Shown: positions 1 to 64,000, numbered from the stretch's first letter. The stretch: 64,000 bases of DNA from Candidatus Melainabacteria bacterium (GCA_003963305.1 RXJR01000004.1:60562-124561); one strand, 5' to 3'. The notes: a model not told the origin generated them from the letters alone. Made by a program: numbers and translations.

Positions 1-185
1 GGAGGTGGCGGCGGTGGAGGTGGAGGTGGTGGAGGTGGAGGTGGTGGTGGCGGCGGTGGAGGTGGTGGTGGAGGTGGAGGTGGAGGTGGTGGGGGTGGGG
101 GTGGTGGCGGCGGTGGCGGCGGTGGTGGCGGTGGTGGTGGTGGTGGTGGTGGTGGTGGTGGCGGCGGAGGCGGTGGCGGCGGCGG
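1..185. repeat. (GGN)n / poly-proline codon tract
   Basis: The plus strand is an unbroken run of GGT, GGC, GGA and GGG triplets. On the minus strand these are CCN codons, 61 complete prolines plus a partial one at the edge. Codons are mixed, so this is not a pure microsatellite. The G-rich strand could form G-quadruplexes. The tract leaves the window, so its full length is unknown. Confidence 0.95.
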
Positions 186-1403
186 CTTCACCTGTACTTC
201 AGGAGGAGGAGGAGGTGGTGGTGGTACATAATCCGCAGGGGGTAAATCCGACAACCCCTCAGCCGCGCATGTTTGTCCAGTATTAACGGAAGTCTCGTAG
301 TGCCCACTGAGGTTGATTCCTTGCAACGAATCAGCGCAAACCTCGGTTCCGGTCGCTGAATTACCGAATGCGCGCCCGTTCTCGTCAACGTTGTACGAGT
401 AAACAACACCGTCCTTTGTCTGAATCTCTTTGAACCTGAAATCATTTGGATTGGCGCTGTCGTGATTGTACTTAGCCATCCTGTATTCGATTTCTTTGAG
501 AACGACATTGTAAGCGTCTGGATTCTTATCAAATTCAGATTGTATAGATGCGGCCTGCTGTTTCAATTCAGGATTAACAGTAGCGAGAAGCTTACTTACA
601 TCCGAATTAATCTGAGTCGCAACACCTGCGTCTAGCCCAGCCAATTGCTTCACGAGATCAGCCTTAGCCTTCTCCACAGCCTGTTGATCCGTCGACATCA
701 TCTGAGTATCTATGTCTGCTCTGATTTGAGCCGCGATAGCAGGCGGAACGCCTTCGAGTTGTTTGTTGATATCAGCATTGGTGGCTGCTACAAGCTGTGG
801 ATTATCGCTAATCAACTGTTCGCGTTTCAATTTTAACTGAGCCAGGGCTGCATCTTTATCTTGCCCTAAGAATGGCTCATCATGCCTTCCTCCATTACTC
901 AGAAGTGCATCTATCAGGTACAACTGACTTTTTGCATCCAATGTTTGCAACTGATAAACTTTGCCATCAGACCCAGTAGTAGTCATCTTGGACTGATCGT
1001 CGCCATACAAAGCTTGATTCAACATAGCAGCAGCAGCATACTGCTCAAAGCCCGTGCCGGCTTTGATATCCATGCATCCAATGCCTGAAATATTGGCTTG
1101 TTCGGCAGCAGCAAGACGTTTCCATTGATGCTTCTCATGACAGATATCATGCAATTGCTGACTGTCTGCATCATATTTGCTCAGATAATTTTCGTAAGTG
1201 TTATACAAACCTTGATCGTTGAAATGAATCACACCGTCTTTGTCAACAGTTGCGCCTCCATTTTTCTGCGCATCGGCAAGCAGCTTGTTCGCAGCGGAAT
1301 AGTTACTATAGGCGTCCCGATACAAAGCTGCTTCGGCAGGAGTTGTATTTTTGGGAACGTCCGCAGACATCGGTGCATCGCCACCATCACTTGGTCCTGG
1401 CAT
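1..1403 (-). CDS. Hypothetical protein with poly-proline C-terminus, 3' end off the left edge
   Basis: The minus-strand frame is open from ATG 1403 to the window edge, giving 467 visible codons and no stop. The start MPGPSDGGDA has GAGGA about 8 bases upstream. There is no signal peptide or membrane segment. Residues 1-395 are hydrophilic and Ala/Gln/Asp-rich with helical character and scattered cysteines, and I recognise no domain. A short run of eight prolines near residue 395 is followed by VQVK and then at least 61 consecutive prolines up to the edge. It is transcribed away from the gene at 1767. It belongs with other proteins here that start MP, lack a signal peptide and carry low-complexity tracts. 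Function unknown. Reading the tract as a Gly-rich protein on the other strand was rejected because only the minus frame continues as ordinary sequence. Confidence 0.8.
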   Translation of the reverse strand, partial: MPGPSDGGDAPMSADVPKNTTPAEAALYRDAYSNYSAANKLLADAQKNGGATVDKDGVIHFNDQGLYNTYENYLSKYDADSQQLHDICHEKHQWKRLAAAEQANISGIGCMDIKAGTGFEQYAAAAMLNQALYGDDQSKMTTTGSDGKVYQLQTLDAKSQLYLIDALLSNGGRHDEPFLGQDKDAALAQLKLKREQLISDNPQLVAATNADINKQLEGVPPAIAAQIRADIDTQMMSTDQQAVEKAKADLVKQLAGLDAGVATQINSDVSKLLATVNPELKQQAASIQSEFDKNPDAYNVVLKEIEYRMAKYNHDSANPNDFRFKEIQTKDGVVYSYNVDENGRAFGNSATGTEVCADSLQGINLSGHYETSVNTGQTCAAEGLSDLPPADYVPPPPPPPPEVQVKPPPPPPPPPPPPPPPPPPPPPPPPPPPPPPPPPPPPPPPPPPPPPPPPPPPPPPPPPPPPP

Positions 1404-1766
1404 ATTCAATTCCTCGGCTGGTAAGGGTTCTCAGAGCAAAAGCAGAAGCAACAGCAGAAGCTCCCCTGTTGGGTCGCATCAGGCATTGCTCGTTTGTGCA
1501 ATCTGTTGCCAGTGGCAACTCCGTTAACCTAGCGGGTGTATGTAGAAAAATTGGGTAACGACGAGGGAAAAATACGCGTCTACGCGAAAAGCTTGCGACT
1601 TGCTCCCTAGCGCTAGCTGCTCCAGACATGCCTCCGGAAGCGAATTTTCGGCAGGGCAGACGGTTTCAGCACATAAACAGCTTTGATACAAAACCTCTGT
1701 AGATTTCTGTGCATGGAGACCGAAGGCGTTATGCAAAACCAAGCCAACAGGCTTAAGGAGTATCAA
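1404..1766. other. Divergent intergenic region without a gene
   Basis: 363 bases separate the divergent genes at 1403 and 1767 and must hold both promoters. It contains a small hairpin (arms 1505-1510 and 1514-1519) and a 10-base palindrome CTAGCGCTAG at 1607-1616. A TACAAA hexamer near 1686, 17 bases after TTTCAG, could be a weak promoter for the rightward gene. Short ORFs here show no coding character. Confidence 0.4.
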
Positions 1767-2441
1767 ATGGCTGCACATGAACTCGATAACCAGGCTGAAC
1801 GTATGGAATCACGCGTAACAAGCAATATCTCTTCACTGGCGCCGGAACTGCTCCAAAACAACTCAATTCGTCAGATCAATAAAGCCGAAGCAGCAGCAAC
1901 GATTACTAACAATGGATTTCCGCAGCTCGAACTATTTGATAGCGGCTCCTCAATGATGAAAGCCGATAGTTCAACAAACACGCTTAAATTTGCCAGCAAA
2001 TACGAAACAGGTGAAGAACTAGCCAGCCCAAGAGAGCTGAGACAAGTCGGACTGAAGCCTGAAAACGTCAAACACACAGTTGCTAAGGAAGACGGCGGTT
2101 GGACCGACGAGAAGACAACAGTTAAATATCCCAATGGCGTTGAAGTCACTGTAGAAGGTCGAACCAAACACACAGACGGTGGACGCGACGTTGTAATGAA
2201 TCCCGAAGTAAGCGTGAAGTTGCCTAAGGGCTATACCAGAGACAAAGACGGGGAAATCAAAGACGAACACAATATAATCGTCGGAAAAATTGATGAAGAC
2301 GGCACAGTCACGATGAAAGTCAAAGATGCGCAAAACGGACACGACAGTCAATATGTCACTCAAAGCCCAGCTGGCGTCTCTGAAACACAAGTTTTCGAAC
2401 ACAAAAACGGAACTGGCTTACTCGATCGCCTGAAAAAATAG
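1767..2441 (+). CDS. Hypothetical soluble protein
   Basis: 224 residues. I chose ATG 1767 because AAGGAG lies seven bases upstream; earlier in-frame starts (1683, 1731) lack a ribosome site. No signal peptide or membrane segment. The N-terminal 40 residues are acidic and helical. From about residue 110 there are alternating strand-like stretches such as KYPNGVEVTVEGRT and GKIDEDGTVTMKVKD, resembling short beta repeats around Gly-Asp turns. No family recognised. It converges on the gene ending at 2516. Confidence 0.7.
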   Translation: MAAHELDNQAERMESRVTSNISSLAPELLQNNSIRQINKAEAAATITNNGFPQLELFDSGSSMMKADSSTNTLKFASKYETGEELASPRELRQVGLKPENVKHTVAKEDGGWTDEKTTVKYPNGVEVTVEGRTKHTDGGRDVVMNPEVSVKLPKGYTRDKDGEIKDEHNIIVGKIDEDGTVTMKVKDAQNGHDSQYVTQSPAGVSETQVFEHKNGTGLLDRLKK

Positions 2442-2515
2442 TCGCTGGATAAAAGTTGAGAAGAGGCTAAATCGCTCGGGTCGAAATGACTCGAGCGATT
2501 CCGCAACGGGAAGAA

Positions 2516-3313
2516 TCACCAGTAACGCGAAGAGTCTTGAATGGTAGTACCGCCGCTGCGGAAGCGACTGGCAGCCCCGCTGTCTCCAGCGGCCTCGGCA
2601 TCTCGCGCACGTCGTTCCGAATCAGATATACCCTCCGGTTGATAGCTACTGGATGACGATGATGATGATGATGACGAAGTAACGTGCCCGAAATCGCGCG
2701 CCATCTGCCCTGAAAGCAAATACTGAACTGCGGCTCTATCTTCAGCAATCATTTTCGCCTGATCGTTATCGGCGTATCTTCCGATATGACTCAATAGTGA
2801 TTTTGCTTTCTGACGCACAGACGCCTGTCCACCGGTTGTACGAAGAGCTGCTTGCAAACTTCGTCTTGCCTCAACATAACGCCCTTCCGAACACGCACGA
2901 GTAGCCATTAAATACTCCCACACAGGGTTATTAGGCTCAAGCTTGCTCATTACTCTCCAACAGTTCATCAGCATGTTCAGAGCTTCTGAATGCTCCCATC
3001 CGCCACCAGGATCTTCGTGCTGCATTTCCTGGCGTGCGGCAACAGTCAGGCAGGCAACAGCACGACGACCAAGGGCCGCCTGAAAGCCGCGTGATGCAGT
3101 CGGATCATTTCTCTCGATACAATCGTTTTCCAGTATGCCGTAATAGGCCTCTCCAGCACTCCGATAGTTGCCGCTGGCTTCCATACTTCTGGCTTGCTGC
3201 ACCTCTCCCACTAATCGAGCCGATTGCGCTGAGACTGGAAAAGCAGTTGTAAATGGTATCAAAAACGATACCAGCGATATTAGAAAATTTGCCTTCGGAA
3301 ACTTGTTTCTCAT
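2516..3313 (-). CDS. Secreted TPR-like protein with poly-serine tract
   Basis: 265 residues. A classical signal peptide (MRNKFPKANFLISLVSFLIP..., cleavage probably after VSAQS or VSA) implies export. Residues 35-180 are alpha-helical with TPR spacing (SMEASGNYRSAGEAYYGIL; ACSEGRYVEARRSLQAAL), so it probably binds another protein. A run of 12 serines near residue 215 precedes a polar tail. Its ATG follows directly on the stop of the upstream gene (TAAATG), so the two are translationally coupled. Precise role unknown. Confidence 0.75.
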   Translation of the reverse strand: MRNKFPKANFLISLVSFLIPFTTAFPVSAQSARLVGEVQQARSMEASGNYRSAGEAYYGILENDCIERNDPTASRGFQAALGRRAVACLTVAARQEMQHEDPGGGWEHSEALNMLMNCWRVMSKLEPNNPVWEYLMATRACSEGRYVEARRSLQAALRTTGGQASVRQKAKSLLSHIGRYADNDQAKMIAEDRAAVQYLLSGQMARDFGHVTSSSSSSSSSSSYQPEGISDSERRARDAEAAGDSGAASRFRSGGTTIQDSSRYW

Positions 3314-4222
3314 TTAGAACACCGCCCGAAATTCACGTTTTCGCATACCGCCACCGGCCATTTTTGCCAGCCCTGGCAAACCAAATCGCTCTGCGTCATC
3401 TGCTGCAGGCGGCAACGGGAAATTATCTATTAACAGCGAGTGCGCATCTCCACCGCCCATAAATCCAGCTCCAGGAACCGCACCCGATAAATTGCCTCCA
3501 GCCATCCCCGCAACAAGCCGTCCTAAGCCCGACCCGCTGCCCGGAGATTGTCCACCGCCGGCGCCACCCATGGATGGCGGATAGAACGAGGTCTCGTAAT
3601 TGCTGTTAGAAGGATAAGGCTGGTAATTCGAAGAATTGCCAGAAGGTGCCACAATATCCGCAGCAGCGCCTACGACGGGCGCGACACTTTTGAAAAACTG
3701 CTTCAACTTCGAAGAGCTGTGCTTCGTTTCTTTTGCAGCACCAGATAGCGTTACCGATGCCGCATCAGTAGCTCTTTGCCCGCTTCCTGAAGCTGACCAA
3801 TCGTTGGCAGGTTTCGCCGAAGTTCCTGCTATGCCGCCCCCAGTCGCCACTGTAAGTGGTGCTATAGCGGAGGCGCTGGTGTCGCCGGAAACGCGGTTCC
3901 ATTCAGTGCGTCCCAATTTGCTGCTCACCGTGACAAACTTATCTGTACCGCTAAATGAATAAGATCCGCTATCAGACCCAGACTTAGATGACTTCATCCA
4001 CTGACCATCACTGGCATTTAACGTGCCCGTCTCAGTGAAAGACCCGGAAGGTCCCTGCTTTGTCCATGTACAGGCGCCGCCGAAACGAATATCCCAACGC
4101 ACTGTGCCATTACCGGCATTGGTCATCCATGAACCAATCAACGCTTTATCAAACGCAAACGATGGCTGAGAGCAACAGATGCTCATCATGCAAGTCAAAA
4201 GCAGCAGCTTCAGTGCACGCAC
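3314..4222 (-). CDS. Secreted hypothetical protein, beta-rich N-terminal domain
   Basis: 302 residues from a GTG start at 4222. The N-terminus MRALKLLLLTCMMSICC then QPSFA is a signal peptide, and a Cys pair could alternatively mark a lipoprotein. Residues 25-110 (LIGSWMTNAGNGTVRWDIRF... and later YSFSGTDKFVTVSS) resemble the antiparallel strands of lipocalin-like 'how well does it fold a small molecule' barrels, but this is only a resemblance. The second half is Gly/Ser/Pro/Asn-rich and probably disordered. It is the first gene of a two-gene unit with 2516-3313. The start is uncertain because no strong ribosome site is visible. Confidence 0.7.
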   Translation of the reverse strand: MRALKLLLLTCMMSICCSQPSFAFDKALIGSWMTNAGNGTVRWDIRFGGACTWTKQGPSGSFTETGTLNASDGQWMKSSKSGSDSGSYSFSGTDKFVTVSSKLGRTEWNRVSGDTSASAIAPLTVATGGGIAGTSAKPANDWSASGSGQRATDAASVTLSGAAKETKHSSSKLKQFFKSVAPVVGAAADIVAPSGNSSNYQPYPSNSNYETSFYPPSMGGAGGGQSPGSGSGLGRLVAGMAGGNLSGAVPGAGFMGGGDAHSLLIDNFPLPPAADDAERFGLPGLAKMAGGGMRKREFRAVF

Positions 4223-4289
4223 CGGATTTAATCCACTATTGAGTCGTCTCTGCCCTAATTATACTGTCAATCCAGCTTACAATTCCCCC

Positions 4290-5087
4290 ATGGAGAAGCC
4301 ACACGAAATTGAGCCTGAACTGGAACGTAAACCTCCCCGCCGCGTAGTCAATCGTGATGGCAAGTGGGGCAGCGTGCGTCCATGGCTGATCTTTCTTGTG
4401 CCTCACGTTTGGATAGCCGTCGTAGCACCTTTTGCCTGGTTTGTTATCTATTTGAATGCGGTCGCAGTCCAACCGATATCAGCAACGGTAGTCAGTCACC
4501 ACGAACACCAGTCGAGAAAGAAACCCTTATATTCAATTACCTGTTCAATTGTGTCGGGTGGTGTGACCAAACAAGGAGATTGCCACGTCAACGAGACACA
4601 ATATAAGTCATTACAAGACGGCGACAGAATCACAGTGTACGCATTACCGTGGCTGCCAATCTTTTCGCCACGCCTCGAGAAAGACACCGAAAAACAACTT
4701 GGAATTCTTGCATTCGTTAGCGTCTGGTGCTTAGTCTGGTGCGGTTGCTGTTTTTCGCTTGTCTACGCAGTACTTGTGCAACCGCTTCGTTCCAGATTTC
4801 TGACCCGGCATGGAACACCAATTACAGGAACCTTGATTGACCTGAAGACAAGCCGAGGGCGAAGCAATGCCATTTACACTGTCACTTATTCTTACCAGAT
4901 CAAATGTTTAGAAAAGAAAACCAATAGAACAATCACAGGCACATTTACCCACGAATTCAAAATAAGGAACTCCGATTATCAATCGGCTCTTTTGCTGAAG
5001 GGGCAACAAGTAACCGTTCTGATTGATGAAAAAAACCCGGAAAAGAGTATTCTGTATGCGTTTAGCGATTACAGAGCAGTCAATTAA
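4290..5087 (+). CDS. DUF3592-like two-TM membrane protein
   Basis: 265 residues from ATG 4290; the frame extends further upstream but into the divergent gene. Two hydrophobic segments lie at about 30-58 and 145-170. After the first comes VVSHHEHQSRKKPLYSITC, a strand-rich loop ending in DGDRITVYALP. After the second, a similar loop ends in GQQVTVLIDEKNPEKS. That Gly-x-x-V-x-V-x-x-(D/N)-x-x-(N/D)-P-E-x-S ending is typical of DUF3592 proteins, here present in two diverged copies. Biochemical role unknown. Only 67 bases separate it from the divergent gene at 4222. Confidence 0.75.
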   Translation: MEKPHEIEPELERKPPRRVVNRDGKWGSVRPWLIFLVPHVWIAVVAPFAWFVIYLNAVAVQPISATVVSHHEHQSRKKPLYSITCSIVSGGVTKQGDCHVNETQYKSLQDGDRITVYALPWLPIFSPRLEKDTEKQLGILAFVSVWCLVWCGCCFSLVYAVLVQPLRSRFLTRHGTPITGTLIDLKTSRGRSNAIYTVTYSYQIKCLEKKTNRTITGTFTHEFKIRNSDYQSALLLKGQQVTVLIDEKNPEKSILYAFSDYRAVN

Positions 5088-5112
5088 CAGGTCGGCACAT
5101 CGCTTGTATAAT
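5084..5112 (+). promoter_or_regulatory. Sigma70-type promoter for the pseudokinase gene
   Basis: TTAACA at 5084-5089 and a perfect TATAAT at 5107-5112 are separated by 17 bases. The -35 box overlaps the stop codon of the preceding gene. Transcription would begin near 5119, leaving a leader of roughly 17 bases before ATG 5136. This is the best consensus promoter I see in the window. Confidence 0.75.
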
Positions 5113-5135
5113 GGGGTGACAAAAATAAGTGCCCA

Positions 5136-6392
5136 ATGGAAACAGACACAAAAGAAGCCATCGCCCTGAACTGTGAAACCTGCCTCCGCCCGGTTGCGGA
5201 GGCGGGCGTAAAATCTGTTAGTCAATGGGTCTCATTTTGTAAGTGCGGTCGAACCTACGCACCAAACAATCAGTTTGTCATCCCAATTTGCAACAAGTGC
5301 AAAATGCGTGTTATGACAAATTCACAGCGGCGCGTGCCCGGTATTTTTGTCTGCAATTGCGAATCACCAGACGCAAAGAACGTGCCGAATTTTCAAAGAG
5401 ACAGAAGCAAACCGGAACCGGTGCAACTCGATTTGCAGTCAATCAACATAACGCCGGAAACTTTCCCGCTCGAACGATACATTCCAATTGCCATTCTCGG
5501 TTTGTCATCCAAATCAGATGTAATTCTTGCCAGAGACAAACAAACTGGCAACAAAGTCGCCGTTAAGTCCTTCAAAAAGATGACCCCAGGCTCGTTCGCC
5601 TTATTCGAGCAGGAAGCTAGAAAAGTCAAGAAACTAAGCCATAACAACATCGCTCGTCTTCTTGAAGCATTCATATATGAATCGAAGACACCATATCTGG
5701 TGAGCGAGTATAAAGATGGATTCAATATCGATCAGTATCTGGCTTTGCAGGGTTTTCCCAGCCCTGATGTCGTGGTCACGATTCTGATCAGCATCTGCGA
5801 AGCAATCATCTATGCTCAAAAGGAAAGTCTGCTGCACAGAAACGTTCGACCGGGTAATGTCATTTTTCTCGATGATATGAATTCCGACCCGTCGATTTCG
5901 TTGACCGATTTTAGTTTGCCAAAACTAAAAGAGAACGAAGAGCTGACGGAACCACGCGATGCGCTCTACATGTCAGCCGATCAAGCGCGAAACCTTGATC
6001 ATGATGAACGGTCGGAAACCTATTCGATAGGATGCGTCGGATACACACTGCTGGCAGGTGTACCACCTTTTCAAGAAGGCAGCGCCCAGGATATCAAGAA
6101 TTCGCACGCACTGAAGTTACCGAAGAGAATTTCATCGCTCAACTTTTCTCCCAATCGACCGAAAGACCTGGAAGAAGTAGTTGAACGTTGCCTGGAGAAG
6201 GATCCAAAAGTTCGATTTGATTCGATAGCCAAGTTGCTGGAAAGGCTGGAGGTCTTCCCGCGCCGGGAGAAAATGCAAATTGCGGCCATTGAGGCAGCAA
6301 AGAAGCGAAGAAAACTAATGAAGGCTGCCGCAGCCGGAGCGGGGTTAGCGGTTCTATCGCTAATTGGCTACCTGGCTCTCAATCATCACTAG
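5136..6392 (+). CDS. Membrane-anchored zinc-ribbon protein with serine/threonine pseudokinase domain
   Basis: 418 residues. The first 75 carry Cys clusters (CETC, CKCG, CNKCK, CNC) suggesting one or two zinc ribbons. Residues 110-375 follow the Hanks-type kinase fold. The VAVK lysine (K144) and the following helix glutamate are present, and the C-lobe matches (YSIGCVGYTLLAGVPPF). The catalytic loop, however, reads HRNVRPGN, so the catalytic Asp is Asn236, the DFG motif is DFS (D258), and the glycine loop is degenerate (LGLSSKSD). It therefore probably binds nucleotide or partners rather than phosphorylating. A single hydrophobic segment near the C-terminus (GAGLAVLSLIGYLAL) makes it a tail-anchored protein facing the cytoplasm. 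Confidence 0.85.
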   Translation: METDTKEAIALNCETCLRPVAEAGVKSVSQWVSFCKCGRTYAPNNQFVIPICNKCKMRVMTNSQRRVPGIFVCNCESPDAKNVPNFQRDRSKPEPVQLDLQSINITPETFPLERYIPIAILGLSSKSDVILARDKQTGNKVAVKSFKKMTPGSFALFEQEARKVKKLSHNNIARLLEAFIYESKTPYLVSEYKDGFNIDQYLALQGFPSPDVVVTILISICEAIIYAQKESLLHRNVRPGNVIFLDDMNSDPSISLTDFSLPKLKENEELTEPRDALYMSADQARNLDHDERSETYSIGCVGYTLLAGVPPFQEGSAQDIKNSHALKLPKRISSLNFSPNRPKDLEEVVERCLEKDPKVRFDSIAKLLERLEVFPRREKMQIAAIEAAKKRRKLMKAAAAGAGLAVLSLIGYLALNHH

Positions 6393-6452
6393 CTAAAAGC
6401 CACCTGTTCGATCGCACTTCAAAACAGACCATCAAAACTGAAGGAACGACAC

Positions 6453-7916
6453 ATGACAAAAAACGCCAAATCGCAAACAGCAACCAAGGAAAACGATCAA
6501 CAGGAAGGGCACAAACCATTTTCACCGAAGGTGCACGAGGCGGCGTATCTGAACAAACCACCGCACATGCGCACCACCAAGGACAGATATGAGTTTGGGC
6601 GAGCGCTGCGAGTAAAGTGTTCGCGTGAATCTCACGCTGAATATGAAATTGACCGACAGGGCCGAGACAATCCAATCGATGTTCTCGTTCAATCGAACGC
6701 CGGGCGAGTAGAAGAACTTCTACCGGTTCGATACGGGCGAATGCTGACCACGCCGTTCGCCTTCTTCCGTGGAGCAGCCATGATCATGGCAGACGATCTA
6801 GCCTCGACACCGTACACTGATTACGCGGTGCAAGCATCTGGCGACTGTCATCTCCTCAACTTTGGCGGATTCGCTACTCCAGAACGCAACGTGGTTTTTG
6901 ACCTCAACGACTTCGATGAAACGTATCCGGCGCCATGGGAATGGGATGTCAAACGTCTGGCAGCCAGTTTTGTCATTGCCTCTGCTCACAACAAGCACGG
7001 TCGTGAAGATGGCATAGCTGCGGCAGAGAGAATGGTGGAGTGCTACCGACAGAAACTTTTTGAACTCTCTGAGCTTCCAGCGTTGCAGGCCTGGTACTCA
7101 TATCTCGATTACAAGAAATTGATTGACATGACAGATGACAACAAATTGCGCAAACGTCGTCTGAAAGTTCTTGCGCAAGCAATGGACAGGGATCACTTCG
7201 CTGAGTTTGTCAAACTCGGTGAAGTCTCGGAAGGCGTGCCGAGAATCAAAGATCAACCTCCGCTTATCTACCATACGGAAGACAGCGACACCCCCGAGTA
7301 CCTGGCACGAGTACAAAGAGCAATCGACCTCTACCGTCAATCACTGCCGGTAAATGTAAGAGTCTTATTCGACAGATACGAATACGCCGACAGTGCTCGA
7401 AAAGTGGTCGGCGTAGGCAGCGTTGGAACGATCTGCGCGATCGCACTATTTTTCAATGCAGAAAACGATCCACTCTTCCTTCAAATTAAGGAAGCGCGTC
7501 AATCTGTACTGGAACCGTATTCAACTTTCAAAACAACCCAGCCAAACGGAGCCCGGGTAGTAATCGGACAGCGCATCATGCAGTCGTCGAGCGATATTTT
7601 TCTCGGACACTACATTGGTGAAGACGGTAAACACTACTATGTGCGCCAATTGAGAGACACTAAAATCAGGCCCATGGTAGAAATATTCACGCCTGCCAAC
7701 ATGCTCAACTATGCACGAAATTGCGGCTGGGCACTGGCGCAAGCACATGCACGGTCTGGAGATGCAGCCATCATTGCGGGCTACATAGGCAAAGGGAAGA
7801 AGTTCCCTAAAGCAATTGGTGAATTTGCCAGTAAGTACAGCGATCAAAACGATTTGGACCACAAAGCCCTTATCGAAGCTATAAGAGAAGGCATTATCGA
7901 GGCGAATCCACTTTAG
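6453..7916 (+). CDS. DUF2252 family protein
   Basis: 487 residues with a good ribosome site (GAAGGA nine bases before ATG). The family signatures are clear: FFRGAAMIMADDLA, GDCHLLNFGGF, FDLNDFDET and WEWDVKRLAAS in the first third, and the conserved Arg/Lys-rich VRQLRDTK and ARSGDAAIIAGYIG near the end. DUF2252 proteins are related to the kinase/aminoglycoside-phosphotransferase fold; the DLNDFDE segment would match the metal-binding Asp. The substrate is unknown for the family. Length is normal. The gene follows the pseudokinase by 60 bases and is followed by two hairpins. Confidence 0.9.
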   Translation: MTKNAKSQTATKENDQQEGHKPFSPKVHEAAYLNKPPHMRTTKDRYEFGRALRVKCSRESHAEYEIDRQGRDNPIDVLVQSNAGRVEELLPVRYGRMLTTPFAFFRGAAMIMADDLASTPYTDYAVQASGDCHLLNFGGFATPERNVVFDLNDFDETYPAPWEWDVKRLAASFVIASAHNKHGREDGIAAAERMVECYRQKLFELSELPALQAWYSYLDYKKLIDMTDDNKLRKRRLKVLAQAMDRDHFAEFVKLGEVSEGVPRIKDQPPLIYHTEDSDTPEYLARVQRAIDLYRQSLPVNVRVLFDRYEYADSARKVVGVGSVGTICAIALFFNAENDPLFLQIKEARQSVLEPYSTFKTTQPNGARVVIGQRIMQSSSDIFLGHYIGEDGKHYYVRQLRDTKIRPMVEIFTPANMLNYARNCGWALAQAHARSGDAAIIAGYIGKGKKFPKAIGEFASKYSDQNDLDHKALIEAIREGIIEANPL

Positions 7917-7942
7917 GGAGCCGATTCAGGCAGTGCAGCAAA

Positions 7943-7969
7943 GCCAGGCTTGCGAATGTTCAGCCTGGC
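7943..7969 (+). terminator. Hairpin after the DUF2252 gene (no U-tract)
   Basis: A perfect 8-base inverted repeat, GCCAGGCT (7943-7950) and AGCCTGGC (7962-7969), has an 11-base loop and starts 26 bases after the stop codon. Its position suggests transcript ending or 3' protection, but no run of T follows. Confidence 0.45.
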
Positions 7970-8009
7970 AGCTCGTATCGCGCAGCTTGTACCACCAGTG
8001 AAAGCAGAG

Positions 8010-8034
8010 ACCAGGAGGTTCATACGCTCCTGGT
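8010..8034 (+). terminator. Second hairpin in the 7917-8232 intergenic region
   Basis: ACCAGGAG (8010-8017) and CTCCTGGT (8027-8034) form a perfect 8-base stem with a 9-base loop. It is the second hairpin between 7917 and 8232 and again lacks a T-run. The rest of this 316-base gap shows no gene; a weak TTGCCC-17-TATTTA pair just before 8206 is the only promoter-like signal for the esterase. Confidence 0.4.
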
Positions 8035-8232
8035 GAAAACTGCTTGGGTATAAGGTGTCTGGGCAAGTAGACTCTTATGTTTTGAATTATCGGAAAAAAT
8101 TGTGGCCGAAATGTGTGGATGAACATTAAATGGTGAAGGGGCGCTTGGGAGATCCTAACGTTGCCCAAAGAACTCTCATCGGATATTTACAGTAGAAAGC
8201 TTTGATTGTTTAGCCCCTGTGGAGAAACAATC

Positions 8233-9123
8233 ATGCGGAATCCCAGCCCACACAAAATTGTCAAAGTACTTTTGGCATGTCTTTTTTGGACACAGACACA
8301 AACAATCGCTCCGCTTGAGCTAAACGCAGCTACCGCAAGAAGCAGCGAAGCTTCCGGCGTTCGACACGACCGAGTGCGAAAAAATGTCAGATATTCGACT
8401 CAAAACCCATCATGCGTGGGTGACATATACATGCCGAGCGATCCAAAAGGTCCCGTGCATCCTGCCGTGGTCATAGTGCACGGTGGCGCCTGGCGCTCCG
8501 GCAGCAAAGAAGACTTCAACGCGGTTGAAGCATCAGAATGGCTGGCAAACAGCGGCTTCATAGCATTTAACATCAATTATCGCCTCACTAGCGAAGGCGG
8601 TGAATTTCCCAACAACATCTCTGATGTTGAACGCGCTGTCGAATATTTAGGGGCTAACTGCAAGGCTCTGGCAATCGATAAGAGCCGCATCGGTATTTTT
8701 GGGGCGTCAGCAGGCGGACATCTGGCTCTAATGACGGCTTATGCACCCCCCAGGCAAAAGTCGAAAAAATTGGTCAAAGCAGTCGTAGCTTTCTGCCCAT
8801 TGACTGATCTCGCGGACATGCCGGTTGCCTTTGTCGTGCAATATTTGGGCTGCATAGTTGAGCAAGATGGTGAGACTTACGCCAGGGCTTCACCCGTCAG
8901 CTATATAAAAAATAGTGTTCCGACCATGCTTGTGCATGGCACGCGTGACAAAACTGTTCCAATTAGCCAGTCAATCAAGTTAGCAAGATTACTGAAACAG
9001 AACGAGACTAAAGTTGAATTTGTCAAACTTAGCGACGAAGACCACATGTTCAGCTTAAGAAACTCGCCGACTCGAATCATCGCTCTGAAAGATATGGTCG
9101 AGTTCTTCCAGCAGAATCTGTAA
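8233..9123 (+). CDS. Secreted alpha/beta-hydrolase (BD-FAE / carboxylesterase-like)
   Basis: 296 residues from ATG 8233, which has GTGGAG nine bases upstream; an earlier TTG at 8206 is less likely. A signal peptide is followed by a hydrolase of the esterase/lipase type. HGGAW is the oxyanion motif, GASAGGH carries the nucleophile serine, HGTRDKTVP the acidic residue, and EDHMF the catalytic histidine. Such enzymes cleave acyl esters on small molecules or polysaccharides in the periplasm or outside. A second, diverged relative lies at 43523. Confidence 0.9.
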   Translation: MRNPSPHKIVKVLLACLFWTQTQTIAPLELNAATARSSEASGVRHDRVRKNVRYSTQNPSCVGDIYMPSDPKGPVHPAVVIVHGGAWRSGSKEDFNAVEASEWLANSGFIAFNINYRLTSEGGEFPNNISDVERAVEYLGANCKALAIDKSRIGIFGASAGGHLALMTAYAPPRQKSKKLVKAVVAFCPLTDLADMPVAFVVQYLGCIVEQDGETYARASPVSYIKNSVPTMLVHGTRDKTVPISQSIKLARLLKQNETKVEFVKLSDEDHMFSLRNSPTRIIALKDMVEFFQQNL

Positions 9124-9233
9124 TAAGCGGAGACGAAAAACCACCAGCCATTATTAACATGCAATTACAGTCTTACACGCGCTCTTTACAGTTCGATCAG
9201 TAACCTAATCACGGGCGCCAGACAGGAAACACT

Positions 9234-9797
9234 ATGTTCATTCGAGATTGCAAACTATTGGCAATAATACTTACGTTCATATGCACGCAAATCAACTCGC
9301 ATGCGCGCGCATCTGAGCCACCACCGCCAACAAAATCAGTACGTGCCCTTGTCGACGATAGCAGCAACGTTAGCAATCACTTTGGAGCTGCAGCCGACTA
9401 CAACCTGCGCAACGGACAAATAGATCAAGCGCTCGAAACATCGAGAAAGGCGTTGAGGCGTGATCCTGACAATATAGAAGCCCATGTCTATTATGCAGAA
9501 GCGCTGGAACGGAAATTGGTGAGTCTCAAGGAAGCAGATCCGGACCTCATGAAAGAGTGCATAAGCGAATGGCTTGTTGTCTATCGCAGTGAAGTGGGTG
9601 AAGAGAAAGGTCTCGGTTTTCACGGCATCAGCGTGATGGGGCACCTGTTTGAAGATGAAGGCTATGCAATCCGAGCTCGGCAGCGATTGAAAGCGATAGC
9701 AGGCCGAGCTCCTCATCCCTGGGAAACGAATGCCAGGTACCTGAAGAATGTGCTTCGCAATGCCTCAGTTTCAGGAAAAATTATTGGTCGCAAATAA
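9234..9797 (+). CDS. Secreted TPR-repeat protein
   Basis: 187 residues with an N-terminal signal peptide (cleavage probably after SHARA). One clear tetratricopeptide motif is visible (NLRNGQIDQALETSRKALRR followed by DPDNIEAHVYYAEAL), with helical sequence after it. It probably acts in protein-protein contacts in the periplasm. It follows the esterase by 110 bases in the same direction and converges on the two-component genes. Confidence 0.75.
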   Translation: MFIRDCKLLAIILTFICTQINSHARASEPPPPTKSVRALVDDSSNVSNHFGAAADYNLRNGQIDQALETSRKALRRDPDNIEAHVYYAEALERKLVSLKEADPDLMKECISEWLVVYRSEVGEEKGLGFHGISVMGHLFEDEGYAIRARQRLKAIAGRAPHPWETNARYLKNVLRNASVSGKIIGRK

Positions 9798-9800
9798 GAG

Positions 9801-9836
9801 ACTCAGCTCAGGACTCAGCTCAGGACTCAGCCCCGG
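9801..9836. repeat. Three tandem 12-base repeats between convergent genes
   Basis: ACTCAGCTCAGG occurs twice exactly (9801-9812, 9813-9824) and once with two changes (9825-9836). The array begins just after the stop of the TPR gene and ends inside the last codons of the convergent response regulator. Confidence 0.9.
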
Positions 9837-10225
9837 CGATGCTGCATATCCAGACTGGATTCAGCCGGCAACCATTTCTCGATCATCGTCTTTATATCCG
9901 CCATCATGGCAGGCTTCTGTAGAAAATCATCCATACCGACTGACATGACCCTTTGCTTGTCGGCATGTCCTGTCAGTGCAACGATTGGAATACGCTGCTT
10001 CCTTTCGCTCAGTTCTCGCTCTCTAATCAACATGGTGGCATGAACGCCATCGATACCAGGCAAACCAATATCCATAAAAATCAAGCCTATCTCAGGAGCA
10101 GTTTGATCCACGGCTTCTTCACCCGTTTTTACAACAATGCACTCGAAACCAAGCTTGGAGACTTGCCGCCGCGTTAAATCGCGGAGTATCGGATCATCTT
10201 CAACTATCAAAATCTGCTTTTTCAT
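9827..10225 (-). CDS. Stand-alone response regulator receiver
   Basis: 132 residues, a single CheY-like receiver with no output domain. The acidic pair is in LIVEDD, the phospho-acceptor Asp in FMDIGLPG, the switch Thr in VALTGHA and the conserved Lys in LQKPA. The ATG at 10225 overlaps the stop of the upstream kinase by one base (TGATG), so the kinase next door is the likely phosphodonor. Output could be protein-protein contact or a phosphorelay. Confidence 0.93.
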   Translation of the reverse strand: MKKQILIVEDDPILRDLTRRQVSKLGFECIVVKTGEEAVDQTAPEIGLIFMDIGLPGIDGVHATMLIRERELSERKQRIPIVALTGHADKQRVMSVGMDDFLQKPAMMADIKTMIEKWLPAESSLDMQHRRG

Positions 10226-11832
10226 CAAGACGAACGTCCAAGCGTGAAGGGCAGATCGAACCAGAAGTGCGAACCATGTCCAAATACACTATCAAACGCG
10301 ATAGTTCCGCCCATCATCTCAACAAGTTGCTTGGAAATACTCAAACCCAAACCAGATCCACCATAAACTCTCTTTGTCGACTCATCGGCTTGGGAGAATG
10401 GTTTGAATAATTTCTCTCGATCCTCCGGTTTGATCCCAATTCCGGAATCTTGTACAGAGAACCGAATCGTAATATGGTTGGCAGTCTTCTCAAGAATTCG
10501 TGCGTTGACGCGAACATCGCCACTATCAGTAAATTTAACAGCGTTGTGCACCAAATTGAGCAGAATCTGTCGAATCTTCAGTTCATCACCGTAGACCGTC
10601 TCCGGTATCAGCGGGTCACAACTTCCTTCCAACTCAACACCTTTGCTCGTTGCTTCACGATTGACTATTTGCCTGACGTCACCAAGAACGGTACGAATTG
10701 GAAACTCTCTATTTTCCAGACGCAGATCGCCCGTCTCCATACGTGCAGCTTCCAGCAAATTGTTCAATAAACGTAACAGCCGTTTAGAAGATTCAAAAAT
10801 GTTTTGAACTACCACATTGTTGTCGTCACCAAGATCTTCCAGTGCAAGCACCTCAGTCATTCCAATGATGCCCGCCATTGGGGTTCGCACCTCGTGACTG
10901 ATAGTCGACAAAAACCGGCTCTTCACTTCCAGAGCTTGTTTTAGCTCTTCGTTTGTTTGATCGAGCATTCTTGCGCTCGCTTCACGCTCCTGATCAGCCA
11001 GCAACCGTTGCGTCAAGTCTCTAGTTATTTTGGCAAATCCAATCAACTCGAAATTATCATATATTGCAGTGATGACTACATTCGCCCAAAGTAAAGTGCC
11101 GTCTTTTCTAATTCGCCAGCCTTCCTCTTCATAACGACCGGTGATTCGCGCCAAGCCCAATTCGCGGTCGGGATGCTTTCGTTTTTGAGCTTCACGAGAA
11201 TAAAAAAGAGAGAAATGTTTTCCTACAATTTCTTCGGAACGATATCCCATAATGCGCTCAGCGCCTTCATTCCAGGTCAAAACATTACCATCGGGTGAAA
11301 GCATAAAAATCGCATAGTCACGAACACCGCTGACCAGCATACGAAAAACTTCTTCCCGCTGCTCAGCTTTTCGACGTTCGGTCAGATCACGAGTAACTTT
11401 GGCAAATCCTAAAAGCTCGCCTTCATCGTAGACAGGAGTGATGGTTACGCTAGCCCAAAAAGTCGAACCATCTTTTCTGACTCGCCACCCCTCTTCCTCA
11501 TAGCTTCCATCCTCGATTGCCTTTCGAAGCTCATAATCAGGATGATTGGTCCGCCGCGCGTCCTCCAGGTAAAACTTGGAAAAATGCTGCCCAATAATTT
11601 CACTGGACTTATAACCCTTGATTCGCTCGGCACCCTCGTTCCAGGTCATTACCATGCCATTTGCATCAAGTAAAAAAATTGCATAGTCTTTAACGCTGCT
11701 CACAAGCAGCTTAAAGACTTGCTCCCGTTGAAAAAGTTCGAGCGAACGAGCGCTGGGGGACTTCGAACGAGATTCGTCGAGGTGATTCAAATTCGCAGGT
11801 TGTGCTGGCTGCTCGGTCACAAGTTGTCCCAA
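10225..11832 (-). CDS. Cytoplasmic hybrid-type PAS-PAS sensor histidine kinase
   Basis: 535 residues from a TTG start; no ATG lies in frame between the upstream stop and the first PAS domain. It has no membrane segment. Two PAS/PAC units (about 35-155 and 160-280) are near duplicates of each other (TWNEGAERIKGY and TWNEGAERIMGY). Then come a HisKA domain with His313 in SHEVRTPMAG and a HATPase with N box NLVHNAVKF, DSGIGI, and GGSGLGLSISK. It would sense a small ligand, redox or energy state in the cytoplasm and phosphorylate the receiver that follows it. GTG at residue 5 is an alternative start. Confidence 0.92.
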   Translation of the reverse strand: MGQLVTEQPAQPANLNHLDESRSKSPSARSLELFQREQVFKLLVSSVKDYAIFLLDANGMVMTWNEGAERIKGYKSSEIIGQHFSKFYLEDARRTNHPDYELRKAIEDGSYEEEGWRVRKDGSTFWASVTITPVYDEGELLGFAKVTRDLTERRKAEQREEVFRMLVSGVRDYAIFMLSPDGNVLTWNEGAERIMGYRSEEIVGKHFSLFYSREAQKRKHPDRELGLARITGRYEEEGWRIRKDGTLLWANVVITAIYDNFELIGFAKITRDLTQRLLADQEREASARMLDQTNEELKQALEVKSRFLSTISHEVRTPMAGIIGMTEVLALEDLGDDNNVVVQNIFESSKRLLRLLNNLLEAARMETGDLRLENREFPIRTVLGDVRQIVNREATSKGVELEGSCDPLIPETVYGDELKIRQILLNLVHNAVKFTDSGDVRVNARILEKTANHITIRFSVQDSGIGIKPEDREKLFKPFSQADESTKRVYGGSGLGLSISKQLVEMMGGTIAFDSVFGHGSHFWFDLPFTLGRSS

Positions 11833-12066
11833 TCGATAAAAGACAAGGTGAGGTGTGCATTGCTATGCGCGTACATGTAAGTTTAACGCATTAGCGAGCT
11901 CAACTTGACAAGATTCCTTACATTATGAACGATGTCGCCTTGAATAGTGCAATGATTCTATGACAAATGTCACCAAATCAGCAACCGGATGCCAATGTTC
12001 GAAATCTGAACCCACTGGCAAACCCGATGTAGGATTTGCGAGTCATGGCTTGCTCACCGATGAGCA

Positions 12067-13104
12067 TCAAACTCGCACAAGCAGCTTTCCCAAATTTCTT
12101 CCCTCAAACAAACTATTGAGCGCCTCAGGTAGTTTCTCAAAGCCGTCGATAACGGTTTCTTCAAACACTATCTCGTTGTTGCGCACCCAGGGGGCAACAA
12201 TTTTCGTCATCTCCTCCATGCGGTTCGTATAGTCACGAGCCAAAATCCCCTGAATGGTTGCCCGTTGAAAAAGCAAATGCTGCAGAAACCTGGGACCTTG
12301 CTCGGGTTGATCAAGACCACCATCATATTGGCTGATAGCACCACATATGATGATTCTTGCGCGCAGTTTTATATTGGGAATAATGGCGTCAGTAATGGTT
12401 CCACCAACATTATCGAAGTAAATGTCGACACCATTAGTCTGCCTGACTATTTCTTCCGATAAAGTTTCCCGGTTATCAAACTTCTTGTAATCGATGGCAC
12501 CATCAAGTTTCAATTTGTCAATCAGAAAGCTACATTTGGCTGAACCGCCCGCAATACCAATGACTCTGCAACCGGCACGTTTAGCGAACTGGGCAACGAG
12601 GGAGCCAACCGCCCCAGCTGCACCTGAGACCACAACAGTTTCTCCAGGTCTGGGTCGACCTGCTTCCATGAGTCCGAACCAGGCCGTTCGACCGGGCATG
12701 CCCAGAACACCGAGAGCCGTACTGACAGGAGCAGCCTCGGGGTCGAGCTTCTGAATTTCGCTCTCATGACACCTGGCGAATAGTTGCCAGCCATTGTAAC
12801 CGAGCACCCAATCTCCCTGGCTGAACTTTTGGCTGTTGCTGGCCACAATCTTACCGACAGTGCCCGCGCGCTGGACAATGCCCAGAGGATGGGGGACATC
12901 GTAAGTGTTCCGCTCATGCTGCTGAATTCGCATGTACGGATCAACGCTTATGTATTTGGCCTGAACAATGACCTCGTTTGCCGCAAGTTCTGGCGATAAA
13001 TCACTTTCACGCAATTGAAAGTGTTCCTCGGTAACACGATTGGCAGGTCGTTTCACATAAAACCACTGTCGATTAGGAAAGGGCTTAAGAAACTGGTTCT
13101 GCAT
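12067..13104 (-). CDS. NADP-dependent oxidoreductase, MDR superfamily (2-alkenal/leukotriene-B4 reductase type)
   Basis: 345 residues. Start ATG 13104 has GAGGAA seven bases upstream; ATG 13128 is an alternative. The zinc-free medium-chain reductase fold is clear: an N-terminal catalytic domain (YISVDPYMR, the typical motif), VSGAAGAVGSLVAQFAK for the nucleotide-binding loop, and DNVGGTI in the cofactor domain. Relatives reduce the C=C bond of enals and enones with NADPH, e.g. curcumin reductase and zinc-binding dehydrogenase-like YncB, and serve in detoxifying lipid aldehydes. The exact substrate cannot be told. It stands alone, divergent from kaiB. Confidence 0.9.
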   Translation of the reverse strand: MQNQFLKPFPNRQWFYVKRPANRVTEEHFQLRESDLSPELAANEVIVQAKYISVDPYMRIQQHERNTYDVPHPLGIVQRAGTVGKIVASNSQKFSQGDWVLGYNGWQLFARCHESEIQKLDPEAAPVSTALGVLGMPGRTAWFGLMEAGRPRPGETVVVSGAAGAVGSLVAQFAKRAGCRVIGIAGGSAKCSFLIDKLKLDGAIDYKKFDNRETLSEEIVRQTNGVDIYFDNVGGTITDAIIPNIKLRARIIICGAISQYDGGLDQPEQGPRFLQHLLFQRATIQGILARDYTNRMEEMTKIVAPWVRNNEIVFEETVIDGFEKLPEALNSLFEGRNLGKLLVRV

Positions 13105-13574
13105 CGATTCTTCCTCTTTTTTCGACATCAAGTGAAACTCGCACTTAAACGTGTCTGATGACTTGAAACGGTTCGGACAGTAAGAATATCGCCTTCAACT
13201 GTTCAGTACAACAATAACCATCCTCAAATCACCCGTAACCAGTAAAAAGTCACGAATGTGTCTGCTAGATACGCCTTACAAAGCATGGCAAGATTCATCA
13301 TGCCTCGTACTAAGAAGATTTCTACCATCAAATTTCTAGAATTTGGAAACATTTTTGTGAACGCGCTCGACAGTGTTCCTGCTTATGTTTATGGCGATCA
13401 AACAACCAAACGGCTGTATCGCAGCACTCAAATCAAAGGTTCTCCGTGACAATCGGTGATTCACTGTAGTGACTTAAGAATGACATCTACTTTATCAATT
13501 ATTCAAATGCTGAATCTAGCAAGATATCGGCAATTGGACCTGGTCAAATATCGTCCGAGCCTGGTAAAAGCAAT
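13105..13574. other. Divergent intergenic region upstream of kaiB
   Basis: 470 bases lie between the oxidoreductase and kaiB. One ORF of 63 codons (13258-13449) shows no coding signature or ribosome site. The kaiB-proximal third holds the palindrome-like TCACTGTAGTGA (13461-13472) and an ATGACA-17-TCAAAT promoter candidate. Confidence 0.4.
13480..13508 (+). promoter_or_regulatory. Candidate promoter of the kai operon
   Basis: ATGACA (13480-13485) and TCAAAT (13503-13508) are 17 bases apart, five and four of six matches to sigma70 boxes. An imperfect palindrome ends eight bases upstream of the -35 box and could be an operator. The inferred leader before kaiB would be about 60 bases. Confidence 0.35.
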
Positions 13575-13862
13575 ATGAGTCAGCATCACTTCAAGCTGTA
13601 TGTAATGGGTTGTTCAGCAAGATCCAGTCAGGTGATAGACAACCTGCGGCGATTCTGCGAAGAATTCATGCCCTCCGAATATCAGCTCACGATAATCGAC
13701 GTTCTAGAAGACCCAAAAGCCGCTGAGCTAGACAAAATACTCGCCACCCCCACCCTAATAAAACACCAGCCTCCACCCGTTAAAAGATTAGTAGGCGACT
13801 TGACAGACCAAGAGCAGGTATCACGCATGTTAGACATAGCGAAATCAAGAGTGAAACAGTAA
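13575..13862 (+). CDS. kaiB: Circadian clock protein KaiB
   Basis: 95 residues, the usual KaiB size minus the acidic tail of the Synechococcus protein. FKLYVMGCSARSSQ matches the first strand and helix of KaiB, and IIDVLEDPKAAELDKILATP followed by TLIKHQPPPVKRLVGDLTD is almost the family consensus. The cis-proline region and the ILATPTL segment involved in KaiC binding and fold switching are present. In cyanobacteria KaiB binds the KaiC CI ring and sequesters KaiA. It overlaps kaiC by one base (TAATG), so both are translated together. Confidence 0.96.
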   Translation: MSQHHFKLYVMGCSARSSQVIDNLRRFCEEFMPSEYQLTIIDVLEDPKAAELDKILATPTLIKHQPPPVKRLVGDLTDQEQVSRMLDIAKSRVKQ

Positions 13863-15382
13863 TGACAGTTTTTACAACAGCTTTTGAGAAATTAGAAACA
13901 GGAATCGAAGGTCTCGACCAGATTTCATACGGTGGACTGCCCAAGGGAAGGGCCACTCTAGTTGCTGGAACCGCGGGCAGTGCCAAAACAGTGCTTGCAA
14001 TCCAGTTTCTCGCCATGGGTATCACTAAATTTCAACAACCCGCAGTCTTCGTAACTTTCGAAGAATCACCTGCAGATCTTCGACGCAACGTATCGGGATT
14101 CCGATGGGACATTTCTGAATGGGAAAAGCACAATCTCTGGTCGTTTGTCGACGCATCGCCTGTGAAGGACCAGCATGCTCATATCTCTGGCGAGTTCGAC
14201 TTCGGCGGTCTGCTGGCTAGAATCAAACATGCAGTCAAAGAAACAAGTGCCAAAAGACTCGTGCTGGATTCTATCGGAGCGGTATTCTCGCAATTCGACT
14301 CAGCAGCCATCGTGCGGCGTGAGCTATATTCACTTGCTGAAACCCTGAAAGATATGGGAGTCACTTCGGTTGTAACTACCGAGCGCGCGAATGATTTCGG
14401 TGAAATATCAAGATTCGGAGTCGAAGAGTTTGTCGCGGACAACGTCATCCTCCTGCGCAATATTCTGGAAGAGGAAAAGCGTCGCCGCACCATCGAGATA
14501 TTGAAATTTAGAGGCACCAATCACCAGAAAGGTGAGGTGCCATTTACCGTAATCGACGAACACGGCGTGGCATTGCTGCCGCTCTCTTCGATGGAGCTGA
14601 CACAAAAATCGTCAACTAAACGAATCAGCTCAGGCATCGAAACTCTAGACTCAATGTGCGGAGGAGGCTTCTTTCAGGACTCGATTATTCTAATTTCGGG
14701 AGCTACAGGCACTGGCAAGTCACTCACCACGAGCCACTTCGTGAACAGCGATCGCGACGGAGACAGAAGTCTCTTGTTCGGCTTCGAAGAAAGCCGCGAT
14801 CAGTTGATAAGAAATGCAGCCGGATGGGGAATGGATTTCGCAGAACGTGAGCGACAGGGTAAGTTAAAGATCGTATGCCAATATCCAGAGATCGCTGCAC
14901 TTGAAGACCATTTAATCCAGATCCAGGAGGAAATCGAGCACTTCAAACCCACTCGCGTAGCCATCGATAGCCTCTCAGCACTGGAAAGGATCTCTGTAGT
15001 TAAAAATTTCCGCGAATTTGTTCTTAGCTTGACAGAAATACTTAAACGCCGTGAAATAGCCGGTTTCTTTACCTCGACCACCCCGTCACTTCTGGGCGGA
15101 CAATCAGTAACGGAAGCACACATCAGCACCATTACGGATTCGATCATCCTGCTTCGCTATGTTGAGATGTTCGGAGAAATGAAGCGCGGAATCACGGTTC
15201 TAAAAATGCGCGGTTCACGACACGACAAGAACATTCGGGAATTCATCATCGACAACGAAGGAATGGATATCGGAAAACCATTTGCAAACGTAACAGGCAT
15301 CCTGTCGGGCTCACCGGTCCACCTCAACAAACACGAACTGAAGAGAATTGAAACAATGTTTGACGCACAACAGTCAACATAA
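13862..15382 (+). CDS. kaiC: Circadian clock ATPase/autokinase KaiC
   Basis: 506 residues with two RecA-like domains. CI has Walker A GTAGSAKT (36-43; Ala replaces the usual Gly before Lys), catalytic E67/E68 in TFEES and Walker B Asp136 in LVLDSI. CII has Walker A GATGTGKS (280-287) and E309/E310 in FGFEES. The CII phosphorylation sites are all kept: T417, S422 and T423 in TEAHISTITD, matching T426, S431 and T432 of Synechococcus KaiC. The segment ILSGSPVHL, at the A-loop, is recognisable, but the tail after it is short and unlike the KaiA-binding tail. No kaiA is in the window. Expected to form a hexamer with slow ATPase and autokinase activity. Confidence 0.96.
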   Translation: MTVFTTAFEKLETGIEGLDQISYGGLPKGRATLVAGTAGSAKTVLAIQFLAMGITKFQQPAVFVTFEESPADLRRNVSGFRWDISEWEKHNLWSFVDASPVKDQHAHISGEFDFGGLLARIKHAVKETSAKRLVLDSIGAVFSQFDSAAIVRRELYSLAETLKDMGVTSVVTTERANDFGEISRFGVEEFVADNVILLRNILEEEKRRRTIEILKFRGTNHQKGEVPFTVIDEHGVALLPLSSMELTQKSSTKRISSGIETLDSMCGGGFFQDSIILISGATGTGKSLTTSHFVNSDRDGDRSLLFGFEESRDQLIRNAAGWGMDFAERERQGKLKIVCQYPEIAALEDHLIQIQEEIEHFKPTRVAIDSLSALERISVVKNFREFVLSLTEILKRREIAGFFTSTTPSLLGGQSVTEAHISTITDSIILLRYVEMFGEMKRGITVLKMRGSRHDKNIREFIIDNEGMDIGKPFANVTGILSGSPVHLNKHELKRIETMFDAQQST

Positions 15383-15425
15383 ACGCTTCGAAAAGGCAAA
15401 TAGCGATAGTGGTGAACGGAAGTCT

Positions 15426-17072
15426 ATGACTAACACAAAATTGGCAATACTAGTCATAGACGGATGCGCTGATTATGCTGACGAGGTTCAACAGAATCTG
15501 GAACGGCAAACGAAGCGAAGTGTAGAAGTTGTCTTCGAACCCGACCTGCGCGAAGCTGTGAAGAAAATGGCTGACCGTCATTTCAATGTCGTTCTGGCTA
15601 AGCGAGAGATACTCGATAATAAAGAATTTCCCACTGCGAACTTGATGAGACAACAGCAGTCTCATTCAATCGTTGGCATGCTGGAAAGTAGAGATGGAAA
15701 ATTTGACGCTGGCCTAACTGAACGGCAATTAAATTGGAATAAAAATCGGTTTCTTGATCGCGGAAAAGACGAAGTCCACGGCGGAACCCAGGATAAGAAA
15801 ACGGACGAAGTCCACGACGGAATCCGAGCTGGGGAAAAGGATGGAGACGGAGATGCCATCCTGCTCGAGCCGATCAACAAATTGTCCGACTTTCTGGTAA
15901 GAATGCCCGTCCAGCCTGATGTGCTAACTCAACTGATACTGAGTAACATTGAGAAGTTCGAGTTGAAGGCTTCCCTGCAAAGCACTGAGAAGGACCTGCG
16001 AAAAATCATCGAGAAAAATGCAGACAGCATCCTCGTCGTCGATGCTAATGGCGCACTGCTGTATTGGAATGCAGCAGCCCAGAGACTGTTCCGAAGCTCA
16101 GGTCTGGTTACTGGAGAAGTTTTTGGCATTCCGCTTATCGCGGGCGAAACAACCGAACTTGACGTGGTCGACAAATCAGGTGAAAGAATAGTCGCTGAAA
16201 TGCGCGTTGTCGATATTGAATGGAGCGGTCAAGCTGCTTGTCTCGCCAGCCTTCGTGATGTCACACAAAGAAAGCTAACGGAAGAATTGCTGGAAGCAAA
16301 AGTAAAAGATCGCACCAAACAACTTGAAGAACTTAACCAGGAACTGCGCAAGATGTACGAGTCTGCAGAAAACGCTGCCAGAGTTCGCTCGCAATTCATA
16401 GCAAACTTCAGCCATGAAGTCAGAACGCCACTGGGCGGCATTGTAGCGGCGTCGGAAATGCTTCCTATGGCTGACGACCTTGAAGAATTTCGAGAACTGG
16501 CTAGCTCGGTAGCAGATTCGAGTAAACAGCTTCTCAGCCTGGTGGAATCAATTCTCGACTTTTCAAAACTAGAGTCTGGCGCAGTACCAGTTGCCGACTC
16601 AGACTTCAGCCTGCGTGAACTCTTTGACTCGGTTGTTCAAAGTTTAACGAAATTGGCCGCGGAGAACTCGACCTCCGTTACCTATATCCTCGCCGATACG
16701 ATACCGGATATAGTGCAAGCTGATGCCGTAAAAATAAGGCAGGTCATTTTGAATCTAACCCACAACGCAATCAAGTTCACAAAAAATGGATACGTAGAGA
16801 TTCGAGCGGAATTGCAAGACAGCTACGAGCAGCCAACATTGAGAGTAACAATCAAAGATTCAGGAATTGGCATGACGGCAAGAGAATGCGAAACAATCTT
16901 CCAACCATTTGTTCAAGGCAATCGTAAAATACATGGCCGCTTCGGAGGCACCGGTCTGGGTTTATCCATTTGCAAACAGCTTGTCGAAGCGATGCACGGT
17001 ACAATCAATTTTTATAGCGAACCGGAGAAAGGCTCAACGTTCTGGTTCGCCATTCCAATCAAACTGAAATAG
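15426..17072 (+). CDS. Sensor histidine kinase with N-terminal pseudo-receiver and PAS domain, in the kai operon
   Basis: 548 residues. ATG 15426 is preferred; a TTG start at 15348 would overlap kaiC. Residues 5-90 look like a receiver (LAILVIDGCADYADEVQQ... HFNVVLAKREILDN), but the phospho-acceptor Asp position is Lys/Arg, so it is a pseudo-receiver. An acidic linker contains a 36-base duplication (15768-15839, DEVHGG and DEVHDG). A PAS domain (190-285), a coiled coil, HisKA with His330 (SHEVRTPLGG) and a HATPase (NLTHNAIKF, DSGIGM, GGTGLGLSICK) follow. No membrane segment. It sits 43 bases after kaiC where SasA or CikA would be the functional equivalent, but it lacks SasA's KaiB-like sensor domain. 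Its partner regulator is not adjacent. Confidence 0.92.
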   Translation: MTNTKLAILVIDGCADYADEVQQNLERQTKRSVEVVFEPDLREAVKKMADRHFNVVLAKREILDNKEFPTANLMRQQQSHSIVGMLESRDGKFDAGLTERQLNWNKNRFLDRGKDEVHGGTQDKKTDEVHDGIRAGEKDGDGDAILLEPINKLSDFLVRMPVQPDVLTQLILSNIEKFELKASLQSTEKDLRKIIEKNADSILVVDANGALLYWNAAAQRLFRSSGLVTGEVFGIPLIAGETTELDVVDKSGERIVAEMRVVDIEWSGQAACLASLRDVTQRKLTEELLEAKVKDRTKQLEELNQELRKMYESAENAARVRSQFIANFSHEVRTPLGGIVAASEMLPMADDLEEFRELASSVADSSKQLLSLVESILDFSKLESGAVPVADSDFSLRELFDSVVQSLTKLAAENSTSVTYILADTIPDIVQADAVKIRQVILNLTHNAIKFTKNGYVEIRAELQDSYEQPTLRVTIKDSGIGMTARECETIFQPFVQGNRKIHGRFGGTGLGLSICKQLVEAMHGTINFYSEPEKGSTFWFAIPIKLK

Positions 17073-17127
17073 CGCAAACGTGCCTAAACGTGCGATACTT
17101 GACTCGCCTAAAAGGGGGAGCAAGACT

Positions 17128-18135
17128 TTGGTTGACAATGTGAAATCAGCCTATCTGGCGATAGCAACGGCATGTGCATTCGGATTGACTGCTGACATCG
17201 GGCACGCCTACTCAAACGACTCTGGAAACAAAGAAACGTCTCCACACTCGTTGACATCAGACTCGGCGCACCAACCGACCACCGAGAAACCCCTGGCTTT
17301 TCATGAAGTAAATCAACAGCTACTGACTAATTATTCCGCGGCCAAGAACGAACTACGGAAAAAACTCGGCGCAATAGTTATATGTATGGACAATTCTCTT
17401 ACGTTGATCAGAGATGGAAAGCGCGAGAGCATACCCTTCATTAAGCCGCACTATACCGGTCTGAAAGAAGTCGCCCACATAACTCTGGGAACCTTTGTTT
17501 TGCTGGTAAATCACACGGACGAAGAACTCAGCGAAAGTTCAATTGCTAAATTGAAAGAATATAGAACAGCAATTGAGAAAGCATCAGATGCAGTGGCAAC
17601 AGATGAAGCGATCGAGCCACAGGAACAAGAGCGACAGAGAGCACTGATTAAGCAAACGGTATCATTTCTGACCAGAGCCATCGAAAGTAAACGTGTCTCA
17701 GCCGATGAGCTGAAAAAATACGCACGCTCAACCAGTGAGCCTGACCTGAAGAATGCCTACACTGCAGTAGCATCACAAATGGTCTCCATGGATAAGACCA
17801 TGGCGAAATGGCGTAAGGAAATGACATCTCAAGAATGGAACAACATGTATGTGTTTATCGCAACATTGCACATGCCACGCCAGGAATTGATTGCTTATCA
17901 GTATTTCGCCAGACTCTTGAATCAATCACAAGAAGGCGACAGAGTTATCGTAGGAGAGAGCCCTGGCACCATGACTGAAGAGCAGGGAATCGACCTGGTA
18001 TTGACTCATATTTTAGACAAGCAAGTGGCGATCCAATTCTTCAATGACCCATGGCGCATGCACAGAGATCTACTTTCTGAAGCAGGCAAAAAATGGCTCT
18101 CGGAGAACAAACTAGAAGCAGAAAAAACTCCATAA
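17128..18135 (+). CDS. Secreted hypothetical protein in the kai operon
   Basis: 335 residues. I chose TTG 17128 because AAAGGGGGAG lies eight bases upstream and the product then begins with a plausible signal peptide (NVKSAYLAIATACAFGLTAD, cleavage near GHA). A GTG at 17080 is an alternative. The mature part is hydrophilic and helical with no recognised domain; a stretch near residue 85 (GAIVICMDNSLTLIRDGK) looks strand-like. It lies 55 bases after the kinase and 60 before the epimerase in the same direction. Confidence 0.7.
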   Translation: MVDNVKSAYLAIATACAFGLTADIGHAYSNDSGNKETSPHSLTSDSAHQPTTEKPLAFHEVNQQLLTNYSAAKNELRKKLGAIVICMDNSLTLIRDGKRESIPFIKPHYTGLKEVAHITLGTFVLLVNHTDEELSESSIAKLKEYRTAIEKASDAVATDEAIEPQEQERQRALIKQTVSFLTRAIESKRVSADELKKYARSTSEPDLKNAYTAVASQMVSMDKTMAKWRKEMTSQEWNNMYVFIATLHMPRQELIAYQYFARLLNQSQEGDRVIVGESPGTMTEEQGIDLVLTHILDKQVAIQFFNDPWRMHRDLLSEAGKKWLSENKLEAEKTP

Positions 18136-18195
18136 TCCGGAACTAACCGCCGCCGGCTCCGTCTCGTGCAACGGGCGCTGAGGGGGGGGTTACGC

Positions 18196-19401
18196 ATGAG
18201 TTCAGAGAAGGACGTATATTTGATCACGGGCAGCAGTGGCTTACTGGGACATGCTCTGTCTCACCACTTTGGCTCACGAGACAATCTTGTTGTTGGATTC
18301 GACCAATCCGGTCCTCCTTACCCTACACCAAATACGGAATGCCTCTTCTGCGACCTGACTTCTGATGAGTCAGTTCAAAAAACAATGTTCATGGTGCGAT
18401 CGCTTTATGGAAACAAGATCAAATCAGTATTTCATCTGGCGGCATACTATTCCTTCTCCGGAAAAGACAGTCATTTGTATAAGGACTTGACGGTCGACGG
18501 TACGAAACGTCTTTTGCGCGAATTGCAAAAATTCGAAGTTGAACAGTTCATATTCAGCAGTTCAATGCTTGTCTACAGGCCGAATAGAAAAGGCGAAAAG
18601 CTGACAGAATCATCGCCACTGGAACCTACCTGGGCCTATCCTGAATCAAAGGTCGAAACTGAACGGGTCTTGCAAGAGAACCGGGGAAGCATTCCCATTG
18701 TCAATCTGAGGATTGCGGGAGTCTACTCAGACGTATGCCAATCAATACCGCTCGCACACCAGATTCAGCGCATTTATGAACACCGACTGGAAGGGCATCT
18801 CTACTCTGGTGATGTGGATGTAAGACAATCATTCGTTCACATGGAAGATCTTGTACTTGCGTTTGAAGCGTGCGTGAAAAACAGAAACATGATGAGCAAC
18901 TTCGAAACGATCAACATAGGCGAAGAGGATGCGCTCAGCTATGACGAAACTCAACGGATAATTGCCCGTCAACTGTTTGATGAGCCATGGCCAACACTAG
19001 ATGTGCCAAAGCCAATAGCAAAAGTTGGCGCGTGGGTAGAAGATAAAATGCCTGTATCCGATAAACCATTCATCAAGCCCTGGATGATCGATCGAGCCGA
19101 CGACAACTATGAATTGAATGGCGAGAAGGCCAGGCAACTTATAGGTTGGTCGCCCAGCCGTACGCTGCGGGATACTCTACCAAAAATTCTCGAGGGACTG
19201 AAAGTTGATCCTGAAAAGTGGTACCGGATCAACAAATTACATTGGCATGGCGACGAAGCGCCCCATACCGTAGATCCCATTAAGCAAATCGAGCACCAGA
19301 CGCAATCGTCAGAGTTGCTTGACCCGCCAGGTCCGGCACCAGCAGCCTTAATTCCACCCCGGCACGATATCGATGAGCAGAGATCGCGCGAAGCATCTTG
19401 A
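18196..19401 (+). CDS. NAD-dependent epimerase/dehydratase (extended SDR)
   Basis: 401 residues from ATG 18196 with a GAGGGGGGGG ribosome site. The Rossmann motif is ITGSSGLLG, the catalytic Tyr-Lys pair is YPESK and the upstream Ser is in FSSSMLVY. This matches extended short-chain dehydrogenases that act on nucleotide sugars or related substrates. The C-terminal 90 residues are an unusual Pro-rich tail (LLDPPGPAPAALIPPRHD). The stop overlaps the next gene's region, and the pair with the SPW/VKOR-like membrane protein suggests a joint role at the membrane. Substrate unknown. Confidence 0.88.
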   Translation: MSSEKDVYLITGSSGLLGHALSHHFGSRDNLVVGFDQSGPPYPTPNTECLFCDLTSDESVQKTMFMVRSLYGNKIKSVFHLAAYYSFSGKDSHLYKDLTVDGTKRLLRELQKFEVEQFIFSSSMLVYRPNRKGEKLTESSPLEPTWAYPESKVETERVLQENRGSIPIVNLRIAGVYSDVCQSIPLAHQIQRIYEHRLEGHLYSGDVDVRQSFVHMEDLVLAFEACVKNRNMMSNFETINIGEEDALSYDETQRIIARQLFDEPWPTLDVPKPIAKVGAWVEDKMPVSDKPFIKPWMIDRADDNYELNGEKARQLIGWSPSRTLRDTLPKILEGLKVDPEKWYRINKLHWHGDEAPHTVDPIKQIEHQTQSSELLDPPGPAPAALIPPRHDIDEQRSREAS

Positions 19402-19409
19402 CCGATACC

Positions 19410-20867
19410 ATGCGTAATCTCGAGAATACAGAAAAAAGTGAAACTGGTGGTGCGCGACAGAATTCTCCGCGCTATCAAATTCTCGATTGTTTTGAAGCGA
19501 ACAGAATGCACTCAGCGCAGGCGACAAGTGCTATCGCAACGCAGAATTACAAGTTGCTCTGGACTTATGCAATCAACTGCATACTTGCAATATGGCTGAT
19601 CATCAATCCTCATCTTTTTGATTACAGAAGTACAGGTCTGGAGTTCAGCGACACCATTTCTGGTGCAATGATTCTCTTCTTCGAAGCAGTGGCATTCGTG
19701 CCTCGGTTTAATCAGGTCAGGTGGGGAACGGCTCTGGTTGCAATCTGGCTCCTCTTTGCTCCGCTCATATTCTGGGCACCGTCGCCGGCCGTATTTCTAA
19801 ATGACACGCTCGCGGCAGGCTTATTGATCGCCATGTCAATCCTGGTACCTGGCAATCCAGGCAGTGGTGGCATGACGGTTGCCGGGCCGGACCAGCCACC
19901 AGGTTGGACCTACAACCCATCATCATGGATTCGACGATGGGCCGGTATAGCTCTTGCACTGATAGGATTCTTCATTTCACGTTATCTGGCGGCGCATCAG
20001 CTTGGTTACATCCACCATGCCTGGGACCCTTTCTTTGGAAACGGCACGGACCGCGTCACGAGTTCAAGCATCTCCAGAGCATTTCCTATTTCTGATGCCG
20101 GGTTCGGCAGTGTCGCCTACATGATGGAAGTGTTACTTGGATTCATGGGTGACCGAGCACGATGGCGGACGGCACCATGGATAGTAGTAATGTTTGCCAT
20201 GCTGGTTTTGCCACTCGGGGTGACCAGCATCGTACTAATAATAACGCAACCTATCTTCGTCGGCGCATGGTGCGGTCTATGCCTGATCGCCGCAGCAGCC
20301 CTGATGACTTCAGTGCCGCTATCGGTGCACGAAGCAATTGCGGTCGGACAGTTCCTCGTCGATGCAAAACGTCAGAAAAAGAACATGTGGAGAATTTTCT
20401 GGCAAGGTGGAACAGTCGTTGGAGCAGGCAACGTGGATCCCGATCGCCGCAATTACTCATTTGCCCAACGGTGCGCAGCCAGCGTACAGGGCGTAAACAT
20501 TCCAATCAACCTGCTCGCACAACTTGCGGTCGGCGCATGGTTGATGGCCAGACCGGACTTGTTGCGCGCAGAAATTTTCTTTCCACCAGGCACACCTGCC
20601 GGCATCGGCTCAGCGAACTGCGATCATCTCTTTGGAGCGCTTGTGGTAACTGTCGCAGCAATTTCAACGGCCGAGGTAACGAGAATAGTTCGTTTCGCAA
20701 ACATTCTGCCAGGCATAGCAATAATCGCATCCGGAATAATTTTCTCCCGGTACGTACCGGTAATCTTCCTCAGCGAGTTAGTTCCAGGAATTCTCCTCAT
20801 TGTTACCTCGATGCCACGCGGTGCAATAGCCGAAAAATATGGTAGCTGGGATAGATTTGTCAGGTAA
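19410..20867 (+). CDS. Polytopic membrane protein: SPW-type repeats flanking a VKOR-like segment
   Basis: 485 residues from ATG 19410 (TTG 19398 is an alternative that overlaps the previous stop). About ten membrane segments are visible. The first block (NCILAIWLIINPHLFDY, then VAIWLLFAPLIFWAPSPAVF) resembles the SPW repeat, and a related block recurs near the C-terminus (LLAQLAVGAWLMARPDLL). Between them, a segment ending in GAWCGLCLIAAAALM carries a CxxC in a membrane helix as in vitamin K epoxide reductase-type thiol oxidases. Assignment to VKOR is by this motif and context only. It may form disulfides or use quinone. It is translated just after the epimerase. Confidence 0.7.
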   Translation: MRNLENTEKSETGGARQNSPRYQILDCFEANRMHSAQATSAIATQNYKLLWTYAINCILAIWLIINPHLFDYRSTGLEFSDTISGAMILFFEAVAFVPRFNQVRWGTALVAIWLLFAPLIFWAPSPAVFLNDTLAAGLLIAMSILVPGNPGSGGMTVAGPDQPPGWTYNPSSWIRRWAGIALALIGFFISRYLAAHQLGYIHHAWDPFFGNGTDRVTSSSISRAFPISDAGFGSVAYMMEVLLGFMGDRARWRTAPWIVVMFAMLVLPLGVTSIVLIITQPIFVGAWCGLCLIAAAALMTSVPLSVHEAIAVGQFLVDAKRQKKNMWRIFWQGGTVVGAGNVDPDRRNYSFAQRCAASVQGVNIPINLLAQLAVGAWLMARPDLLRAEIFFPPGTPAGIGSANCDHLFGALVVTVAAISTAEVTRIVRFANILPGIAIIASGIIFSRYVPVIFLSELVPGILLIVTSMPRGAIAEKYGSWDRFVR

Positions 20868-20874
20868 TAACAAA

Positions 20875-23800
20875 GTGAACAAGATGAACAAGATGAACGA
20901 ACCGAACAACGCTCAATCACCCCAACGGCGAAATATAATCAATACCAGCGATTTTGACGCAGTACTCTTTGATATGGATGGCGTTGTCACAAGAACAGCA
21001 TCGGTCCATTTCACAGCCTGGAAAAAAACGTTTGATAATTTTCTGAGTACAAGGCGCAGCGGCGACAGGTCAGAATTTACCCAGGCAGACTATCTTTCAT
21101 ACGTTGACGGAAAACCTCGTGAAGATGGAGTGAGAAGTTTTCTCGAGTCGAGACAAATCAAATTACCGGAGAACGATACTTCAGATACTCAGCAGGGTCC
21201 AACAATCTCAAGCCTGGCAAGAGAGAAAGATGCTGAATTTCTTCACCTCATCCACACTGACGGTGTCGAACCGTACGAAACTACCGTTTCTCTAATCAAA
21301 TCACTTCGTCAGGCGAAAATCAAAACGGCCCTGGTTACCGCAAGCAAAAATGGTGCTGAAGTATTACGTGTAACAAAACTTGGGCATCTGTTCGACGCCA
21401 CCGTAACTGGTGTAGACGCGCAAGAGTTGCGTCTTAAAGGCAAGCCAAACCCTGACGTGTTTCTGGAAGCAGCAAAAAGACTTTCTGTTAAACCTGACCG
21501 TGCCGTCGTAGTCGAGGATGCAGAAGCTGGTGTGGAGTCTGGGCGGAACGGAAAATTCGGTCTGGTTATCGGCGTAGCCAGACAGAACAATTCAAGCGTG
21601 CTGCTCAAGCACGGTGCAGATGTCGCAGTACGCGACCTGGCTGAAATCACTCTGTCAGGCCAATCTGGCGATGATATCAAGGGCATGGCACTTTCGGACT
21701 TAGAGATAACCGACGCGAACTGGGTTGTTACCTACAATCAGTATGATCCGTCTCAAGAGCTGCAACGAGAATCTTTATGTTCTCTCGGTAACGGAAAGTT
21801 CTGTACACGCGGCTTTTCCTTCGAGGCTGAACAAGACCATGTTCACTATCCCGGCACTTATATTGGTGGCGCCTACAACACCATCAAACTCGACGTGGAA
21901 AAGGCACCATTCGAGCGAGAAGAGTTGGTGAACATGCCAAACTGGGTTTGCCTGAATTTTAGAATAAATGATGGTGAATGGTTTTCCATCGACAAAGTTG
22001 AAATAATCAAATTTGCTCAGCGCCTCAATCTGCGCGAAGGAATTCTATATCGCGAAGTTCAGTATAAAGATTCTGCCGGTCGCGAAACCAAGCTCGCCGA
22101 ACGACGCTTTGTGCACATGCATTACTCGCATCTTGCCGGGGTAGAGCTCAGTATCACACCGGTCAACTGGGAAGGGAAGTTAACCATTCGAAGCGGCATC
22201 GATGCAACCGTCAAAAACGGCGGTGACGAAATTGATCCAAGATTCCGTGCTAATAAACACTTACGAACTTTGAACAAAGAAGCTGTCGACAACAGAATCG
22301 TTCTGAAAGTAATCACCAGCGAAACTAAAGTCGTTGTCGCTATGGGTGCAGTGCACCGGATCACGCGCATCAGCCAGGACATGGAAGAGCGAGTCAATTT
22401 AAAAGCGGACGACAATCAAGAAACGAAAGACAATCAAGACAAGGACAGCGACTTAAAACAGAAGGACAACGACTTAAAACAGAAAGACAACAACTCAGCA
22501 CAGAAAGACAACAACTCAGAACAGAACGACACTTTAGAGATGAAATACATTCGAGCGATGCAGAACGTTCTAGAAGACGAAAAAATCTCGCAGGAATGGT
22601 GCCTCAAGATCAAGCAATCAGAAACCCTGAAGCTGCAGAAAACATGCTCGATCTACACGTCACGCGATCGTGGCATCTATGAACCCGAACACACAGCACT
22701 GGAAGCCGTTGCCGATGCACTGCCGTTCGATGAACTGATCAAAAGTCAGATCGACGCGTGGAGGAGCTTGTGGCGCCGGTTCGATCTCTTCATCGAAACG
22801 ACGGAAGAGAATTCAAAACTAATACCGTCGCTTCTACTGCACTTGAACAGCTTCCACTGCCTGCAAACTGCATCACCACACACTGTCGACCTTGACACCG
22901 GCGTGCCCGCCAGGGGTTGGACCGGTGAGGGTTATCAGGGTCACGTATTCTGGGATGACCTGTTCGTGTTTCCTTACATCAATTTGAGGATGCCGAATAT
23001 CAGTGCTGCACTGCTGAAGTATCGATATCGTCGCCTGGGAGAAGCGAGAAAAATTGCTCAATCGCTGGGTGCAAAAGGTGCCTGCTTTCCGTGGCAAAGC
23101 GCCAGCGACGGTAAGGAACGCACGCCAAACTACTGGTGGATGAAAAGCAACGATAAGTGGATTAGAGACTATACGCATCTTGAGATGCACGTCAATTGCG
23201 CCGTCGCCTATAACGTCTGGCAATATTATCAAGTCACCGCGGATGATGACTTCATGTACTCTTACGGCGCTGAGATACTTCTGGAAATCGCCAGGTTTTT
23301 CGCCACGCTAGCCAGATACGACCAAAAGAGGCAGCGATATGAAATTCATCACGTAATTGGACCAGACGAATTTCACAACGGCTATCCCAACTTCAAAGAG
23401 CCTGGCGTCAACAATAACGCATACACAAACATAATGGCAGCCTGGACTCTGGGCAGAGGCATGGAATTGCTCGAAAAGCTTCCGTCTGACCACAAACAAC
23501 ATTTGTGCTCACGGTTGAACATATCAAAAGAAGAATTAGCACTCTGGCGCGATGTAAGTACAAAAATGTTTGTGCCCGTCATGGCAATTGGTGTCATTGA
23601 ACAATTTGAAGGTTACGACCAGCTGCAGGAATTTCCCATCACAAGCGACAAAAAAGAGAATCAAGAACGTCTGAAGGTACTCCTGCGAGAAAATGACGGC
23701 TATCTCAATCAATATAAAATGTCCAAGCAGCCAGACCTGCTGATGCTGGGTTTCCTATTTGCCGAATGCGAGTTGAGAGAACTGCTGACCAGCCTCGGTC

Positions 23801-24354
23801 TACCAGCTCAGTGCGCCGACCTGAAAAAAATGGCAGACTACTACATCCCCAGAACAGCGAATCAATCTACACTCAGTCGAGTTGCACTCTCCTGGGTTTT
23901 GTCTAGAGTCAGTCAAAAGAACAGAATCAGCAAAATACCGGCTAAATCATTTGGCTCATTCGACAGCAATGAAATATTCTACGAAGCACTCGGGTCAGAC
24001 TATTACGACGTCGCCTCCCGCGGCACCACAAAATCCGGCATTCATATGGCGGCCATGGCGGGCACTGTAGACATCGTGCAACGCTGTTATCCCGGTATCA
24101 CAACGCGCGACGACATCTTGCACTTCGATCCTCAATTGCCATCACAGCTCGTTCGACTCTCATTCACTTTGAATTACCGAGGACAATCTTTAAAGATAGA
24201 TCTGCACCACGGTCAGCTAAAAGTGGAAGCTCGTCACTCAACTGCGATGCCAATCAAAATTGGTTGCAAGGAAGAAGTTGTAACGCTCAACTCCGGAGAC
24301 TGCAAGGTATTCGAATTTCGAAACGGGGCAGAGTCAGGCGAACCTATTCACTGA
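20875..24354 (+). CDS. Fused HAD beta-phosphoglucomutase-type phosphatase/mutase and GH65 disaccharide phosphorylase
   Basis: 1159 residues from GTG 20875 (ATG 20839, inside the previous gene, and ATG 20884 are alternatives). The first 230 residues are a HAD domain: FDMDGVVT nucleophile, TASKNG, and VVEDAEAGVESG, typical of beta-phosphoglucomutases. The rest matches glycoside hydrolase family 65 (RGWTGEGYQGHVFWDDLFVF split over the window, and IGPDEFHNGYPN at about 23356-23391 with the catalytic Glu). GH65 enzymes split maltose, trehalose or kojibiose with phosphate to glucose and beta-glucose 1-phosphate, which the mutase turns into glucose 6-phosphate, so one chain could do both steps. A Lys/Asp/Asn/Gln repeat insert interrupts GH65. 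The 3' end overlaps the convergent MFS gene by 11 bases. Confidence 0.93.
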   Translation: MNKMNKMNEPNNAQSPQRRNIINTSDFDAVLFDMDGVVTRTASVHFTAWKKTFDNFLSTRRSGDRSEFTQADYLSYVDGKPREDGVRSFLESRQIKLPENDTSDTQQGPTISSLAREKDAEFLHLIHTDGVEPYETTVSLIKSLRQAKIKTALVTASKNGAEVLRVTKLGHLFDATVTGVDAQELRLKGKPNPDVFLEAAKRLSVKPDRAVVVEDAEAGVESGRNGKFGLVIGVARQNNSSVLLKHGADVAVRDLAEITLSGQSGDDIKGMALSDLEITDANWVVTYNQYDPSQELQRESLCSLGNGKFCTRGFSFEAEQDHVHYPGTYIGGAYNTIKLDVEKAPFEREELVNMPNWVCLNFRINDGEWFSIDKVEIIKFAQRLNLREGILYREVQYKDSAGRETKLAERRFVHMHYSHLAGVELSITPVNWEGKLTIRSGIDATVKNGGDEIDPRFRANKHLRTLNKEAVDNRIVLKVITSETKVVVAMGAVHRITRISQDMEERVNLKADDNQETKDNQDKDSDLKQKDNDLKQKDNNSAQKDNNSEQNDTLEMKYIRAMQNVLEDEKISQEWCLKIKQSETLKLQKTCSIYTSRDRGIYEPEHTALEAVADALPFDELIKSQIDAWRSLWRRFDLFIETTEENSKLIPSLLLHLNSFHCLQTASPHTVDLDTGVPARGWTGEGYQGHVFWDDLFVFPYINLRMPNISAALLKYRYRRLGEARKIAQSLGAKGACFPWQSASDGKERTPNYWWMKSNDKWIRDYTHLEMHVNCAVAYNVWQYYQVTADDDFMYSYGAEILLEIARFFATLARYDQKRQRYEIHHVIGPDEFHNGYPNFKEPGVNNNAYTNIMAAWTLGRGMELLEKLPSDHKQHLCSRLNISKEELALWRDVSTKMFVPVMAIGVIEQFEGYDQLQEFPITSDKKENQERLKVLLRENDGYLNQYKMSKQPDLLMLGFLFAECELRELLTSLGLPAQCADLKKMADYYIPRTANQSTLSRVALSWVLSRVSQKNRISKIPAKSFGSFDSNEIFYEALGSDYYDVASRGTTKSGIHMAAMAGTVDIVQRCYPGITTRDDILHFDPQLPSQLVRLSFTLNYRGQSLKIDLHHGQLKVEARHSTAMPIKIGCKEEVVTLNSGDCKVFEFRNGAESGEPIH
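22441..22524 (+). repeat. Four tandem 21-base repeats inside the GH65 coding region
   Basis: Units of seven codons (KDSDLKQ, KDNDLKQ, KDNNSAQ, KDNNSEQ) run head to tail, preceded by a less regular Asp/Asn/Gln/Lys stretch. The reading frame is kept. The repeat forms a charged insert in what should be a loop of the catalytic protein. Confidence 0.93.
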
Positions 24355-25600
24355 CCGCGACAGACGAAGGTGCCTGAGCCGGTGCGACAACCTTCTGAAT
24401 ACGAGGCAGACGGAAACTCAAGAGACAGGCAACAGTCATCACAGCAGCACCTACCCAATACGGACTGCCTGGTCCGGCATGGTCAAACAAATAACCGCCG
24501 ACAATGGGACCCAATATGCGCCCAAGTGTAGCCATGGACTGACCAATACCCATAACGCCGCCGGTCTCGTCTGCGGGAGCGAGCTTGGAGAGCAAACTGC
24601 TGTTGGATGGATTGTTAATACCAGACCCGGTGGCAAGTATGATCAAGGCGACACAAAGCACAACAAGATTATGTGTGAGCGGTGTAAGTACAAGTCCGAC
24701 GGCAATAAGCGCGGTTCCGACCGAAATCAATAATGAGTCGGGATAAATCTTGCCAATCTTCCGGATTAAAAATCCCTGAACGAAAACCATGACAAGTCCC
24801 AGTCCAACGAACAACCAGCTGTTATCTTCCATCGTGAACCCGTAGTACTTGCTTGTCAGTAGAACAAGGGTCGTTTCCATGTTGGCAAAGGCAAAAGTGG
24901 CGATGAAGAATATAAAGAGGTTGAGCGCATACTTTTTATCGACAAGAGTCTTGAAGTAAAAGCCCATTCCCAGAGAGAACGGATTATGCGAGCTCTTCTG
25001 ACGGTTTTCAGGCTCAGGCAGCATCATGGCAGTGAAAATAAGATCGACGACACTGAAAAATGCCGCGAAATATCCCAGCAGATTAGGGGCGACTCCAAAT
25101 TTACTTGCGATTCCTGCAATCGCTGGTCCTAGAACAAAACCCAGACCGAAGGCAGCTCCGATCATGCCCATACCCTGAGAACGGTAGTCCTCTGGTGTCA
25201 CGTCGGCGATGTAAGCCTGTGCTACAGCCAGATTGGCGTTACCGAACCCGGCCACGATACGCGAGACGAACAACATCTCGATCGTCGTCGCAGCACCCCA
25301 GATACTGTAGCCAATCGCTGAAATGGCAAGACTGATGAGCAATACAGGACGTCGTCCAATTTTGTCGGAGAGACGCCCCCACATGGGAGCGAAGAAAAAT
25401 TGCATAAGCGAGTAGGACATCAACAGAAGTCCTACAGTCGTCGCATCTGCGCCGAACTTCTCAGCGTACAGGGGCAGAAGCGGAATGATGATTCCAAATC
25501 CGATCAAGTCTATGAAGACTGTAAGGAACATCAGCCCAAGAGCCATATGCATCTTGTATTTGGGGCTGTTCTTATCTACCGGAGCTTTACTGCGTTTCAT
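24344..25600 (-). CDS. MFS transporter, TetA/drug-efflux-like (DHA1)
   Basis: 418 residues with 12 predicted membrane helices. The first helix carries DLIGFGIIIPLLPLYAE, the hallmark of tetracycline-efflux-like transporters, and motif A between helices 2 and 3 is GRLSDKIGRRPVL. GFVLGPAIAG on helix 5 matches motif C of drug/proton antiporters. It probably exports a small molecule by proton exchange; the substrate is unknown. It is divergent from the respiratory operon and overlaps the GH65 gene tail to tail. Confidence 0.92.
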   Translation of the reverse strand: MKRSKAPVDKNSPKYKMHMALGLMFLTVFIDLIGFGIIIPLLPLYAEKFGADATTVGLLLMSYSLMQFFFAPMWGRLSDKIGRRPVLLISLAISAIGYSIWGAATTIEMLFVSRIVAGFGNANLAVAQAYIADVTPEDYRSQGMGMIGAAFGLGFVLGPAIAGIASKFGVAPNLLGYFAAFFSVVDLIFTAMMLPEPENRQKSSHNPFSLGMGFYFKTLVDKKYALNLFIFFIATFAFANMETTLVLLTSKYYGFTMEDNSWLFVGLGLVMVFVQGFLIRKIGKIYPDSLLISVGTALIAVGLVLTPLTHNLVVLCVALIILATGSGINNPSNSSLLSKLAPADETGGVMGIGQSMATLGRILGPIVGGYLFDHAGPGSPYWVGAAVMTVACLLSFRLPRIQKVVAPAQAPSSVAVSE

Positions 25601-26005
25601 TTAGATACCGTGCATAGACTGCTTTTGAAGCCATCGCCAATAAGCTTATCGCCTTATACAAAAAAGAATCAAAGTGAAGACTAAATATTGCGGTTAAAGA
25701 AAACACGGAAACAGACACCTGGTTCGGCTTGGAAAGATTAGATAAGCGTCATCGAGTAACAATCGGTTGTGAATAATGACGCTTATTGAAGTTTACTTTC
25801 GCACACAATGCACGTTCGACGTTTTCTCGAAACACAGCAATTATGCCGCTTTCAAATTGGTCACTTTGTCGTGCCTACTATAAGTCGACAGGCACATCTG
25901 AAAAAACGATGTAACGAACGCATTGCAAATCGCTCGATCTTTTCTCAACTGCTCGAGAAATTGCGTACGATATGCGGCCAGCATGGTATCCCGGGGGACC
26001 CCTTT
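25601..26005. promoter_or_regulatory. Divergent control region between MFS gene and respiratory operon
   Basis: 405 bases. It contains the palindrome ATAAGCTTAT (25640-25649) and a long inverted repeat (separate entry) that reuses ATAAGC/GCTTAT. A possible weak promoter for the operon is TTGGTC (25857-25862) with TATAAG (25879-25884), 16 bases apart. The heme O synthase frame stays open back to ATG 25808, but that extension is basic, unlike the family, and lacks a ribosome site. Confidence 0.4.
25742..25786. promoter_or_regulatory. 11-base perfect inverted repeat, candidate operator
   Basis: ATAAGCGTCAT (25742-25752) and ATGACGCTTAT (25776-25786) are exact reverse complements separated by 23 bases. 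Arm centres are 34 bases apart, a little over three helical turns. It lies upstream of both divergent genes, so a regulator site is more likely than a terminator. Confidence 0.5.
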
Positions 26006-26896
26006 GTGCAACTAAATCGCCCGAAAGAAATTTTGGCGGCATTCTTGGATCTCGCTAGAACAAGAATTGCGTTCATGGTTGTCATCTCCTGTGCTGTTGG
26101 CTTCGTCATGGCATACAAAGGGGATTTCAACTGGTTTCAGTTCGCATGCGCTTTGGTCGGCACCGGATTGTTGAGCAGCGGCGGTTGTGCAATCAACTGT
26201 TACATCGAGCGTGAACTCGATGCGATGATGCCGAGAACAGCCCAGCGTCCCATTCCGGCGGGTGTGGTCTCACCAAACACTGCATTGATCTACGGCATAT
26301 CTTTGATCGTTGCCGGCGCACTAATCTTGTTCGTGTTCAACAACCTCCTCTGCGCTGTGCTTGGACTATCGGCAGTAGGCATATACCTGGGCATGTACAC
26401 ACCCGCCAAACGCTGGACATGGCTCAACACGTCAGTCGGGGCGGTGCCAGGTGCGATACCACCATTGATTGGGTGGGCAGCAGCTTCGGGCGAGCTCAAC
26501 ACATGCGGCTGGATACTCTTTGCGATTCTGTTTATCTGGCAACACACGCATTTCTTGCCGATCGCCTGGCTGTTCAAAGAAGACTACCGTGCGGCTGGGT
26601 TTAAGATGCTCCCGGCACTTGAAGAAAAGGCCGAAAAAACTTTTGGTCTAACAATCGCGACTGCGATTGTTTTGTTACCACTCTCAACGATGCTCTATTA
26701 CACCGGAAACTCTTTCGCCGGACCCGCATATTGCCTCGCTTCACTCATGGGCGGGTTAATTCTCGTTGTCACGTCAGTGCAATGGAAAAACAAACAGTCG
26801 CGACAAGCGGCTCGCCTCGTGCTTCTCATGAGCCTCGTATATTTGCCCGCCATTTTTGCTGGAGTAGTTCTTGATCGGGTGTGTGGATGGACATAA
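26006..26896 (+). CDS. ctaB: Protoheme IX farnesyltransferase (heme O synthase)
   Basis: 296 residues from GTG 26006, which has GGGGGA seven bases upstream and gives the usual family length. This UbiA-type membrane prenyltransferase converts heme B to heme O for the oxidase encoded next. The first Asp-rich motif is NCYIERELDAMMPRTAQRP, and YTPAKRWTWLNTSVGAVPGA followed by IPPLIGW is the second family block. About eight to nine membrane helices are visible. It overlaps the subunit II gene by 10 bases. No heme A synthase is in the window, so heme A or O use by the oxidase cannot be decided here. Confidence 0.94.
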   Translation: MQLNRPKEILAAFLDLARTRIAFMVVISCAVGFVMAYKGDFNWFQFACALVGTGLLSSGGCAINCYIERELDAMMPRTAQRPIPAGVVSPNTALIYGISLIVAGALILFVFNNLLCAVLGLSAVGIYLGMYTPAKRWTWLNTSVGAVPGAIPPLIGWAAASGELNTCGWILFAILFIWQHTHFLPIAWLFKEDYRAAGFKMLPALEEKAEKTFGLTIATAIVLLPLSTMLYYTGNSFAGPAYCLASLMGGLILVVTSVQWKNKQSRQAARLVLLMSLVYLPAIFAGVVLDRVCGWT

Positions 26897-27843
26897 AAAA
26901 CGCCGAATTTACAAGCATATTCAATGTTGCCAGTTTGCAGAACAGAGCAATGGTCGACTTGCACTGGTTCTATCTGGCTATCGCCGTGCTCATCGCCTTC
27001 GTGGTGACAGGGCTTCTGGTGGCAGTGATAGCGAAGTTTAGAACTCCCGCCAATGACGACGGCAGTGAACCGAGACAAATCAAGGGCAACATTCGACTGG
27101 AAATTATCTGGACCGCAATTCCACTCGTTATAGTCACCGTGCTCGGAGTTCTCACGGCGATGGTGATGCTTACGGTCAACCCGGCAGTAGGAAACAAAAA
27201 GCCGGACGTGATCGTGATCGGGCACCAGTGGTGGTGGGAATACCAGTATCCGAAGCTTGGCGTCGTCACAGCCAATGAACTCTATCTGCCGGCCGGTAAA
27301 AACACACTTTTCGAACTGCGCGCCGCCGACGTAGTGCATTCCTTCTGGGTAGTGGCATTCGGCCAGAAGATGGACTGCATACCTGGCCATCCGACCAACA
27401 TGTGGGTGCACCCCATCAAACCTGGTAAGTATCTTGGTTCATGCTCGGAATTCTGCGGTGCGCAACACGGGCTGATGAGAATCATCGCCAACGTGGTCTC
27501 TCAGGAAGATTTTGATGCCTGGGTCAAGGCTCAGCAAGCAGCACCTGAACATTCCACGGACCCTGCAGCTCTTCACGGCAAGAAGCTTTTCAACGACGCC
27601 ACCTGTGTGCAGTGTCACCGCATCGCCGGTGATGCCGAAGCAGAAGCCCAGATTGGTCCGGACCTGACTCACATCGCACAACGTAAAACGCTCGGTGCAG
27701 GCGTGATCGTCAACAACACCGAGAACCTGACCAAATGGATGCAAAATCCTCAGACTTACAAACCTGGAGTTTACATGCCCAATATGCGCCTCACAGATGA
27801 AGACGCGCATGACATCGCCATTTACCTGGAGAGCCTAAAATGA
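26887..27843 (+). CDS. ctaC: Cytochrome c oxidase subunit II with fused cytochrome c domain (caa3-type)
   Basis: 318 residues from ATG 26887 (GTG 26881 possible). Two N-terminal membrane helices (YLAIAVLIAFVVTGLLVAVI and a second near 80-105) are followed by the cupredoxin domain with GHQWWWEY and the CuA site CSEFCGAQHGLM. A C-terminal cytochrome c domain has CVQCH and an MPNMRL methionine region. The fused c domain marks caa3-type oxidases, in which electrons arrive through this tethered heme. It shares ATGA with the subunit I gene. Confidence 0.96.
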   Translation: MDIKNAEFTSIFNVASLQNRAMVDLHWFYLAIAVLIAFVVTGLLVAVIAKFRTPANDDGSEPRQIKGNIRLEIIWTAIPLVIVTVLGVLTAMVMLTVNPAVGNKKPDVIVIGHQWWWEYQYPKLGVVTANELYLPAGKNTLFELRAADVVHSFWVVAFGQKMDCIPGHPTNMWVHPIKPGKYLGSCSEFCGAQHGLMRIIANVVSQEDFDAWVKAQQAAPEHSTDPAALHGKKLFNDATCVQCHRIAGDAEAEAQIGPDLTHIAQRKTLGAGVIVNNTENLTKWMQNPQTYKPGVYMPNMRLTDEDAHDIAIYLESLK

Positions 27844-29510
27844 CCGGCGGTACGATTCACCACTCACACAAACCAGTCAACTGGTTAGCAGAAGTTCCGG
27901 AATATCAAGGAATTCTCAGTTGGCTGACGTCAATCGATCACAAGCAACTGGGCATTCTTTATATTATGTCCGCCCTGGGATTCCTGGTGCTTGGCGCTGT
28001 GCTCGGGCTGACAATGCGTTTGCAGCTGATGTTCCCGATGAATCACCTGGTCACGCAGGAAGCCTACAATCAGATCTTCACCATGCACGGTACCACGATG
28101 GTTTTCTTCGTCGGTATGCCCTTGCTGTTCGGCTTTGCCGTTTACCTGACGCCTCTGATGATCGGGGCGCGCGATATGGCATTCCCCAGGCTGAACTCGT
28201 ATGGCTTCTGGGTATATTTGTTCGGCGCCATCATGCTTTTCTTCAGCTTTCTGGCTGGTGGTGGTCCATCAGCCGGATGGTTCGCCTACCCGCCTTTGAG
28301 CGAGAAGGGATACCTTTTCAATAACGGACAGAACTACTGGGCGCTCAGCTTGTTCGTCACAGGTATCGGCTCAGTAGCGACCGGACTGAACTTGATCGTC
28401 ACGATTTTGACAATGCGGGCGCCTGGCATGACTCTCAAACGCGTACCGCTGTTTGTCTGGATGATTCTGATGGACGGCTTCCTGGTCATCTTCTCGTTGC
28501 CGGCGCTGAACGCATCGCTCGTCATGATTCTCTTCGACCGCATCCTCAACACCCACTTCTTTGATGCCACCATGGGCGGCTCGCCTCTGCTCTGGCAGCA
28601 TTTTTTCTGGTTCTTCGGGCATCCGGAAGTGTATATATTGATTCTTCCTGGTTGGGGCGCGATATCGGAAGTAATTCCGGTCTTCTCTCGCAAACTGCTC
28701 TTCGGAGCAGGAGTCATGGCTGCTTCGACAGTCGCCATCACATTCCTGAGCTTCGGCGTCTGGGTTCACCACATGTTCGCCGTTGGTCTCGGTTTTGCAC
28801 CACTCTATATCTTCGCCGTCACCAGCTTGCTTATCGCAGTACCGACAGGCATCAAAGTCTGGTCCTGGCTGGCAACCATGTGGGGCGGCAAATTGAAATT
28901 CACTGTCGCCATGCTGCATTCGATGGCATTCCTTATTCAATTCACTATTGGTGGATTGGGTGGCGTGGCGTTCGCCGTCATTCCAATCGACTGGCAACTG
29001 ACAGACAGCTACTTCGTTGTGGCGCACTTCCACTATGTATTGATCGGCGGTCTGGTGTTCTCACTGATCGCAGGCATCTATTACTGGTATCCAAAAGCAA
29101 CAGGCAGAATGCTCTCCGAGACACTCGGCAAGTGGCATTTCTGGCTGATGATAATCGGATTCAACGGAACGTTCTTCGTCATGCACATCCTCGGCATTCT
29201 CGGCATGCCGCGAAGAGTCTGGACATATCCAGCCGGAATGCCGGGCTGGTCTGAATTGAATTTCTTTTCGACCTGCTGCTCATTTGTTCTCGTCGCATCG
29301 ATGCTGCTTTTCGTCTACAACCTTTTCTGGAGCTTCTATCACGGCAAAATTGCCGGACCGAACCCATGGAACGCCTGGACTCTGGAATGGCTGGCAGAAT
29401 CGCCGCCGATAGCAGAGAACTTCGAGCGCGTACCGGTTGTGCGCAGCAGAAGACCACTTTGGGATTTGCAATACGGTAGCGGCGGTGATGGAGAAGAGCA
29501 CCATGCATAG
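27840..29510 (+). CDS. ctaD: Cytochrome c oxidase subunit I
   Basis: 556 residues with 12 membrane helices and the full heme-copper set: FTMHGTTM with a low-spin heme ligand, FFGHPEVYILILPG with the CuB His, the Glu of the proton channel and cross-linked Tyr, VWVHHMF with two CuB His, and VVAHFHYVLIGG with ligands for both hemes. The HPEVY glutamate points to an A-type oxidase. It reduces oxygen to water while pumping protons. ATGA overlap with subunit II. Confidence 0.97.
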   Translation: MTGGTIHHSHKPVNWLAEVPEYQGILSWLTSIDHKQLGILYIMSALGFLVLGAVLGLTMRLQLMFPMNHLVTQEAYNQIFTMHGTTMVFFVGMPLLFGFAVYLTPLMIGARDMAFPRLNSYGFWVYLFGAIMLFFSFLAGGGPSAGWFAYPPLSEKGYLFNNGQNYWALSLFVTGIGSVATGLNLIVTILTMRAPGMTLKRVPLFVWMILMDGFLVIFSLPALNASLVMILFDRILNTHFFDATMGGSPLLWQHFFWFFGHPEVYILILPGWGAISEVIPVFSRKLLFGAGVMAASTVAITFLSFGVWVHHMFAVGLGFAPLYIFAVTSLLIAVPTGIKVWSWLATMWGGKLKFTVAMLHSMAFLIQFTIGGLGGVAFAVIPIDWQLTDSYFVVAHFHYVLIGGLVFSLIAGIYYWYPKATGRMLSETLGKWHFWLMIIGFNGTFFVMHILGILGMPRRVWTYPAGMPGWSELNFFSTCCSFVLVASMLLFVYNLFWSFYHGKIAGPNPWNAWTLEWLAESPPIAENFERVPVVRSRRPLWDLQYGSGGDGEEHHA

Positions 29511-30111
29511 TCAAGCGAGCACACCAGTTCCGGCGCACCCGCTGGACACTAACTTGAAGATGAACCGCAATGTCCTGGGGATGCTGCTCTTCATCGGTTC
29601 AGAATCGATGTTCTTCCTGCTTTTGATTCTTGCCTACGTCAATTTCCACAATCAATATGGAATTGGAGAAATGGCAGCCTGGCATCTCGATGTAGCCAAA
29701 ACTGGATTATTCTCGATTGCCTTGTTTGCCAGCAGTTTCACACTCTGGTTATCAGAAAAAGCACATGCCAAAAACAGCGGCATGGCGATTTTCTGGATGA
29801 CCTTAACAATCGTCCTTGGCGCAATCTTCATTTGCGGCCAGGGTCTGGAGTACTCGGATTTGATTCGCGAAAACCTGACAATCAGTCGCGACTTGTTCGG
29901 TACGACGTTTTTTACCCTGACCGGCTTCCATGGCTTCCACGTGATCATCGGGCTGATACTGCTCTCGGTGGCGCTCTGGATCATGGTACGCGGCAAAGAG
30001 CATGAAATCACGGAAGCCGGGCTGACCTGCGTCTCGCTTTACTGGCACTTTGTCGACGTGGTCTGGGTAGCGGTCTTCTCGGTCGTCTATCTCTGGAGAT
30101 TCATAAAATGA
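29503..30111 (+). CDS. ctaE: Cytochrome c oxidase subunit III
   Basis: 202 residues from ATG 29503 with GGAG nine bases upstream; the start overlaps the subunit I stop. Five membrane helices, as in the short bacterial forms. LLFIGSESMFFLLLILAY, TGFHGFHVIIGL and LYWHFVDVVWVAVFSVVYLW are family motifs. It stabilises subunit I and proton uptake. ATGA overlap with the next gene. Confidence 0.95.
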   Translation: MHSQASTPVPAHPLDTNLKMNRNVLGMLLFIGSESMFFLLLILAYVNFHNQYGIGEMAAWHLDVAKTGLFSIALFASSFTLWLSEKAHAKNSGMAIFWMTLTIVLGAIFICGQGLEYSDLIRENLTISRDLFGTTFFTLTGFHGFHVIIGLILLSVALWIMVRGKEHEITEAGLTCVSLYWHFVDVVWVAVFSVVYLWRFIK

Positions 30112-30923
30112 CACCTGAACTTTTGCACCTGCTTCAATCGCACTGGGAGCCGATTCCGTCTCTGGCCATTGGCTTGACGGCACTGACCGGTGGCTATTTG
30201 TGGGCGAAAAAATTCAAATTCGATTTTAAGACCTACGTTTTTCTCTCGGGCATTGCTCTGCTCTGGTTGGGCTTGATGTCGCCGTTAGATGAACTTGGCG
30301 ACCGCTATCTGTTCAGCGCACACATGCTGCAACACATGATTCTGGAATTCATAGGACCAGCGCTGCTGGTAGCTGCACTGCCTGAAGAAATGGTGCGCAA
30401 ATGGATGAGAATTCCAGCCTTCAGGCTGGCAGACAGAACCCTCGGCAACCCGGTCTTCGCCATCACCATTGCCACGTTGGTGATGTTGGTCTGGCATGTA
30501 CCGCCAATCTATGACATCACGCTAGTTAACGAACCAGTGCACATCATTGAGCACATCACTTACCTGATATCAGGAACGATGCTCTGGTGGCCAGTCTTCA
30601 AGCCTATTCCAGAGGGTCGTTTGAAGCCCATGCCGGCAACGATTTATCTGACGGCGGCTGCGTTTCTAGCCTCGATTCTCGGCATGATTTATACAATTTC
30701 AGATGTTCCTTTCTATGGTGCATACGCTTATCCAGTCGATGAGCACCACCTGCTACCGCTGATCCGCGACCAGTGGGGAATCACTCACCTCGAAGATCAG
30801 AAGTTAGGCGGCGCCATTATGTGGGTTATCTGCACACTCAACTTCTTCTGGGCGTTGATGGCAGTAATGGTCGAATGGGTAGCAGAACAGGAGGGTGATG
30901 ATGTCAGAAGATCAGCAGCCTGA
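30108..30923 (+). CDS. ctaG: Cytochrome c oxidase assembly protein, CtaG_caa3 family
   Basis: 271 residues with about seven membrane helices. LFSAHMLQHMILEFIGPALL and MLVWHVPPIYDITL are typical of the Caa3_CtaG family, which in Bacillus is needed for caa3 oxidase assembly, probably CuB insertion; conserved His and Met residues could handle copper. It is unrelated to the Cox11-type CtaG of proteobacteria. It overlaps both neighbours. Confidence 0.92.
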   Translation: MTPELLHLLQSHWEPIPSLAIGLTALTGGYLWAKKFKFDFKTYVFLSGIALLWLGLMSPLDELGDRYLFSAHMLQHMILEFIGPALLVAALPEEMVRKWMRIPAFRLADRTLGNPVFAITIATLVMLVWHVPPIYDITLVNEPVHIIEHITYLISGTMLWWPVFKPIPEGRLKPMPATIYLTAAAFLASILGMIYTISDVPFYGAYAYPVDEHHLLPLIRDQWGITHLEDQKLGGAIMWVICTLNFFWALMAVMVEWVAEQEGDDVRRSAA

Positions 30924-31176
30924 TAAAGCAAAAGAGCCATCAGCAGAAGTCAAAACTGAAAATGAGTCCGTTGAAACTGAATGGATTCCAGGCGAACAGC
31001 TTGAACTGATTCGCATTCCGCCACCGACGATTTGGCCGGCGACGTTGGCGCTCGGTACCACTGGTATTGCCTTTGGTGTCGTGACACATTGGATATTATC
31101 GTTGGCCGGACTATTCCTGTTTCTGCTAGGCGCAGCAGGATGGATTGAGGACATGAGAAAAGATGTGCTGCAGTGA
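30901..31176 (+). CDS. Small membrane protein of the oxidase operon (subunit IV-like position)
   Basis: 91 residues from ATG 30901, five bases after AGGAGGG. An acidic N-terminus of about 40 residues leads into two hydrophobic segments (PATLALGTTGIAFGVVTHW and ILSLAGLFLFLLGAAGW). Size, topology and place after ctaG fit a small subunit IV of caa3-like oxidases, but sequence alone does not prove that. It overlaps ctaG by 23 bases and the Rieske gene by 14. Confidence 0.8.
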   Translation: MSEDQQPDKAKEPSAEVKTENESVETEWIPGEQLELIRIPPPTIWPATLALGTTGIAFGVVTHWILSLAGLFLFLLGAAGWIEDMRKDVLQ

Positions 31177-31714
31177 TCCCAGTAACAAAAAACCTGAAGA
31201 AGAGCCCAAAGTTGCCATTGACTGGAGCCGCGTTCTCGTCAGCCGCGACGAATTTCTCAAACTTGTCGGAGCTGTCTGCGCAGGATTCATCGGGTTAATC
31301 GTGGCAATTCCAGCGGTTGGATTCGCCTTTGAATACTTCCTTGTGCCAAGCAAAGAAGATTGGATCAAAGTCGGACCGGTCGGACAATATGAAGTCGGAA
31401 AAACAGTTGATGTAGTCTTCACCGATACCACAGGCACTCCCTGGGATGGCGTGTGCGCCAAACGCACCGCATGGTTGCGACGCATAGACGAAACAAACTT
31501 CGAGGCGTTCGCCGTCAACTGCACTCATCTTGGCTGCCCGGTGCGCTGGGAAGCAGGCGCAGAGCTGTTTATGTGTCCATGTCACGGCGGCGTCTACTAC
31601 AGTGACGGCAACGTCGCAGGTGGTCCGCCACCCAGACCGCTGCACAAGTATCCGACCCGCATCGCCAAGGGTCAGGTAGAAATCAAGGTCGGCCCCGTGT
31701 TGACCGAAAGTTAA
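31163..31714 (+). CDS. Rieske iron-sulfur protein of a cytochrome bc complex
   Basis: 183 residues with one N-terminal membrane anchor (LVGAVCAGFIGLIVAIPAVG). The 2Fe-2S ligands are C120 and H122 in CTHLGC and C138 and H141 in CPCHGG; C125 and C140 can form the disulfide. The CHGS serine that raises the redox potential in ubiquinol enzymes is Gly here, which is common in menaquinol-type proteins and suggests a low-potential cluster. It takes the first electron from quinol for the cytochrome b encoded next. Confidence 0.94.
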   Translation: MCCSDPSNKKPEEEPKVAIDWSRVLVSRDEFLKLVGAVCAGFIGLIVAIPAVGFAFEYFLVPSKEDWIKVGPVGQYEVGKTVDVVFTDTTGTPWDGVCAKRTAWLRRIDETNFEAFAVNCTHLGCPVRWEAGAELFMCPCHGGVYYSDGNVAGGPPPRPLHKYPTRIAKGQVEIKVGPVLTES

Positions 31715-31782
31715 AAGGAGCGATCAGTCAGGCGCAAATTCAAGAGTCAGGCTGAGCGAAAGTAGGTTTAGAAGATTCTGCA

Positions 31783-33813
31783 ATGGCAACAAAAGTTTTA
31801 GACAAAGCACTGGAATGGCTAGAGGATCGAACGGGTCTAGTCAAACCGTTCATTCATATGATGCTGCATCCGGTGCCGGGCAAATCGACCTGGGCATATG
31901 TATTCGGCACCGCCATCATGACCTCGTTTGTGGTGCAGCTTGCTTCGGGCGTTGCGCTTTCTACGATGTACGTTCCCAGCGGCGGAGAAGCCTGGGAAAG
32001 CATCAAGTGGATCACCGAGAAGGTGCCTTTTGGAGCCTGGTTGCGTGCAACTCACTACTACGGCGCCTCTGCGATGATCATTTTCGTCGGCTGCCATGCG
32101 ATTCGTACCTATCTATTCGGCTCATTCAAATTTCCACGTGAATTGAACTGGATCACCGGCGTCTTTCTACTTTTCCTCACAGTCGCAATCGCATTTACAG
32201 GGCAGGTTTTGCGCTGGGACCAGACCGCGGTCTGGACAGTCGCAGTCGGTGCTGAACAGGCGCTGCGCGCGCCATTCCTCGGGCCCACTCTCGTGCGTGT
32301 CTTGTGCTCAGGCGACAACGTCAGTGCCGCATCGCTGAGCCACTTTTTCGCGATGCACGTTTTCATATTTCCTGCCTTGTTAGTAGCTTTGATTGGTTTT
32401 CACGTCTGGCTCGTCTTGCACCACGGCATCTCCGAACCACCGAAAGCAGGCAAGCCGGTCAAGCGCGAAACATATCGAGAGGAATATCAAGAACTGCTCA
32501 AGACAGAAGGCAAGCCCTTCTGGCCGGATGCTGCCTGGAGAGATGCGGTGTTCAGCACTATCGTCGTTCTGGGTATCTGCGCTTGTGCTCTGTACTTTGG
32601 ACCACCTGCAATTGAAAATCCTCCCGACCCTTCGCTTGTAAATGCCGAGCCCAAGCCAGACTGGTACCTGACATGGTATTTTGCGCTGCTCGCCCTTGTT
32701 CCGGCTCAAATCGAAGACTGGTTCATTCTTCTGTTTCCGCTCTTCCTGGTCTTCGGTATGTTACTGCCGCCGTTCGTCTCGAATACGGGAGAGCGCAGCG
32801 CCCGCCGACGCCCATGGGCTGTGGCGATTGTCGTCGTCGTGGTGGGTTCCGTCCTGGCTTTGTGGCAGGAAGGTATCAATGAATACTGGACACCTAAATT
32901 CGAAGCGACGCCGGTGCCACCGAAAGTGGTTGCAACACAGAATACCGTCATTGAGAAGGGTGCGAAAGTATTCAACGATCGAGGCTGTCTGTTCTGCCAC
33001 GCTATCGCTGGTCACGGTGGTAAACGCGGTCCCGACCTGACTGATGTTGGCGAACGACTGACCCACGACCAGCTTGTGATCAGAATCGTCAACGGCGGTG
33101 TCAATATGCCAGCCTATGCCGGTAACATCACTCCGCAAGAGCTTGCCGATGTGACTAAATTCCTCGAGACTCGTCGACCTCATGCGCTGCCTGGCGAATC
33201 GGCGAAGAAGGAAACTGCTTCGGCGACTGGCGAAAACAAAGGCGCAACTGAACCATCGCAGAACGCAGGTTCAGGTACGCAGGTAAAGCCAGGCGGTGCA
33301 GAACCAGTGGCAACAGCTGAAGTGCCGCCGAATGAAGTGCCGAAAAACGAAATACTGCCAAGTGAACAACCACTGCCTAAAATCGAGATTCCGAAAGGCG
33401 AAATCGCCCGCGTGCGAGACATCGCTCAAGATGGACTGACAGAAGTGCAGCTGGGTAAATTGGCAGAGACGAAAGCGACTGCGCCCGACGTCAAAGCGAT
33501 GGCGACACAGATGGTGACGGAGCACACAGCAGCCAACGAGCAGCTGAAGAAAGCCGCATCATCAGTAGGGTTGACGCTGCCACCAAATATCAGCGATCAG
33601 CAAAAAGCACTGATCGACAGTTTGTCAAAACTGTCGGGAGAAGAATTCGACAAGAAATATGTTGAAGTGCTCATCGATGCGCACAGCAAAGCCATCTCTG
33701 TAATCGAAGCCGAGGTTAAAGAAGGCACCGGTGATCTTAAGAATTGGGCTCAAGGTGCTTTGGTGGCAATCAAACGACATCATCACCAGGCCATGGGTCT
33801 CAGCAAGAAGTAG
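31783..33813 (+). CDS. Cytochrome b fused to cytochrome c and a DUF4142 domain
   Basis: 676 residues. Residues 20-220 are the four-helix heme part, with H91/H105 (13 between) and H192/H207 (14 between), the b6/Bacillus-type spacing. Residues 240-370 are the subunit IV-like part with PDWYLTWYF, a variant of the quinol-site PEWY, and three helices. A cytochrome c domain follows with C402-C405-H406 (CLFCH) and an NMPAY methionine. A linker of about 75 residues rich in Pro, Glu, Lys and Ala leads to a DUF4142 domain (535-676: ALETK-like LGKLAETKATAPDVKAM, MVTEHTAANEQL, EFDKKYVEVLIDAHSKAI). DUF4142 proteins are normally free, ferritin-like helical bundles outside the membrane; the fusion places one at the outer face of the bc complex. 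Confidence 0.94.
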   Translation: MATKVLDKALEWLEDRTGLVKPFIHMMLHPVPGKSTWAYVFGTAIMTSFVVQLASGVALSTMYVPSGGEAWESIKWITEKVPFGAWLRATHYYGASAMIIFVGCHAIRTYLFGSFKFPRELNWITGVFLLFLTVAIAFTGQVLRWDQTAVWTVAVGAEQALRAPFLGPTLVRVLCSGDNVSAASLSHFFAMHVFIFPALLVALIGFHVWLVLHHGISEPPKAGKPVKRETYREEYQELLKTEGKPFWPDAAWRDAVFSTIVVLGICACALYFGPPAIENPPDPSLVNAEPKPDWYLTWYFALLALVPAQIEDWFILLFPLFLVFGMLLPPFVSNTGERSARRRPWAVAIVVVVVGSVLALWQEGINEYWTPKFEATPVPPKVVATQNTVIEKGAKVFNDRGCLFCHAIAGHGGKRGPDLTDVGERLTHDQLVIRIVNGGVNMPAYAGNITPQELADVTKFLETRRPHALPGESAKKETASATGENKGATEPSQNAGSGTQVKPGGAEPVATAEVPPNEVPKNEILPSEQPLPKIEIPKGEIARVRDIAQDGLTEVQLGKLAETKATAPDVKAMATQMVTEHTAANEQLKKAASSVGLTLPPNISDQQKALIDSLSKLSGEEFDKKYVEVLIDAHSKAISVIEAEVKEGTGDLKNWAQGALVAIKRHHHQAMGLSKK

Positions 33814-33870
33814 GCACGAGCAAGACACGTTCACCTGAAGGTCACTCACGGTCGCGAAGATAGCAAGTGT

Positions 33871-33903
33871 TCGAATAGAGCTCGAATAGAGCTCGAACAG
33901 AGC
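33871..33903. repeat. Three tandem 11-base repeats after the cytochrome b gene
   Basis: TCGAATAGAGC occurs at 33871 and 33882, and TCGAACAGAGC at 33893. Junctions create GAGCTC sites. The array sits 58 bases after the stop codon and just ahead of the next gene. Confidence 0.9.
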
Positions 33904-33948
33904 CACTTACTTTCGCGCCGGCTTCCTGCAGGCTGAGGTCACCCCTCG

Positions 33949-34410
33949 TTGAATCTGGACATTCTGCTGCTTATTATCAACACCGCTGCCACCTGGTTCA
34001 TGACCGGTTTGATCTGGTTTGTACAAATTGTCCACTACCCACTCTTTGACGGCGTCGGCACGAGCGAATTCCAGGCTTACGCCGAGCGACACAGACAGCT
34101 GACAACTCTGGTCGTCTTCTCGCCCATGGTGATCGAGATTTGCACGGCTGCGCTGCTGGCGATGACCTGGAGGCGGGCTGATGGATGGCTATTATGGATA
34201 TGTTTTGCGATGGTTATTGGAATCTGGGTGTCAACCGCTTTGTGCTCCATTCCCTGCCATGCGAAATTATGCGGAACCGGATATTCAGAGGTAACGCATC
34301 ACTGGCTCGTCACAAGCAATTGGATTCGGACGCTACTGTGGACTGCACGGGCAGTCATTCTCGGCAATATCATTTTCAAATTACTAGCGCAAATCGACAT
34401 ACCTAAATAG
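33949..34410 (+). CDS. Small four-helix integral membrane protein, uncharacterised
   Basis: 153 residues from TTG 33949 with GAGGT nine bases upstream. Four hydrophobic segments are visible, the first containing WFMTGLIWFVQIVHYPLF; two His residues (H30 region and YAERHRQL) and CSIPCHAKL are notable polar features in or near membrane segments. It resembles small uncharacterised bacterial membrane proteins of four helices, but I cannot name the family. It follows the respiratory operon in the same direction at 135 bases. Confidence 0.75.
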   Translation: MNLDILLLIINTAATWFMTGLIWFVQIVHYPLFDGVGTSEFQAYAERHRQLTTLVVFSPMVIEICTAALLAMTWRRADGWLLWICFAMVIGIWVSTALCSIPCHAKLCGTGYSEVTHHWLVTSNWIRTLLWTARAVILGNIIFKLLAQIDIPK

Positions 34411-34444
34411 CTTATCGAACTGACCAAAACAGATTAATTTCCTC

Positions 34445-34468
34445 CATTTCTGTGCAGAGACAGAAATG
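34445..34468 (+). terminator. 9-base hairpin between the membrane protein and tandem kinase genes
   Basis: CATTTCTGT (34445-34453) and ACAGAAATG (34460-34468) pair perfectly around a 6-base loop. It lies 35 bases after a stop codon. No T-run follows, so it may be a terminator, an attenuator, or a regulator site for the kinase. Confidence 0.45.
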
Positions 34469-34556
34469 TTGCCTAAAATTGAGCAGGAATCTCGGGACTA
34501 TCTCCAGTCAGGAAATCGCGCAACTTATCTGCCCTTCCGAAAACGAGAATTAAGCA

Positions 34557-37472
34557 CTGAAACTAACTCTGCTACACAAGGGTCTGATTCTCGTTTGCAT
34601 TCCGCTTTGCTTTGAGATACTCGTCTTCTCATATCTGATCAACGCGCAAAATCATCTTGAACTCGAAGCGCAAAAGATCAATCGAAACAAGAAGATCAAC
34701 GATCAGGTCAATCTAATTTTTTCAGACGTCTTCGGCGTCATAAATCTAATCAGATCAACCCAATCTGGTCTCGTCTCAACAGTATCTGTGCCGAATCGAG
34801 TGAACGGCAGCATTGCCGATCTGAATAGGCGCTTCGATGAGCTCGAAGTACTATCCCAAAACGAGCCTGAGATGTTGCACAACGTTCAGGAAGGTAAAAA
34901 TGGATTAGATCAAGTTTCTGAATCGATCAAGAAGATGAAAAGGGACCTACTCAGGTCTGACAGTTCAGAAATACCGGTCATTTTGCATGACGCTTCGCTA
35001 AACACAGAACTGAGTCTCCAAAAGCTGATGAACCTGGGTGTTTTCGATTGGGCGACAAAGAACCAGATCGAAAGAGAAGTTCTCAGAAAAGAACTCTGGG
35101 AACAAATAAGACTTGTTCTTGAATGTGGGTTGGCATTGAGTCTGGGTCTGGCCACCGCTGGTTGCTTCTTTCTCAGCAAGCAAATTGTACGGCGAACATC
35201 GCGGCTTACGGAGAATGCGGTGCTCATGGGACGGGGCAAACCGCTGTTACCTCTGCTCGATGGAACCGACGAACTGGCAGAACTGGATCGCAACTTCCAT
35301 CAAGCAGCAAATCTGCTCGAAGCAGCTAAACGAACCAGACAAGAAGTCACAGCAATGATTACTCATGACCTGCGCACCCCGCTACAAACAGTGCAGGGAT
35401 TTTTGGAGATGCTTGGGCAGGGAGTCTTTGGCGAATTGAACGCACTGGGTGAGCGGTTGTTATCGGTAACAACTGGTGCTTGCCACCACATGTCCAAATT
35501 GATTGACAATGTTCTTCAGTTAGAAAAGTTGCGATCCGGCACTGTCAAACTGCAGACATTGCCAGTGGAGCCGCAACCTTTTCTGGAAAAATGCATCGCT
35601 GCCGTACAACTTCTCGCCGAAGAGAAGGATATAGAAATTACTCTCCAGGTTTTGGAAGAGAAGCCTGGAACAATATCCATTGATGCATTCTGGATGGAAC
35701 AGGTCGTCGTGAATATTCTTTCCAATGCGATAAAATTCAGCCCTCGCGGAACTTCCGTCACTCTCACAACATCGAGAGAAAAAGACAACTTAACCATTCG
35801 CATCAGCGACCAGGGTCCAGGCATCCCGCCTGACCAGCAAAAGCTGATCTTCGAACGCTTTCATAGAACCAAGTCGACAGAAGCAGTGCCGGGCACAGGA
35901 CTTGGCTTGGCGATAGCAAAGGAGTTGGTCGAATTGCATGGAGGCATAATTTCTGTCGAGAGCGTTGAAGGACAGGGCGCAACTTTCGTTTTAAGAATTC
36001 CCCAGAAGTCACTTTCGACAAATGTTCGATCCGGCACTTCAAAACAGGAAGAATCCACAACCGCTAAGAAGCCCGCTCTGAAATTGCTGCACAAGGGGCT
36101 GATCCTGATCAGTATTCCTCTATGTTTTGAGATCACCATATTCGGACTGCTTCTCGGCTTGCAAAACGACGTCGAGCAAGAAGCCAATCGCATAGATCAC
36201 AATCGACAGGTGAATGATTCAGTCAATCTAATTTTGCATGACTTCATGCATGTAGGTCTCGGATTGCGTCGACGCCAGCGTAGGACTGAATCAAATCAGA
36301 CCTCAACAAATCAATTTCGCAGCTTGTATGCCGATATTTTGAAGAACTTCAAGCAGCTGGAAGACCTTGTTGAGAACGAAGATCTCGGCAATCAAATAAA
36401 ACGTGGAGAGCGTGGTGTCAAATTACTCGCGGAAAGACTGGAGTCGCAATCTAAAGATACAGCAGAGCAGGAGCAAGTAATCAGTGACATGCTCTCGATG
36501 ATGAACTACCTTGCTAAAAGAAGTGCCGAGGCTGAGTATGACCTTCATGGAAGCGAACTACGCGAGCGATCTCGCACACTTCTAGAGCTAGCCATTTTAT
36601 TTAGCATCATGTTCTCTTGCCTCGGTGCCGCCTGGTACAGCCGGCAGATAGTAAATCGCCTGAAAAGATTGAGCGAAAATTCCCGGTTGATTGTTGATGG
36701 CAAACCGTTGTTGGCACCAGTTGAAGGTACTGACGAAATCGCGGAACTGGACAGAAGCTTTCACGAAGCAGCCGCGCAAATCGAAACAGCAAAGAAAATC
36801 CGACAAGAAGCGACCGTGATGATTACTCATGACTTGAAGACTCCGCTGCAATCGCTGCGCAACTTCCTGGAGATGCTTGGCGATGACATGCTCGGCAAGA
36901 TAAGTGAAGATGGAACAAAGCTGCGTGTTTCGAGCAATGCGTCAATTCAGCGCATGGAGGAACTCATAAATAGTGTTCTTCAGCTGGAAAAACTGCGCAC
37001 TGGAAGTTTGAAGTTGCAGACCAAGCCGCTGTTAATAACGGATGTTCTGGACAAATCGCTGACATCCGTAAAACTCCTCGCCGATCAAAAATCCATCAGC
37101 ATTTCATGCCGATACAACAACCTGGAAGATCAGGATATTGAGGGAGATGCTTTCTGGCTGGAGCAAGTATTGGTCAATCTATTGTCAAATGCAATCAAAT
37201 TTTCCGGACAAAATTCAACTATCACAATCACGCTTGCCCTGGTTGAAAACAATCTCAACATATCGATTGCAGACCAGGGCACGGGCATTCCTCCTCAAAA
37301 CGTGAACCAGATCTTTGAGAAATACTTTCGACCGGAGACAGTTGCATTGGTGCCAGGAACCGGACTAGGGCTGCCGATAGCAAAAGAACTGATTGAACTT
37401 CATGGCGGTTCGATAAGTGTAATTAGTACGCCCGGCGAGGGCAGCACTTTCACGGTTACACTTCCGATCTGA
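34557..37472 (+). CDS. Tandem sensor histidine kinase: two complete membrane sensor-kinase units in one chain
   Basis: About 971 residues if translation begins at CTG 34557; the first ATG/GTG/TTG in frame is GTG 34788, which would cut the first membrane helix. The extension is real because its sequence (LLHKGLILVCIPLCFEI) repeats in the second unit (LLHKGLILISIPLCFEI). Each unit has a membrane helix, a helical extracytoplasmic sensor, a second helix, a HAMP-like segment with GTDE(L/I)AELDR, HisKA and HATPase. His270 is in MITHDLRTPLQ, His758 in MITHDLKTPLQ, 488 residues apart, and both ATPase sites keep the N and G boxes (GTGLGLAIAK, GTGLGLPIAK). No receiver domain. A related single-unit kinase lies at 41892. 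Partner regulator unknown; the OmpR-type gene at 39072 is the nearest. Confidence 0.88.
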   Translation: MKLTLLHKGLILVCIPLCFEILVFSYLINAQNHLELEAQKINRNKKINDQVNLIFSDVFGVINLIRSTQSGLVSTVSVPNRVNGSIADLNRRFDELEVLSQNEPEMLHNVQEGKNGLDQVSESIKKMKRDLLRSDSSEIPVILHDASLNTELSLQKLMNLGVFDWATKNQIEREVLRKELWEQIRLVLECGLALSLGLATAGCFFLSKQIVRRTSRLTENAVLMGRGKPLLPLLDGTDELAELDRNFHQAANLLEAAKRTRQEVTAMITHDLRTPLQTVQGFLEMLGQGVFGELNALGERLLSVTTGACHHMSKLIDNVLQLEKLRSGTVKLQTLPVEPQPFLEKCIAAVQLLAEEKDIEITLQVLEEKPGTISIDAFWMEQVVVNILSNAIKFSPRGTSVTLTTSREKDNLTIRISDQGPGIPPDQQKLIFERFHRTKSTEAVPGTGLGLAIAKELVELHGGIISVESVEGQGATFVLRIPQKSLSTNVRSGTSKQEESTTAKKPALKLLHKGLILISIPLCFEITIFGLLLGLQNDVEQEANRIDHNRQVNDSVNLILHDFMHVGLGLRRRQRRTESNQTSTNQFRSLYADILKNFKQLEDLVENEDLGNQIKRGERGVKLLAERLESQSKDTAEQEQVISDMLSMMNYLAKRSAEAEYDLHGSELRERSRTLLELAILFSIMFSCLGAAWYSRQIVNRLKRLSENSRLIVDGKPLLAPVEGTDEIAELDRSFHEAAAQIETAKKIRQEATVMITHDLKTPLQSLRNFLEMLGDDMLGKISEDGTKLRVSSNASIQRMEELINSVLQLEKLRTGSLKLQTKPLLITDVLDKSLTSVKLLADQKSISISCRYNNLEDQDIEGDAFWLEQVLVNLLSNAIKFSGQNSTITITLALVENNLNISIADQGTGIPPQNVNQIFEKYFRPETVALVPGTGLGLPIAKELIELHGGSISVISTPGEGSTFTVTLPI

Positions 37473-37998
37473 CACTGGTATCGTCTGTTAACTGACTCTG
37501 CATGTACAGGTCTTTCTCTTTCTTTGCCTGTCGAATCGTTAGCTTGGAGAACTTCAAATCTGGGGATTCATCATCCCGCAAATATGCAGACTTATCCTTC
37601 TTCAGTGCACGTATATCGTCACTACCAGCAGTTTCAGTATCGTCAGCCGACTGATACAAAGCACTCTCTTTTTTCTTTTGGCGAATCTCACCATCAGATA
37701 ATGACTGGGACGAGGTCGACTGGTCTCGACCATCAGAGAGTTCAAGCGCAGGTAACACGCCAGGGTATTGTGCCGCCTGGGCATTTTCCACCGCTGAATG
37801 ATACCAGTTGCCAATCGTTCCACTAACAATCCGGCCGAAGCCCCTGGCTTCTTGACTCAGGGTATCCCCAAAGCCAAGTTGCCCTCTGCAAAACTGAGCA
37901 TCAGCTTGCAATATGTCTCTCAAACCAGCCGAGGCATCCGCCCGATCTTTGGCTGCTGCGTTGTGGCTATTTTGAATGTTTTCAAACGGTGACGGCAT
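37456..37998 (-). CDS. Hypothetical signal-less protein, charged C-terminus
   Basis: 180 residues from ATG 37998 (MPSPFENIQ) with AGGAGG seven bases upstream. No signal peptide or membrane segment. The first 85 residues are Ala/Gln-rich and probably helical. The rest has three related charged stretches, IRQKKKESALYQS, IRALKKDKSAYLR and IRQAKKEKDLYMQ, which look like diverged repeats about 30 residues apart. Its 3' end overlaps the tandem kinase gene by 17 bases tail to tail. Function unknown; next gene upstream is the LysM protein. Confidence 0.75.
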   Translation of the reverse strand: MPSPFENIQNSHNAAAKDRADASAGLRDILQADAQFCRGQLGFGDTLSQEARGFGRIVSGTIGNWYHSAVENAQAAQYPGVLPALELSDGRDQSTSSQSLSDGEIRQKKKESALYQSADDTETAGSDDIRALKKDKSAYLRDDESPDLKFSKLTIRQAKKEKDLYMQSQLTDDTSVRSEV

Positions 37999-38023
37999 AA
38001 TAATCCTCCTGCGGAGTAACAAC

Positions 38024-38083
38024 TACTCCTGAACTACTGAACTAATCAATTACAAGTGAACTACTCAATTACTCCTGAACTAC
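38024..38083. repeat. Direct repeat upstream of the 37998 gene
   Basis: TACTCCTGAACTAC occurs at 38024-38037 and 38070-38083, with further ACTACT/CAATTAC fragments between. It lies between the LysM gene stop and the ribosome site of the next gene. Confidence 0.75.
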
Positions 38084-38138
38084 ATTTTTGACATGAACAA
38101 AAGAGCTGAATCAAAGGCGCTTCCGACAAACTTGATTA

Positions 38139-38873
38139 CTAAAGTTCAATATGCATGCCAGGCAAAATCGTCTCGCCATAATGATTAACAAGAGCCTGAA
38201 CTCTAAGGTGCTCACGTCTGGCATCGTGTGTTCCAGGGTGTCTTCTTTGCTCATCAGCCCTCACGATTGACGAAAGATTGTCTCCCCGACGGACCACATA
38301 ATCTCGGTGCTCAGCACCGTGGGCAGTGCGTGGGTGCTCGGAATGAGTGGAAGGTTGTCTACCCGTGTCGCCGTGCTGTGGTGTTGTGGGATTTGGGTGC
38401 TGCGCAGGCGGAACATGTGAATCAGAGGGTGCTCCATGTCTGCCGGGCTCTGAATGAGGTGTAGGCACTGCAAGTGTTCGCTGCAGAGGCGATGCTTGAA
38501 TTTGATTCTCTGGATACAAAACACGTTCTCGCGCTTCAACAGCTCGGTCCGCAGTCTCTCCCAACTCTCTTAGCGCGTGACGAGTGCGAACATAGGCATC
38601 GGGAATAATATGGCTAGCCTGCTCTTGAGCCTGGTTATAGGCATTACCGATTTCAACCTGGCGGTCATTTATCCATTCTCCGGCTCCAGCGATCAAGCCT
38701 TGCGTTCTATGTTGAACAGAGGCAATTTGACTCCCCCAGCTAGATTGCACCTCAGCCCACATACGATTGTTGGCTTGGTCTGCGGCTGCTGCGTGCTGTC
38801 TCGCTAACGCATCCTGACGATCGGCAATTTGATTTTCTCTTTGCGAAGGGCGCACGTTATGAATGTCTGGCAT
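38139..38873 (-). CDS. LysM domain protein without signal peptide
   Basis: 244 residues from ATG 38873 with AGGAG eight bases upstream. Residues 1-120 are Ala/Gln/Arg-rich and helical, 120-185 a Pro/His/Ser-rich linker, and the last 50 a LysM-type domain (DYVVRRGDNLSSIV ... LVNHYGETILPGMHIEL). LysM binds N-acetylglucosamine polymers such as peptidoglycan, yet no export signal is visible. It is transcribed toward the hypothetical gene at 37998 and both may form one unit. Confidence 0.85.
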   Translation of the reverse strand: MPDIHNVRPSQRENQIADRQDALARQHAAAADQANNRMWAEVQSSWGSQIASVQHRTQGLIAGAGEWINDRQVEIGNAYNQAQEQASHIIPDAYVRTRHALRELGETADRAVEARERVLYPENQIQASPLQRTLAVPTPHSEPGRHGAPSDSHVPPAQHPNPTTPQHGDTGRQPSTHSEHPRTAHGAEHRDYVVRRGDNLSSIVRADEQRRHPGTHDARREHLRVQALVNHYGETILPGMHIEL

Positions 38874-39003
38874 AGTAATTCTCCTCTGGAGATATAAACG
38901 ATTTGCAGGGGTTCAAATCGGGATTCCGTTCATCGCAGTTTCTTGCGATGCATTGATAATGCATCGAGAGGTGTTGCACGGATGTCACATGGAAAAGTCA
39001 GAT

Positions 39004-39032
39004 TTGTGAATTATCTACCGTCCTGCTAAAAT
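39004..39032 (+). promoter_or_regulatory. Sigma70-type promoter for the OmpR-family regulator
   Basis: TTGTGA (39004-39009) and TAAAAT (39027-39032) are 17 bases apart, matching four and five of six consensus bases. Transcription would start near 39039, giving a leader of about 33 bases. Confidence 0.55.
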
Positions 39033-39071
39033 CACCACAGGTACGGGAATTCAGGGCAGAAATTCTTTTTC

Positions 39072-39746
39072 ATGGCAAAAATCCTCCTGGTCGAAGACGA
39101 TAACGCTACAGCGGAATTTGTGTCGGCTTACCTGAAGAACGATCACCACCTGATCGAACACGTAGTCGACGGGCGCGATGGACTGGAATATGCAATCCAA
39201 AGCGATTACGACTTAATCTTGCTGGACTGGGACTTGCCGGGTCTGGATGGCGACAAAGTTCTCAAAGAATTGCGCGGCAAAGGGAAGAAAACTCCTGTAA
39301 TAATGTTGACGTGCAAGACCCACGTCGATCGTAAGACTGATGCACTTGACGGCGGTGCAGATGACTATCTGACTAAGCCTTTCGATCTGAAGGAATTAGC
39401 CGCGCGCATCCGAGTTCAACTGAGGAAGTCAGCTGACCAGATTAGCAATGTAATCTCACTCCGAAATATATCAATTGAACCTCAAAATCTGAAAGCCACT
39501 ATGGATGGTGTTGCACTGGATCTCCTTCCTAAAGAGTTTGCACTACTCGAGTTCTTCATGAGAAATCCCGACAAGGTTTTCACGGTCGAAGCGATCATGC
39601 AGCGCGTTTGGGAGACGGACACAGAAAGCTCACCAGGAGCCTTTCGCACACTCCTGGCCCGCTTGCGCAAAAAACTGGAACTTCCCGCGGCAGAAAAGCC
39701 GTTAATCGAAACAGTCCATAGCGCTGGTTATAGATTTAACTCCTGA
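39072..39746 (+). CDS. OmpR/PhoB-family response regulator
   Basis: 224 residues. Receiver at 1-120: acidic pair in LLVEDDN, phospho-acceptor in LLDWDLPG, Thr in VIMLTCK, Lys in YLTKPFD. C-terminal winged helix at 130-222 (LLPKEFALLEFFMRNPDKVF ends its first half; AFRTLLARLRKKL and VHSAGYRF the recognition helix and wing). It binds direct-repeat DNA as a dimer when phosphorylated. No kinase is directly adjacent on its strand; the tandem kinase ends 1.6 kb upstream. Its last codons are the first unit of a 33-base repeat array. Confidence 0.94.
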   Translation: MAKILLVEDDNATAEFVSAYLKNDHHLIEHVVDGRDGLEYAIQSDYDLILLDWDLPGLDGDKVLKELRGKGKKTPVIMLTCKTHVDRKTDALDGGADDYLTKPFDLKELAARIRVQLRKSADQISNVISLRNISIEPQNLKATMDGVALDLLPKEFALLEFFMRNPDKVFTVEAIMQRVWETDTESSPGAFRTLLARLRKKLELPAAEKPLIETVHSAGYRFNS

Positions 39747-39848
39747 GTACAGCCATGGTTACCGGTTAAATTCCTGATTTCATAGCCATGGTTATCGGTT
39801 AAATTCCTGATTTTATAGCCATGGTTATCAATTAACTCCTGAGTCGAT
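39725..39848. repeat. 33-base tandem repeat spanning the end of the regulator gene
   Basis: Units begin at 39751, 39784 and 39817. The first two full units (AGCCATGGTTA(C/T)CGGTTAA...) differ at two of 33 positions; the third diverges at its end. A partial unit, 39725-39750, is the last codons and stop of the regulator gene, and a faint fifth copy runs from 39849 into the end of the convergent gene. There are no unique spacers. Confidence 0.93.
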
Positions 39849-39861
39849 CTGTGGCTATCGA

Positions 39862-40944
39862 TTAATAACCTCCTGGTCGACTGGCGACCCTGGCCACCCC
39901 GGATTCTCCGTGTCCACCATAACGGGACTCGGCATAGCGGATGCCCGCCACAAGATTCGACAATGGGTCATGAATATTGTTATTCATCCCGGGAAGAGCA
40001 TACTGCCTGAATGTCGAGGGAATGGTCTGCATCAATCCGGTAGAAGGATGCCCGGCGCGGGCGTTTGAGTCCCAGTTGTTAGTACTATTGGGGTTCCAAC
40101 TGCTTTCCCTCGTAACTATAGTGTTGACGGCTGAGATATTCTGCTCGGTAACAGGCACACCAGCCAAACGTAGAGCCTCTTCAATCATGTCTCTGCGATC
40201 GCCGGGAGGCACGTGTCCACCAACAGCCTGCCCATCATAACCACCATGCGCGCCACCACCTCCCTCCACCGACTGCTGCCACCCGTTATGCTCACGATGT
40301 CCATGATGATTCTGATGATGCCCACGTCTGGTCATTTCCTCGTAATGTCGACGAAGCTCAGCAGATTCATGAGGTGAGTGACTGGTGCTGACCATCGTGC
40401 CGTTGCGATGTCCGTCGTGCTCTTTGTTCTGCTTGTCCTCAGCGACTACACCCCAACCCGGACCATCGCTTCGATCGTCCCGAACAATCTCCTGACCTCT
40501 CAACAATCCTCTGCTATGCATGGCATAATTCAAGTGCTTCAAATCCTGTTCGATATTTGCACCATCCCGATGTCGCAGTGAACTGAGTTCAGCGAATACA
40601 GGAGCAAAATTACGATCGTTGTGTCGCAAGTGCCGCTCAATATTTTGTTCAGCCTGATCAAGCAATCGGTGACGAGTAGTCTCAGAACGAGAAACCATAT
40701 CAATGCGAGCGGCATCGTGGTGCAAGTTTTCATATGGGTTGGAAAAATGCAGAGATTGCGTTTGCTCCGCATCATGTGCAGACCTGACGTGCCGATAGAC
40801 ACATGACTCTGGCAAATGCCCGAGCAATTCTCTCCTGTTGAAGTTGGGACCGTGACGTTCACCATGCGCGCCATGTCGCAGCTCCTGGTGCGCCTCACGC
40901 GTGTGGTTCTGACTTGTCGATTCGCGGTATTCAAATGCAGTCAT
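39862..40944 (-). CDS. Lytic transglycosylase-like protein with long His-rich N-terminus, no signal peptide
   Basis: 360 residues from ATG 40944 with GAGGG nine bases upstream; a longer ORF to 41016 lacks a ribosome site. Residues 1-235 are rich in His, Arg, Glu and Asn, without a recognised fold. The C-terminal 110 residues match SLT-type lysozyme folds: VNTIVTRESSWNPNSTN with the catalytic Glu, then STGLMQTIPSTFRQYALPG and NLVAGIRYAESRYGG. Such enzymes cut peptidoglycan glycan strands. The lack of a signal peptide is shared with the LysM and Gly-rich relatives here. Confidence 0.87.
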   Translation of the reverse strand: MTAFEYRESTSQNHTREAHQELRHGAHGERHGPNFNRRELLGHLPESCVYRHVRSAHDAEQTQSLHFSNPYENLHHDAARIDMVSRSETTRHRLLDQAEQNIERHLRHNDRNFAPVFAELSSLRHRDGANIEQDLKHLNYAMHSRGLLRGQEIVRDDRSDGPGWGVVAEDKQNKEHDGHRNGTMVSTSHSPHESAELRRHYEEMTRRGHHQNHHGHREHNGWQQSVEGGGGAHGGYDGQAVGGHVPPGDRRDMIEEALRLAGVPVTEQNISAVNTIVTRESSWNPNSTNNWDSNARAGHPSTGLMQTIPSTFRQYALPGMNNNIHDPLSNLVAGIRYAESRYGGHGESGVARVASRPGGY

Positions 40945-41128
40945 ACTGAAGCCCTCGGACGATAGCGGCGTAGTAAACAAAACAAGACGAAGGAATCGTA
41001 CTGCCGGCATTGTCATATTGTTGTTACATGGAAAGTCGAGCAGTGAAATGAGATAGACGAACCTACTCCCGCAGGAATATTCGACCGATCAAATACAATC
41101 TGTCATGATAAGTGTGGAGAACTATTGC

Positions 41129-41842
41129 ATGAACGAGAAGCGACTACTTCAGCTTATTCTTACGGCAGCTTCCGTCTCAGGGTTGCTCCCCGCCGCGCTG
41201 GCTGAAGGTGGAGCGACTTATACACCTGGCACGGATCAACACCTCGACATGCAACATCAGGTCGGCGCAAAGACTTTCGTTGATTGTGGGCGATCATCAG
41301 AAGCAGACCTGGCCGCACATCGAAGCGAGAAAGAGTGGAAACCATCAAAAGAAATTTTGGAACTGATCGGAAAGCCAGCGCCCGAATTCGCTGATGATTT
41401 GCAATGGGCCAACTGCAAACCGAAGACAATGAAAGAACTGCGCGGGCATCCTGTCTTTATCAGATTTTGGTACCGCAATTGTGCAATGTGCGATGCAAGC
41501 GCAACAGTAATGAACGAATTGCAAAACAAATATGCCAAAGATGGTTTGATTGTGATCGGAATCCATCACTCCAAAACGACCAAGGGAGACAGCATCGAAG
41601 AAGTCAGAAAAGCCGCAGAGAGACTTGGCTATAAGTTTCCAATTGCTCTCGACAATTCATGGAATACCCTGGAACGATTTTGGATACACTCTGAACAACG
41701 CGCCTATTCATCGGCATCCTTTCTAATCAATCAAGACGGCACCATTGTGTGGGGGCACGATCTCGGTCGACTGGAGAAGGACTCACCGGCAGCGCAATCG
41801 CTGTATGAAGCAGTCAATAAACTGATCGGGTTCCACAAATAA
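41129..41842 (+). CDS. Secreted thioredoxin-fold protein (TlpA/AhpC-TSA type)
   Basis: 237 residues from ATG 41129, nine bases after GGAG; signal peptide MNEKRLLQLILTAASVSG... with cleavage near ALA. The thioredoxin domain spans about 85-230: IGKPAPEF opening, FIRFWYRNCAMCDAS with the redox CxxC (CAMC), and SSASFLINQDGTIVWGH near the cis-Pro region, where the usual Pro is not obvious. It probably reduces or oxidises disulfides in the periplasm, possibly for cytochrome c maturation, though no such genes adjoin it. Confidence 0.88.
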   Translation: MNEKRLLQLILTAASVSGLLPAALAEGGATYTPGTDQHLDMQHQVGAKTFVDCGRSSEADLAAHRSEKEWKPSKEILELIGKPAPEFADDLQWANCKPKTMKELRGHPVFIRFWYRNCAMCDASATVMNELQNKYAKDGLIVIGIHHSKTTKGDSIEEVRKAAERLGYKFPIALDNSWNTLERFWIHSEQRAYSSASFLINQDGTIVWGHDLGRLEKDSPAAQSLYEAVNKLIGFHK

Positions 41843-41891
41843 TTGCTTCTGAATAATAAGTGCAGAGAAAATTCAGCTTAAGTCGCTCATG

Positions 41892-43385
41892 TCAACTATT
41901 CTGGGTGTCATCAGATACGATGGCATAGCCGGCATCGAAATTGTCTGATGGAAGAGTGAAGAAAAACTTTGATCCTTTTCCTAATTGGCTTTCTACGCCA
42001 ATTTTACCGCCGTGTGATTCAACAATCAGTTTTGATATTGCCAGTCCCAAACCGGAGCCCCCGGCTGACCTGCCTTCTTCGGTTTGCCGGAACTTTTGAA
42101 ACAATTTAGCCTGGTCTGCCGGTGTCAACCCGCGACCCTGATCAATGACTGCCACCACGACGTTTGTGTCAGTTCGTTTGGTTGTAACCCGAACGGTCGA
42201 ACCGGCTGGAGCGAATTTGATTGCATTGCCAAGCAAGTTTGTCACCACCTGAAGCATTCTGTTGCGGTCAACGTTTACCTCTTCCTCAATGGCTTCGTTG
42301 CTTATCGTGATCTGCTTCATAGTTGCAAGACTGGCGACCATGTCGACAGCATTGTCTGCAATCTCCTTGATATTTTCTCGATTTAAATTCAAAACAAGTT
42401 GTCCAACTTCGAGACTCTCGAGTAGAAGCAAATCATTTATCAAATCGACTGAGGTCTGAAGACTCAAATTGATCCTATCGACCTGCTTTTTTCCGCGTTC
42501 CATTAGTTCTTTTTGCGTTTCAGTCAAAAGTTGAAGAGCCGCCATCGATGCAGTAAGTGGACTCCTCAAATCGTGCGCCATCATCTGCATAAGCCCGCGG
42601 CGGTACTCGGCTGACTCTATAAGCTGCGCGCTGGCTTGATGGATCACGGTGTCCAGTTCGCGCAACTCGTCTGACCCTGTCACCTCTTGCGTGAGCGGCT
42701 CATTTTTCGGCAGCATTCGAGCATTTGCCATCAGTACACGAAGTCTTCCGGTTACATCTTTGACGAACAGAAGAATCAACACCAGCGCAACGACAAAGTT
42801 CGAGATCAGTCCAGTTAAAACAATAACTTTAACCTGTTCCTCTGCCTGTTCTTCATTCCGGTTTAATACTTCAAGCTGAGCCTGCTGCTCCGCCATCAGG
42901 TCCATCAGAATTCTGTCTTTCACCCCAGCTTGCCTGATCAATACTCTCAAAGTGTTGGCTTGATTCATAATGCTTTCATTCTGCAAGTCATCATCGATCG
43001 AACCACTCAACTTGGAGAGCAATCGAGAATTTTCGTTTATGGTGGCATCAAGTTTCTTCAAATAACTGGTGATTCGCTCGTCATTATTAGTCAATTCGGC
43101 AATAGCGGTTGCTTCCTTTCGAGCCTCATCTTTGAGACGCTGATTCAATCGCAGTTCCTTCTTTCTGCCTGTTGCCGCGAAAGTTCCCAACGTACCGAGT
43201 ATGTTGACGTGAATGACATTCAGATTGTCGATATGAGTGAGAATCTCAGACTGCTTGTGTTCCTGGTTAACAAGCGTTTTCGCCCGAGCGAGGGCTGAAA
43301 AAAGAAGTACGAAAAACACGGTATTGACTGCCAGCGGAATCAGGGCAAGAGCAATACCTTTGTGAATGATTCGTGCTTTGAACAT
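41892..43385 (-). CDS. Membrane sensor histidine kinase
   Basis: 497 residues. Two membrane helices ([22 protein letters not shown] cut short here, and a second near 190-210) flank a helical sensor of about 150 residues. A HAMP-like segment ([12 protein letters not shown]), HisKA with His271 ([10 protein letters not shown]) and HATPase ([26 protein letters not shown]) follow. The start [13 protein letters not shown] and the domain order match each unit of the tandem kinase at 34557, so they are paralogues. No regulator adjoins it. Confidence 0.92.
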
Positions 43386-43522
43386 CCACTAATAATACAC
43401 AGTACATCAGAACATTTGTTTGATTGACAATTTAACCTGAACCTTCAAGTCATCTTACAACGCCCGTTTCGTCACCTTACATCGTTACCCTAACATTCAA
43501 GTGCACCTGATGGAGGCGCCCG

Positions 43523-44479
43523 ATGTATAGATATTTACCGCTATCTTTGCCGCTCATTTGTTTATATCTGACCCTGAGTCTTTTTATTCAGCCTGTCCAA
43601 TCGGCTGAAAAAAGAAATGACTCCGAGTGGCACAATGAAACGTGGAAGCCTGCAGCAGGTCTAACGCAAGTTCCCATCTGGCCGGGCAAAATTCCTGACG
43701 CTGTACCAACCAAAGGTCCGGAGGAGATGTCTAACACCGGAGTCTGCGTTGGCAAAGTATCGACGCCAACGATGACTGTGTATCCAGCAAAAGGAAAAAA
43801 CACTGGTGCCGCTGTCGTTATTTTTCCTGGCGGTGGTTACTGGATTTTGGCGATGGATATTGAGGGAACGGAGGTATGCGACTGGCTGACAGCGAGAGGC
43901 GTGACTTGTATACTCCTGAAATATCGGGTGCCGGGAAATATGCTGTATCCGCGCTCGGGCTGCTATCCGAAATCGGCAATGGCATTAGAAGACGCGCAGC
44001 GGACCTTGAGACTTGTTCGTTTCAATGCTTCGAAATGGAAGATCGATCCTAACAAAATTGGAGTTCTGGGATTTTCAGCAGGAGGGCATCTGGTTGCCGC
44101 AACCAGCACACTCTACGACAAAAAATTATATCCACCTGTAGACGCGGCAGACAAAGTTAGTTGCCGTCCCGACTTTGCTATCGCTCTTTACCCTGGACAC
44201 CTACTGGAACACACAACCTCAAACTTCCAGCTGAACCCGTACATTCCTATTACGAAACGAACACCGCCAACGTTCATTGTCCAGGCCGAGAATGATCCGG
44301 TCGACGATGTAGAAAATTCACTTGTTTACTTCGCTGGACTGAAAAAAGCCGGTGTTCCAGCCGAAATGCACATTTATGCCGATGGCAAACACGCATTCGG
44401 ATTGAGAAAGACGAACCTTCCTATTACAAGATGGCCGGAACTGGCCGAGACGTGGATGAAAACAATCAAGGTTCTTTAG
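43523..44479 (+). CDS. Secreted alpha/beta-hydrolase (acetyl-xylan-esterase/BD-FAE-like)
   Basis: 318 residues with GGAGG before ATG and a clear signal peptide (cleavage near VQSAE). IFPGGGYWILA is the oxyanion loop, LGFSAGGHL the nucleophile elbow, AENDPVDDV the acid, and DGKHAFGL the catalytic His. Related bacterial enzymes deacetylate or de-esterify sugars. It is only distantly similar to the esterase at 8233. Confidence 0.9.
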   Translation: MYRYLPLSLPLICLYLTLSLFIQPVQSAEKRNDSEWHNETWKPAAGLTQVPIWPGKIPDAVPTKGPEEMSNTGVCVGKVSTPTMTVYPAKGKNTGAAVVIFPGGGYWILAMDIEGTEVCDWLTARGVTCILLKYRVPGNMLYPRSGCYPKSAMALEDAQRTLRLVRFNASKWKIDPNKIGVLGFSAGGHLVAATSTLYDKKLYPPVDAADKVSCRPDFAIALYPGHLLEHTTSNFQLNPYIPITKRTPPTFIVQAENDPVDDVENSLVYFAGLKKAGVPAEMHIYADGKHAFGLRKTNLPITRWPELAETWMKTIKVL

Positions 44480-44610
44480 GTTCGTCAAAATTTCCGACCA
44501 GATCATCACCTCGGTACAGGCGAATAGAAGCACTAGATCTGGTGCTCCGCATTAAAAGAGCTGCGGAGGATTCTCAACAACTGTCAGACTCAAAGCATCG
44601 GCATGTCGTC

Positions 44611-44745
44611 GGAATGAAAGAAATACTTGAATTAGGTGCACGCAAGATGCGTGCGCTCCATGAAAGCGCTCCGGACAGGCAACCGGAAGAAATACTTGCA
44701 TTAGATGCACGCAAGATGCGTGCGCTCCATGGGCGCTTCGGGTAA
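44611..44745 (+). CDS. Possible small repeat protein (doubtful)
   Basis: A frame from about ATG 44614 encodes 43 residues made of two copies of EIL(E/A)L(G/D)ARKMRALH. The frame is open back to 44431. No good ribosome site is visible, and the period being a multiple of three is the only support. I list it because the repeat is kept in frame, but a non-coding element is at least as likely. Confidence 0.2.
   Translation, partial: GMKEILELGARKMRALHESAPDRQPEEILALDARKMRALHGRFG
44620..44731. repeat. Two copies of a 43-base direct repeat, each with an internal hairpin
   Basis: Copies lie at 44620-44662 and 44689-44731 (69-base period) and differ at two positions. Each contains GCACGCA-AGA-TGCGTGC, a 7-base hairpin. 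They lie between the esterase and the monooxygenase. In one frame both copies read EIL(E/A)L(G/D)ARKMRALH, since 69 bases are 23 codons. Confidence 0.92.
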
Positions 44746-44779
44746 GATCTGAAGGTTTTCCCGGGCGAGGAATAGGTTA

Positions 44780-46483
44780 GTGGCTGTCAACAACGAACGG
44801 TTACCGGTTTTGATTGTGGGCGCAGGCCCGGTTGGGCTGACAATGGCATTGGCGCTGTCCATCTCCGGCATCAAGTTCCGAATCGTTGACAAAGCGCCAC
44901 ATCGCTCCGATAAATCGAAAGCACTTGGCATACACGCTAGAACGCTTGAACTTCTGGAAACTCTAGGTGTCGTCGATACGTTTTTGAAGAATGGACACAT
45001 CGTTCACGCCACCAATCTTTTCTGCGGCTCTCAAAAGATCGTACATTTTTCGCTGGACGAAATCCCATCACCATATCCATTCGCTCTGATGGTGCCGCAA
45101 AGCGAAACAGAACGACTGCTAGCCGAAGAATTATCTGAGCGCGGTATCGATATCGAGCGCGAAATGGAAGTAACAAATTTCCTTCAAGATGATGACAAAG
45201 TCACGACCACTATCAAACATGCCGACGGGAAAGAAGAGACCATTCAGTCAAACTGGCTGATAGGATGCGATGGTGCCCACAGCACTATTCGACATACTCT
45301 CGGACTAACCTTCGATGGCGAAACCTATGAAGAAGGATTTGCCACCATCGATTGTTACGTCGATTGGGACAACTCAGATGACGAACTGCACGGCTATGTC
45401 TGCGAAGAAGGAATTGTCTTCTTCTTTCCTATGGGCAATCGCCGCTATCGCATTGTCGCCAATTGCCCGCCACATAAAGCCGAAGACCTTTTGACGCTGG
45501 AGAAGATGCAGGAACTGGTAAACCACCGTTGCGCAAAGAACATCCCCCTCAGCAACCCGCAGTGGGTGACTTACTTTACGATTAATCGACGCAGTGTCAA
45601 ACAATACAACGTGGGACGTGCCTTCATATGTGGTGACGCTGCGCATGTTCATAGCCCCGTGATGGGTCAGGGAATGAACACAGGAATGCAAGACGCACTC
45701 AATCTGGCCTGGAAGATAGAGCTTGTAGAAAAGGGTATAGCGGCGCGAGAACTGCTTGAGAGTTACAACAATGAACGACATCCGGTCGGTCAAAACCTTC
45801 TCAACAGCACGGATGCAATGACGAAACTCGTGACGCTCCGAAGCCCAGTCAGTCAGGAAGTGCGAAATCACCTCATACCCCTCATTGCCAATCAAGACGT
45901 TCTGCATGAACGTGCATGCCGGAAAATCTCCATGGTTGGTCTTAACTACCGTGCCAGTTCAATTGTCGGTGAATACAGAGAATCAATCAGTCATGTCTTC
46001 CGTCACCCGATTGCAGAAGGTCCTGCATGGCTTGAATTCGGTCACGGACCGCTGCCCGGTGATAGAGCACCAGACGGAGAAGTCCATAGTGCCAATTCGG
46101 CCACACCTTCAACACTGTTTGAGCAGACTCGCGGATTCTCACACTTCGCATTGCTGTTTTCCGGACTGCACAAAGATTCCCTGCACGGCATCAACTTAGA
46201 AAACGCCATTCAACAAATAAAAGAACGCTACTCAGAATTCATTCGTCCGCTCATAATTGTCAGCGGAGATTCACTCCCTTCCGGTGCAAATGAACAAGGA
46301 ACTCTGCTGGATAAAGATGGAAGTTTGCATCATAAATATGGTTCCTTCCACAATTGCCTGTATCTGATTAGACCGGACGGTTATGTTGGCTTTCGCTCGC
46401 AACCAATAGACCTGGAACAATTGCAGAAACACTTGGATAGCGCTTACTCCTTCCACCCCGGAACTGTGCCGCTGAAGCTTTAA
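44780..46483 (+). CDS. FAD-dependent aromatic-ring monooxygenase (phenol/PHBH-type)
   Basis: 567 residues from GTG 44780, with GAGGAA seven bases upstream. VLIVGAGPVGLTMALALS binds the FAD ADP part, GCDGAHSTIR is the DG motif for FAD and NADPH, and GDAAHVHSPVMGQGMNTGMQ the ribityl-binding motif. The C-terminal 150 residues form the thioredoxin-like domain common in phenol hydroxylase and TfdB relatives. Such enzymes hydroxylate aromatic rings or polyketide- and quinone-like substrates. No aromatic catabolic genes flank it, so substrate is open. Confidence 0.92.
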   Translation: MAVNNERLPVLIVGAGPVGLTMALALSISGIKFRIVDKAPHRSDKSKALGIHARTLELLETLGVVDTFLKNGHIVHATNLFCGSQKIVHFSLDEIPSPYPFALMVPQSETERLLAEELSERGIDIEREMEVTNFLQDDDKVTTTIKHADGKEETIQSNWLIGCDGAHSTIRHTLGLTFDGETYEEGFATIDCYVDWDNSDDELHGYVCEEGIVFFFPMGNRRYRIVANCPPHKAEDLLTLEKMQELVNHRCAKNIPLSNPQWVTYFTINRRSVKQYNVGRAFICGDAAHVHSPVMGQGMNTGMQDALNLAWKIELVEKGIAARELLESYNNERHPVGQNLLNSTDAMTKLVTLRSPVSQEVRNHLIPLIANQDVLHERACRKISMVGLNYRASSIVGEYRESISHVFRHPIAEGPAWLEFGHGPLPGDRAPDGEVHSANSATPSTLFEQTRGFSHFALLFSGLHKDSLHGINLENAIQQIKERYSEFIRPLIIVSGDSLPSGANEQGTLLDKDGSLHHKYGSFHNCLYLIRPDGYVGFRSQPIDLEQLQKHLDSAYSFHPGTVPLKL

Positions 46484-46484
46484 T

Positions 46485-46502
46485 GTTGAACCCGAGTTCA
46501 AC
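46485..46502 (+). terminator. Hairpin directly after the monooxygenase stop codon
   Basis: GTTGAAC (46485-46491) and GTTCAAC (46496-46502) form a 7-base stem with a CCGA loop, starting one base after the stop codon. It is followed at once by a TTGACA box rather than a T-run. Confidence 0.45.
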
Positions 46503-46504
46503 TA

Positions 46505-46532
46505 TTGACAATCATGCTTCCTCTGTTAGACT
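46505..46532 (+). promoter_or_regulatory. Sigma70-type promoter for the Gly-rich transglycosylase-like gene
   Basis: A perfect TTGACA (46505-46510) is 16 bases before TAGACT (46527-46532). The start codon at 46617 lies about 75 bases downstream. Confidence 0.55.
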
Positions 46533-46616
46533 GAGGTTGCCCAATTCTAATTAGTAGTTCACAGACGTGCCCTGGCGCTGGAGCGCCCGGATGTGTTTGT
46601 TGAGGAAAATCCTCTG

Positions 46617-47897
46617 ATGCCACCACGCTCAGCCAGTCTGGACGCGCCGGTTTCTGGCGCCCTTGATACGTCAAATGCAGCAACGCTTTCGAGCTATGTT
46701 CACACGAGCTTGATGTCAGATGCACGCCCGACAGCAACAGCACCACGTACTTTACCAACTCAACTGACTTTTACAGACGACATTTATCCATCGCAAAACG
46801 CGAAGTCTGCAATTCTGAAAACCGACCCGAGCAAGATCAGTTTCACTACACCAGCCGAAGACGCGAAGAGCGGAAGACAACCAGATTATTACCTGAACAC
46901 AGAAGGCAAGCTCGTCAAAAATCCTAATGCGAAGCCAAGCCCTGATGGTTCGGTGAAAATCGAAGTAGAAGGAAACAACTCTGCCAAGCAAGCAAAGCAA
47001 TATGCAGACCAACTGCAAAAGCAAGCAATCAGCGATCTGATTTCACAGTTTAAGCAAGCCCATCCCGGAGAGAAAGTGCCTGAGATGTGGCAGTCGATTG
47101 TCGATGCCCAACCGGATACAAGTTATCCAAACGGTGGCGACAACATGAACAACAACACAGTTACACCACAACAGGAGCAAGCCTACGACTCGGGAGCGAG
47201 CCAACCTGCACCCCCAAGCGACAACACACCAACACCACAACCGCAACCCTCCGACCAGAGTTCTGGTGGAGGCGGTGGCGGATCCTCCGGCGGCGGAAGC
47301 GACTCCGGCGGCGGAGGCGGTGGCGGTGGTTACAGCGGTGGCGGTGGCGGCGGTGGCGACTCCGGCGGAGGAGGCGGCTATAGCGGAGGAGGCGGAGGTG
47401 GTGGCTCCAGCGGAGGAGGCGGAGGTGGTGACTCCGGCGGCGGTGGCGGCGGTAGTTCCGATGCCAGCCCGGCCGGCGGAGGAACTAGTTACGACGGTGC
47501 CTCGACCAGCGTAGATCAAAAAACCTTACTAGAAAACGTAAAAATTGTAGCTGAAATCGCAAAGAAAGACGGAGTTGACCCAGCCACTGCTGTAGCAGAC
47601 ATGCTCGTCGAAAGCGGCGGAAACAACAAGGCTATAGGCGATAACGGTCATAGTGTTGGACTCTTTCAACTGAATGATCAAGGCGAGGGAGCTGGTATGT
47701 CAGTGGCTGAACGACAGGACCCAACTCGCAACGCCGAAATTGCTCTTTCACACTTTGCTAAAGCAAACTCGGGAGAAGATCCAGGCGTTGTGGCATACAA
47801 CGCTGAACGCCCCGCCAATCGTTCAGCCTACGTCGCCAAAGTCGACGCCAGCCTGGGCGAAGCACGGAACTTGCTGAAACAGGCAGGCGAAGCTTAG
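46617..47897 (+). CDS. Transglycosylase/lysozyme-like protein with Gly-rich linker, no signal peptide
   Basis: 426 residues from ATG 46617 (GTG 46593 is an alternative). Residues 1-215 are polar, Ser/Pro/Asn/Gln-rich. About 70 residues encoded at 47262-47478 are almost pure glycine in blocks broken by SS, SD, YS and DS. The last 125 residues match an SLT-like fold: AVADMLVESGGNNKAI with the catalytic Glu, then GHSVGLFQLNDQGEGAGMSV and VVAYNAERPANRSAYVAKV. The enzyme probably acts on peptidoglycan, yet lacks an export signal. It has the same plan as the protein at 39862 with a different linker. Confidence 0.87.
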   Translation: MPPRSASLDAPVSGALDTSNAATLSSYVHTSLMSDARPTATAPRTLPTQLTFTDDIYPSQNAKSAILKTDPSKISFTTPAEDAKSGRQPDYYLNTEGKLVKNPNAKPSPDGSVKIEVEGNNSAKQAKQYADQLQKQAISDLISQFKQAHPGEKVPEMWQSIVDAQPDTSYPNGGDNMNNNTVTPQQEQAYDSGASQPAPPSDNTPTPQPQPSDQSSGGGGGGSSGGGSDSGGGGGGGGYSGGGGGGGDSGGGGGYSGGGGGGGSSGGGGGGDSGGGGGGSSDASPAGGGTSYDGASTSVDQKTLLENVKIVAEIAKKDGVDPATAVADMLVESGGNNKAIGDNGHSVGLFQLNDQGEGAGMSVAERQDPTRNAEIALSHFAKANSGEDPGVVAYNAERPANRSAYVAKVDASLGEARNLLKQAGEA

Positions 47898-47899
47898 TA

Positions 47900-47930
47900 A
47901 GATCAGCGAAGCGGCAGACTTCGCTGATCT
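47900..47930. terminator. 12-base hairpin between convergent genes
   Basis: AGATCAGCGAAG (47900-47911) and CTTCGCTGATCT (47919-47930) pair perfectly around a 7-base loop, two bases after the stop of the transglycosylase-like gene. It probably terminates transcription for this gene and perhaps for the convergent gene ending at 48004. Confidence 0.65.
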
Positions 47931-48003
47931 CCTGCTCAAACTTGATCGCTCTTGTGCTTTACCAGATCGATGATATGTTCAAACGACCGATGCTGGATCA
48001 AAC

Positions 48004-48879
48004 TCATCGATGATGGTCGGAGTTTTTACGCGGATCTTGTCGTTGGTTGTGATTGTCATTCTGATTGCGAGAGCCTGCATCAGCTTTTGCTCCAGAATTG
48101 GAATCCGCTTTAGCATCGCCACCGCGCACATTTACTGTGTTGTAGTTATTGACGATGACATTACCATCGCCACGATTGCCATTTGAATGATTATCTCGAT
48201 CATCGAATCGACGCGTCGGCTCATAACGCCGATACCCATGATCGTCATCTTTATGACCGAATATGCCTTTCAAAACCACGCCGATATCTATGTTTATGCC
48301 ACCACCGCGAGGAGGACACGGTTGCTCGATTGGTGGCACTCGTGGTGGGCAGGGGAATTCAATTGGTGGTGCAGGATACCGGACTGGCGGCTCGCAGCGT
48401 GGAGGTTCATATCGAGGTGGCTCATACCGTGGTGGTTCATATCTGGGCGGCTCACACGGCGGTGGCTCGCAGCGAACTGGTGGCAGTGGCACCTCGCATG
48501 GTTGTAAACGCGGAATCTGATACCGCTCATCGTTGTCGATTCTCGCAACCGAGTTTTGCTCAACCACAACGCGACCCCATCGATCTCGCTCCGTTGTCTG
48601 CAAAGAAACTTCCACCGCAGATGGTGCGGCATTGGGCTGACAAAAGTTGCGCAGAGGCGTTATTTCGATATGAGTCATCGCACCTGTAGCATTGGCGATC
48701 GCTTTTGTCTCCCCAACGAGAGCCATGAATTGCGTCGGTCCCATGCTGACCAGATCTTCTCGCAAACGAGCACTAGCAGCCATTCGGTCACCATTTTGAA
48801 GGAACTTACTGATCACAGTTGCTTCTTGATCGATGGGATCAACTCGCCTGACTTGATCTGGGCAAAAATTCTCGGGCAT
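48004..48879 (-). CDS. Hypothetical signal-less protein with EPPRY repeats
   Basis: 291 residues from ATG 48879, eight bases after GGAGGA. Residues 1-125 are mixed helix/strand without a recognised domain (AASARLREDLVSMGPTQFMA; then a strand-rich stretch with RDRWGRVVVEQNSVARID). Residues 128-190 are Pro-rich, with Cys/Arg/Tyr in five-residue repeats (CEPPRYEPPRYEPPRYEPPR) carried by 15-base DNA units. A hydrophobic turn (GGGINIDIGVVLKGIFG) precedes a highly polar Asn/Asp/His tail. No signal peptide. Function unknown. Confidence 0.75.
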   Translation of the reverse strand: MPENFCPDQVRRVDPIDQEATVISKFLQNGDRMAASARLREDLVSMGPTQFMALVGETKAIANATGAMTHIEITPLRNFCQPNAAPSAVEVSLQTTERDRWGRVVVEQNSVARIDNDERYQIPRLQPCEVPLPPVRCEPPPCEPPRYEPPRYEPPRYEPPRCEPPVRYPAPPIEFPCPPRVPPIEQPCPPRGGGINIDIGVVLKGIFGHKDDDHGYRRYEPTRRFDDRDNHSNGNRGDGNVIVNNYNTVNVRGGDAKADSNSGAKADAGSRNQNDNHNQRQDPRKNSDHHR

Positions 48880-49090
48880 CTAAAGTCCTCCGTTAGAGAA
48901 TTCGCAAAGTTATCACGCCGCCAAACAGCACCGCGAGGTTGCGAACAATCTCACTCTATACATTTAAGTCGGGCGCGGGAACTTCCGCAGCTGCTCATCA
49001 CTTCAATTGAGCAAGTGACTGCATATTAGTTTTTCGGTGTGAGCAAAGTGTGATCAACCAGGGCCGACTATGCGTAATTACACCACTGCC

Positions 49091-49588
49091 CTACTTCTTA
49101 TCAGGGTGATTCACTTCGCCACTTTTAACGTGTCTGGTACGCGCCAGTGTGTGCACCATGAAGGCACAATCGATTTCTTCACCATCACGAACCACAGAGA
49201 CAGTGGCTTCGGCGATGACAAGGCTCCTGCCCACTTTGATAATGCCGCCACGCCCGATCAACTTTTCTCCATTAGCGGGATACAAAAAATTGATTTTAAA
49301 TTCAGCAGACAAACATTCTTCTTCAGGATGTAAAACGGTATAGGTAGCAAAACCAGATGCTGTATCGGCGACCATAGCAACCATGCCACCATGAAAGAAT
49401 CCATGCTGTTGTGCAAGACCTTTCGAGAATGGCACATGCACTTCCACTTCTCCCAAACCGACATGCACCAGTTTGCCACCATGAACTTGCATTACGCCTT
49501 GATGTGCAAAACTGTCCCTTACCTTCTGCTCGAAATTCGGGTCGAGCACCTTCAGGCTTTTGCGGCGCACTTGCGTTTGAATAGTCAT
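49091..49588 (-). CDS. PaaI-type hotdog thioesterase
   Basis: 165 residues. The hotdog-fold signature QQHGFFHGGMVAMVADTASG is exact for the PaaI/YigI group, with the catalytic Asp in ADTASG. It would hydrolyse acyl-CoA or aromatic-CoA thioesters in the cytoplasm. It stands alone; the flavin monooxygenase 3 kb away is the only enzyme nearby that could share an aromatic substrate. Confidence 0.93.
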   Translation of the reverse strand: MTIQTQVRRKSLKVLDPNFEQKVRDSFAHQGVMQVHGGKLVHVGLGEVEVHVPFSKGLAQQHGFFHGGMVAMVADTASGFATYTVLHPEEECLSAEFKINFLYPANGEKLIGRGGIIKVGRSLVIAEATVSVVRDGEEIDCAFMVHTLARTRHVKSGEVNHPDKK

Positions 49589-49653
49589 ATCGGACTCCCT
49601 GATGAAAACAAAAAGTGTACTTCAGCTTAACCATATTTCTGCTTCCCGACGCC

Positions 49654-49679
49654 AAAACGCTAAGCATTCTTAGTGTTTT
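49654..49679. promoter_or_regulatory. 11-base stem-loop upstream of two divergent genes
   Basis: AAAACGCTAAG (49654-49664) and CTTAGTGTTTT (49669-49679) pair with one G-U and a 4-base loop. The A-run and T-run make it look like a bidirectional intrinsic terminator, but it lies between divergent gene starts (49588 and 49775), so a 5'-leader or operator role is also possible. Confidence 0.4.
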
Positions 49680-49774
49680 GACAACCCATCTTGACTGAGC
49701 TTAAGAGCGAGCAGCACAGACACCTGGTAAACTGAGCCTCGGACTGTGGCTAGTCATGTGCGAGAGGTTGAGCC

Positions 49775-50485
49775 TTGGACGCAAAATCACTTTTTGTTCA
49801 TGTGCTGGACAAATACAGAACCTGCAAATCGTATTCAGACGAAGGAGAAGTAATAACCACTTCTTCGGACGAAAAGAAACAGCCACCACAACAAATAGCA
49901 TTCAAGACGTTTTTCGTCCGGCCCAATTACTTCCGCTTTTTCTGGCAAGATGGCTATGGAGACGGTAACACTGTCTGGTGCGACGGTAAAAAATCGCATT
50001 TGTATTTTCTCGGCAAGATGGACGAACAAGAGCACTTAAGTGCCGCTATAGCCGGCGCTACTGGAGTGTCGAGCGGCTCTGCGCATACGATTCCACGCAT
50101 CTTGATGCCCGACCAAATAGCCGGTCGCAGCCTGTCTGACTTTTCATCGATAGAACTGGTAAAGGAACAACTCCGAAACGACGGAGAATTGATTCATCTC
50201 CGCGGGCTCTGGGGCACACAAAAGCAGGACATCTGGCTGAATCGCAGCGATATGACCATTGTCAGATTGGAGTACACCAGACATATACAGCCCGTGACAA
50301 TTTCTCCGCATGAGCTACAGTTGTTCAAAGCGAAATTCAGCCCGGAGCAAGTCGCGGAGCTGGTCAAAATTCAAAGCCAGATGAAGGACTACGACGTAAA
50401 GGTGACTTGCGTCTATAACAAAGTCCAATTCGATCAGAACATCCCTCTTGAAATGTTCGATTTCAAACCGAATGCGCGTTCATGA
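49775..50485 (+). CDS. LolA-like protein of unknown function
   Basis: 236 residues from TTG 49775 with GAGAGG upstream. No signal peptide is obvious. The opening helix (LFVHVLDKYRTCKSY) and strands with FKTFFVRPNYFRFFWQDG, NTVWCDGKKSHLYF and IWLNRSDMTIVRLEY resemble the half-barrel of LolA-type or DUF2092 proteins, in which a lipid is carried. The C-terminal IPLEMFDFKP is also typical there. Assignment rests on this pattern only. It is convergent with the XRE gene. Confidence 0.65.
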   Translation: MDAKSLFVHVLDKYRTCKSYSDEGEVITTSSDEKKQPPQQIAFKTFFVRPNYFRFFWQDGYGDGNTVWCDGKKSHLYFLGKMDEQEHLSAAIAGATGVSSGSAHTIPRILMPDQIAGRSLSDFSSIELVKEQLRNDGELIHLRGLWGTQKQDIWLNRSDMTIVRLEYTRHIQPVTISPHELQLFKAKFSPEQVAELVKIQSQMKDYDVKVTCVYNKVQFDQNIPLEMFDFKPNARS

Positions 50486-50495
50486 AAAATCACCG

Positions 50496-50517
50496 GACAG
50501 TTATAGAAGTAACTGTC
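50496..50517. terminator. First of two adjacent hairpins between convergent genes
   Basis: GACAGTT (50496-50502) and AACTGTC (50511-50517) form a 7-base stem with an 8-base loop, 10 bases after the stop at 50485. Confidence 0.5.
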
Positions 50518-50547
50518 GACCGCTGACGTTTTTAAGTGTCAGCGGTC
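50518..50547. terminator. Second adjacent hairpin, 10-base stem
   Basis: GACCGCTGAC (50518-50527) and GTCAGCGGTC (50538-50547) pair perfectly around a T-rich 10-base loop. It abuts the first hairpin and lies 16 bases from the stop of the convergent XRE gene, so the pair probably serves both strands. Confidence 0.65.
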
Positions 50548-50563
50548 CTCGCTTGAGGCTGAG

Positions 50564-50827
50564 CTAGCTAGCTTGTTTGCTGGCCAGGCACTGCTCGCAT
50601 TTACTTATCAATCTGGTGTATCGCATCTTTAAACCTGTAGCGATACTGGCAACGGTGCCGAAACTGGGGTTACGCTTTCCTCGTTCCACACTGCTCAAAA
50701 ATGACCGGTCAACACCGGACGCTTCTGACAGCTCTTCCTGGGAAAGTCCCAAACGTTTGCGTCTGAGGGCGATTACTTCGCCCAAGCAACGATATAGTTC
50801 CTGATGTGTGTGTTTTCTGTTTGGCAT
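50564..50827 (-). CDS. XRE-family helix-turn-helix regulator
   Basis: 87 residues with GGAGG before ATG. Almost all of it is a Cro/C1-type HTH: LGEVIALRRKRLGLSQEELS, then EASGVDRSFLSSVERGKRNP and TVASIATGL. The tail KCEQCLA adds a CxxC. Divergent from the PrsW-type gene, with an inverted repeat in the intergenic region that could be its operator. Confidence 0.93.
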   Translation of the reverse strand: MPNRKHTHQELYRCLGEVIALRRKRLGLSQEELSEASGVDRSFLSSVERGKRNPSFGTVASIATGLKMRYTRLISKCEQCLASKQAS

Positions 50828-50916
50828 TGTCGAGATCCTCCGCTGTGCTAGACGAACTACTCGCCGTTCGGTTGCAGAGTTTCATAAAGCTCAAAAGCCA
50901 AACCCGATGGCAAGTT

Positions 50917-50987
50917 GCTCAAGAGAGTGCTCGGACATAGAAGTCCCCAAAATATGAATGCATGAGCTTTTCAGAGAACTCTTGAGC
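50917..50987. promoter_or_regulatory. 9-base inverted repeat overlapping a promoter candidate
   Basis: GCTCAAGAG (50917-50925) and CTCTTGAGC (50979-50987) are exact reverse complements 53 bases apart. The right arm includes TTGAGC (50982-50987), a -35-like box 18 bases before TTAAAT (51006-51011), suitable for the rightward gene. A regulator bound to both arms would block it. Confidence 0.45.
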
Positions 50988-51064
50988 TACGCGAGCAATC
51001 TGTCCTTAAATCCACCACAAAAGATTAAAATTAGAAATGAGTTCCAGAGTTCAGTGAAAGGCAA

Positions 51065-52141
51065 ATGCAGTTAATACTTCTCGCTCTGGCTCCGAGCCTG
51101 TTGTGGCTCTGGTGGTTCTGGTCCACCGGGGGACGACGCCAACCTCTCGACGCTCTTGCACGCGCTTTCGTTTACGGTGCAATAGCAGTTATTCCTGCTT
51201 TCAAACTGGAAGGGTTTGGTGGCACCTACATGACGCACAATTTCATGCTTGTGAATTTTCTCGTGATTGGTCCAGTCGAAGAGTTATTCAAATTCATAGC
51301 GACATTGATAGCGGTGAAGACATCTACACCAGTGCGGGAAACATCAAATCGCATAGTCGTTGCAGCAGCTGCTGCTCTGGGTTTCGCATTTGCAGAGAAC
51401 ATCGGCTTTTTCGTCAGAATGGATCCGAGCACCATAATTTTGCGAATGCTGGCCACTGTTCCTGCTCACGTGCTGCTCTCAGTGCCATGGGCTGTAGCGT
51501 TCGGACGGACGCGCCGATTCACCCCTGGAGCCTGCGCTCTTATCGTTGTAGGTCTCATGCTGTCAAGCTTTCTTCATGGTGCATATGACGCTCTCACATA
51601 CAGTCTCGGCTCATCTCCTTTTCTCTTGCTGATACTGCTGGCACTATTGAGCGCTGTGCTCTTGCTCCTCTATCGACAGTACATGACAGAAACTGGCGCC
51701 CCAACATTCCATATTCATCTATCAGATTTTAAAAAGCCGCTGCAATGGGATTGGGTAGGTTTTATTTTCATGCTCGGTCTGACGGTATCACTCGCCTTAG
51801 CACTGCTGGCATTAGTCGATGTGCCTGGTCGGCACGGTGAATATTCCAACTACACACTGGGAGCCGGCATCATCATTGGCTTGTTCTTCACCGGATTTCT
51901 AGCCCCGTTTTGCGCACCAAAAGCGAATGTTTCCATGCGAGAAGCCGCCGTTGGGTTGAGCTTGCTTGGCGTTTTCGTCGGGTTCCTCCTGGGCAAAGAA
52001 AGCCCCGTCTTTTTAAAGTGGTCATTCGGTTTAGCGGTAATTGGAGCACTCGGCGGTTGGCTCGGGGAGATGCTCCGCCCCAGCAGCCCGGTTGATAGAC
52101 CGACCAATAAGGCAGTGGAAGACCAGGCAAATGAGTCCTGA
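51065..52141 (+). CDS. PrsW-family intramembrane metalloprotease
   Basis: 358 residues with about nine membrane helices. The family's zinc-site motifs are in order: GPVEELFKF (EExxK), FAENIGFF (E-N) and SFLHGAYD (His), plus a further HVLLSVPWAV segment. PrsW proteases cut membrane proteins such as anti-sigma factors (site-1 cleavage of RsiW in Bacillus). No anti-sigma gene is adjacent. The start ATG 51065 follows AAAGGC. Confidence 0.92.
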   Translation: MQLILLALAPSLLWLWWFWSTGGRRQPLDALARAFVYGAIAVIPAFKLEGFGGTYMTHNFMLVNFLVIGPVEELFKFIATLIAVKTSTPVRETSNRIVVAAAAALGFAFAENIGFFVRMDPSTIILRMLATVPAHVLLSVPWAVAFGRTRRFTPGACALIVVGLMLSSFLHGAYDALTYSLGSSPFLLLILLALLSAVLLLLYRQYMTETGAPTFHIHLSDFKKPLQWDWVGFIFMLGLTVSLALALLALVDVPGRHGEYSNYTLGAGIIIGLFFTGFLAPFCAPKANVSMREAAVGLSLLGVFVGFLLGKESPVFLKWSFGLAVIGALGGWLGEMLRPSSPVDRPTNKAVEDQANES

Positions 52142-52312
52142 GTCCATTTAATAACAACGGACAACCCAGACGATCAGTCGAACAAAGAAGCAATCCACAC
52201 ACTGTTATGTGAGTGTTACTTAAGGCAAGCATACTTTGCACATCCCCAAGAAACGCAACTTTCAGAGCTCAGCGCTGAAGCAATTGCCCAGATCTCTTCA
52301 GGAGTTTCTAAA

Positions 52313-53638
52313 ATGCCCAATACAGAAGCAGATTCGATCATTCAAAAAGTGCAAAGCCAGCTAGACACCCACGGTCGCAACGCCGAAGCACACGCATACA
52401 CGACATTGGTCGATGAACTGCGCGACTACAAAACAAACCATTGCGTCGAACAAACTAACGCATTGAACAAGCAACTGGAAGCATCCGGCATACTGCCCCA
52501 GGTAGCTGTGGGTTGGCTGCAAAACGATTATGACAAAATCAATGTCAATCGTGACGATTACGGAATAACAAAAGATGAAATCGCCAGCTACGCTCAAGGC
52601 GGCGGTTCCACTAAAGCCGATATCGATGCAATGCTTGCAAATCAACTTCTGACAGCAGATGACAGAGGTCGCTCACAATACGATGACATAGCCAAACGAA
52701 ACTGGCTGGGCGCAGACCCCGAAACCATCGAAAAAGCCGATCTCAGAGCGTATGACAGACAAGAAACAAGACACAATAAAAGAGAAGAGAAACACGAAAG
52801 TGTTCGTGATGCTGCGGCACAACTATTTATGGGCTCACCACCCCTGATGGCAATACTTGATGCCTCACACGACGGAACCTGCGACGGGCGGGTCAGTGAA
52901 CGAGACATGCGTCGCTTCCTCACAGCCTACGAGGTAAATAACAAAACTGAAAATGCAGGCACCGGACCATACACACCCGAAAACGCTCAATATGTAAGCG
53001 ACCTGCTAAATGGCAAATATCCTGAATTGACAGGCGAGAATTTCACTGGTTTCAGTGCCCGGGCGTTGGCTCGAAGAGCCGGTCTGGATCACGTAAAAAT
53101 CAATTCAATCGATGACTACGATCAACTCTCAGCAGTTTATGCCGACAAAACAGCACAAACACAGCGTCCTGAAGAGCCAGTTCAACGAGCTTGTGACGAA
53201 GCTCACCCTGAACATGCACCAGTAACAGCAGGAGACGCCCCCGACAGCGCTGTCGATCCGGGAGACGGTCATTCTGAAATATACGGACAGATCGATGAAT
53301 TGTCGCACTATCGCAAAGGCGAAGGTCAGTGGCACGTCGCTAAACGATTGCTCAACGCAGGAAATGACGAAGGCGAGGCAAGCGCATCGAACCAGGATGT
53401 CTGGAAACTGACTATGGATCTCTTATCTGTTGACGGAACAAAATCACTCGACTCCAGAGGTCGCTCTCACCCGGTCGTGCATCCAGGAGACGATGCACCT
53501 GTCATTGAAAACATCGATATGCTCAAGGCTAAGAATCCCAGGTTAGCTGAATCCATACAGAAATTGGAAAAGAAGAATGCCGCTAAAACAACTTCTTCAC
53601 AAGACGCTTCAGATTGTGAGGAGATGTGTGGAGACTAG
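52313..53638 (+). CDS. Hypothetical signal-less protein with EF-hand-like loops
   Basis: 441 residues from ATG 52313 (MPNTEADSI) with AGGAG eight bases upstream. No signal peptide. Two loops resemble calcium-binding EF hands: DYDKINVNRDDYGITKDEI near residue 72 and DASHDGTCDGRVSERDM near 183, the second closest to the Dx(D/N/S)xDG pattern. The last 130 residues have a LysM-like feel (HYRKGEGQWHVAKRLL ... HPVVHPGDDAPVIE), which I cannot confirm. Function unknown. A strong hairpin follows the gene. Confidence 0.75.
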   Translation: MPNTEADSIIQKVQSQLDTHGRNAEAHAYTTLVDELRDYKTNHCVEQTNALNKQLEASGILPQVAVGWLQNDYDKINVNRDDYGITKDEIASYAQGGGSTKADIDAMLANQLLTADDRGRSQYDDIAKRNWLGADPETIEKADLRAYDRQETRHNKREEKHESVRDAAAQLFMGSPPLMAILDASHDGTCDGRVSERDMRRFLTAYEVNNKTENAGTGPYTPENAQYVSDLLNGKYPELTGENFTGFSARALARRAGLDHVKINSIDDYDQLSAVYADKTAQTQRPEEPVQRACDEAHPEHAPVTAGDAPDSAVDPGDGHSEIYGQIDELSHYRKGEGQWHVAKRLLNAGNDEGEASASNQDVWKLTMDLLSVDGTKSLDSRGRSHPVVHPGDDAPVIENIDMLKAKNPRLAESIQKLEKKNAAKTTSSQDASDCEEMCGD

Positions 53639-53695
53639 ATCTTGAACAGAACAAACAAGCGCTAACGCAGAAAATGAGAATTTAGCCGAATGGAA

Positions 53696-53725
53696 CCAGG
53701 AAGGGCATAGTTATGCTCTTCCTGG
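53696..53725 (+). terminator. Strong hairpin after the EF-hand-like gene
   Basis: CCAGGAAG (53696-53703) pairs with CTTCCTGG (53718-53725), and the inner GGCAT/ATGCT adds pairs including one G-U, leaving a 4-base loop. It lies 57 bases after the stop and lacks a T-run, like the CCAGG/CCTGG hairpins at 7943 and 8010. Confidence 0.6.
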
Positions 53726-53823
53726 CGTTCTACAAGACTGAAGTCTAAGTAAAATTTTCATACACACAGGCTTTTCCGCATGCAATAATCGATTTCAAGA
53801 TCACCAAAGGGGACACGAGATCC

Positions 53824-54516
53824 ATGCTTAAGTCGATAAGAATCGTCATTGCTCTGGCAGTGACGCTATTGTGTTTTCAAACGAATGCATATGCACAGAA
53901 AAAGCCTCTCTGGTACGGAATAGAGCAACAATACTTCAAGGGCAGAACCTCCACCAATGTTCTAGGGTATTTTGTCGAATCAACATGCAACTGGAATCTA
54001 GAAGGGCAAAACCGCACCCTGATGTTAATTGCAACGCGTTCAGCCATTGGTAAAGGATGGGATGTCCCAGCCGATGCGGTAGCAGTTGCTGCATCAGTTC
54101 TCGACTTTACGACCGTAGATCCAGCCGGACTTAATTGCGATTATCTTGGCGCTCTCGTCTCAAAAGAGCGCGCCGGTAAAATCTTCAAAGACACAACAGA
54201 TCCGATTTTGCGAGTTGAGTACACTGACATAAACTTCCCCAATAGAAAGTTGTACAAAACCCTCGGTACCAAAACAGGCTATGGACAGGAAGCACTCCTC
54301 AATCTGGGAATTTCGCCGGGAACGTGCAAAATCTTGCGATTTGCAGTCATCGTCAAACCCAAAATAAACAAATACATTGATGATTACGGTTTAGCGACGG
54401 TATCGAAGATGCAATATCATCAATTTCCTGACGCGAACCGGGACATAAATCATCCAGTAGACATCTTACTGAAAGTTACCCGCGACGAAGGTACAGATCC
54501 ACTCCTCGCTGTTTAA
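53824..54516 (+). CDS. Secreted hypothetical protein
   Basis: 230 residues with a clear signal peptide (MLKSIRIVIALAVTLLCF..., cleavage after AYA). The mature protein is mixed alpha/beta with four cysteines (C52, C104, C167 by rough count) that could form disulfides outside the cytoplasm. No domain recognised. GGGGA lies about ten bases before ATG. It converges on the S53 peptidase. Confidence 0.75.
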   Translation: MLKSIRIVIALAVTLLCFQTNAYAQKKPLWYGIEQQYFKGRTSTNVLGYFVESTCNWNLEGQNRTLMLIATRSAIGKGWDVPADAVAVAASVLDFTTVDPAGLNCDYLGALVSKERAGKIFKDTTDPILRVEYTDINFPNRKLYKTLGTKTGYGQEALLNLGISPGTCKILRFAVIVKPKINKYIDDYGLATVSKMQYHQFPDANRDINHPVDILLKVTRDEGTDPLLAV

Positions 54517-54554
54517 CAGCAAGTCGAACCCAGGTAATCGCCTGAAGCAAGAAC

Positions 54555-57014
54555 CTATTTGGTCTGATCGTTGACTGTCGTCGATTGATACGGAATTGCC
54601 CAGAACGGCACTTCAGTATGATTGTTGCGAATCATGCCGGGTACCTGTCTCAAACCACGAGCGACAAAGTGCTGGTTGTTCTCTTTGTTGACGACATCAA
54701 TCATCTTGCTGATGTTGACCGAGCCCCAACCGGTTGTGGCATCCCATCCAGGACCAGCGCTGTAGCCCTTAACGCCCTCGTCGGTATTGTTGCCGATAGT
54801 GACGTCGCGGTAAACTTCCGGGTTCGATTTGCCGAGTCTGTACAGGGTTGGATTCCAGAAACCAGTTGGTTTGCCGGTTCCCTGACTGACTACCGCAGCG
54901 GCAACAGCTTCAGCCGGGGCTGACGCACTTGTACCACCGATTGCTTGCACGCCGTCATCCGTAAATGTGTTCCATCCACTTCTAGGATCGCCGTTGGCAG
55001 CAATGTCCGGAACTCCTCTGCCCTTGAAGGCTGGATTGTTCATATTGTCGGGCATCTTCACGCCTTCCTGATAATCAGGCACAGGCGTCTTCAACGATCT
55101 GCCACCGCCTGTGGCGCCGTTGCCTGACCAAACCTTTTCAGAACCATAAGTGCCGTCCGGCTTGAGAATCAGCTGCGTGCCACCAACACCGGTGAAATAC
55201 TTGAGACCGGCTGGTTGGTCTACAACCTGCTTCTTGCCTCTCCATCCGTCACCGGCACCATTATCGCCGGCTGCGACTGTAATCGTAATACCCTTGAGAG
55301 CAGCTCTCTTACCGGCGTCTTCCATAGCAGACAGAGCCTGGTCAGTCCAACCGGGTTCATACATGCCCCAGCTGATGCTGGCGTGACTGATTTGACTTTC
55401 ACCGGCTTTCGGGAAGGTCATGCGATCGATACCGTTAGGCATACCGGTGTCATCGTTCGGAGCCTGAATCATCACTGTCTTGGCTTTGGGCAATCCCTCT
55501 TTATGGATTACGCCATCGAGGGCATTTTCTCCGTTCGCACCCTGTGGATCAGGTGTGGGAGCTTCCTTGGCTATATTTACGGTTTCGAAAGTCTTGGGGT
55601 CAATTCCCTTCGACCTGAGATAATCGTTCCAGCCTTCAGGCATAGTGCCACCAAGTGACAGGAAGCCTGTGGTCATGCCTTTTCCATCGAATTTCGGATC
55701 AGCGCCGTAAGCTTTCATCACTTCCTGCGTATCGACCGGTCTGGCACCGCTTGCCTGGGGCTTTGGAGCCGCTTCAGAAGCGACGAGACCATCTCCCATA
55801 GTTCCACCTAGCTCTGGCGGCAGATCAGAAAGTTTCACATAGTTCGTATGGAACTGCGGTCTATTGTCCAAGCCCAGAACGCCACGAATGTGCGGTGCAA
55901 CTTCTGTCGGAACCGAAAGTGTGCCGCTTCGTCCGCGGAAGAGCTCACCATTTTCGCCCTGGAATTGTTGGAGAGTAGTTCCAAATGCCTTCTGCATTTG
56001 CTCGGCGCTGCCTTCCAACACAAAACGTCCGGAAGCTTTGGTCTGATCAGTGATAGACAAGTTATGGTCAGCAGCAAACTTGTGCACTGCTTCAGCTGCG
56101 ACCGGATCCGTTCCGAATTTCGCTTCGATTTCGGCATCCGTCAATGGTTTAGCACCATTAGCGATGCGCTGAATATAACGGTCCATCAAAAACTCTGAAC
56201 CCTTGGTTTTAGCCAGAACAGTGACGGCAATATTGTCGGCACCCTGAACATCGCCTACCAGGCTCGCTTTAGGTGCGGGTCGGTCGGTGTAGAGAAGATT
56301 TGCTCGCTCACCTTCGATCTTGATATTGGAGGCAAGATTCAAGCTTCTCGCACCAAATCGTTCAAACGATGTGGCATCGACAGCATTGGCGGCGGCAACG
56401 GCCCCGGCTTCAGAGCTGAGTCCTGGAATTTTGAATGAGGTTAGTTTATTGTTGACACCATTCCAGAAGTTGTTCTTAGCTTCAGCGAAGCCATCCAGGC
56501 GTTCGGTCATCATCAGCTTGTTGGCGGCACCTGCGCCGAGTCGATAACCACCCATGGCAATCACTGAGTTAGTCACGAACGCTCCGCCGGCATCGCCGAG
56601 TTCATTGCCGGCAGCGTTCAATTCGCCCATGGTTTTGGCATTTCCAGCCTTCGAATAAGCGTCCCCAATGGGTTTTGCAGCTTCGTACATGAAATAGCCG
56701 CCGATTGCAGCTCCAGCAATAAGCCCGGCTGGTCCACCTTTTGGCAGAACGGTTTTGAGCACAGCTCCCAGGGCGGCTGACTCGCCAACCATGATGGCGG
56801 TATCTAGAGGATGAGCAAATGCGTCCGCCCCGGCCTTGAGTACCCCCTCGGGCAAGTGTTCCAGACCCTTTGCAGTGACGTCGGCATAACGCGTCAACTT
56901 GCTGGAAGGAGCTGCTTTACTATCGTCAGGGCTAAATGCTTGCTGCCCTAAAGCTTGTCTGGTGGGGTCATTCTGAGCTACTGGGATCTTGTCGTTCGGG
57001 TTATCGCCAGGCAT
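54555..57014 (-). CDS. S53 (sedolisin/kumamolisin) serine-carboxyl peptidase without signal peptide
   Basis: 819 residues from ATG 57014 with GAGGA ten bases upstream. The catalytic set is complete: E496 and D500 in GENALDG, D584 in AAGDNGAG for the oxyanion hole, and S696 in GGTSASAP. The C-terminal calcium loop is present (DVTIGNN ... AGPGWDATTGWG). Residues 240-400 match the pro-domain (AVTVLAKTKGSEFLMDRYI, LEGSAEQMQKAFGTTL). The first 200 residues are unusual: no export signal, but Gly/Ala-rich hydrophobic stretches (GLIAGAAIGGYFMYEAAKP). Such proteases act at acid pH outside the cell, so the export route is open. Confidence 0.93.
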   Translation of the reverse strand: MPGDNPNDKIPVAQNDPTRQALGQQAFSPDDSKAAPSSKLTRYADVTAKGLEHLPEGVLKAGADAFAHPLDTAIMVGESAALGAVLKTVLPKGGPAGLIAGAAIGGYFMYEAAKPIGDAYSKAGNAKTMGELNAAGNELGDAGGAFVTNSVIAMGGYRLGAGAANKLMMTERLDGFAEAKNNFWNGVNNKLTSFKIPGLSSEAGAVAAANAVDATSFERFGARSLNLASNIKIEGERANLLYTDRPAPKASLVGDVQGADNIAVTVLAKTKGSEFLMDRYIQRIANGAKPLTDAEIEAKFGTDPVAAEAVHKFAADHNLSITDQTKASGRFVLEGSAEQMQKAFGTTLQQFQGENGELFRGRSGTLSVPTEVAPHIRGVLGLDNRPQFHTNYVKLSDLPPELGGTMGDGLVASEAAPKPQASGARPVDTQEVMKAYGADPKFDGKGMTTGFLSLGGTMPEGWNDYLRSKGIDPKTFETVNIAKEAPTPDPQGANGENALDGVIHKEGLPKAKTVMIQAPNDDTGMPNGIDRMTFPKAGESQISHASISWGMYEPGWTDQALSAMEDAGKRAALKGITITVAAGDNGAGDGWRGKKQVVDQPAGLKYFTGVGGTQLILKPDGTYGSEKVWSGNGATGGGRSLKTPVPDYQEGVKMPDNMNNPAFKGRGVPDIAANGDPRSGWNTFTDDGVQAIGGTSASAPAEAVAAAVVSQGTGKPTGFWNPTLYRLGKSNPEVYRDVTIGNNTDEGVKGYSAGPGWDATTGWGSVNISKMIDVVNKENNQHFVARGLRQVPGMIRNNHTEVPFWAIPYQSTTVNDQTK

Positions 57015-57249
57015 TTGACATTCCTCATTCCAATTAACGACGCGCGGAAGCTAAAACCCGGGTGGGCTTTATTGTTTGCTGTTTCGCGAGGGTTGAGACC
57101 GCTATTGAAAGAATAGTCGTCAAGGGCTTACGTGTACATTGGTGGAAATACGCACCGGCCTGGTTATCAGAGCTCGAAAAGCCCACAGGGCGGTGGAACC
57201 TTTCTTAAATCTTTCATTTAATCTAGACCGCAGGCCAGACCAAAAGAGC

Positions 57250-58341
57250 TCAGGTTTCAGCGATGATACGACTTTTGATATTAGAAACACGCGAACCGCG
57301 ATCCAAATCCCAACTGGCGCATGTCTTTGCCATACCTTCTTCAAACGGTATGCGATCAACATAATTCAAGTCGCGTTCAGCTTTGCTGATATTGAAGCCT
57401 TGGTTGTAGCCAGCCAGGCGTAATGCTGGTCGAGAGTACTGACACAGAACATTCTTGATTGGAGCCGGTGAAACTGAAGCCAGAATGCAGGCGCTATCAA
57501 CAAGGAAATGGGCAAACCATTCAGGAATATAGATCGTGCACCGCGGCAGCCCAAGCCCGTCAGCGATAGTATCGAACAACTTGCGCTTGCTTATCTTCTG
57601 CCCGTCTGTAAGATTGTACGTCTCACCGAATGCTTTCTCGCACAGAATCGCAGACATAATTGCTCTGCATAAATTTCCGACGTAGATGACGTTAGTATCG
57701 AGTTCGCCGGTGCCTACAAGCATGGCTCGGCGACCCTTCAGCATGCTGATTACACGCGGCATCCAGGCCCGTTCGTTCGGTCCATAAATGAATCCTGGTC
57801 GCAGTACCGTCACCTTGATCTGTGATGAAATTTCCGGTGACAGAACAAGCTGCTCTGCTTTGATTTTCGAATTAGCGTAAGCTTCCTTCGACTGCATGTA
57901 TGGCGCGTCTTCACGCGCATCGAAGATGTGAGTCGCACCCATGATTACAGACAAACTGCTGATATGGATCAATTGTTTGACACCAGATGCGATGGCAGCT
58001 TGCGCCACTGATCTAGTTCCGTCCACATTCACCACGCTCAATTCTTCCAGTGTGGCCATAGGCGCAATCGAGGCTGCCGTATGTATGACAACCGACACAC
58101 CGGTCATAGCCTCGCTCAATTTGTTTTGATCGCTTAACTCTGCGCTGATTATTTGAAAATTAGGAAACTTGGCCTGTAACTCCAATAAGCGACTGCTTTG
58201 ACTGGTGGGACGAATTAATCCAACCACGCCATAACCTGCCAAGAGGAGCTGTTCAACCAGGTGGGCGCCCACCAAACCGGTCGCTCCGGTAACAAAAACT
58301 CTGGTTGATGATGGCGGGATCACTGAGGAAACCTGGTGCAT
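57250..58341 (-). CDS. NAD(P)-dependent epimerase/dehydratase (extended SDR)
   Basis: 363 residues. VFVTGATGLVGAHL binds the cofactor, HISSLSVIMG has the catalytic Ser and YANSKIKAE the Tyr-Lys pair. LRPGFIYGPNERAWMP is typical of steroid/sugar-nucleotide dehydrogenase-like SDRs, such as 3-beta-HSD and dihydroflavonol reductase relatives. A hydrophobic stretch near 280-300 (FAHFLVDSACILASV) may attach it to the membrane. Substrate unknown. Confidence 0.9.
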   Translation of the reverse strand: MHQVSSVIPPSSTRVFVTGATGLVGAHLVEQLLLAGYGVVGLIRPTSQSSRLLELQAKFPNFQIISAELSDQNKLSEAMTGVSVVIHTAASIAPMATLEELSVVNVDGTRSVAQAAIASGVKQLIHISSLSVIMGATHIFDAREDAPYMQSKEAYANSKIKAEQLVLSPEISSQIKVTVLRPGFIYGPNERAWMPRVISMLKGRRAMLVGTGELDTNVIYVGNLCRAIMSAILCEKAFGETYNLTDGQKISKRKLFDTIADGLGLPRCTIYIPEWFAHFLVDSACILASVSPAPIKNVLCQYSRPALRLAGYNQGFNISKAERDLNYVDRIPFEEGMAKTCASWDLDRGSRVSNIKSRIIAET

Positions 58342-58534
58342 GAGCGATTATTTATTGCCGCTTGTTGGCATATTACTAATGAGCAGCGACACGTAGGACT
58401 TTAAACTACAGTCTGCGATGTGATCAATAGGAACTTTTGAGATGATGAAAAGTCATCGGATTAGAGATTGATCGCAAAGTCCTCCGGCAGCGTTTTGGGA
58501 TAATGACGTGAGATCAAGAGAGGGGAAATCCGTT

Positions 58535-59491
58535 ATGCGCTTTCGCAGAAAGCTAGGCTACCTGTTGGCAACATGTGCAGCCGCCATCACTCCGGCGTTC
58601 GCGGCACCCGTCTGCAACCTCGATAATGAAGCGGCAGAGAAACTCAACTTACCAATTTATGAATGGACCGACCCGAGTGTTCCGAACAAAGGAACGATCG
58701 TGGCGATTCACGGTCTGACATTTTACGCAGCCGCTTATGATGATTTCGCCAAGCACTTAGCCGAAAAGGGCTATCGCGTCTATGCCGCCGACATGCGCGG
58801 CTTTGGACGATGGAAGGAAGAGTGCAAGAAGTTCGGCGGCGATGACAAAATTCATTTCACCCAGAGCACAGAAGACATAGTTAAGCTTCTTACCTTTCTA
58901 AACAATCGCGACGGAGAAAAACCTATTTGTCTGGGAGAGAGTCTGGGCGCAAACCTGGCTTTAACAGTCGCTGCAGAGCATCCAGACCTGGTGCAATCAG
59001 CCATAGTCAGTGCTCCCTGCGTGAAAACATGCGTACATCCAACTCCACGCTGGGCAGTTGATTTCTGGAAAGGATTAGCTCATCCAAACAAACCACTCAA
59101 TTTGGAAAGATACATCGAACCATATCTTTCCAACAACAAAGATCTTACAGCCGCATGCATGGCTGATCGTAAGATATGCCGCAGCATGAGCCCCGTCGAA
59201 TTAATCAAAGCCGATAAAACAAACAAAATGGCTATTGCACAGCTTGAGTCGATACCAGATACACTGCCGTTATTGATCATGGCAGGAAAAGAAGACCAAG
59301 TGGTAAAAGCGAGTGCGCTACCAAAAATGGTGGCACGTTTGAAAACCAAAGACAAAACTCTTCATGTCCTTCCAAAGCATGGGCACTTGATGATCGAGCA
59401 TCAAAAAGTAGACACCACGGTAGCTCAAGTGATTGATACCTGGCTCGATAAACGCCAACCGCCCGTAATGACTTTGTCGAAAAGTCTTTAA
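58535..59491 (+). CDS. Secreted alpha/beta-hydrolase (monoacylglycerol-lipase-like)
   Basis: 318 residues from ATG 58535 with AGAGGGG upstream; signal peptide with cleavage after AFA. IVAIHGLTFYAAAYDDF is the oxyanion-side motif, GESLGANLAL the nucleophile elbow, AGKEDQVV the acid and KHGHLMIEH the catalytic His. This resembles serine aminopeptidase S33/monoglyceride lipase proteins. It is followed by the YihY-like gene at 9 bases, so they are probably cotranscribed. Confidence 0.9.
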   Translation: MRFRRKLGYLLATCAAAITPAFAAPVCNLDNEAAEKLNLPIYEWTDPSVPNKGTIVAIHGLTFYAAAYDDFAKHLAEKGYRVYAADMRGFGRWKEECKKFGGDDKIHFTQSTEDIVKLLTFLNNRDGEKPICLGESLGANLALTVAAEHPDLVQSAIVSAPCVKTCVHPTPRWAVDFWKGLAHPNKPLNLERYIEPYLSNNKDLTAACMADRKICRSMSPVELIKADKTNKMAIAQLESIPDTLPLLIMAGKEDQVVKASALPKMVARLKTKDKTLHVLPKHGHLMIEHQKVDTTVAQVIDTWLDKRQPPVMTLSKSL

Positions 59492-59500
59492 ACCAGATAG

Positions 59501-60412
59501 ATGCCGTCTCCCCTGCCGACCCGCTTGGCCAGCACACTAGGGTTTCGTCGCAGCACAGTCCTAACAATCTTGCGGGAAGTATTTCGCGAGTTTCTAGAGC
59601 ACGAGATACTGACACGATGCGCTGCTATCGCATTCTATGCCATGCTGGCGTTTGTACCTTTGCTGGCTGTTCTTTTAGCCATATCAGTTCAGCTATATTA
59701 TGTGTCTTCATTTCTGCCACCCGAGCTGCGCTGGGTTGAAGTCCAAACCATCAATGAATTGAAACGCGGACTGAGCACAATCATTCCTGCCGACGCTTAC
59801 GAGGTGGTGCAATTACAGATCGAAAGAATGCGTGCAGCACACCCTGTAACAGTTTTATCGATCGGATCGATACTTTCATTGTGGGTCTCATCATCACTGT
59901 TCATGTCCATTATGGATGCACTGAATCGGATTTATGGTTTTCGAGATCGACGTTCGTACTGGCAACGCAGAGCTCTAGCCATGCTTATGACACTGGTACA
60001 GTCTGTCTTTGTACTCGGCTGCCTTGCTTCCATCGTTGCCTGGCCTCAGTTTATGTCCAGGCTTGGTCTGGTAGGAATTACATCGATGATCGTATCAACA
60101 TTGCATATGGTGGCGGCATTTGCGGTAACTCTGGTGAGTTTCGCTCTTACCTTCCAAATTGGTCCACCCTCCAAACAACGAATGTTCTGGATTACTCCCG
60201 GCAGCTTCTTCGGTGCCGTAATTTTCATCGCCATCTCATTTGGCTTTAGACTTTATGTTCAGAACTTCGGTGCTTATGACCGCGTCTACGGCTCTCTTGG
60301 CGGGGTGATGGTGCTTCTCCTGTGGTTTTATCTTACTAGCGCCGTGATTCTGGGTGCTGCAGCAACAAACAAAGTTCTTGAAGTTGCGCATGAGCGGGGA
60401 CCGCATAGCTGA
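59501..60412 (+). CDS. YihY/virulence factor BrkB family membrane protein
   Basis: 303 residues with six membrane helices. RCAAIAFYAMLAFVPLLAVLLA is the family opening, WVSSSLFMSIMDALNRIYG the central motif, and YGSLGGVMVLLLWFYLTSAVILGAAATN (with an internal break here) the ending. Function of the family is unsettled; an earlier claim of RNase BN activity is not accepted. It converges on the VIT protein gene, one base between stops. Confidence 0.92.
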   Translation: MPSPLPTRLASTLGFRRSTVLTILREVFREFLEHEILTRCAAIAFYAMLAFVPLLAVLLAISVQLYYVSSFLPPELRWVEVQTINELKRGLSTIIPADAYEVVQLQIERMRAAHPVTVLSIGSILSLWVSSSLFMSIMDALNRIYGFRDRRSYWQRRALAMLMTLVQSVFVLGCLASIVAWPQFMSRLGLVGITSMIVSTLHMVAAFAVTLVSFALTFQIGPPSKQRMFWITPGSFFGAVIFIAISFGFRLYVQNFGAYDRVYGSLGGVMVLLLWFYLTSAVILGAAATNKVLEVAHERGPHS

Positions 60413-60413
60413 A

Positions 60414-63400
60414 TTAAGAAAACAGGTTCGCATTTGCATCCGGGACTATCAGCCAGTTGAGCACTCCCGGAATCGCCACTGCCAAAAGCAGTAACGTAGC
60501 GCCAAGCAAAAGTTTTCGGCAAGCGTCCACCTTGCTTGTCGACATGCAGAAGCCTTGAACGAGGCGGATGATTCCATTGAGTGCACACACGCCCTGCAAA
60601 GCACAGGCAAACAAATTGAGAGCAGCCTCAAGATTAGCCATATTGTTGACTCTGACGGTGCCTGCTGTATTGACGCCATCAATCACGGTGGCATCAGTGA
60701 CGGTGGCATCAGATGTGGAAGCTTCTGATTCCATTTGCGGTGAGATCGTTCCGTTGGTCGCCCCCTGCAAGGAGGGCGCAGCATTTCCTGAAATCCCGGC
60801 AGGCATTGGAGCCGGCGCGGCTTGTTGGGCCCGAGAGAACATGGCACGGCGAGCTACAGGACCTGCGGAAGGGAGCGGTTGTGCAAAAATCCTCTTGTCT
60901 GTTACGAAAGGAGCGTCATCAGCCAATGCAGCACCAGCAGCACCGGCGGCAACAGCACCAGCAGCCGGGGGAGCACCACCTGCGGAATCCTTTACTGCAT
61001 GAGTATTGGCACCGACGACACTATAAAAATTGCGCTCCAAGCCCTGATATTCGTAGTCACTCTGCAATTCCATTACAACTGCGCCGGTCACAGGAGTGAC
61101 GACCCGGTACACAGTGCCGAGCGTGACAGCAGTATCGACCTGACCCAATTCGGCGCAACGTCGTGCCTCGTCTGCGGCCCAGATGGTCGATAGCCTGCTT
61201 GCCACTGGGAATTCATAGTTAGTCAGCGAGTTATGCTTGTTGGGCAACTTCTCGCGGACGACTTCATAACCAGAACCATTCGATGCGACGTTGTTAAAGA
61301 AGCTGGTCAAATCTTCGGCAACCGAACTACCTTGTTCTATGCTTCGAAATTCAGGGCTGGCAGCGCGGCTCCATGAAACAAGTTCGGTCTTCGCCTGGTT
61401 TTCTTGATCGTCAAGTTTGTAATCGTAGATATTGAGTCGGTGGTCGCCCGCTACCAACAGCTGCTGAAGCAATTCAGTATCAGCAGGATAGAAAACGGGT
61501 TGGGCTCCATGAATCCAAACAATAGATGAATGAAGATCACGGCCAATGAACCTTTTCGCGGCAACCAGGGCCCTGGCGTCATCTACGCCGCCACCATACT
61601 CGACGCTGTCCAGACGTGAAATTGCTTGATCGAGCGAGAGACTCTCTACATCATCTCTATGATCGGCAAGAAAGACACGGGCGGAAATTCGCTTCGGAAT
61701 CGATGAAAGCGCCTTCTTCAGCTGGTTCCGACTGCTTGCCGCAGCGCCCGAAGCATCTATCACAATCGCCATTTTGCCAACATTGTCCGAGGTTTTGACT
61801 AACTTTTCAGAAATTATCATGTCTTCAAGCGAGTGAGTAGCGCGGGCGGAGAAACCGCCAAAGTCCGATGCTCTGTGTGCGATGAACTGATAGCTGTGAG
61901 CAATTCCAGGCTGAATCTGCCCAGTGTAGACAAATCTGCTACCGGCACCACTCAATTTTCCTTCATTTGCATTGGACGTAATTGGTGCATTACTTTCAAG
62001 AGATATAGAGGTTTTCGCATCTGCAACATCAAAGTTGGACGTGATTATACGTGGTGCTATGAAAGTGAAATCACGTTTTGTCCTGGCGTTGAGACCAGAT
62101 GTGATACCAATGCGCACTTTCATTTCACCGTACTGAGGAACGGGATAGGCTTGCAAATTAATGACCCCACGGGAAGGTTCAGTGATCAACAGGGGGTCGC
62201 GATGGCGCTCCGTTATCCACTGATATGCCTGCGTGACGCGCTCAGTTGAATTGAAAGCTGCCTCTTGAGGTTTTCCATTTACCCATAGCGTCACACGCGA
62301 CACGGCTGAATTTGGCGGTAAGGAAATCTTTGCTTGCGCTTCCTGCACCTTTGCGGTGCTATTTCCGAAAACCATAGTCCAATACGTTACGGACGTAAGC
62401 GAATTTGCATCAACATGTCCCGTAATCGAAGATTCAACCATGGACAGCCCGCTCACCTTGGCGTTAGGATCAGCAACCGCCACATTTTGATAAGTATCGA
62501 TCGGAGCGGCGGACTCTTTGTAAGTCTTTCCTGAAACAAAAAAATACAGCTTCCTGGCTTGAGCGCTATCGATCGGGATAAACGACTCAGCCAGGGATCG
62601 GGGTCGTTGGTCGTTGTTATTTCGCGCCAGTATCTCTAGTTCTGGAGCAGCATGGAGATTGTTCAAAATCTCGTAGCCGAAATCGACGCTCCGTGAATCG
62701 GCGGATACAGCGAGTTTCTCGCCCAGTGCAATAGCAAGACCACGCAATTCAGGCGTCAAGGTGACAGCAGCCGAGACGAATGCACCAAGCATAGCCGCAC
62801 AAAATACAGAAAGAGAAATGCCGGCATCGACCTTAAGCAAAAGTTTTCGAGATAACGCCAACGAATAAACAAGTGCAAGTGCGGCAGTCGGCAACACGAT
62901 GTTCCAATCAGCCCGCGCGCCTGTGGCCACCATTAGAGTGGAAAACAAAAACAGAGCCGAAAGAGACAATCCGCCAGTCAGCCCGTTAAGAAAAGCAAGA
63001 AACCGCGGTCTGGAAAGCGATAAATTAATCGCGTTGGCAACGTAAATGCTACAGATGGTACAAATGGTGCCTAAAAACACCCACTTATTAATCGTAGCCG
63101 CGTCAATAGCGTTGCGCGCCAGTACTAAACAAAGTGAAGCAGTCATGGAAAGCGGTACCACAAGCCCCCACAAGGTGCTGCTCTTAGGCAGTGGCAACTG
63201 ATATGCGGTCTGCGAATTGTTTTGCACAACAAACCGGCGGCGTTCTTGCTGAAAGATGGAATGAATGCAATAGAGAAGCAAGATCCCCCAGCCAAAAAAC
63301 AAAGCAGTAAAAAAAGCAGGCCAAATAATCGACGCTGCTATGATGACCAGCGCGCCGATCGCAAGAAATCTGCTCAGCTGCAAGCTCGAATCAGACACAT

Positions 63401-63536
63401 CAAAGTCATTCCTGGAAAATGAGCCTTCCCAGGCGTTATCACTACTGGACCTGTTGCTCTGTCTGTGAAGCGCATCGGCTCTCAGTTTTGCCAGATCATC
63501 GGGCGTAGTGCCGGACTCGTTCTCGCTTGTAATCAT
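60414..63536 (-). CDS. Large membrane protein with VIT domain and VWA-like region
   Basis: 1040 residues. Two helices at 55-95 and several more to about 260 form an N-terminal membrane block. A VIT domain follows (about 350-480: MVFGNSTAKVQEAQAKISLP, then TERVTQAYQWITERHRDPLL and YPVPQYGEMKVRIGIT). A von Willebrand A-like part (590-730) starts MAIVIDASGAAASS, so the metal site DxSxS is only partly kept. After an Ala/Pro/Gly-rich tract come two terminal helices (LLLGATLLLLAVAIPGVLNW). It resembles VIT proteins of exosortase-type systems, but no exosortase gene or sorting signal is in the window. Role unknown. Confidence 0.85.
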   Translation of the reverse strand: MITSENESGTTPDDLAKLRADALHRQSNRSSSDNAWEGSFSRNDFDVSDSSLQLSRFLAIGALVIIAASIIWPAFFTALFFGWGILLLYCIHSIFQQERRRFVVQNNSQTAYQLPLPKSSTLWGLVVPLSMTASLCLVLARNAIDAATINKWVFLGTICTICSIYVANAINLSLSRPRFLAFLNGLTGGLSLSALFLFSTLMVATGARADWNIVLPTAALALVYSLALSRKLLLKVDAGISLSVFCAAMLGAFVSAAVTLTPELRGLAIALGEKLAVSADSRSVDFGYEILNNLHAAPELEILARNNNDQRPRSLAESFIPIDSAQARKLYFFVSGKTYKESAAPIDTYQNVAVADPNAKVSGLSMVESSITGHVDANSLTSVTYWTMVFGNSTAKVQEAQAKISLPPNSAVSRVTLWVNGKPQEAAFNSTERVTQAYQWITERHRDPLLITEPSRGVINLQAYPVPQYGEMKVRIGITSGLNARTKRDFTFIAPRIITSNFDVADAKTSISLESNAPITSNANEGKLSGAGSRFVYTGQIQPGIAHSYQFIAHRASDFGGFSARATHSLEDMIISEKLVKTSDNVGKMAIVIDASGAAASSRNQLKKALSSIPKRISARVFLADHRDDVESLSLDQAISRLDSVEYGGGVDDARALVAAKRFIGRDLHSSIVWIHGAQPVFYPADTELLQQLLVAGDHRLNIYDYKLDDQENQAKTELVSWSRAASPEFRSIEQGSSVAEDLTSFFNNVASNGSGYEVVREKLPNKHNSLTNYEFPVASRLSTIWAADEARRCAELGQVDTAVTLGTVYRVVTPVTGAVVMELQSDYEYQGLERNFYSVVGANTHAVKDSAGGAPPAAGAVAAGAAGAALADDAPFVTDKRIFAQPLPSAGPVARRAMFSRAQQAAPAPMPAGISGNAAPSLQGATNGTISPQMESEASTSDATVTDATVIDGVNTAGTVRVNNMANLEAALNLFACALQGVCALNGIIRLVQGFCMSTSKVDACRKLLLGATLLLLAVAIPGVLNWLIVPDANANLFS

Positions 63537-63826
63537 GGTGCTTTCCTCAAAATATTGCGCCAGAGAACAAAGCTGTGCGTGCGAAATGATGCACGAGCAG
63601 CCTGCTCACAAACAGTGATGCCGAATTAGTAAATTGGTGGGAGGCAGTCGAAACCGACTACTACTTGACTTTAGCCCGCCGAGCAACCCAAGTCAACGCG
63701 GGTTTTCACTAGTTCGCTAGCAGCAAAAGGACTGTTATACAGACAGGCGCACCGATTGAGGTCGTTGTCGTGTGGATGCGACAGGCTCGCATGAGATAAT
63801 ATTGCGCAAGGAGAACCTGGGGAATC
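63537..63826. other. Divergent intergenic region
   Basis: 290 bases with no gene. TTGACTT (63665-63671) and AAGTCAA (63690-63696) form a 7-base inverted repeat with an 18-base spacer. GATAAT at 63795-63800 is a -10-like box for the rightward gene; no -35 box fits it. Confidence 0.35.
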
Positions 63827-64000
63827 ATGAGCGCGATAAAAGACGAAATCGAAATAGACATACGCGAAGCGACCACCTATGAGTTAGCCGAGCAGGTCTC
63901 TGACAAAATTATGGGTCACACCATGCCGCCGGTGCAGCACGACAAGCTCTGGCACAAGTGGGAAAAGAACTTACTTTCCGCGCTGGTTTTACACTGTGCT
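63827..64000 (+). CDS. Partial gene, product unknown, cut by the right edge
   Basis: 58 codons are open from ATG 63827 (MSAIKDEIEIDIREATTYE) to the edge. AAGGAGAA lies about 11 bases upstream. The visible part is acidic then amphipathic, with KWEKNLLSALVLHC near the edge. No signal peptide, too short to identify. Confidence 0.65.
   Translation, partial: MSAIKDEIEIDIREATTYELAEQVSDKIMGHTMPPVQHDKLWHKWEKNLLSALVLHCA

Follow-up and report, generated by a model that had tools for sequence, protein, structure and literature searches.

Several described systems resemble the locus reported here. Synechocystis has a KaiA3-KaiB3-KaiC3 system, and KaiA3 has been reported from five non-cyanobacterial genera (PMC11372060); the output pathway or signalling partner of KaiC3 has been called unknown (PMC6989803). 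Rhodobacter (Cereibacter) sphaeroides has a KaiBC hourglass (PMC10076222), and an hourglass has also been proposed for the non-photosynthetic Ramlibacter tataouinensis (PMC3164672). The genes rpaA, rpaB and nblS have been reported before in Melainabacteria (PMC4040986), while a search of the open-access literature found no report of kai genes in this group.

The DNA analyzed (64,000 nucleotides, referred to as the window) carries an operon of three intact reading frames, kaiB (13575..13862, + strand, 95 aa), kaiC (13862..15382, +, 506 aa) and a sensor histidine kinase gene (15426..17072, +, 548 aa). The last base of the kaiB stop codon (TAA) is the first base of the kaiC ATG, both at 13862, and 43 bases lie between the kaiC stop and the kinase ATG at 15426. 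The KaiB domain PF07689 is covered in full (positions 1-82 of 82, 87.8 bits) and the two KaiC ATPase domains score 375 bits against PF06745, which rules out chance matches. A preliminary reading made from the sequence alone (the sequence-only reading) had described this KaiB, the one-base overlap and the 43-base gap, and the ORF positions and domain scores bear it out on all three. The host is a Vampirovibrionia (Melainabacteria)/Obscuribacterales relative of the MAG Cyanobacteria bacterium SZAS-4, the nearest named match, with a KaiC 84% identical; another relative is Candidatus Obscuribacterales. Vampirovibrionia are the non-photosynthetic sister group of the photosynthetic cyanobacteria, and the host counts as a cyanobacterium in the wide sense. 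In our view this non-photosynthetic cyanobacterial relative probably has a timing unit of KaiB3-KaiC3 type, served by its own kinase, from whose locus the gene for a light sensor has been lost and, very probably, kaiA as well.

The window KaiB scores below the NCBIfam cut-off for cyanobacterial KaiB (75 vs 145), and so is not a KaiB1 equivalog. KaiC lies above the cut-off of NCBIfam circ_KaiC (TIGR02655; 633 vs 546 bits) and retains both P-loops, both pairs of catalytic glutamates and the phosphosite segment T-E-A-H-I-S-T; judged by domains, motifs and phosphosites, it is of the double-domain circadian type. Among twelve cyanobacterial genomes it is 61-63% identical to one KaiC copy and 53-56% to the other, and since the nearer copy usually sits behind kaiB and a receiver-KaiA protein, as in the KaiA3-KaiB3-KaiC3 arrangement, the window system can be classed as KaiC3-type. 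The CI P-loop GTAGSAKT and the Walker B ending ALER are also as in the KaiC3 subgroup, and the assignment of KaiC to this type is based on identity, tree and motifs together.

The absence of photosynthesis genes, noted earlier for the 64 kb, extends genome-wide for the reaction centers: a search that gave matches in a control genome detected no PSI or PSII reaction-center gene in the 7.48 Mb of the host. The searches for rpaA and sasA that the sequence-only reading proposed gave one orthologue and one negative. The RpaA orthologue (G000:C6:246074-246739) is 63% identical to the RpaA query, which in turn matches a cyanobacterial protein at 95% identity; the next regulators in the host genome are at 44% or less. 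An RpaB orthologue is also present, above its curated cut-off. The product of the window kaiB is the single KaiB-domain protein of the genome, which therefore has no SasA of the usual kind.

The kinase consists of a degenerate receiver, a PAS domain, HisKA and HATPase. The receiver (15426..15917, +) can be aligned to the intact receivers found in other kinases linked to kai genes, and Lys59 replaces the phosphoacceptor Asp, as it also does in SZAS-4. In an AlphaFold model the receiver fold is seen for its first half and the PAS domain is predicted well; residues 91-160 are a low-complexity, poorly predicted stretch, and the SZAS-4 kinase is without the low-complexity insert of the window receiver. 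The PAS domain (15987..16274, +, kinase residues 188-283) matches a profile of a KaiC3-linked subtype (see below) with 128 bits. In the HisKA and HATPase_c region (16386..17060, +) the putative phospho-acceptor His330 lies in the box NFSHEVRTPLGG, and the N and G boxes are intact. The protein is not a SasA, as it has a receiver and PAS domain instead of a fused N-terminal KaiB-like domain, nor is it a CikA, as the degenerate receiver is N-terminal rather than C-terminal and PAS takes the place of GAF. The pseudo-receiver of CikA binds KaiB, and by analogy the degenerate receiver of the window kinase might do the same, which we offer only as an idea; the matches listed by Foldseek for the receiver-PAS model were PAS proteins only, which speaks neither for nor against a CikA-like pseudo-receiver.

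Kinases adjoining kaiC in many phyla have in common a PAS subtype with the motifs FGxP, GExTEID, AEMR, W and LASLRDIT. This subtype, found in the window kinase, is hitherto undescribed and co-occurs with KaiC3. A profile was built from 23 domains, two of the five Vampirovibrionia matches being outside it. Across 60 Vampirovibrionia genomes, scores of at least 97 bits were reached in exactly the five KaiC3 genomes, always beside kaiC, and the next best match in any genome was 45.5 bits; Fisher's test for the co-occurrence gave 2e-7 per genome and 9e-6 per genus, with kinship uncorrected. Several linkage counts that arose because coordinates coincided on different contigs were left out of account. 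The subtype is present at E 1e-10 or better in 38 of 42 KaiC3 genomes of other groups, mostly beside kaiC, and is missing from the other four; some genomes have extra, unlinked copies, and the matches in Roseiflexus are weak (65-70 bits). Copies linked to kai genes were seen in about 14 phyla, with an archaeal MAG among the hosts, and in three loci the PAS subtype is fused to a KaiA3 domain. Of five photosynthetic cyanobacteria, four carry a single copy; three of these copies were read, and each is part of a GGDEF-EAL-type protein encoded at a distance from kaiC. On plasmids the subtype was found twice in 72,556, both times with kaiC within 2 kb, compared to 800 plasmids for ordinary PAS at an equal threshold, and a third kaiC-bearing plasmid has a weak copy adjoining kaiB. 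Phages gave no match, no PDB chain scored above 37 bits, and Pfam and NCBIfam hold no family for it beyond generic PAS models; viral contigs gave no match to KaiC. The specificity control covers KaiC3-free genomes within the Vampirovibrionia, together with plasmids, phages and the PDB. Given that the output pathway of KaiC3 is described as unknown, a PAS subtype that tracks KaiC3 is a candidate for its signalling partner.

The flanking sequence gives information on the history of the locus. In SZAS-4 the gene order is oxidoreductase, KaiA3-like, bacteriophytochrome kinase (PAS_2-GAF-PHY-HisKA-HATPase), kaiB, kaiC, kinase. In the KaiA3-like protein the receiver is intact, and the C-domain scores 88 bits against a profile made from other groups. 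In its AlphaFold model (mean pLDDT 86) the twelve best Foldseek matches are KaiA; Z reaches 12.2 with KaiA on top and RsbR-type domains next (9-10), and while values below 13 for helical bundles are no proof alone, they agree with the sequence profile and gene position. By profile and predicted fold the gene is a KaiA3-type kaiA. A KaiA3-like gene also lies beside kaiB, on the opposite strand, in another family member (G028; 54 bits to the KaiA3 profile). In the window, the oxidoreductase gene (12067..13131, - strand, 84% identity to the SZAS-4 counterpart) is separated from kaiB by just 443 bases, and within this gap lies the decayed 5' end of what was a bacteriophytochrome gene (13297..13446, -). 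Over its 150 bases blastx aligns this remnant to residues 13-62 of the SZAS-4 protein (27/50, E 3e-13), with a stop codon in the matching frame, and blastn gives 80% over 118 bases (102 bits, vs at most 31 in 100 shuffles). Together with the intact gene at the same site in SZAS-4, the remnant indicates, at the sequence level, that the window locus formerly held a phytochrome, most of which is now gone. The kaiA-less state of the locus is most likely the result of deletion, and kaiA3 was likely lost in the same event because it sits on the deleted side in SZAS-4. KaiA3-type genes are found near kaiB in 64 of 82 KaiC3-type loci, so kaiA was probably part of the ancestral set for this type, and in the sample examined the KaiA3 domain occurs in about 15 phyla, a spread far beyond the five non-cyanobacterial genera on record (PMC11372060).

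These observations bear on three readings in which the missing kaiA is explained differently. The sequence-only reading saw a self-contained KaiBC-kinase timer that could tell what the clock did before photosynthesis; taken to its end, this would be an hourglass in which kaiA was missing from the start. That the 64 kb contain no kaiA has held up, with both PF07688 and a purpose-built KaiA3-domain profile empty, KaiBC-only hourglass systems are known (PMC10076222), and the KaiC tree leaves the deep placement open. The claim of a clock before photosynthesis is nevertheless not supported: the phytochrome remnant, the kaiA3 and phytochrome at the same spot in SZAS-4, the kaiA3-type gene of G028 and the frequency of such genes near kaiB all point to a stripped-down clock, and we regard a relic that never had kaiA as very improbable. 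As the host is itself a cyanobacterium in the wide sense, such a claim would also require a resolved, rooted KaiC tree. Another reading is that kaiA3, perhaps with a light sensor, has moved elsewhere in the genome and a complete KaiABC oscillator still runs. Pfam KaiA is almost blind to KaiA3 (KaiA3 proteins score 15.5-16.5 bits or nothing, and PF07688 was set aside as a test for kaiA), and the KaiA3 profile was applied to 2.0 Mb, or 27% of the host genome. The kaiA search suggested earlier is thereby answered for that portion and for the 64 kb, neither of which contains a KaiA3 domain. A second phytochrome core does exist on contig C1, but it is distant (31% identical to the SZAS-4 phytochrome) and without a kinase; with the phytochrome at the locus a wreck, and kaiA3 adjoining kaiB in most loci, a rearranged but complete clock seems unlikely. 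That the cassette is decaying, its remaining genes having no timing role after the loss of kaiA and light input, would fit the remnant, the insert in the kinase receiver that SZAS-4 does not have, and the lack of the system in most family members. Against such decay stand the three intact frames and catalytic motifs. KaiC also shows about the same degree of conservation as the neighboring oxidoreductase when window and SZAS-4 are compared (dN 0.12 and 0.13; synonymous sites are saturated, leaving omega without value), and we consider decay quite improbable.

The origin of the cassette is a separate question. Five of the 36 family genomes contain KaiC3-type KaiC, each with a PAS-histidine kinase directly behind kaiC. 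The earlier picture of a kaiB-kaiC-kinase unit without photosystem genes stands, with the kinase linkage kept throughout. Of the family KaiCs, four form a well-supported clade, and the data permit the fifth, the long-branched G024, to be placed with these. Constrained searches gave better trees than the quick ones had found, and the careful tree leaves the backbone open, compatible with vertical descent or transfer; AU tests reject neither a grouping with cyanobacterial KaiC3 (AU p 0.73) nor a grouping of the Obscuribacterales KaiC with Roseiflexus. The tree that the sequence-only reading called for thus recovers the four-member clade. Acquisition of kaiBC-kinase from another phylum, which would mean that it tells little of cyanobacterial clock ancestry, is suggested by this patchy presence, by similar cassettes in about 14 phyla and by the Chloroflexota among the nearest KaiCs outside the family. 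The window and SZAS-4 share the same flanks, however, the G+C of the operon is near that of its surroundings (0.476 vs 0.494), and the cyanobacterial grouping is not rejected. Horizontal origin is therefore a serious but somewhat doubtful possibility, and is compatible with the stripped-down KaiB3-KaiC3 unit that we favor.

For this unit the following scheme can be proposed. A KaiC hexamer would hydrolyze ATP in CI and autophosphorylate on Ser/Thr in CII, KaiB would bind the phosphorylated ring, and the kinase may sense the KaiB/KaiC state through the special PAS domain, the degenerate receiver or both, passing phosphate to a response regulator, for which the RpaA orthologue is one candidate. 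Without kaiA, an hourglass or a timer of energy state (ATP:ADP) would be expected rather than a free-running clock. We infer the biochemistry, the contact between PAS and KaiB/KaiC, the target regulator and the absence of kaiA from the other 73% of the genome. More broadly, and tentatively, the PAS subtype may be dedicated to KaiC3 clocks as their read-out (or input) domain, one that contacts KaiB3/KaiC3, travels with them across the phyla and the archaeal MAG named above, is in some fused to a KaiA3 domain, and passes signals to kinases or, in the case of photosynthetic cyanobacteria, to GGDEF-EAL proteins; a clock made up of phytochrome, KaiA3, KaiB, KaiC and kinase would then run in SZAS-4-like organisms, and the window would have a version of it minus light input and kaiA. 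The PAS subtype is a concrete, testable candidate for the KaiC3 signalling partner, and the wide spread of KaiA3 bears on the view of kaiA-less KaiBC systems as primitive. The window and SZAS-4 can be compared as two naturally occurring versions of one operon that differ in whether kaiA3 and phytochrome are present, so that the contribution of these two genes can be tested.

Compared to the KaiABC-SasA/CikA/RpaA system of Synechococcus elongatus, the host shares KaiB, a double-domain KaiC with the same phosphosites, and RpaA and RpaB orthologues, but KaiC there is KaiC1, and KaiA is missing from the window locus and SasA from the genome. The KaiC3-type KaiC and adjacent kaiB are as in KaiA3-KaiB3-KaiC3 of Synechocystis (PMC11372060, PMC6989803), and SZAS-4, but not the window, has the receiver-KaiA (KaiA3-like) protein as well. 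Cyanobacterial KaiC3 loci differ in having no kinase behind kaiC, where the window has its PAS-histidine kinase, and the PAS copy, where read, is in a separate GGDEF-EAL protein. Like the window locus, that of R. sphaeroides (PMC10076222) brings together kaiB, kaiC and a histidine kinase without KaiA, but its KaiC is 38% identical and about 570 aa long, with a C-terminal coiled-coil extension that the 506 aa window KaiC does not have, the order is kaiC-kaiB-kinase and the kinase is HWE-type; identity, length, gene order and kinase type rule out a system of this type in the window. The kinase gene directly 3' of kaiC recalls R. tataouinensis (PMC3164672), which has neither kaiB nor kaiA and for which another conserved kinase N-terminus is described. 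Closest of all is the SZAS-4 locus, with the same kaiB-kaiC-kinase order and flanks, a KaiC 84% and a kinase 68% identical, and, between oxidoreductase and kaiB, the KaiA3-like gene and bacteriophytochrome kinase that set it apart from the window.

A KaiA3-type C-terminal domain, detected with a profile built in this analysis, lies near kaiB in 64 of the 82 KaiC3-type loci, across about 15 phyla, and the Pfam KaiA model (PF07688) is almost blind to these domains. A weak Pfam KaiA match (24.9 bits) at L128, a locus from the same order as the window's genome, contains two internal stop codons and is possibly a pseudogene or a chance hit. On a contig binned in a Helarchaeota (archaeal) MAG (L090), the gene order is kaiA3-kaiB-kaiC-kaiB, accompanied by a receiver-PAS kinase.

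At the kai locus of the sister MAG SZAS-4, genes for a KaiA3-like receiver protein and a bacteriophytochrome kinase are divergent from kaiB-kaiC-kinase; this region (L032:4512-11044), from a cyanobacterium that does not photosynthesize, is a candidate for a clock cluster coupled to light. Contig C1 of the window's genome encodes the photosensory core of a phytochrome (L316:1971-3563, minus strand), roughly 530 aa long and with the likely bilin Cys present; it has no kinase and is 31% identical to the SZAS-4 phytochrome. Within the receiver of the window's kai-operon kinase is a low-complexity, partly repeated insert (KDEVHGGTQDKKTDEVHDG, 15696-15880) that is missing in SZAS-4. Near the operon, on the minus strand (9827-11832), the gene for a histidine kinase with two PAS domains of the ordinary type precedes a stand-alone receiver gene, and the pair has no counterpart at the SZAS-4 kai locus.

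The KaiC3-linked PAS subtype is tied to KaiA function by its fusion with the KaiA3 C-domain in a single protein encoded upstream of kaiB (L071, L099 and L103). It is absent from the kai locus of G016, from the same family as the window's genome, where a different KaiC (36% identical) occurs together with a kinase and a pair of neighbouring kaiB genes (L143). In photosynthetic cyanobacteria (L257, L259 and L263) the subtype is single-copy and distant from kaiC, within multi-PAS or receiver proteins that run on into GGDEF-EAL sequence, which suggests a link between KaiC3 and cyclic-di-GMP.
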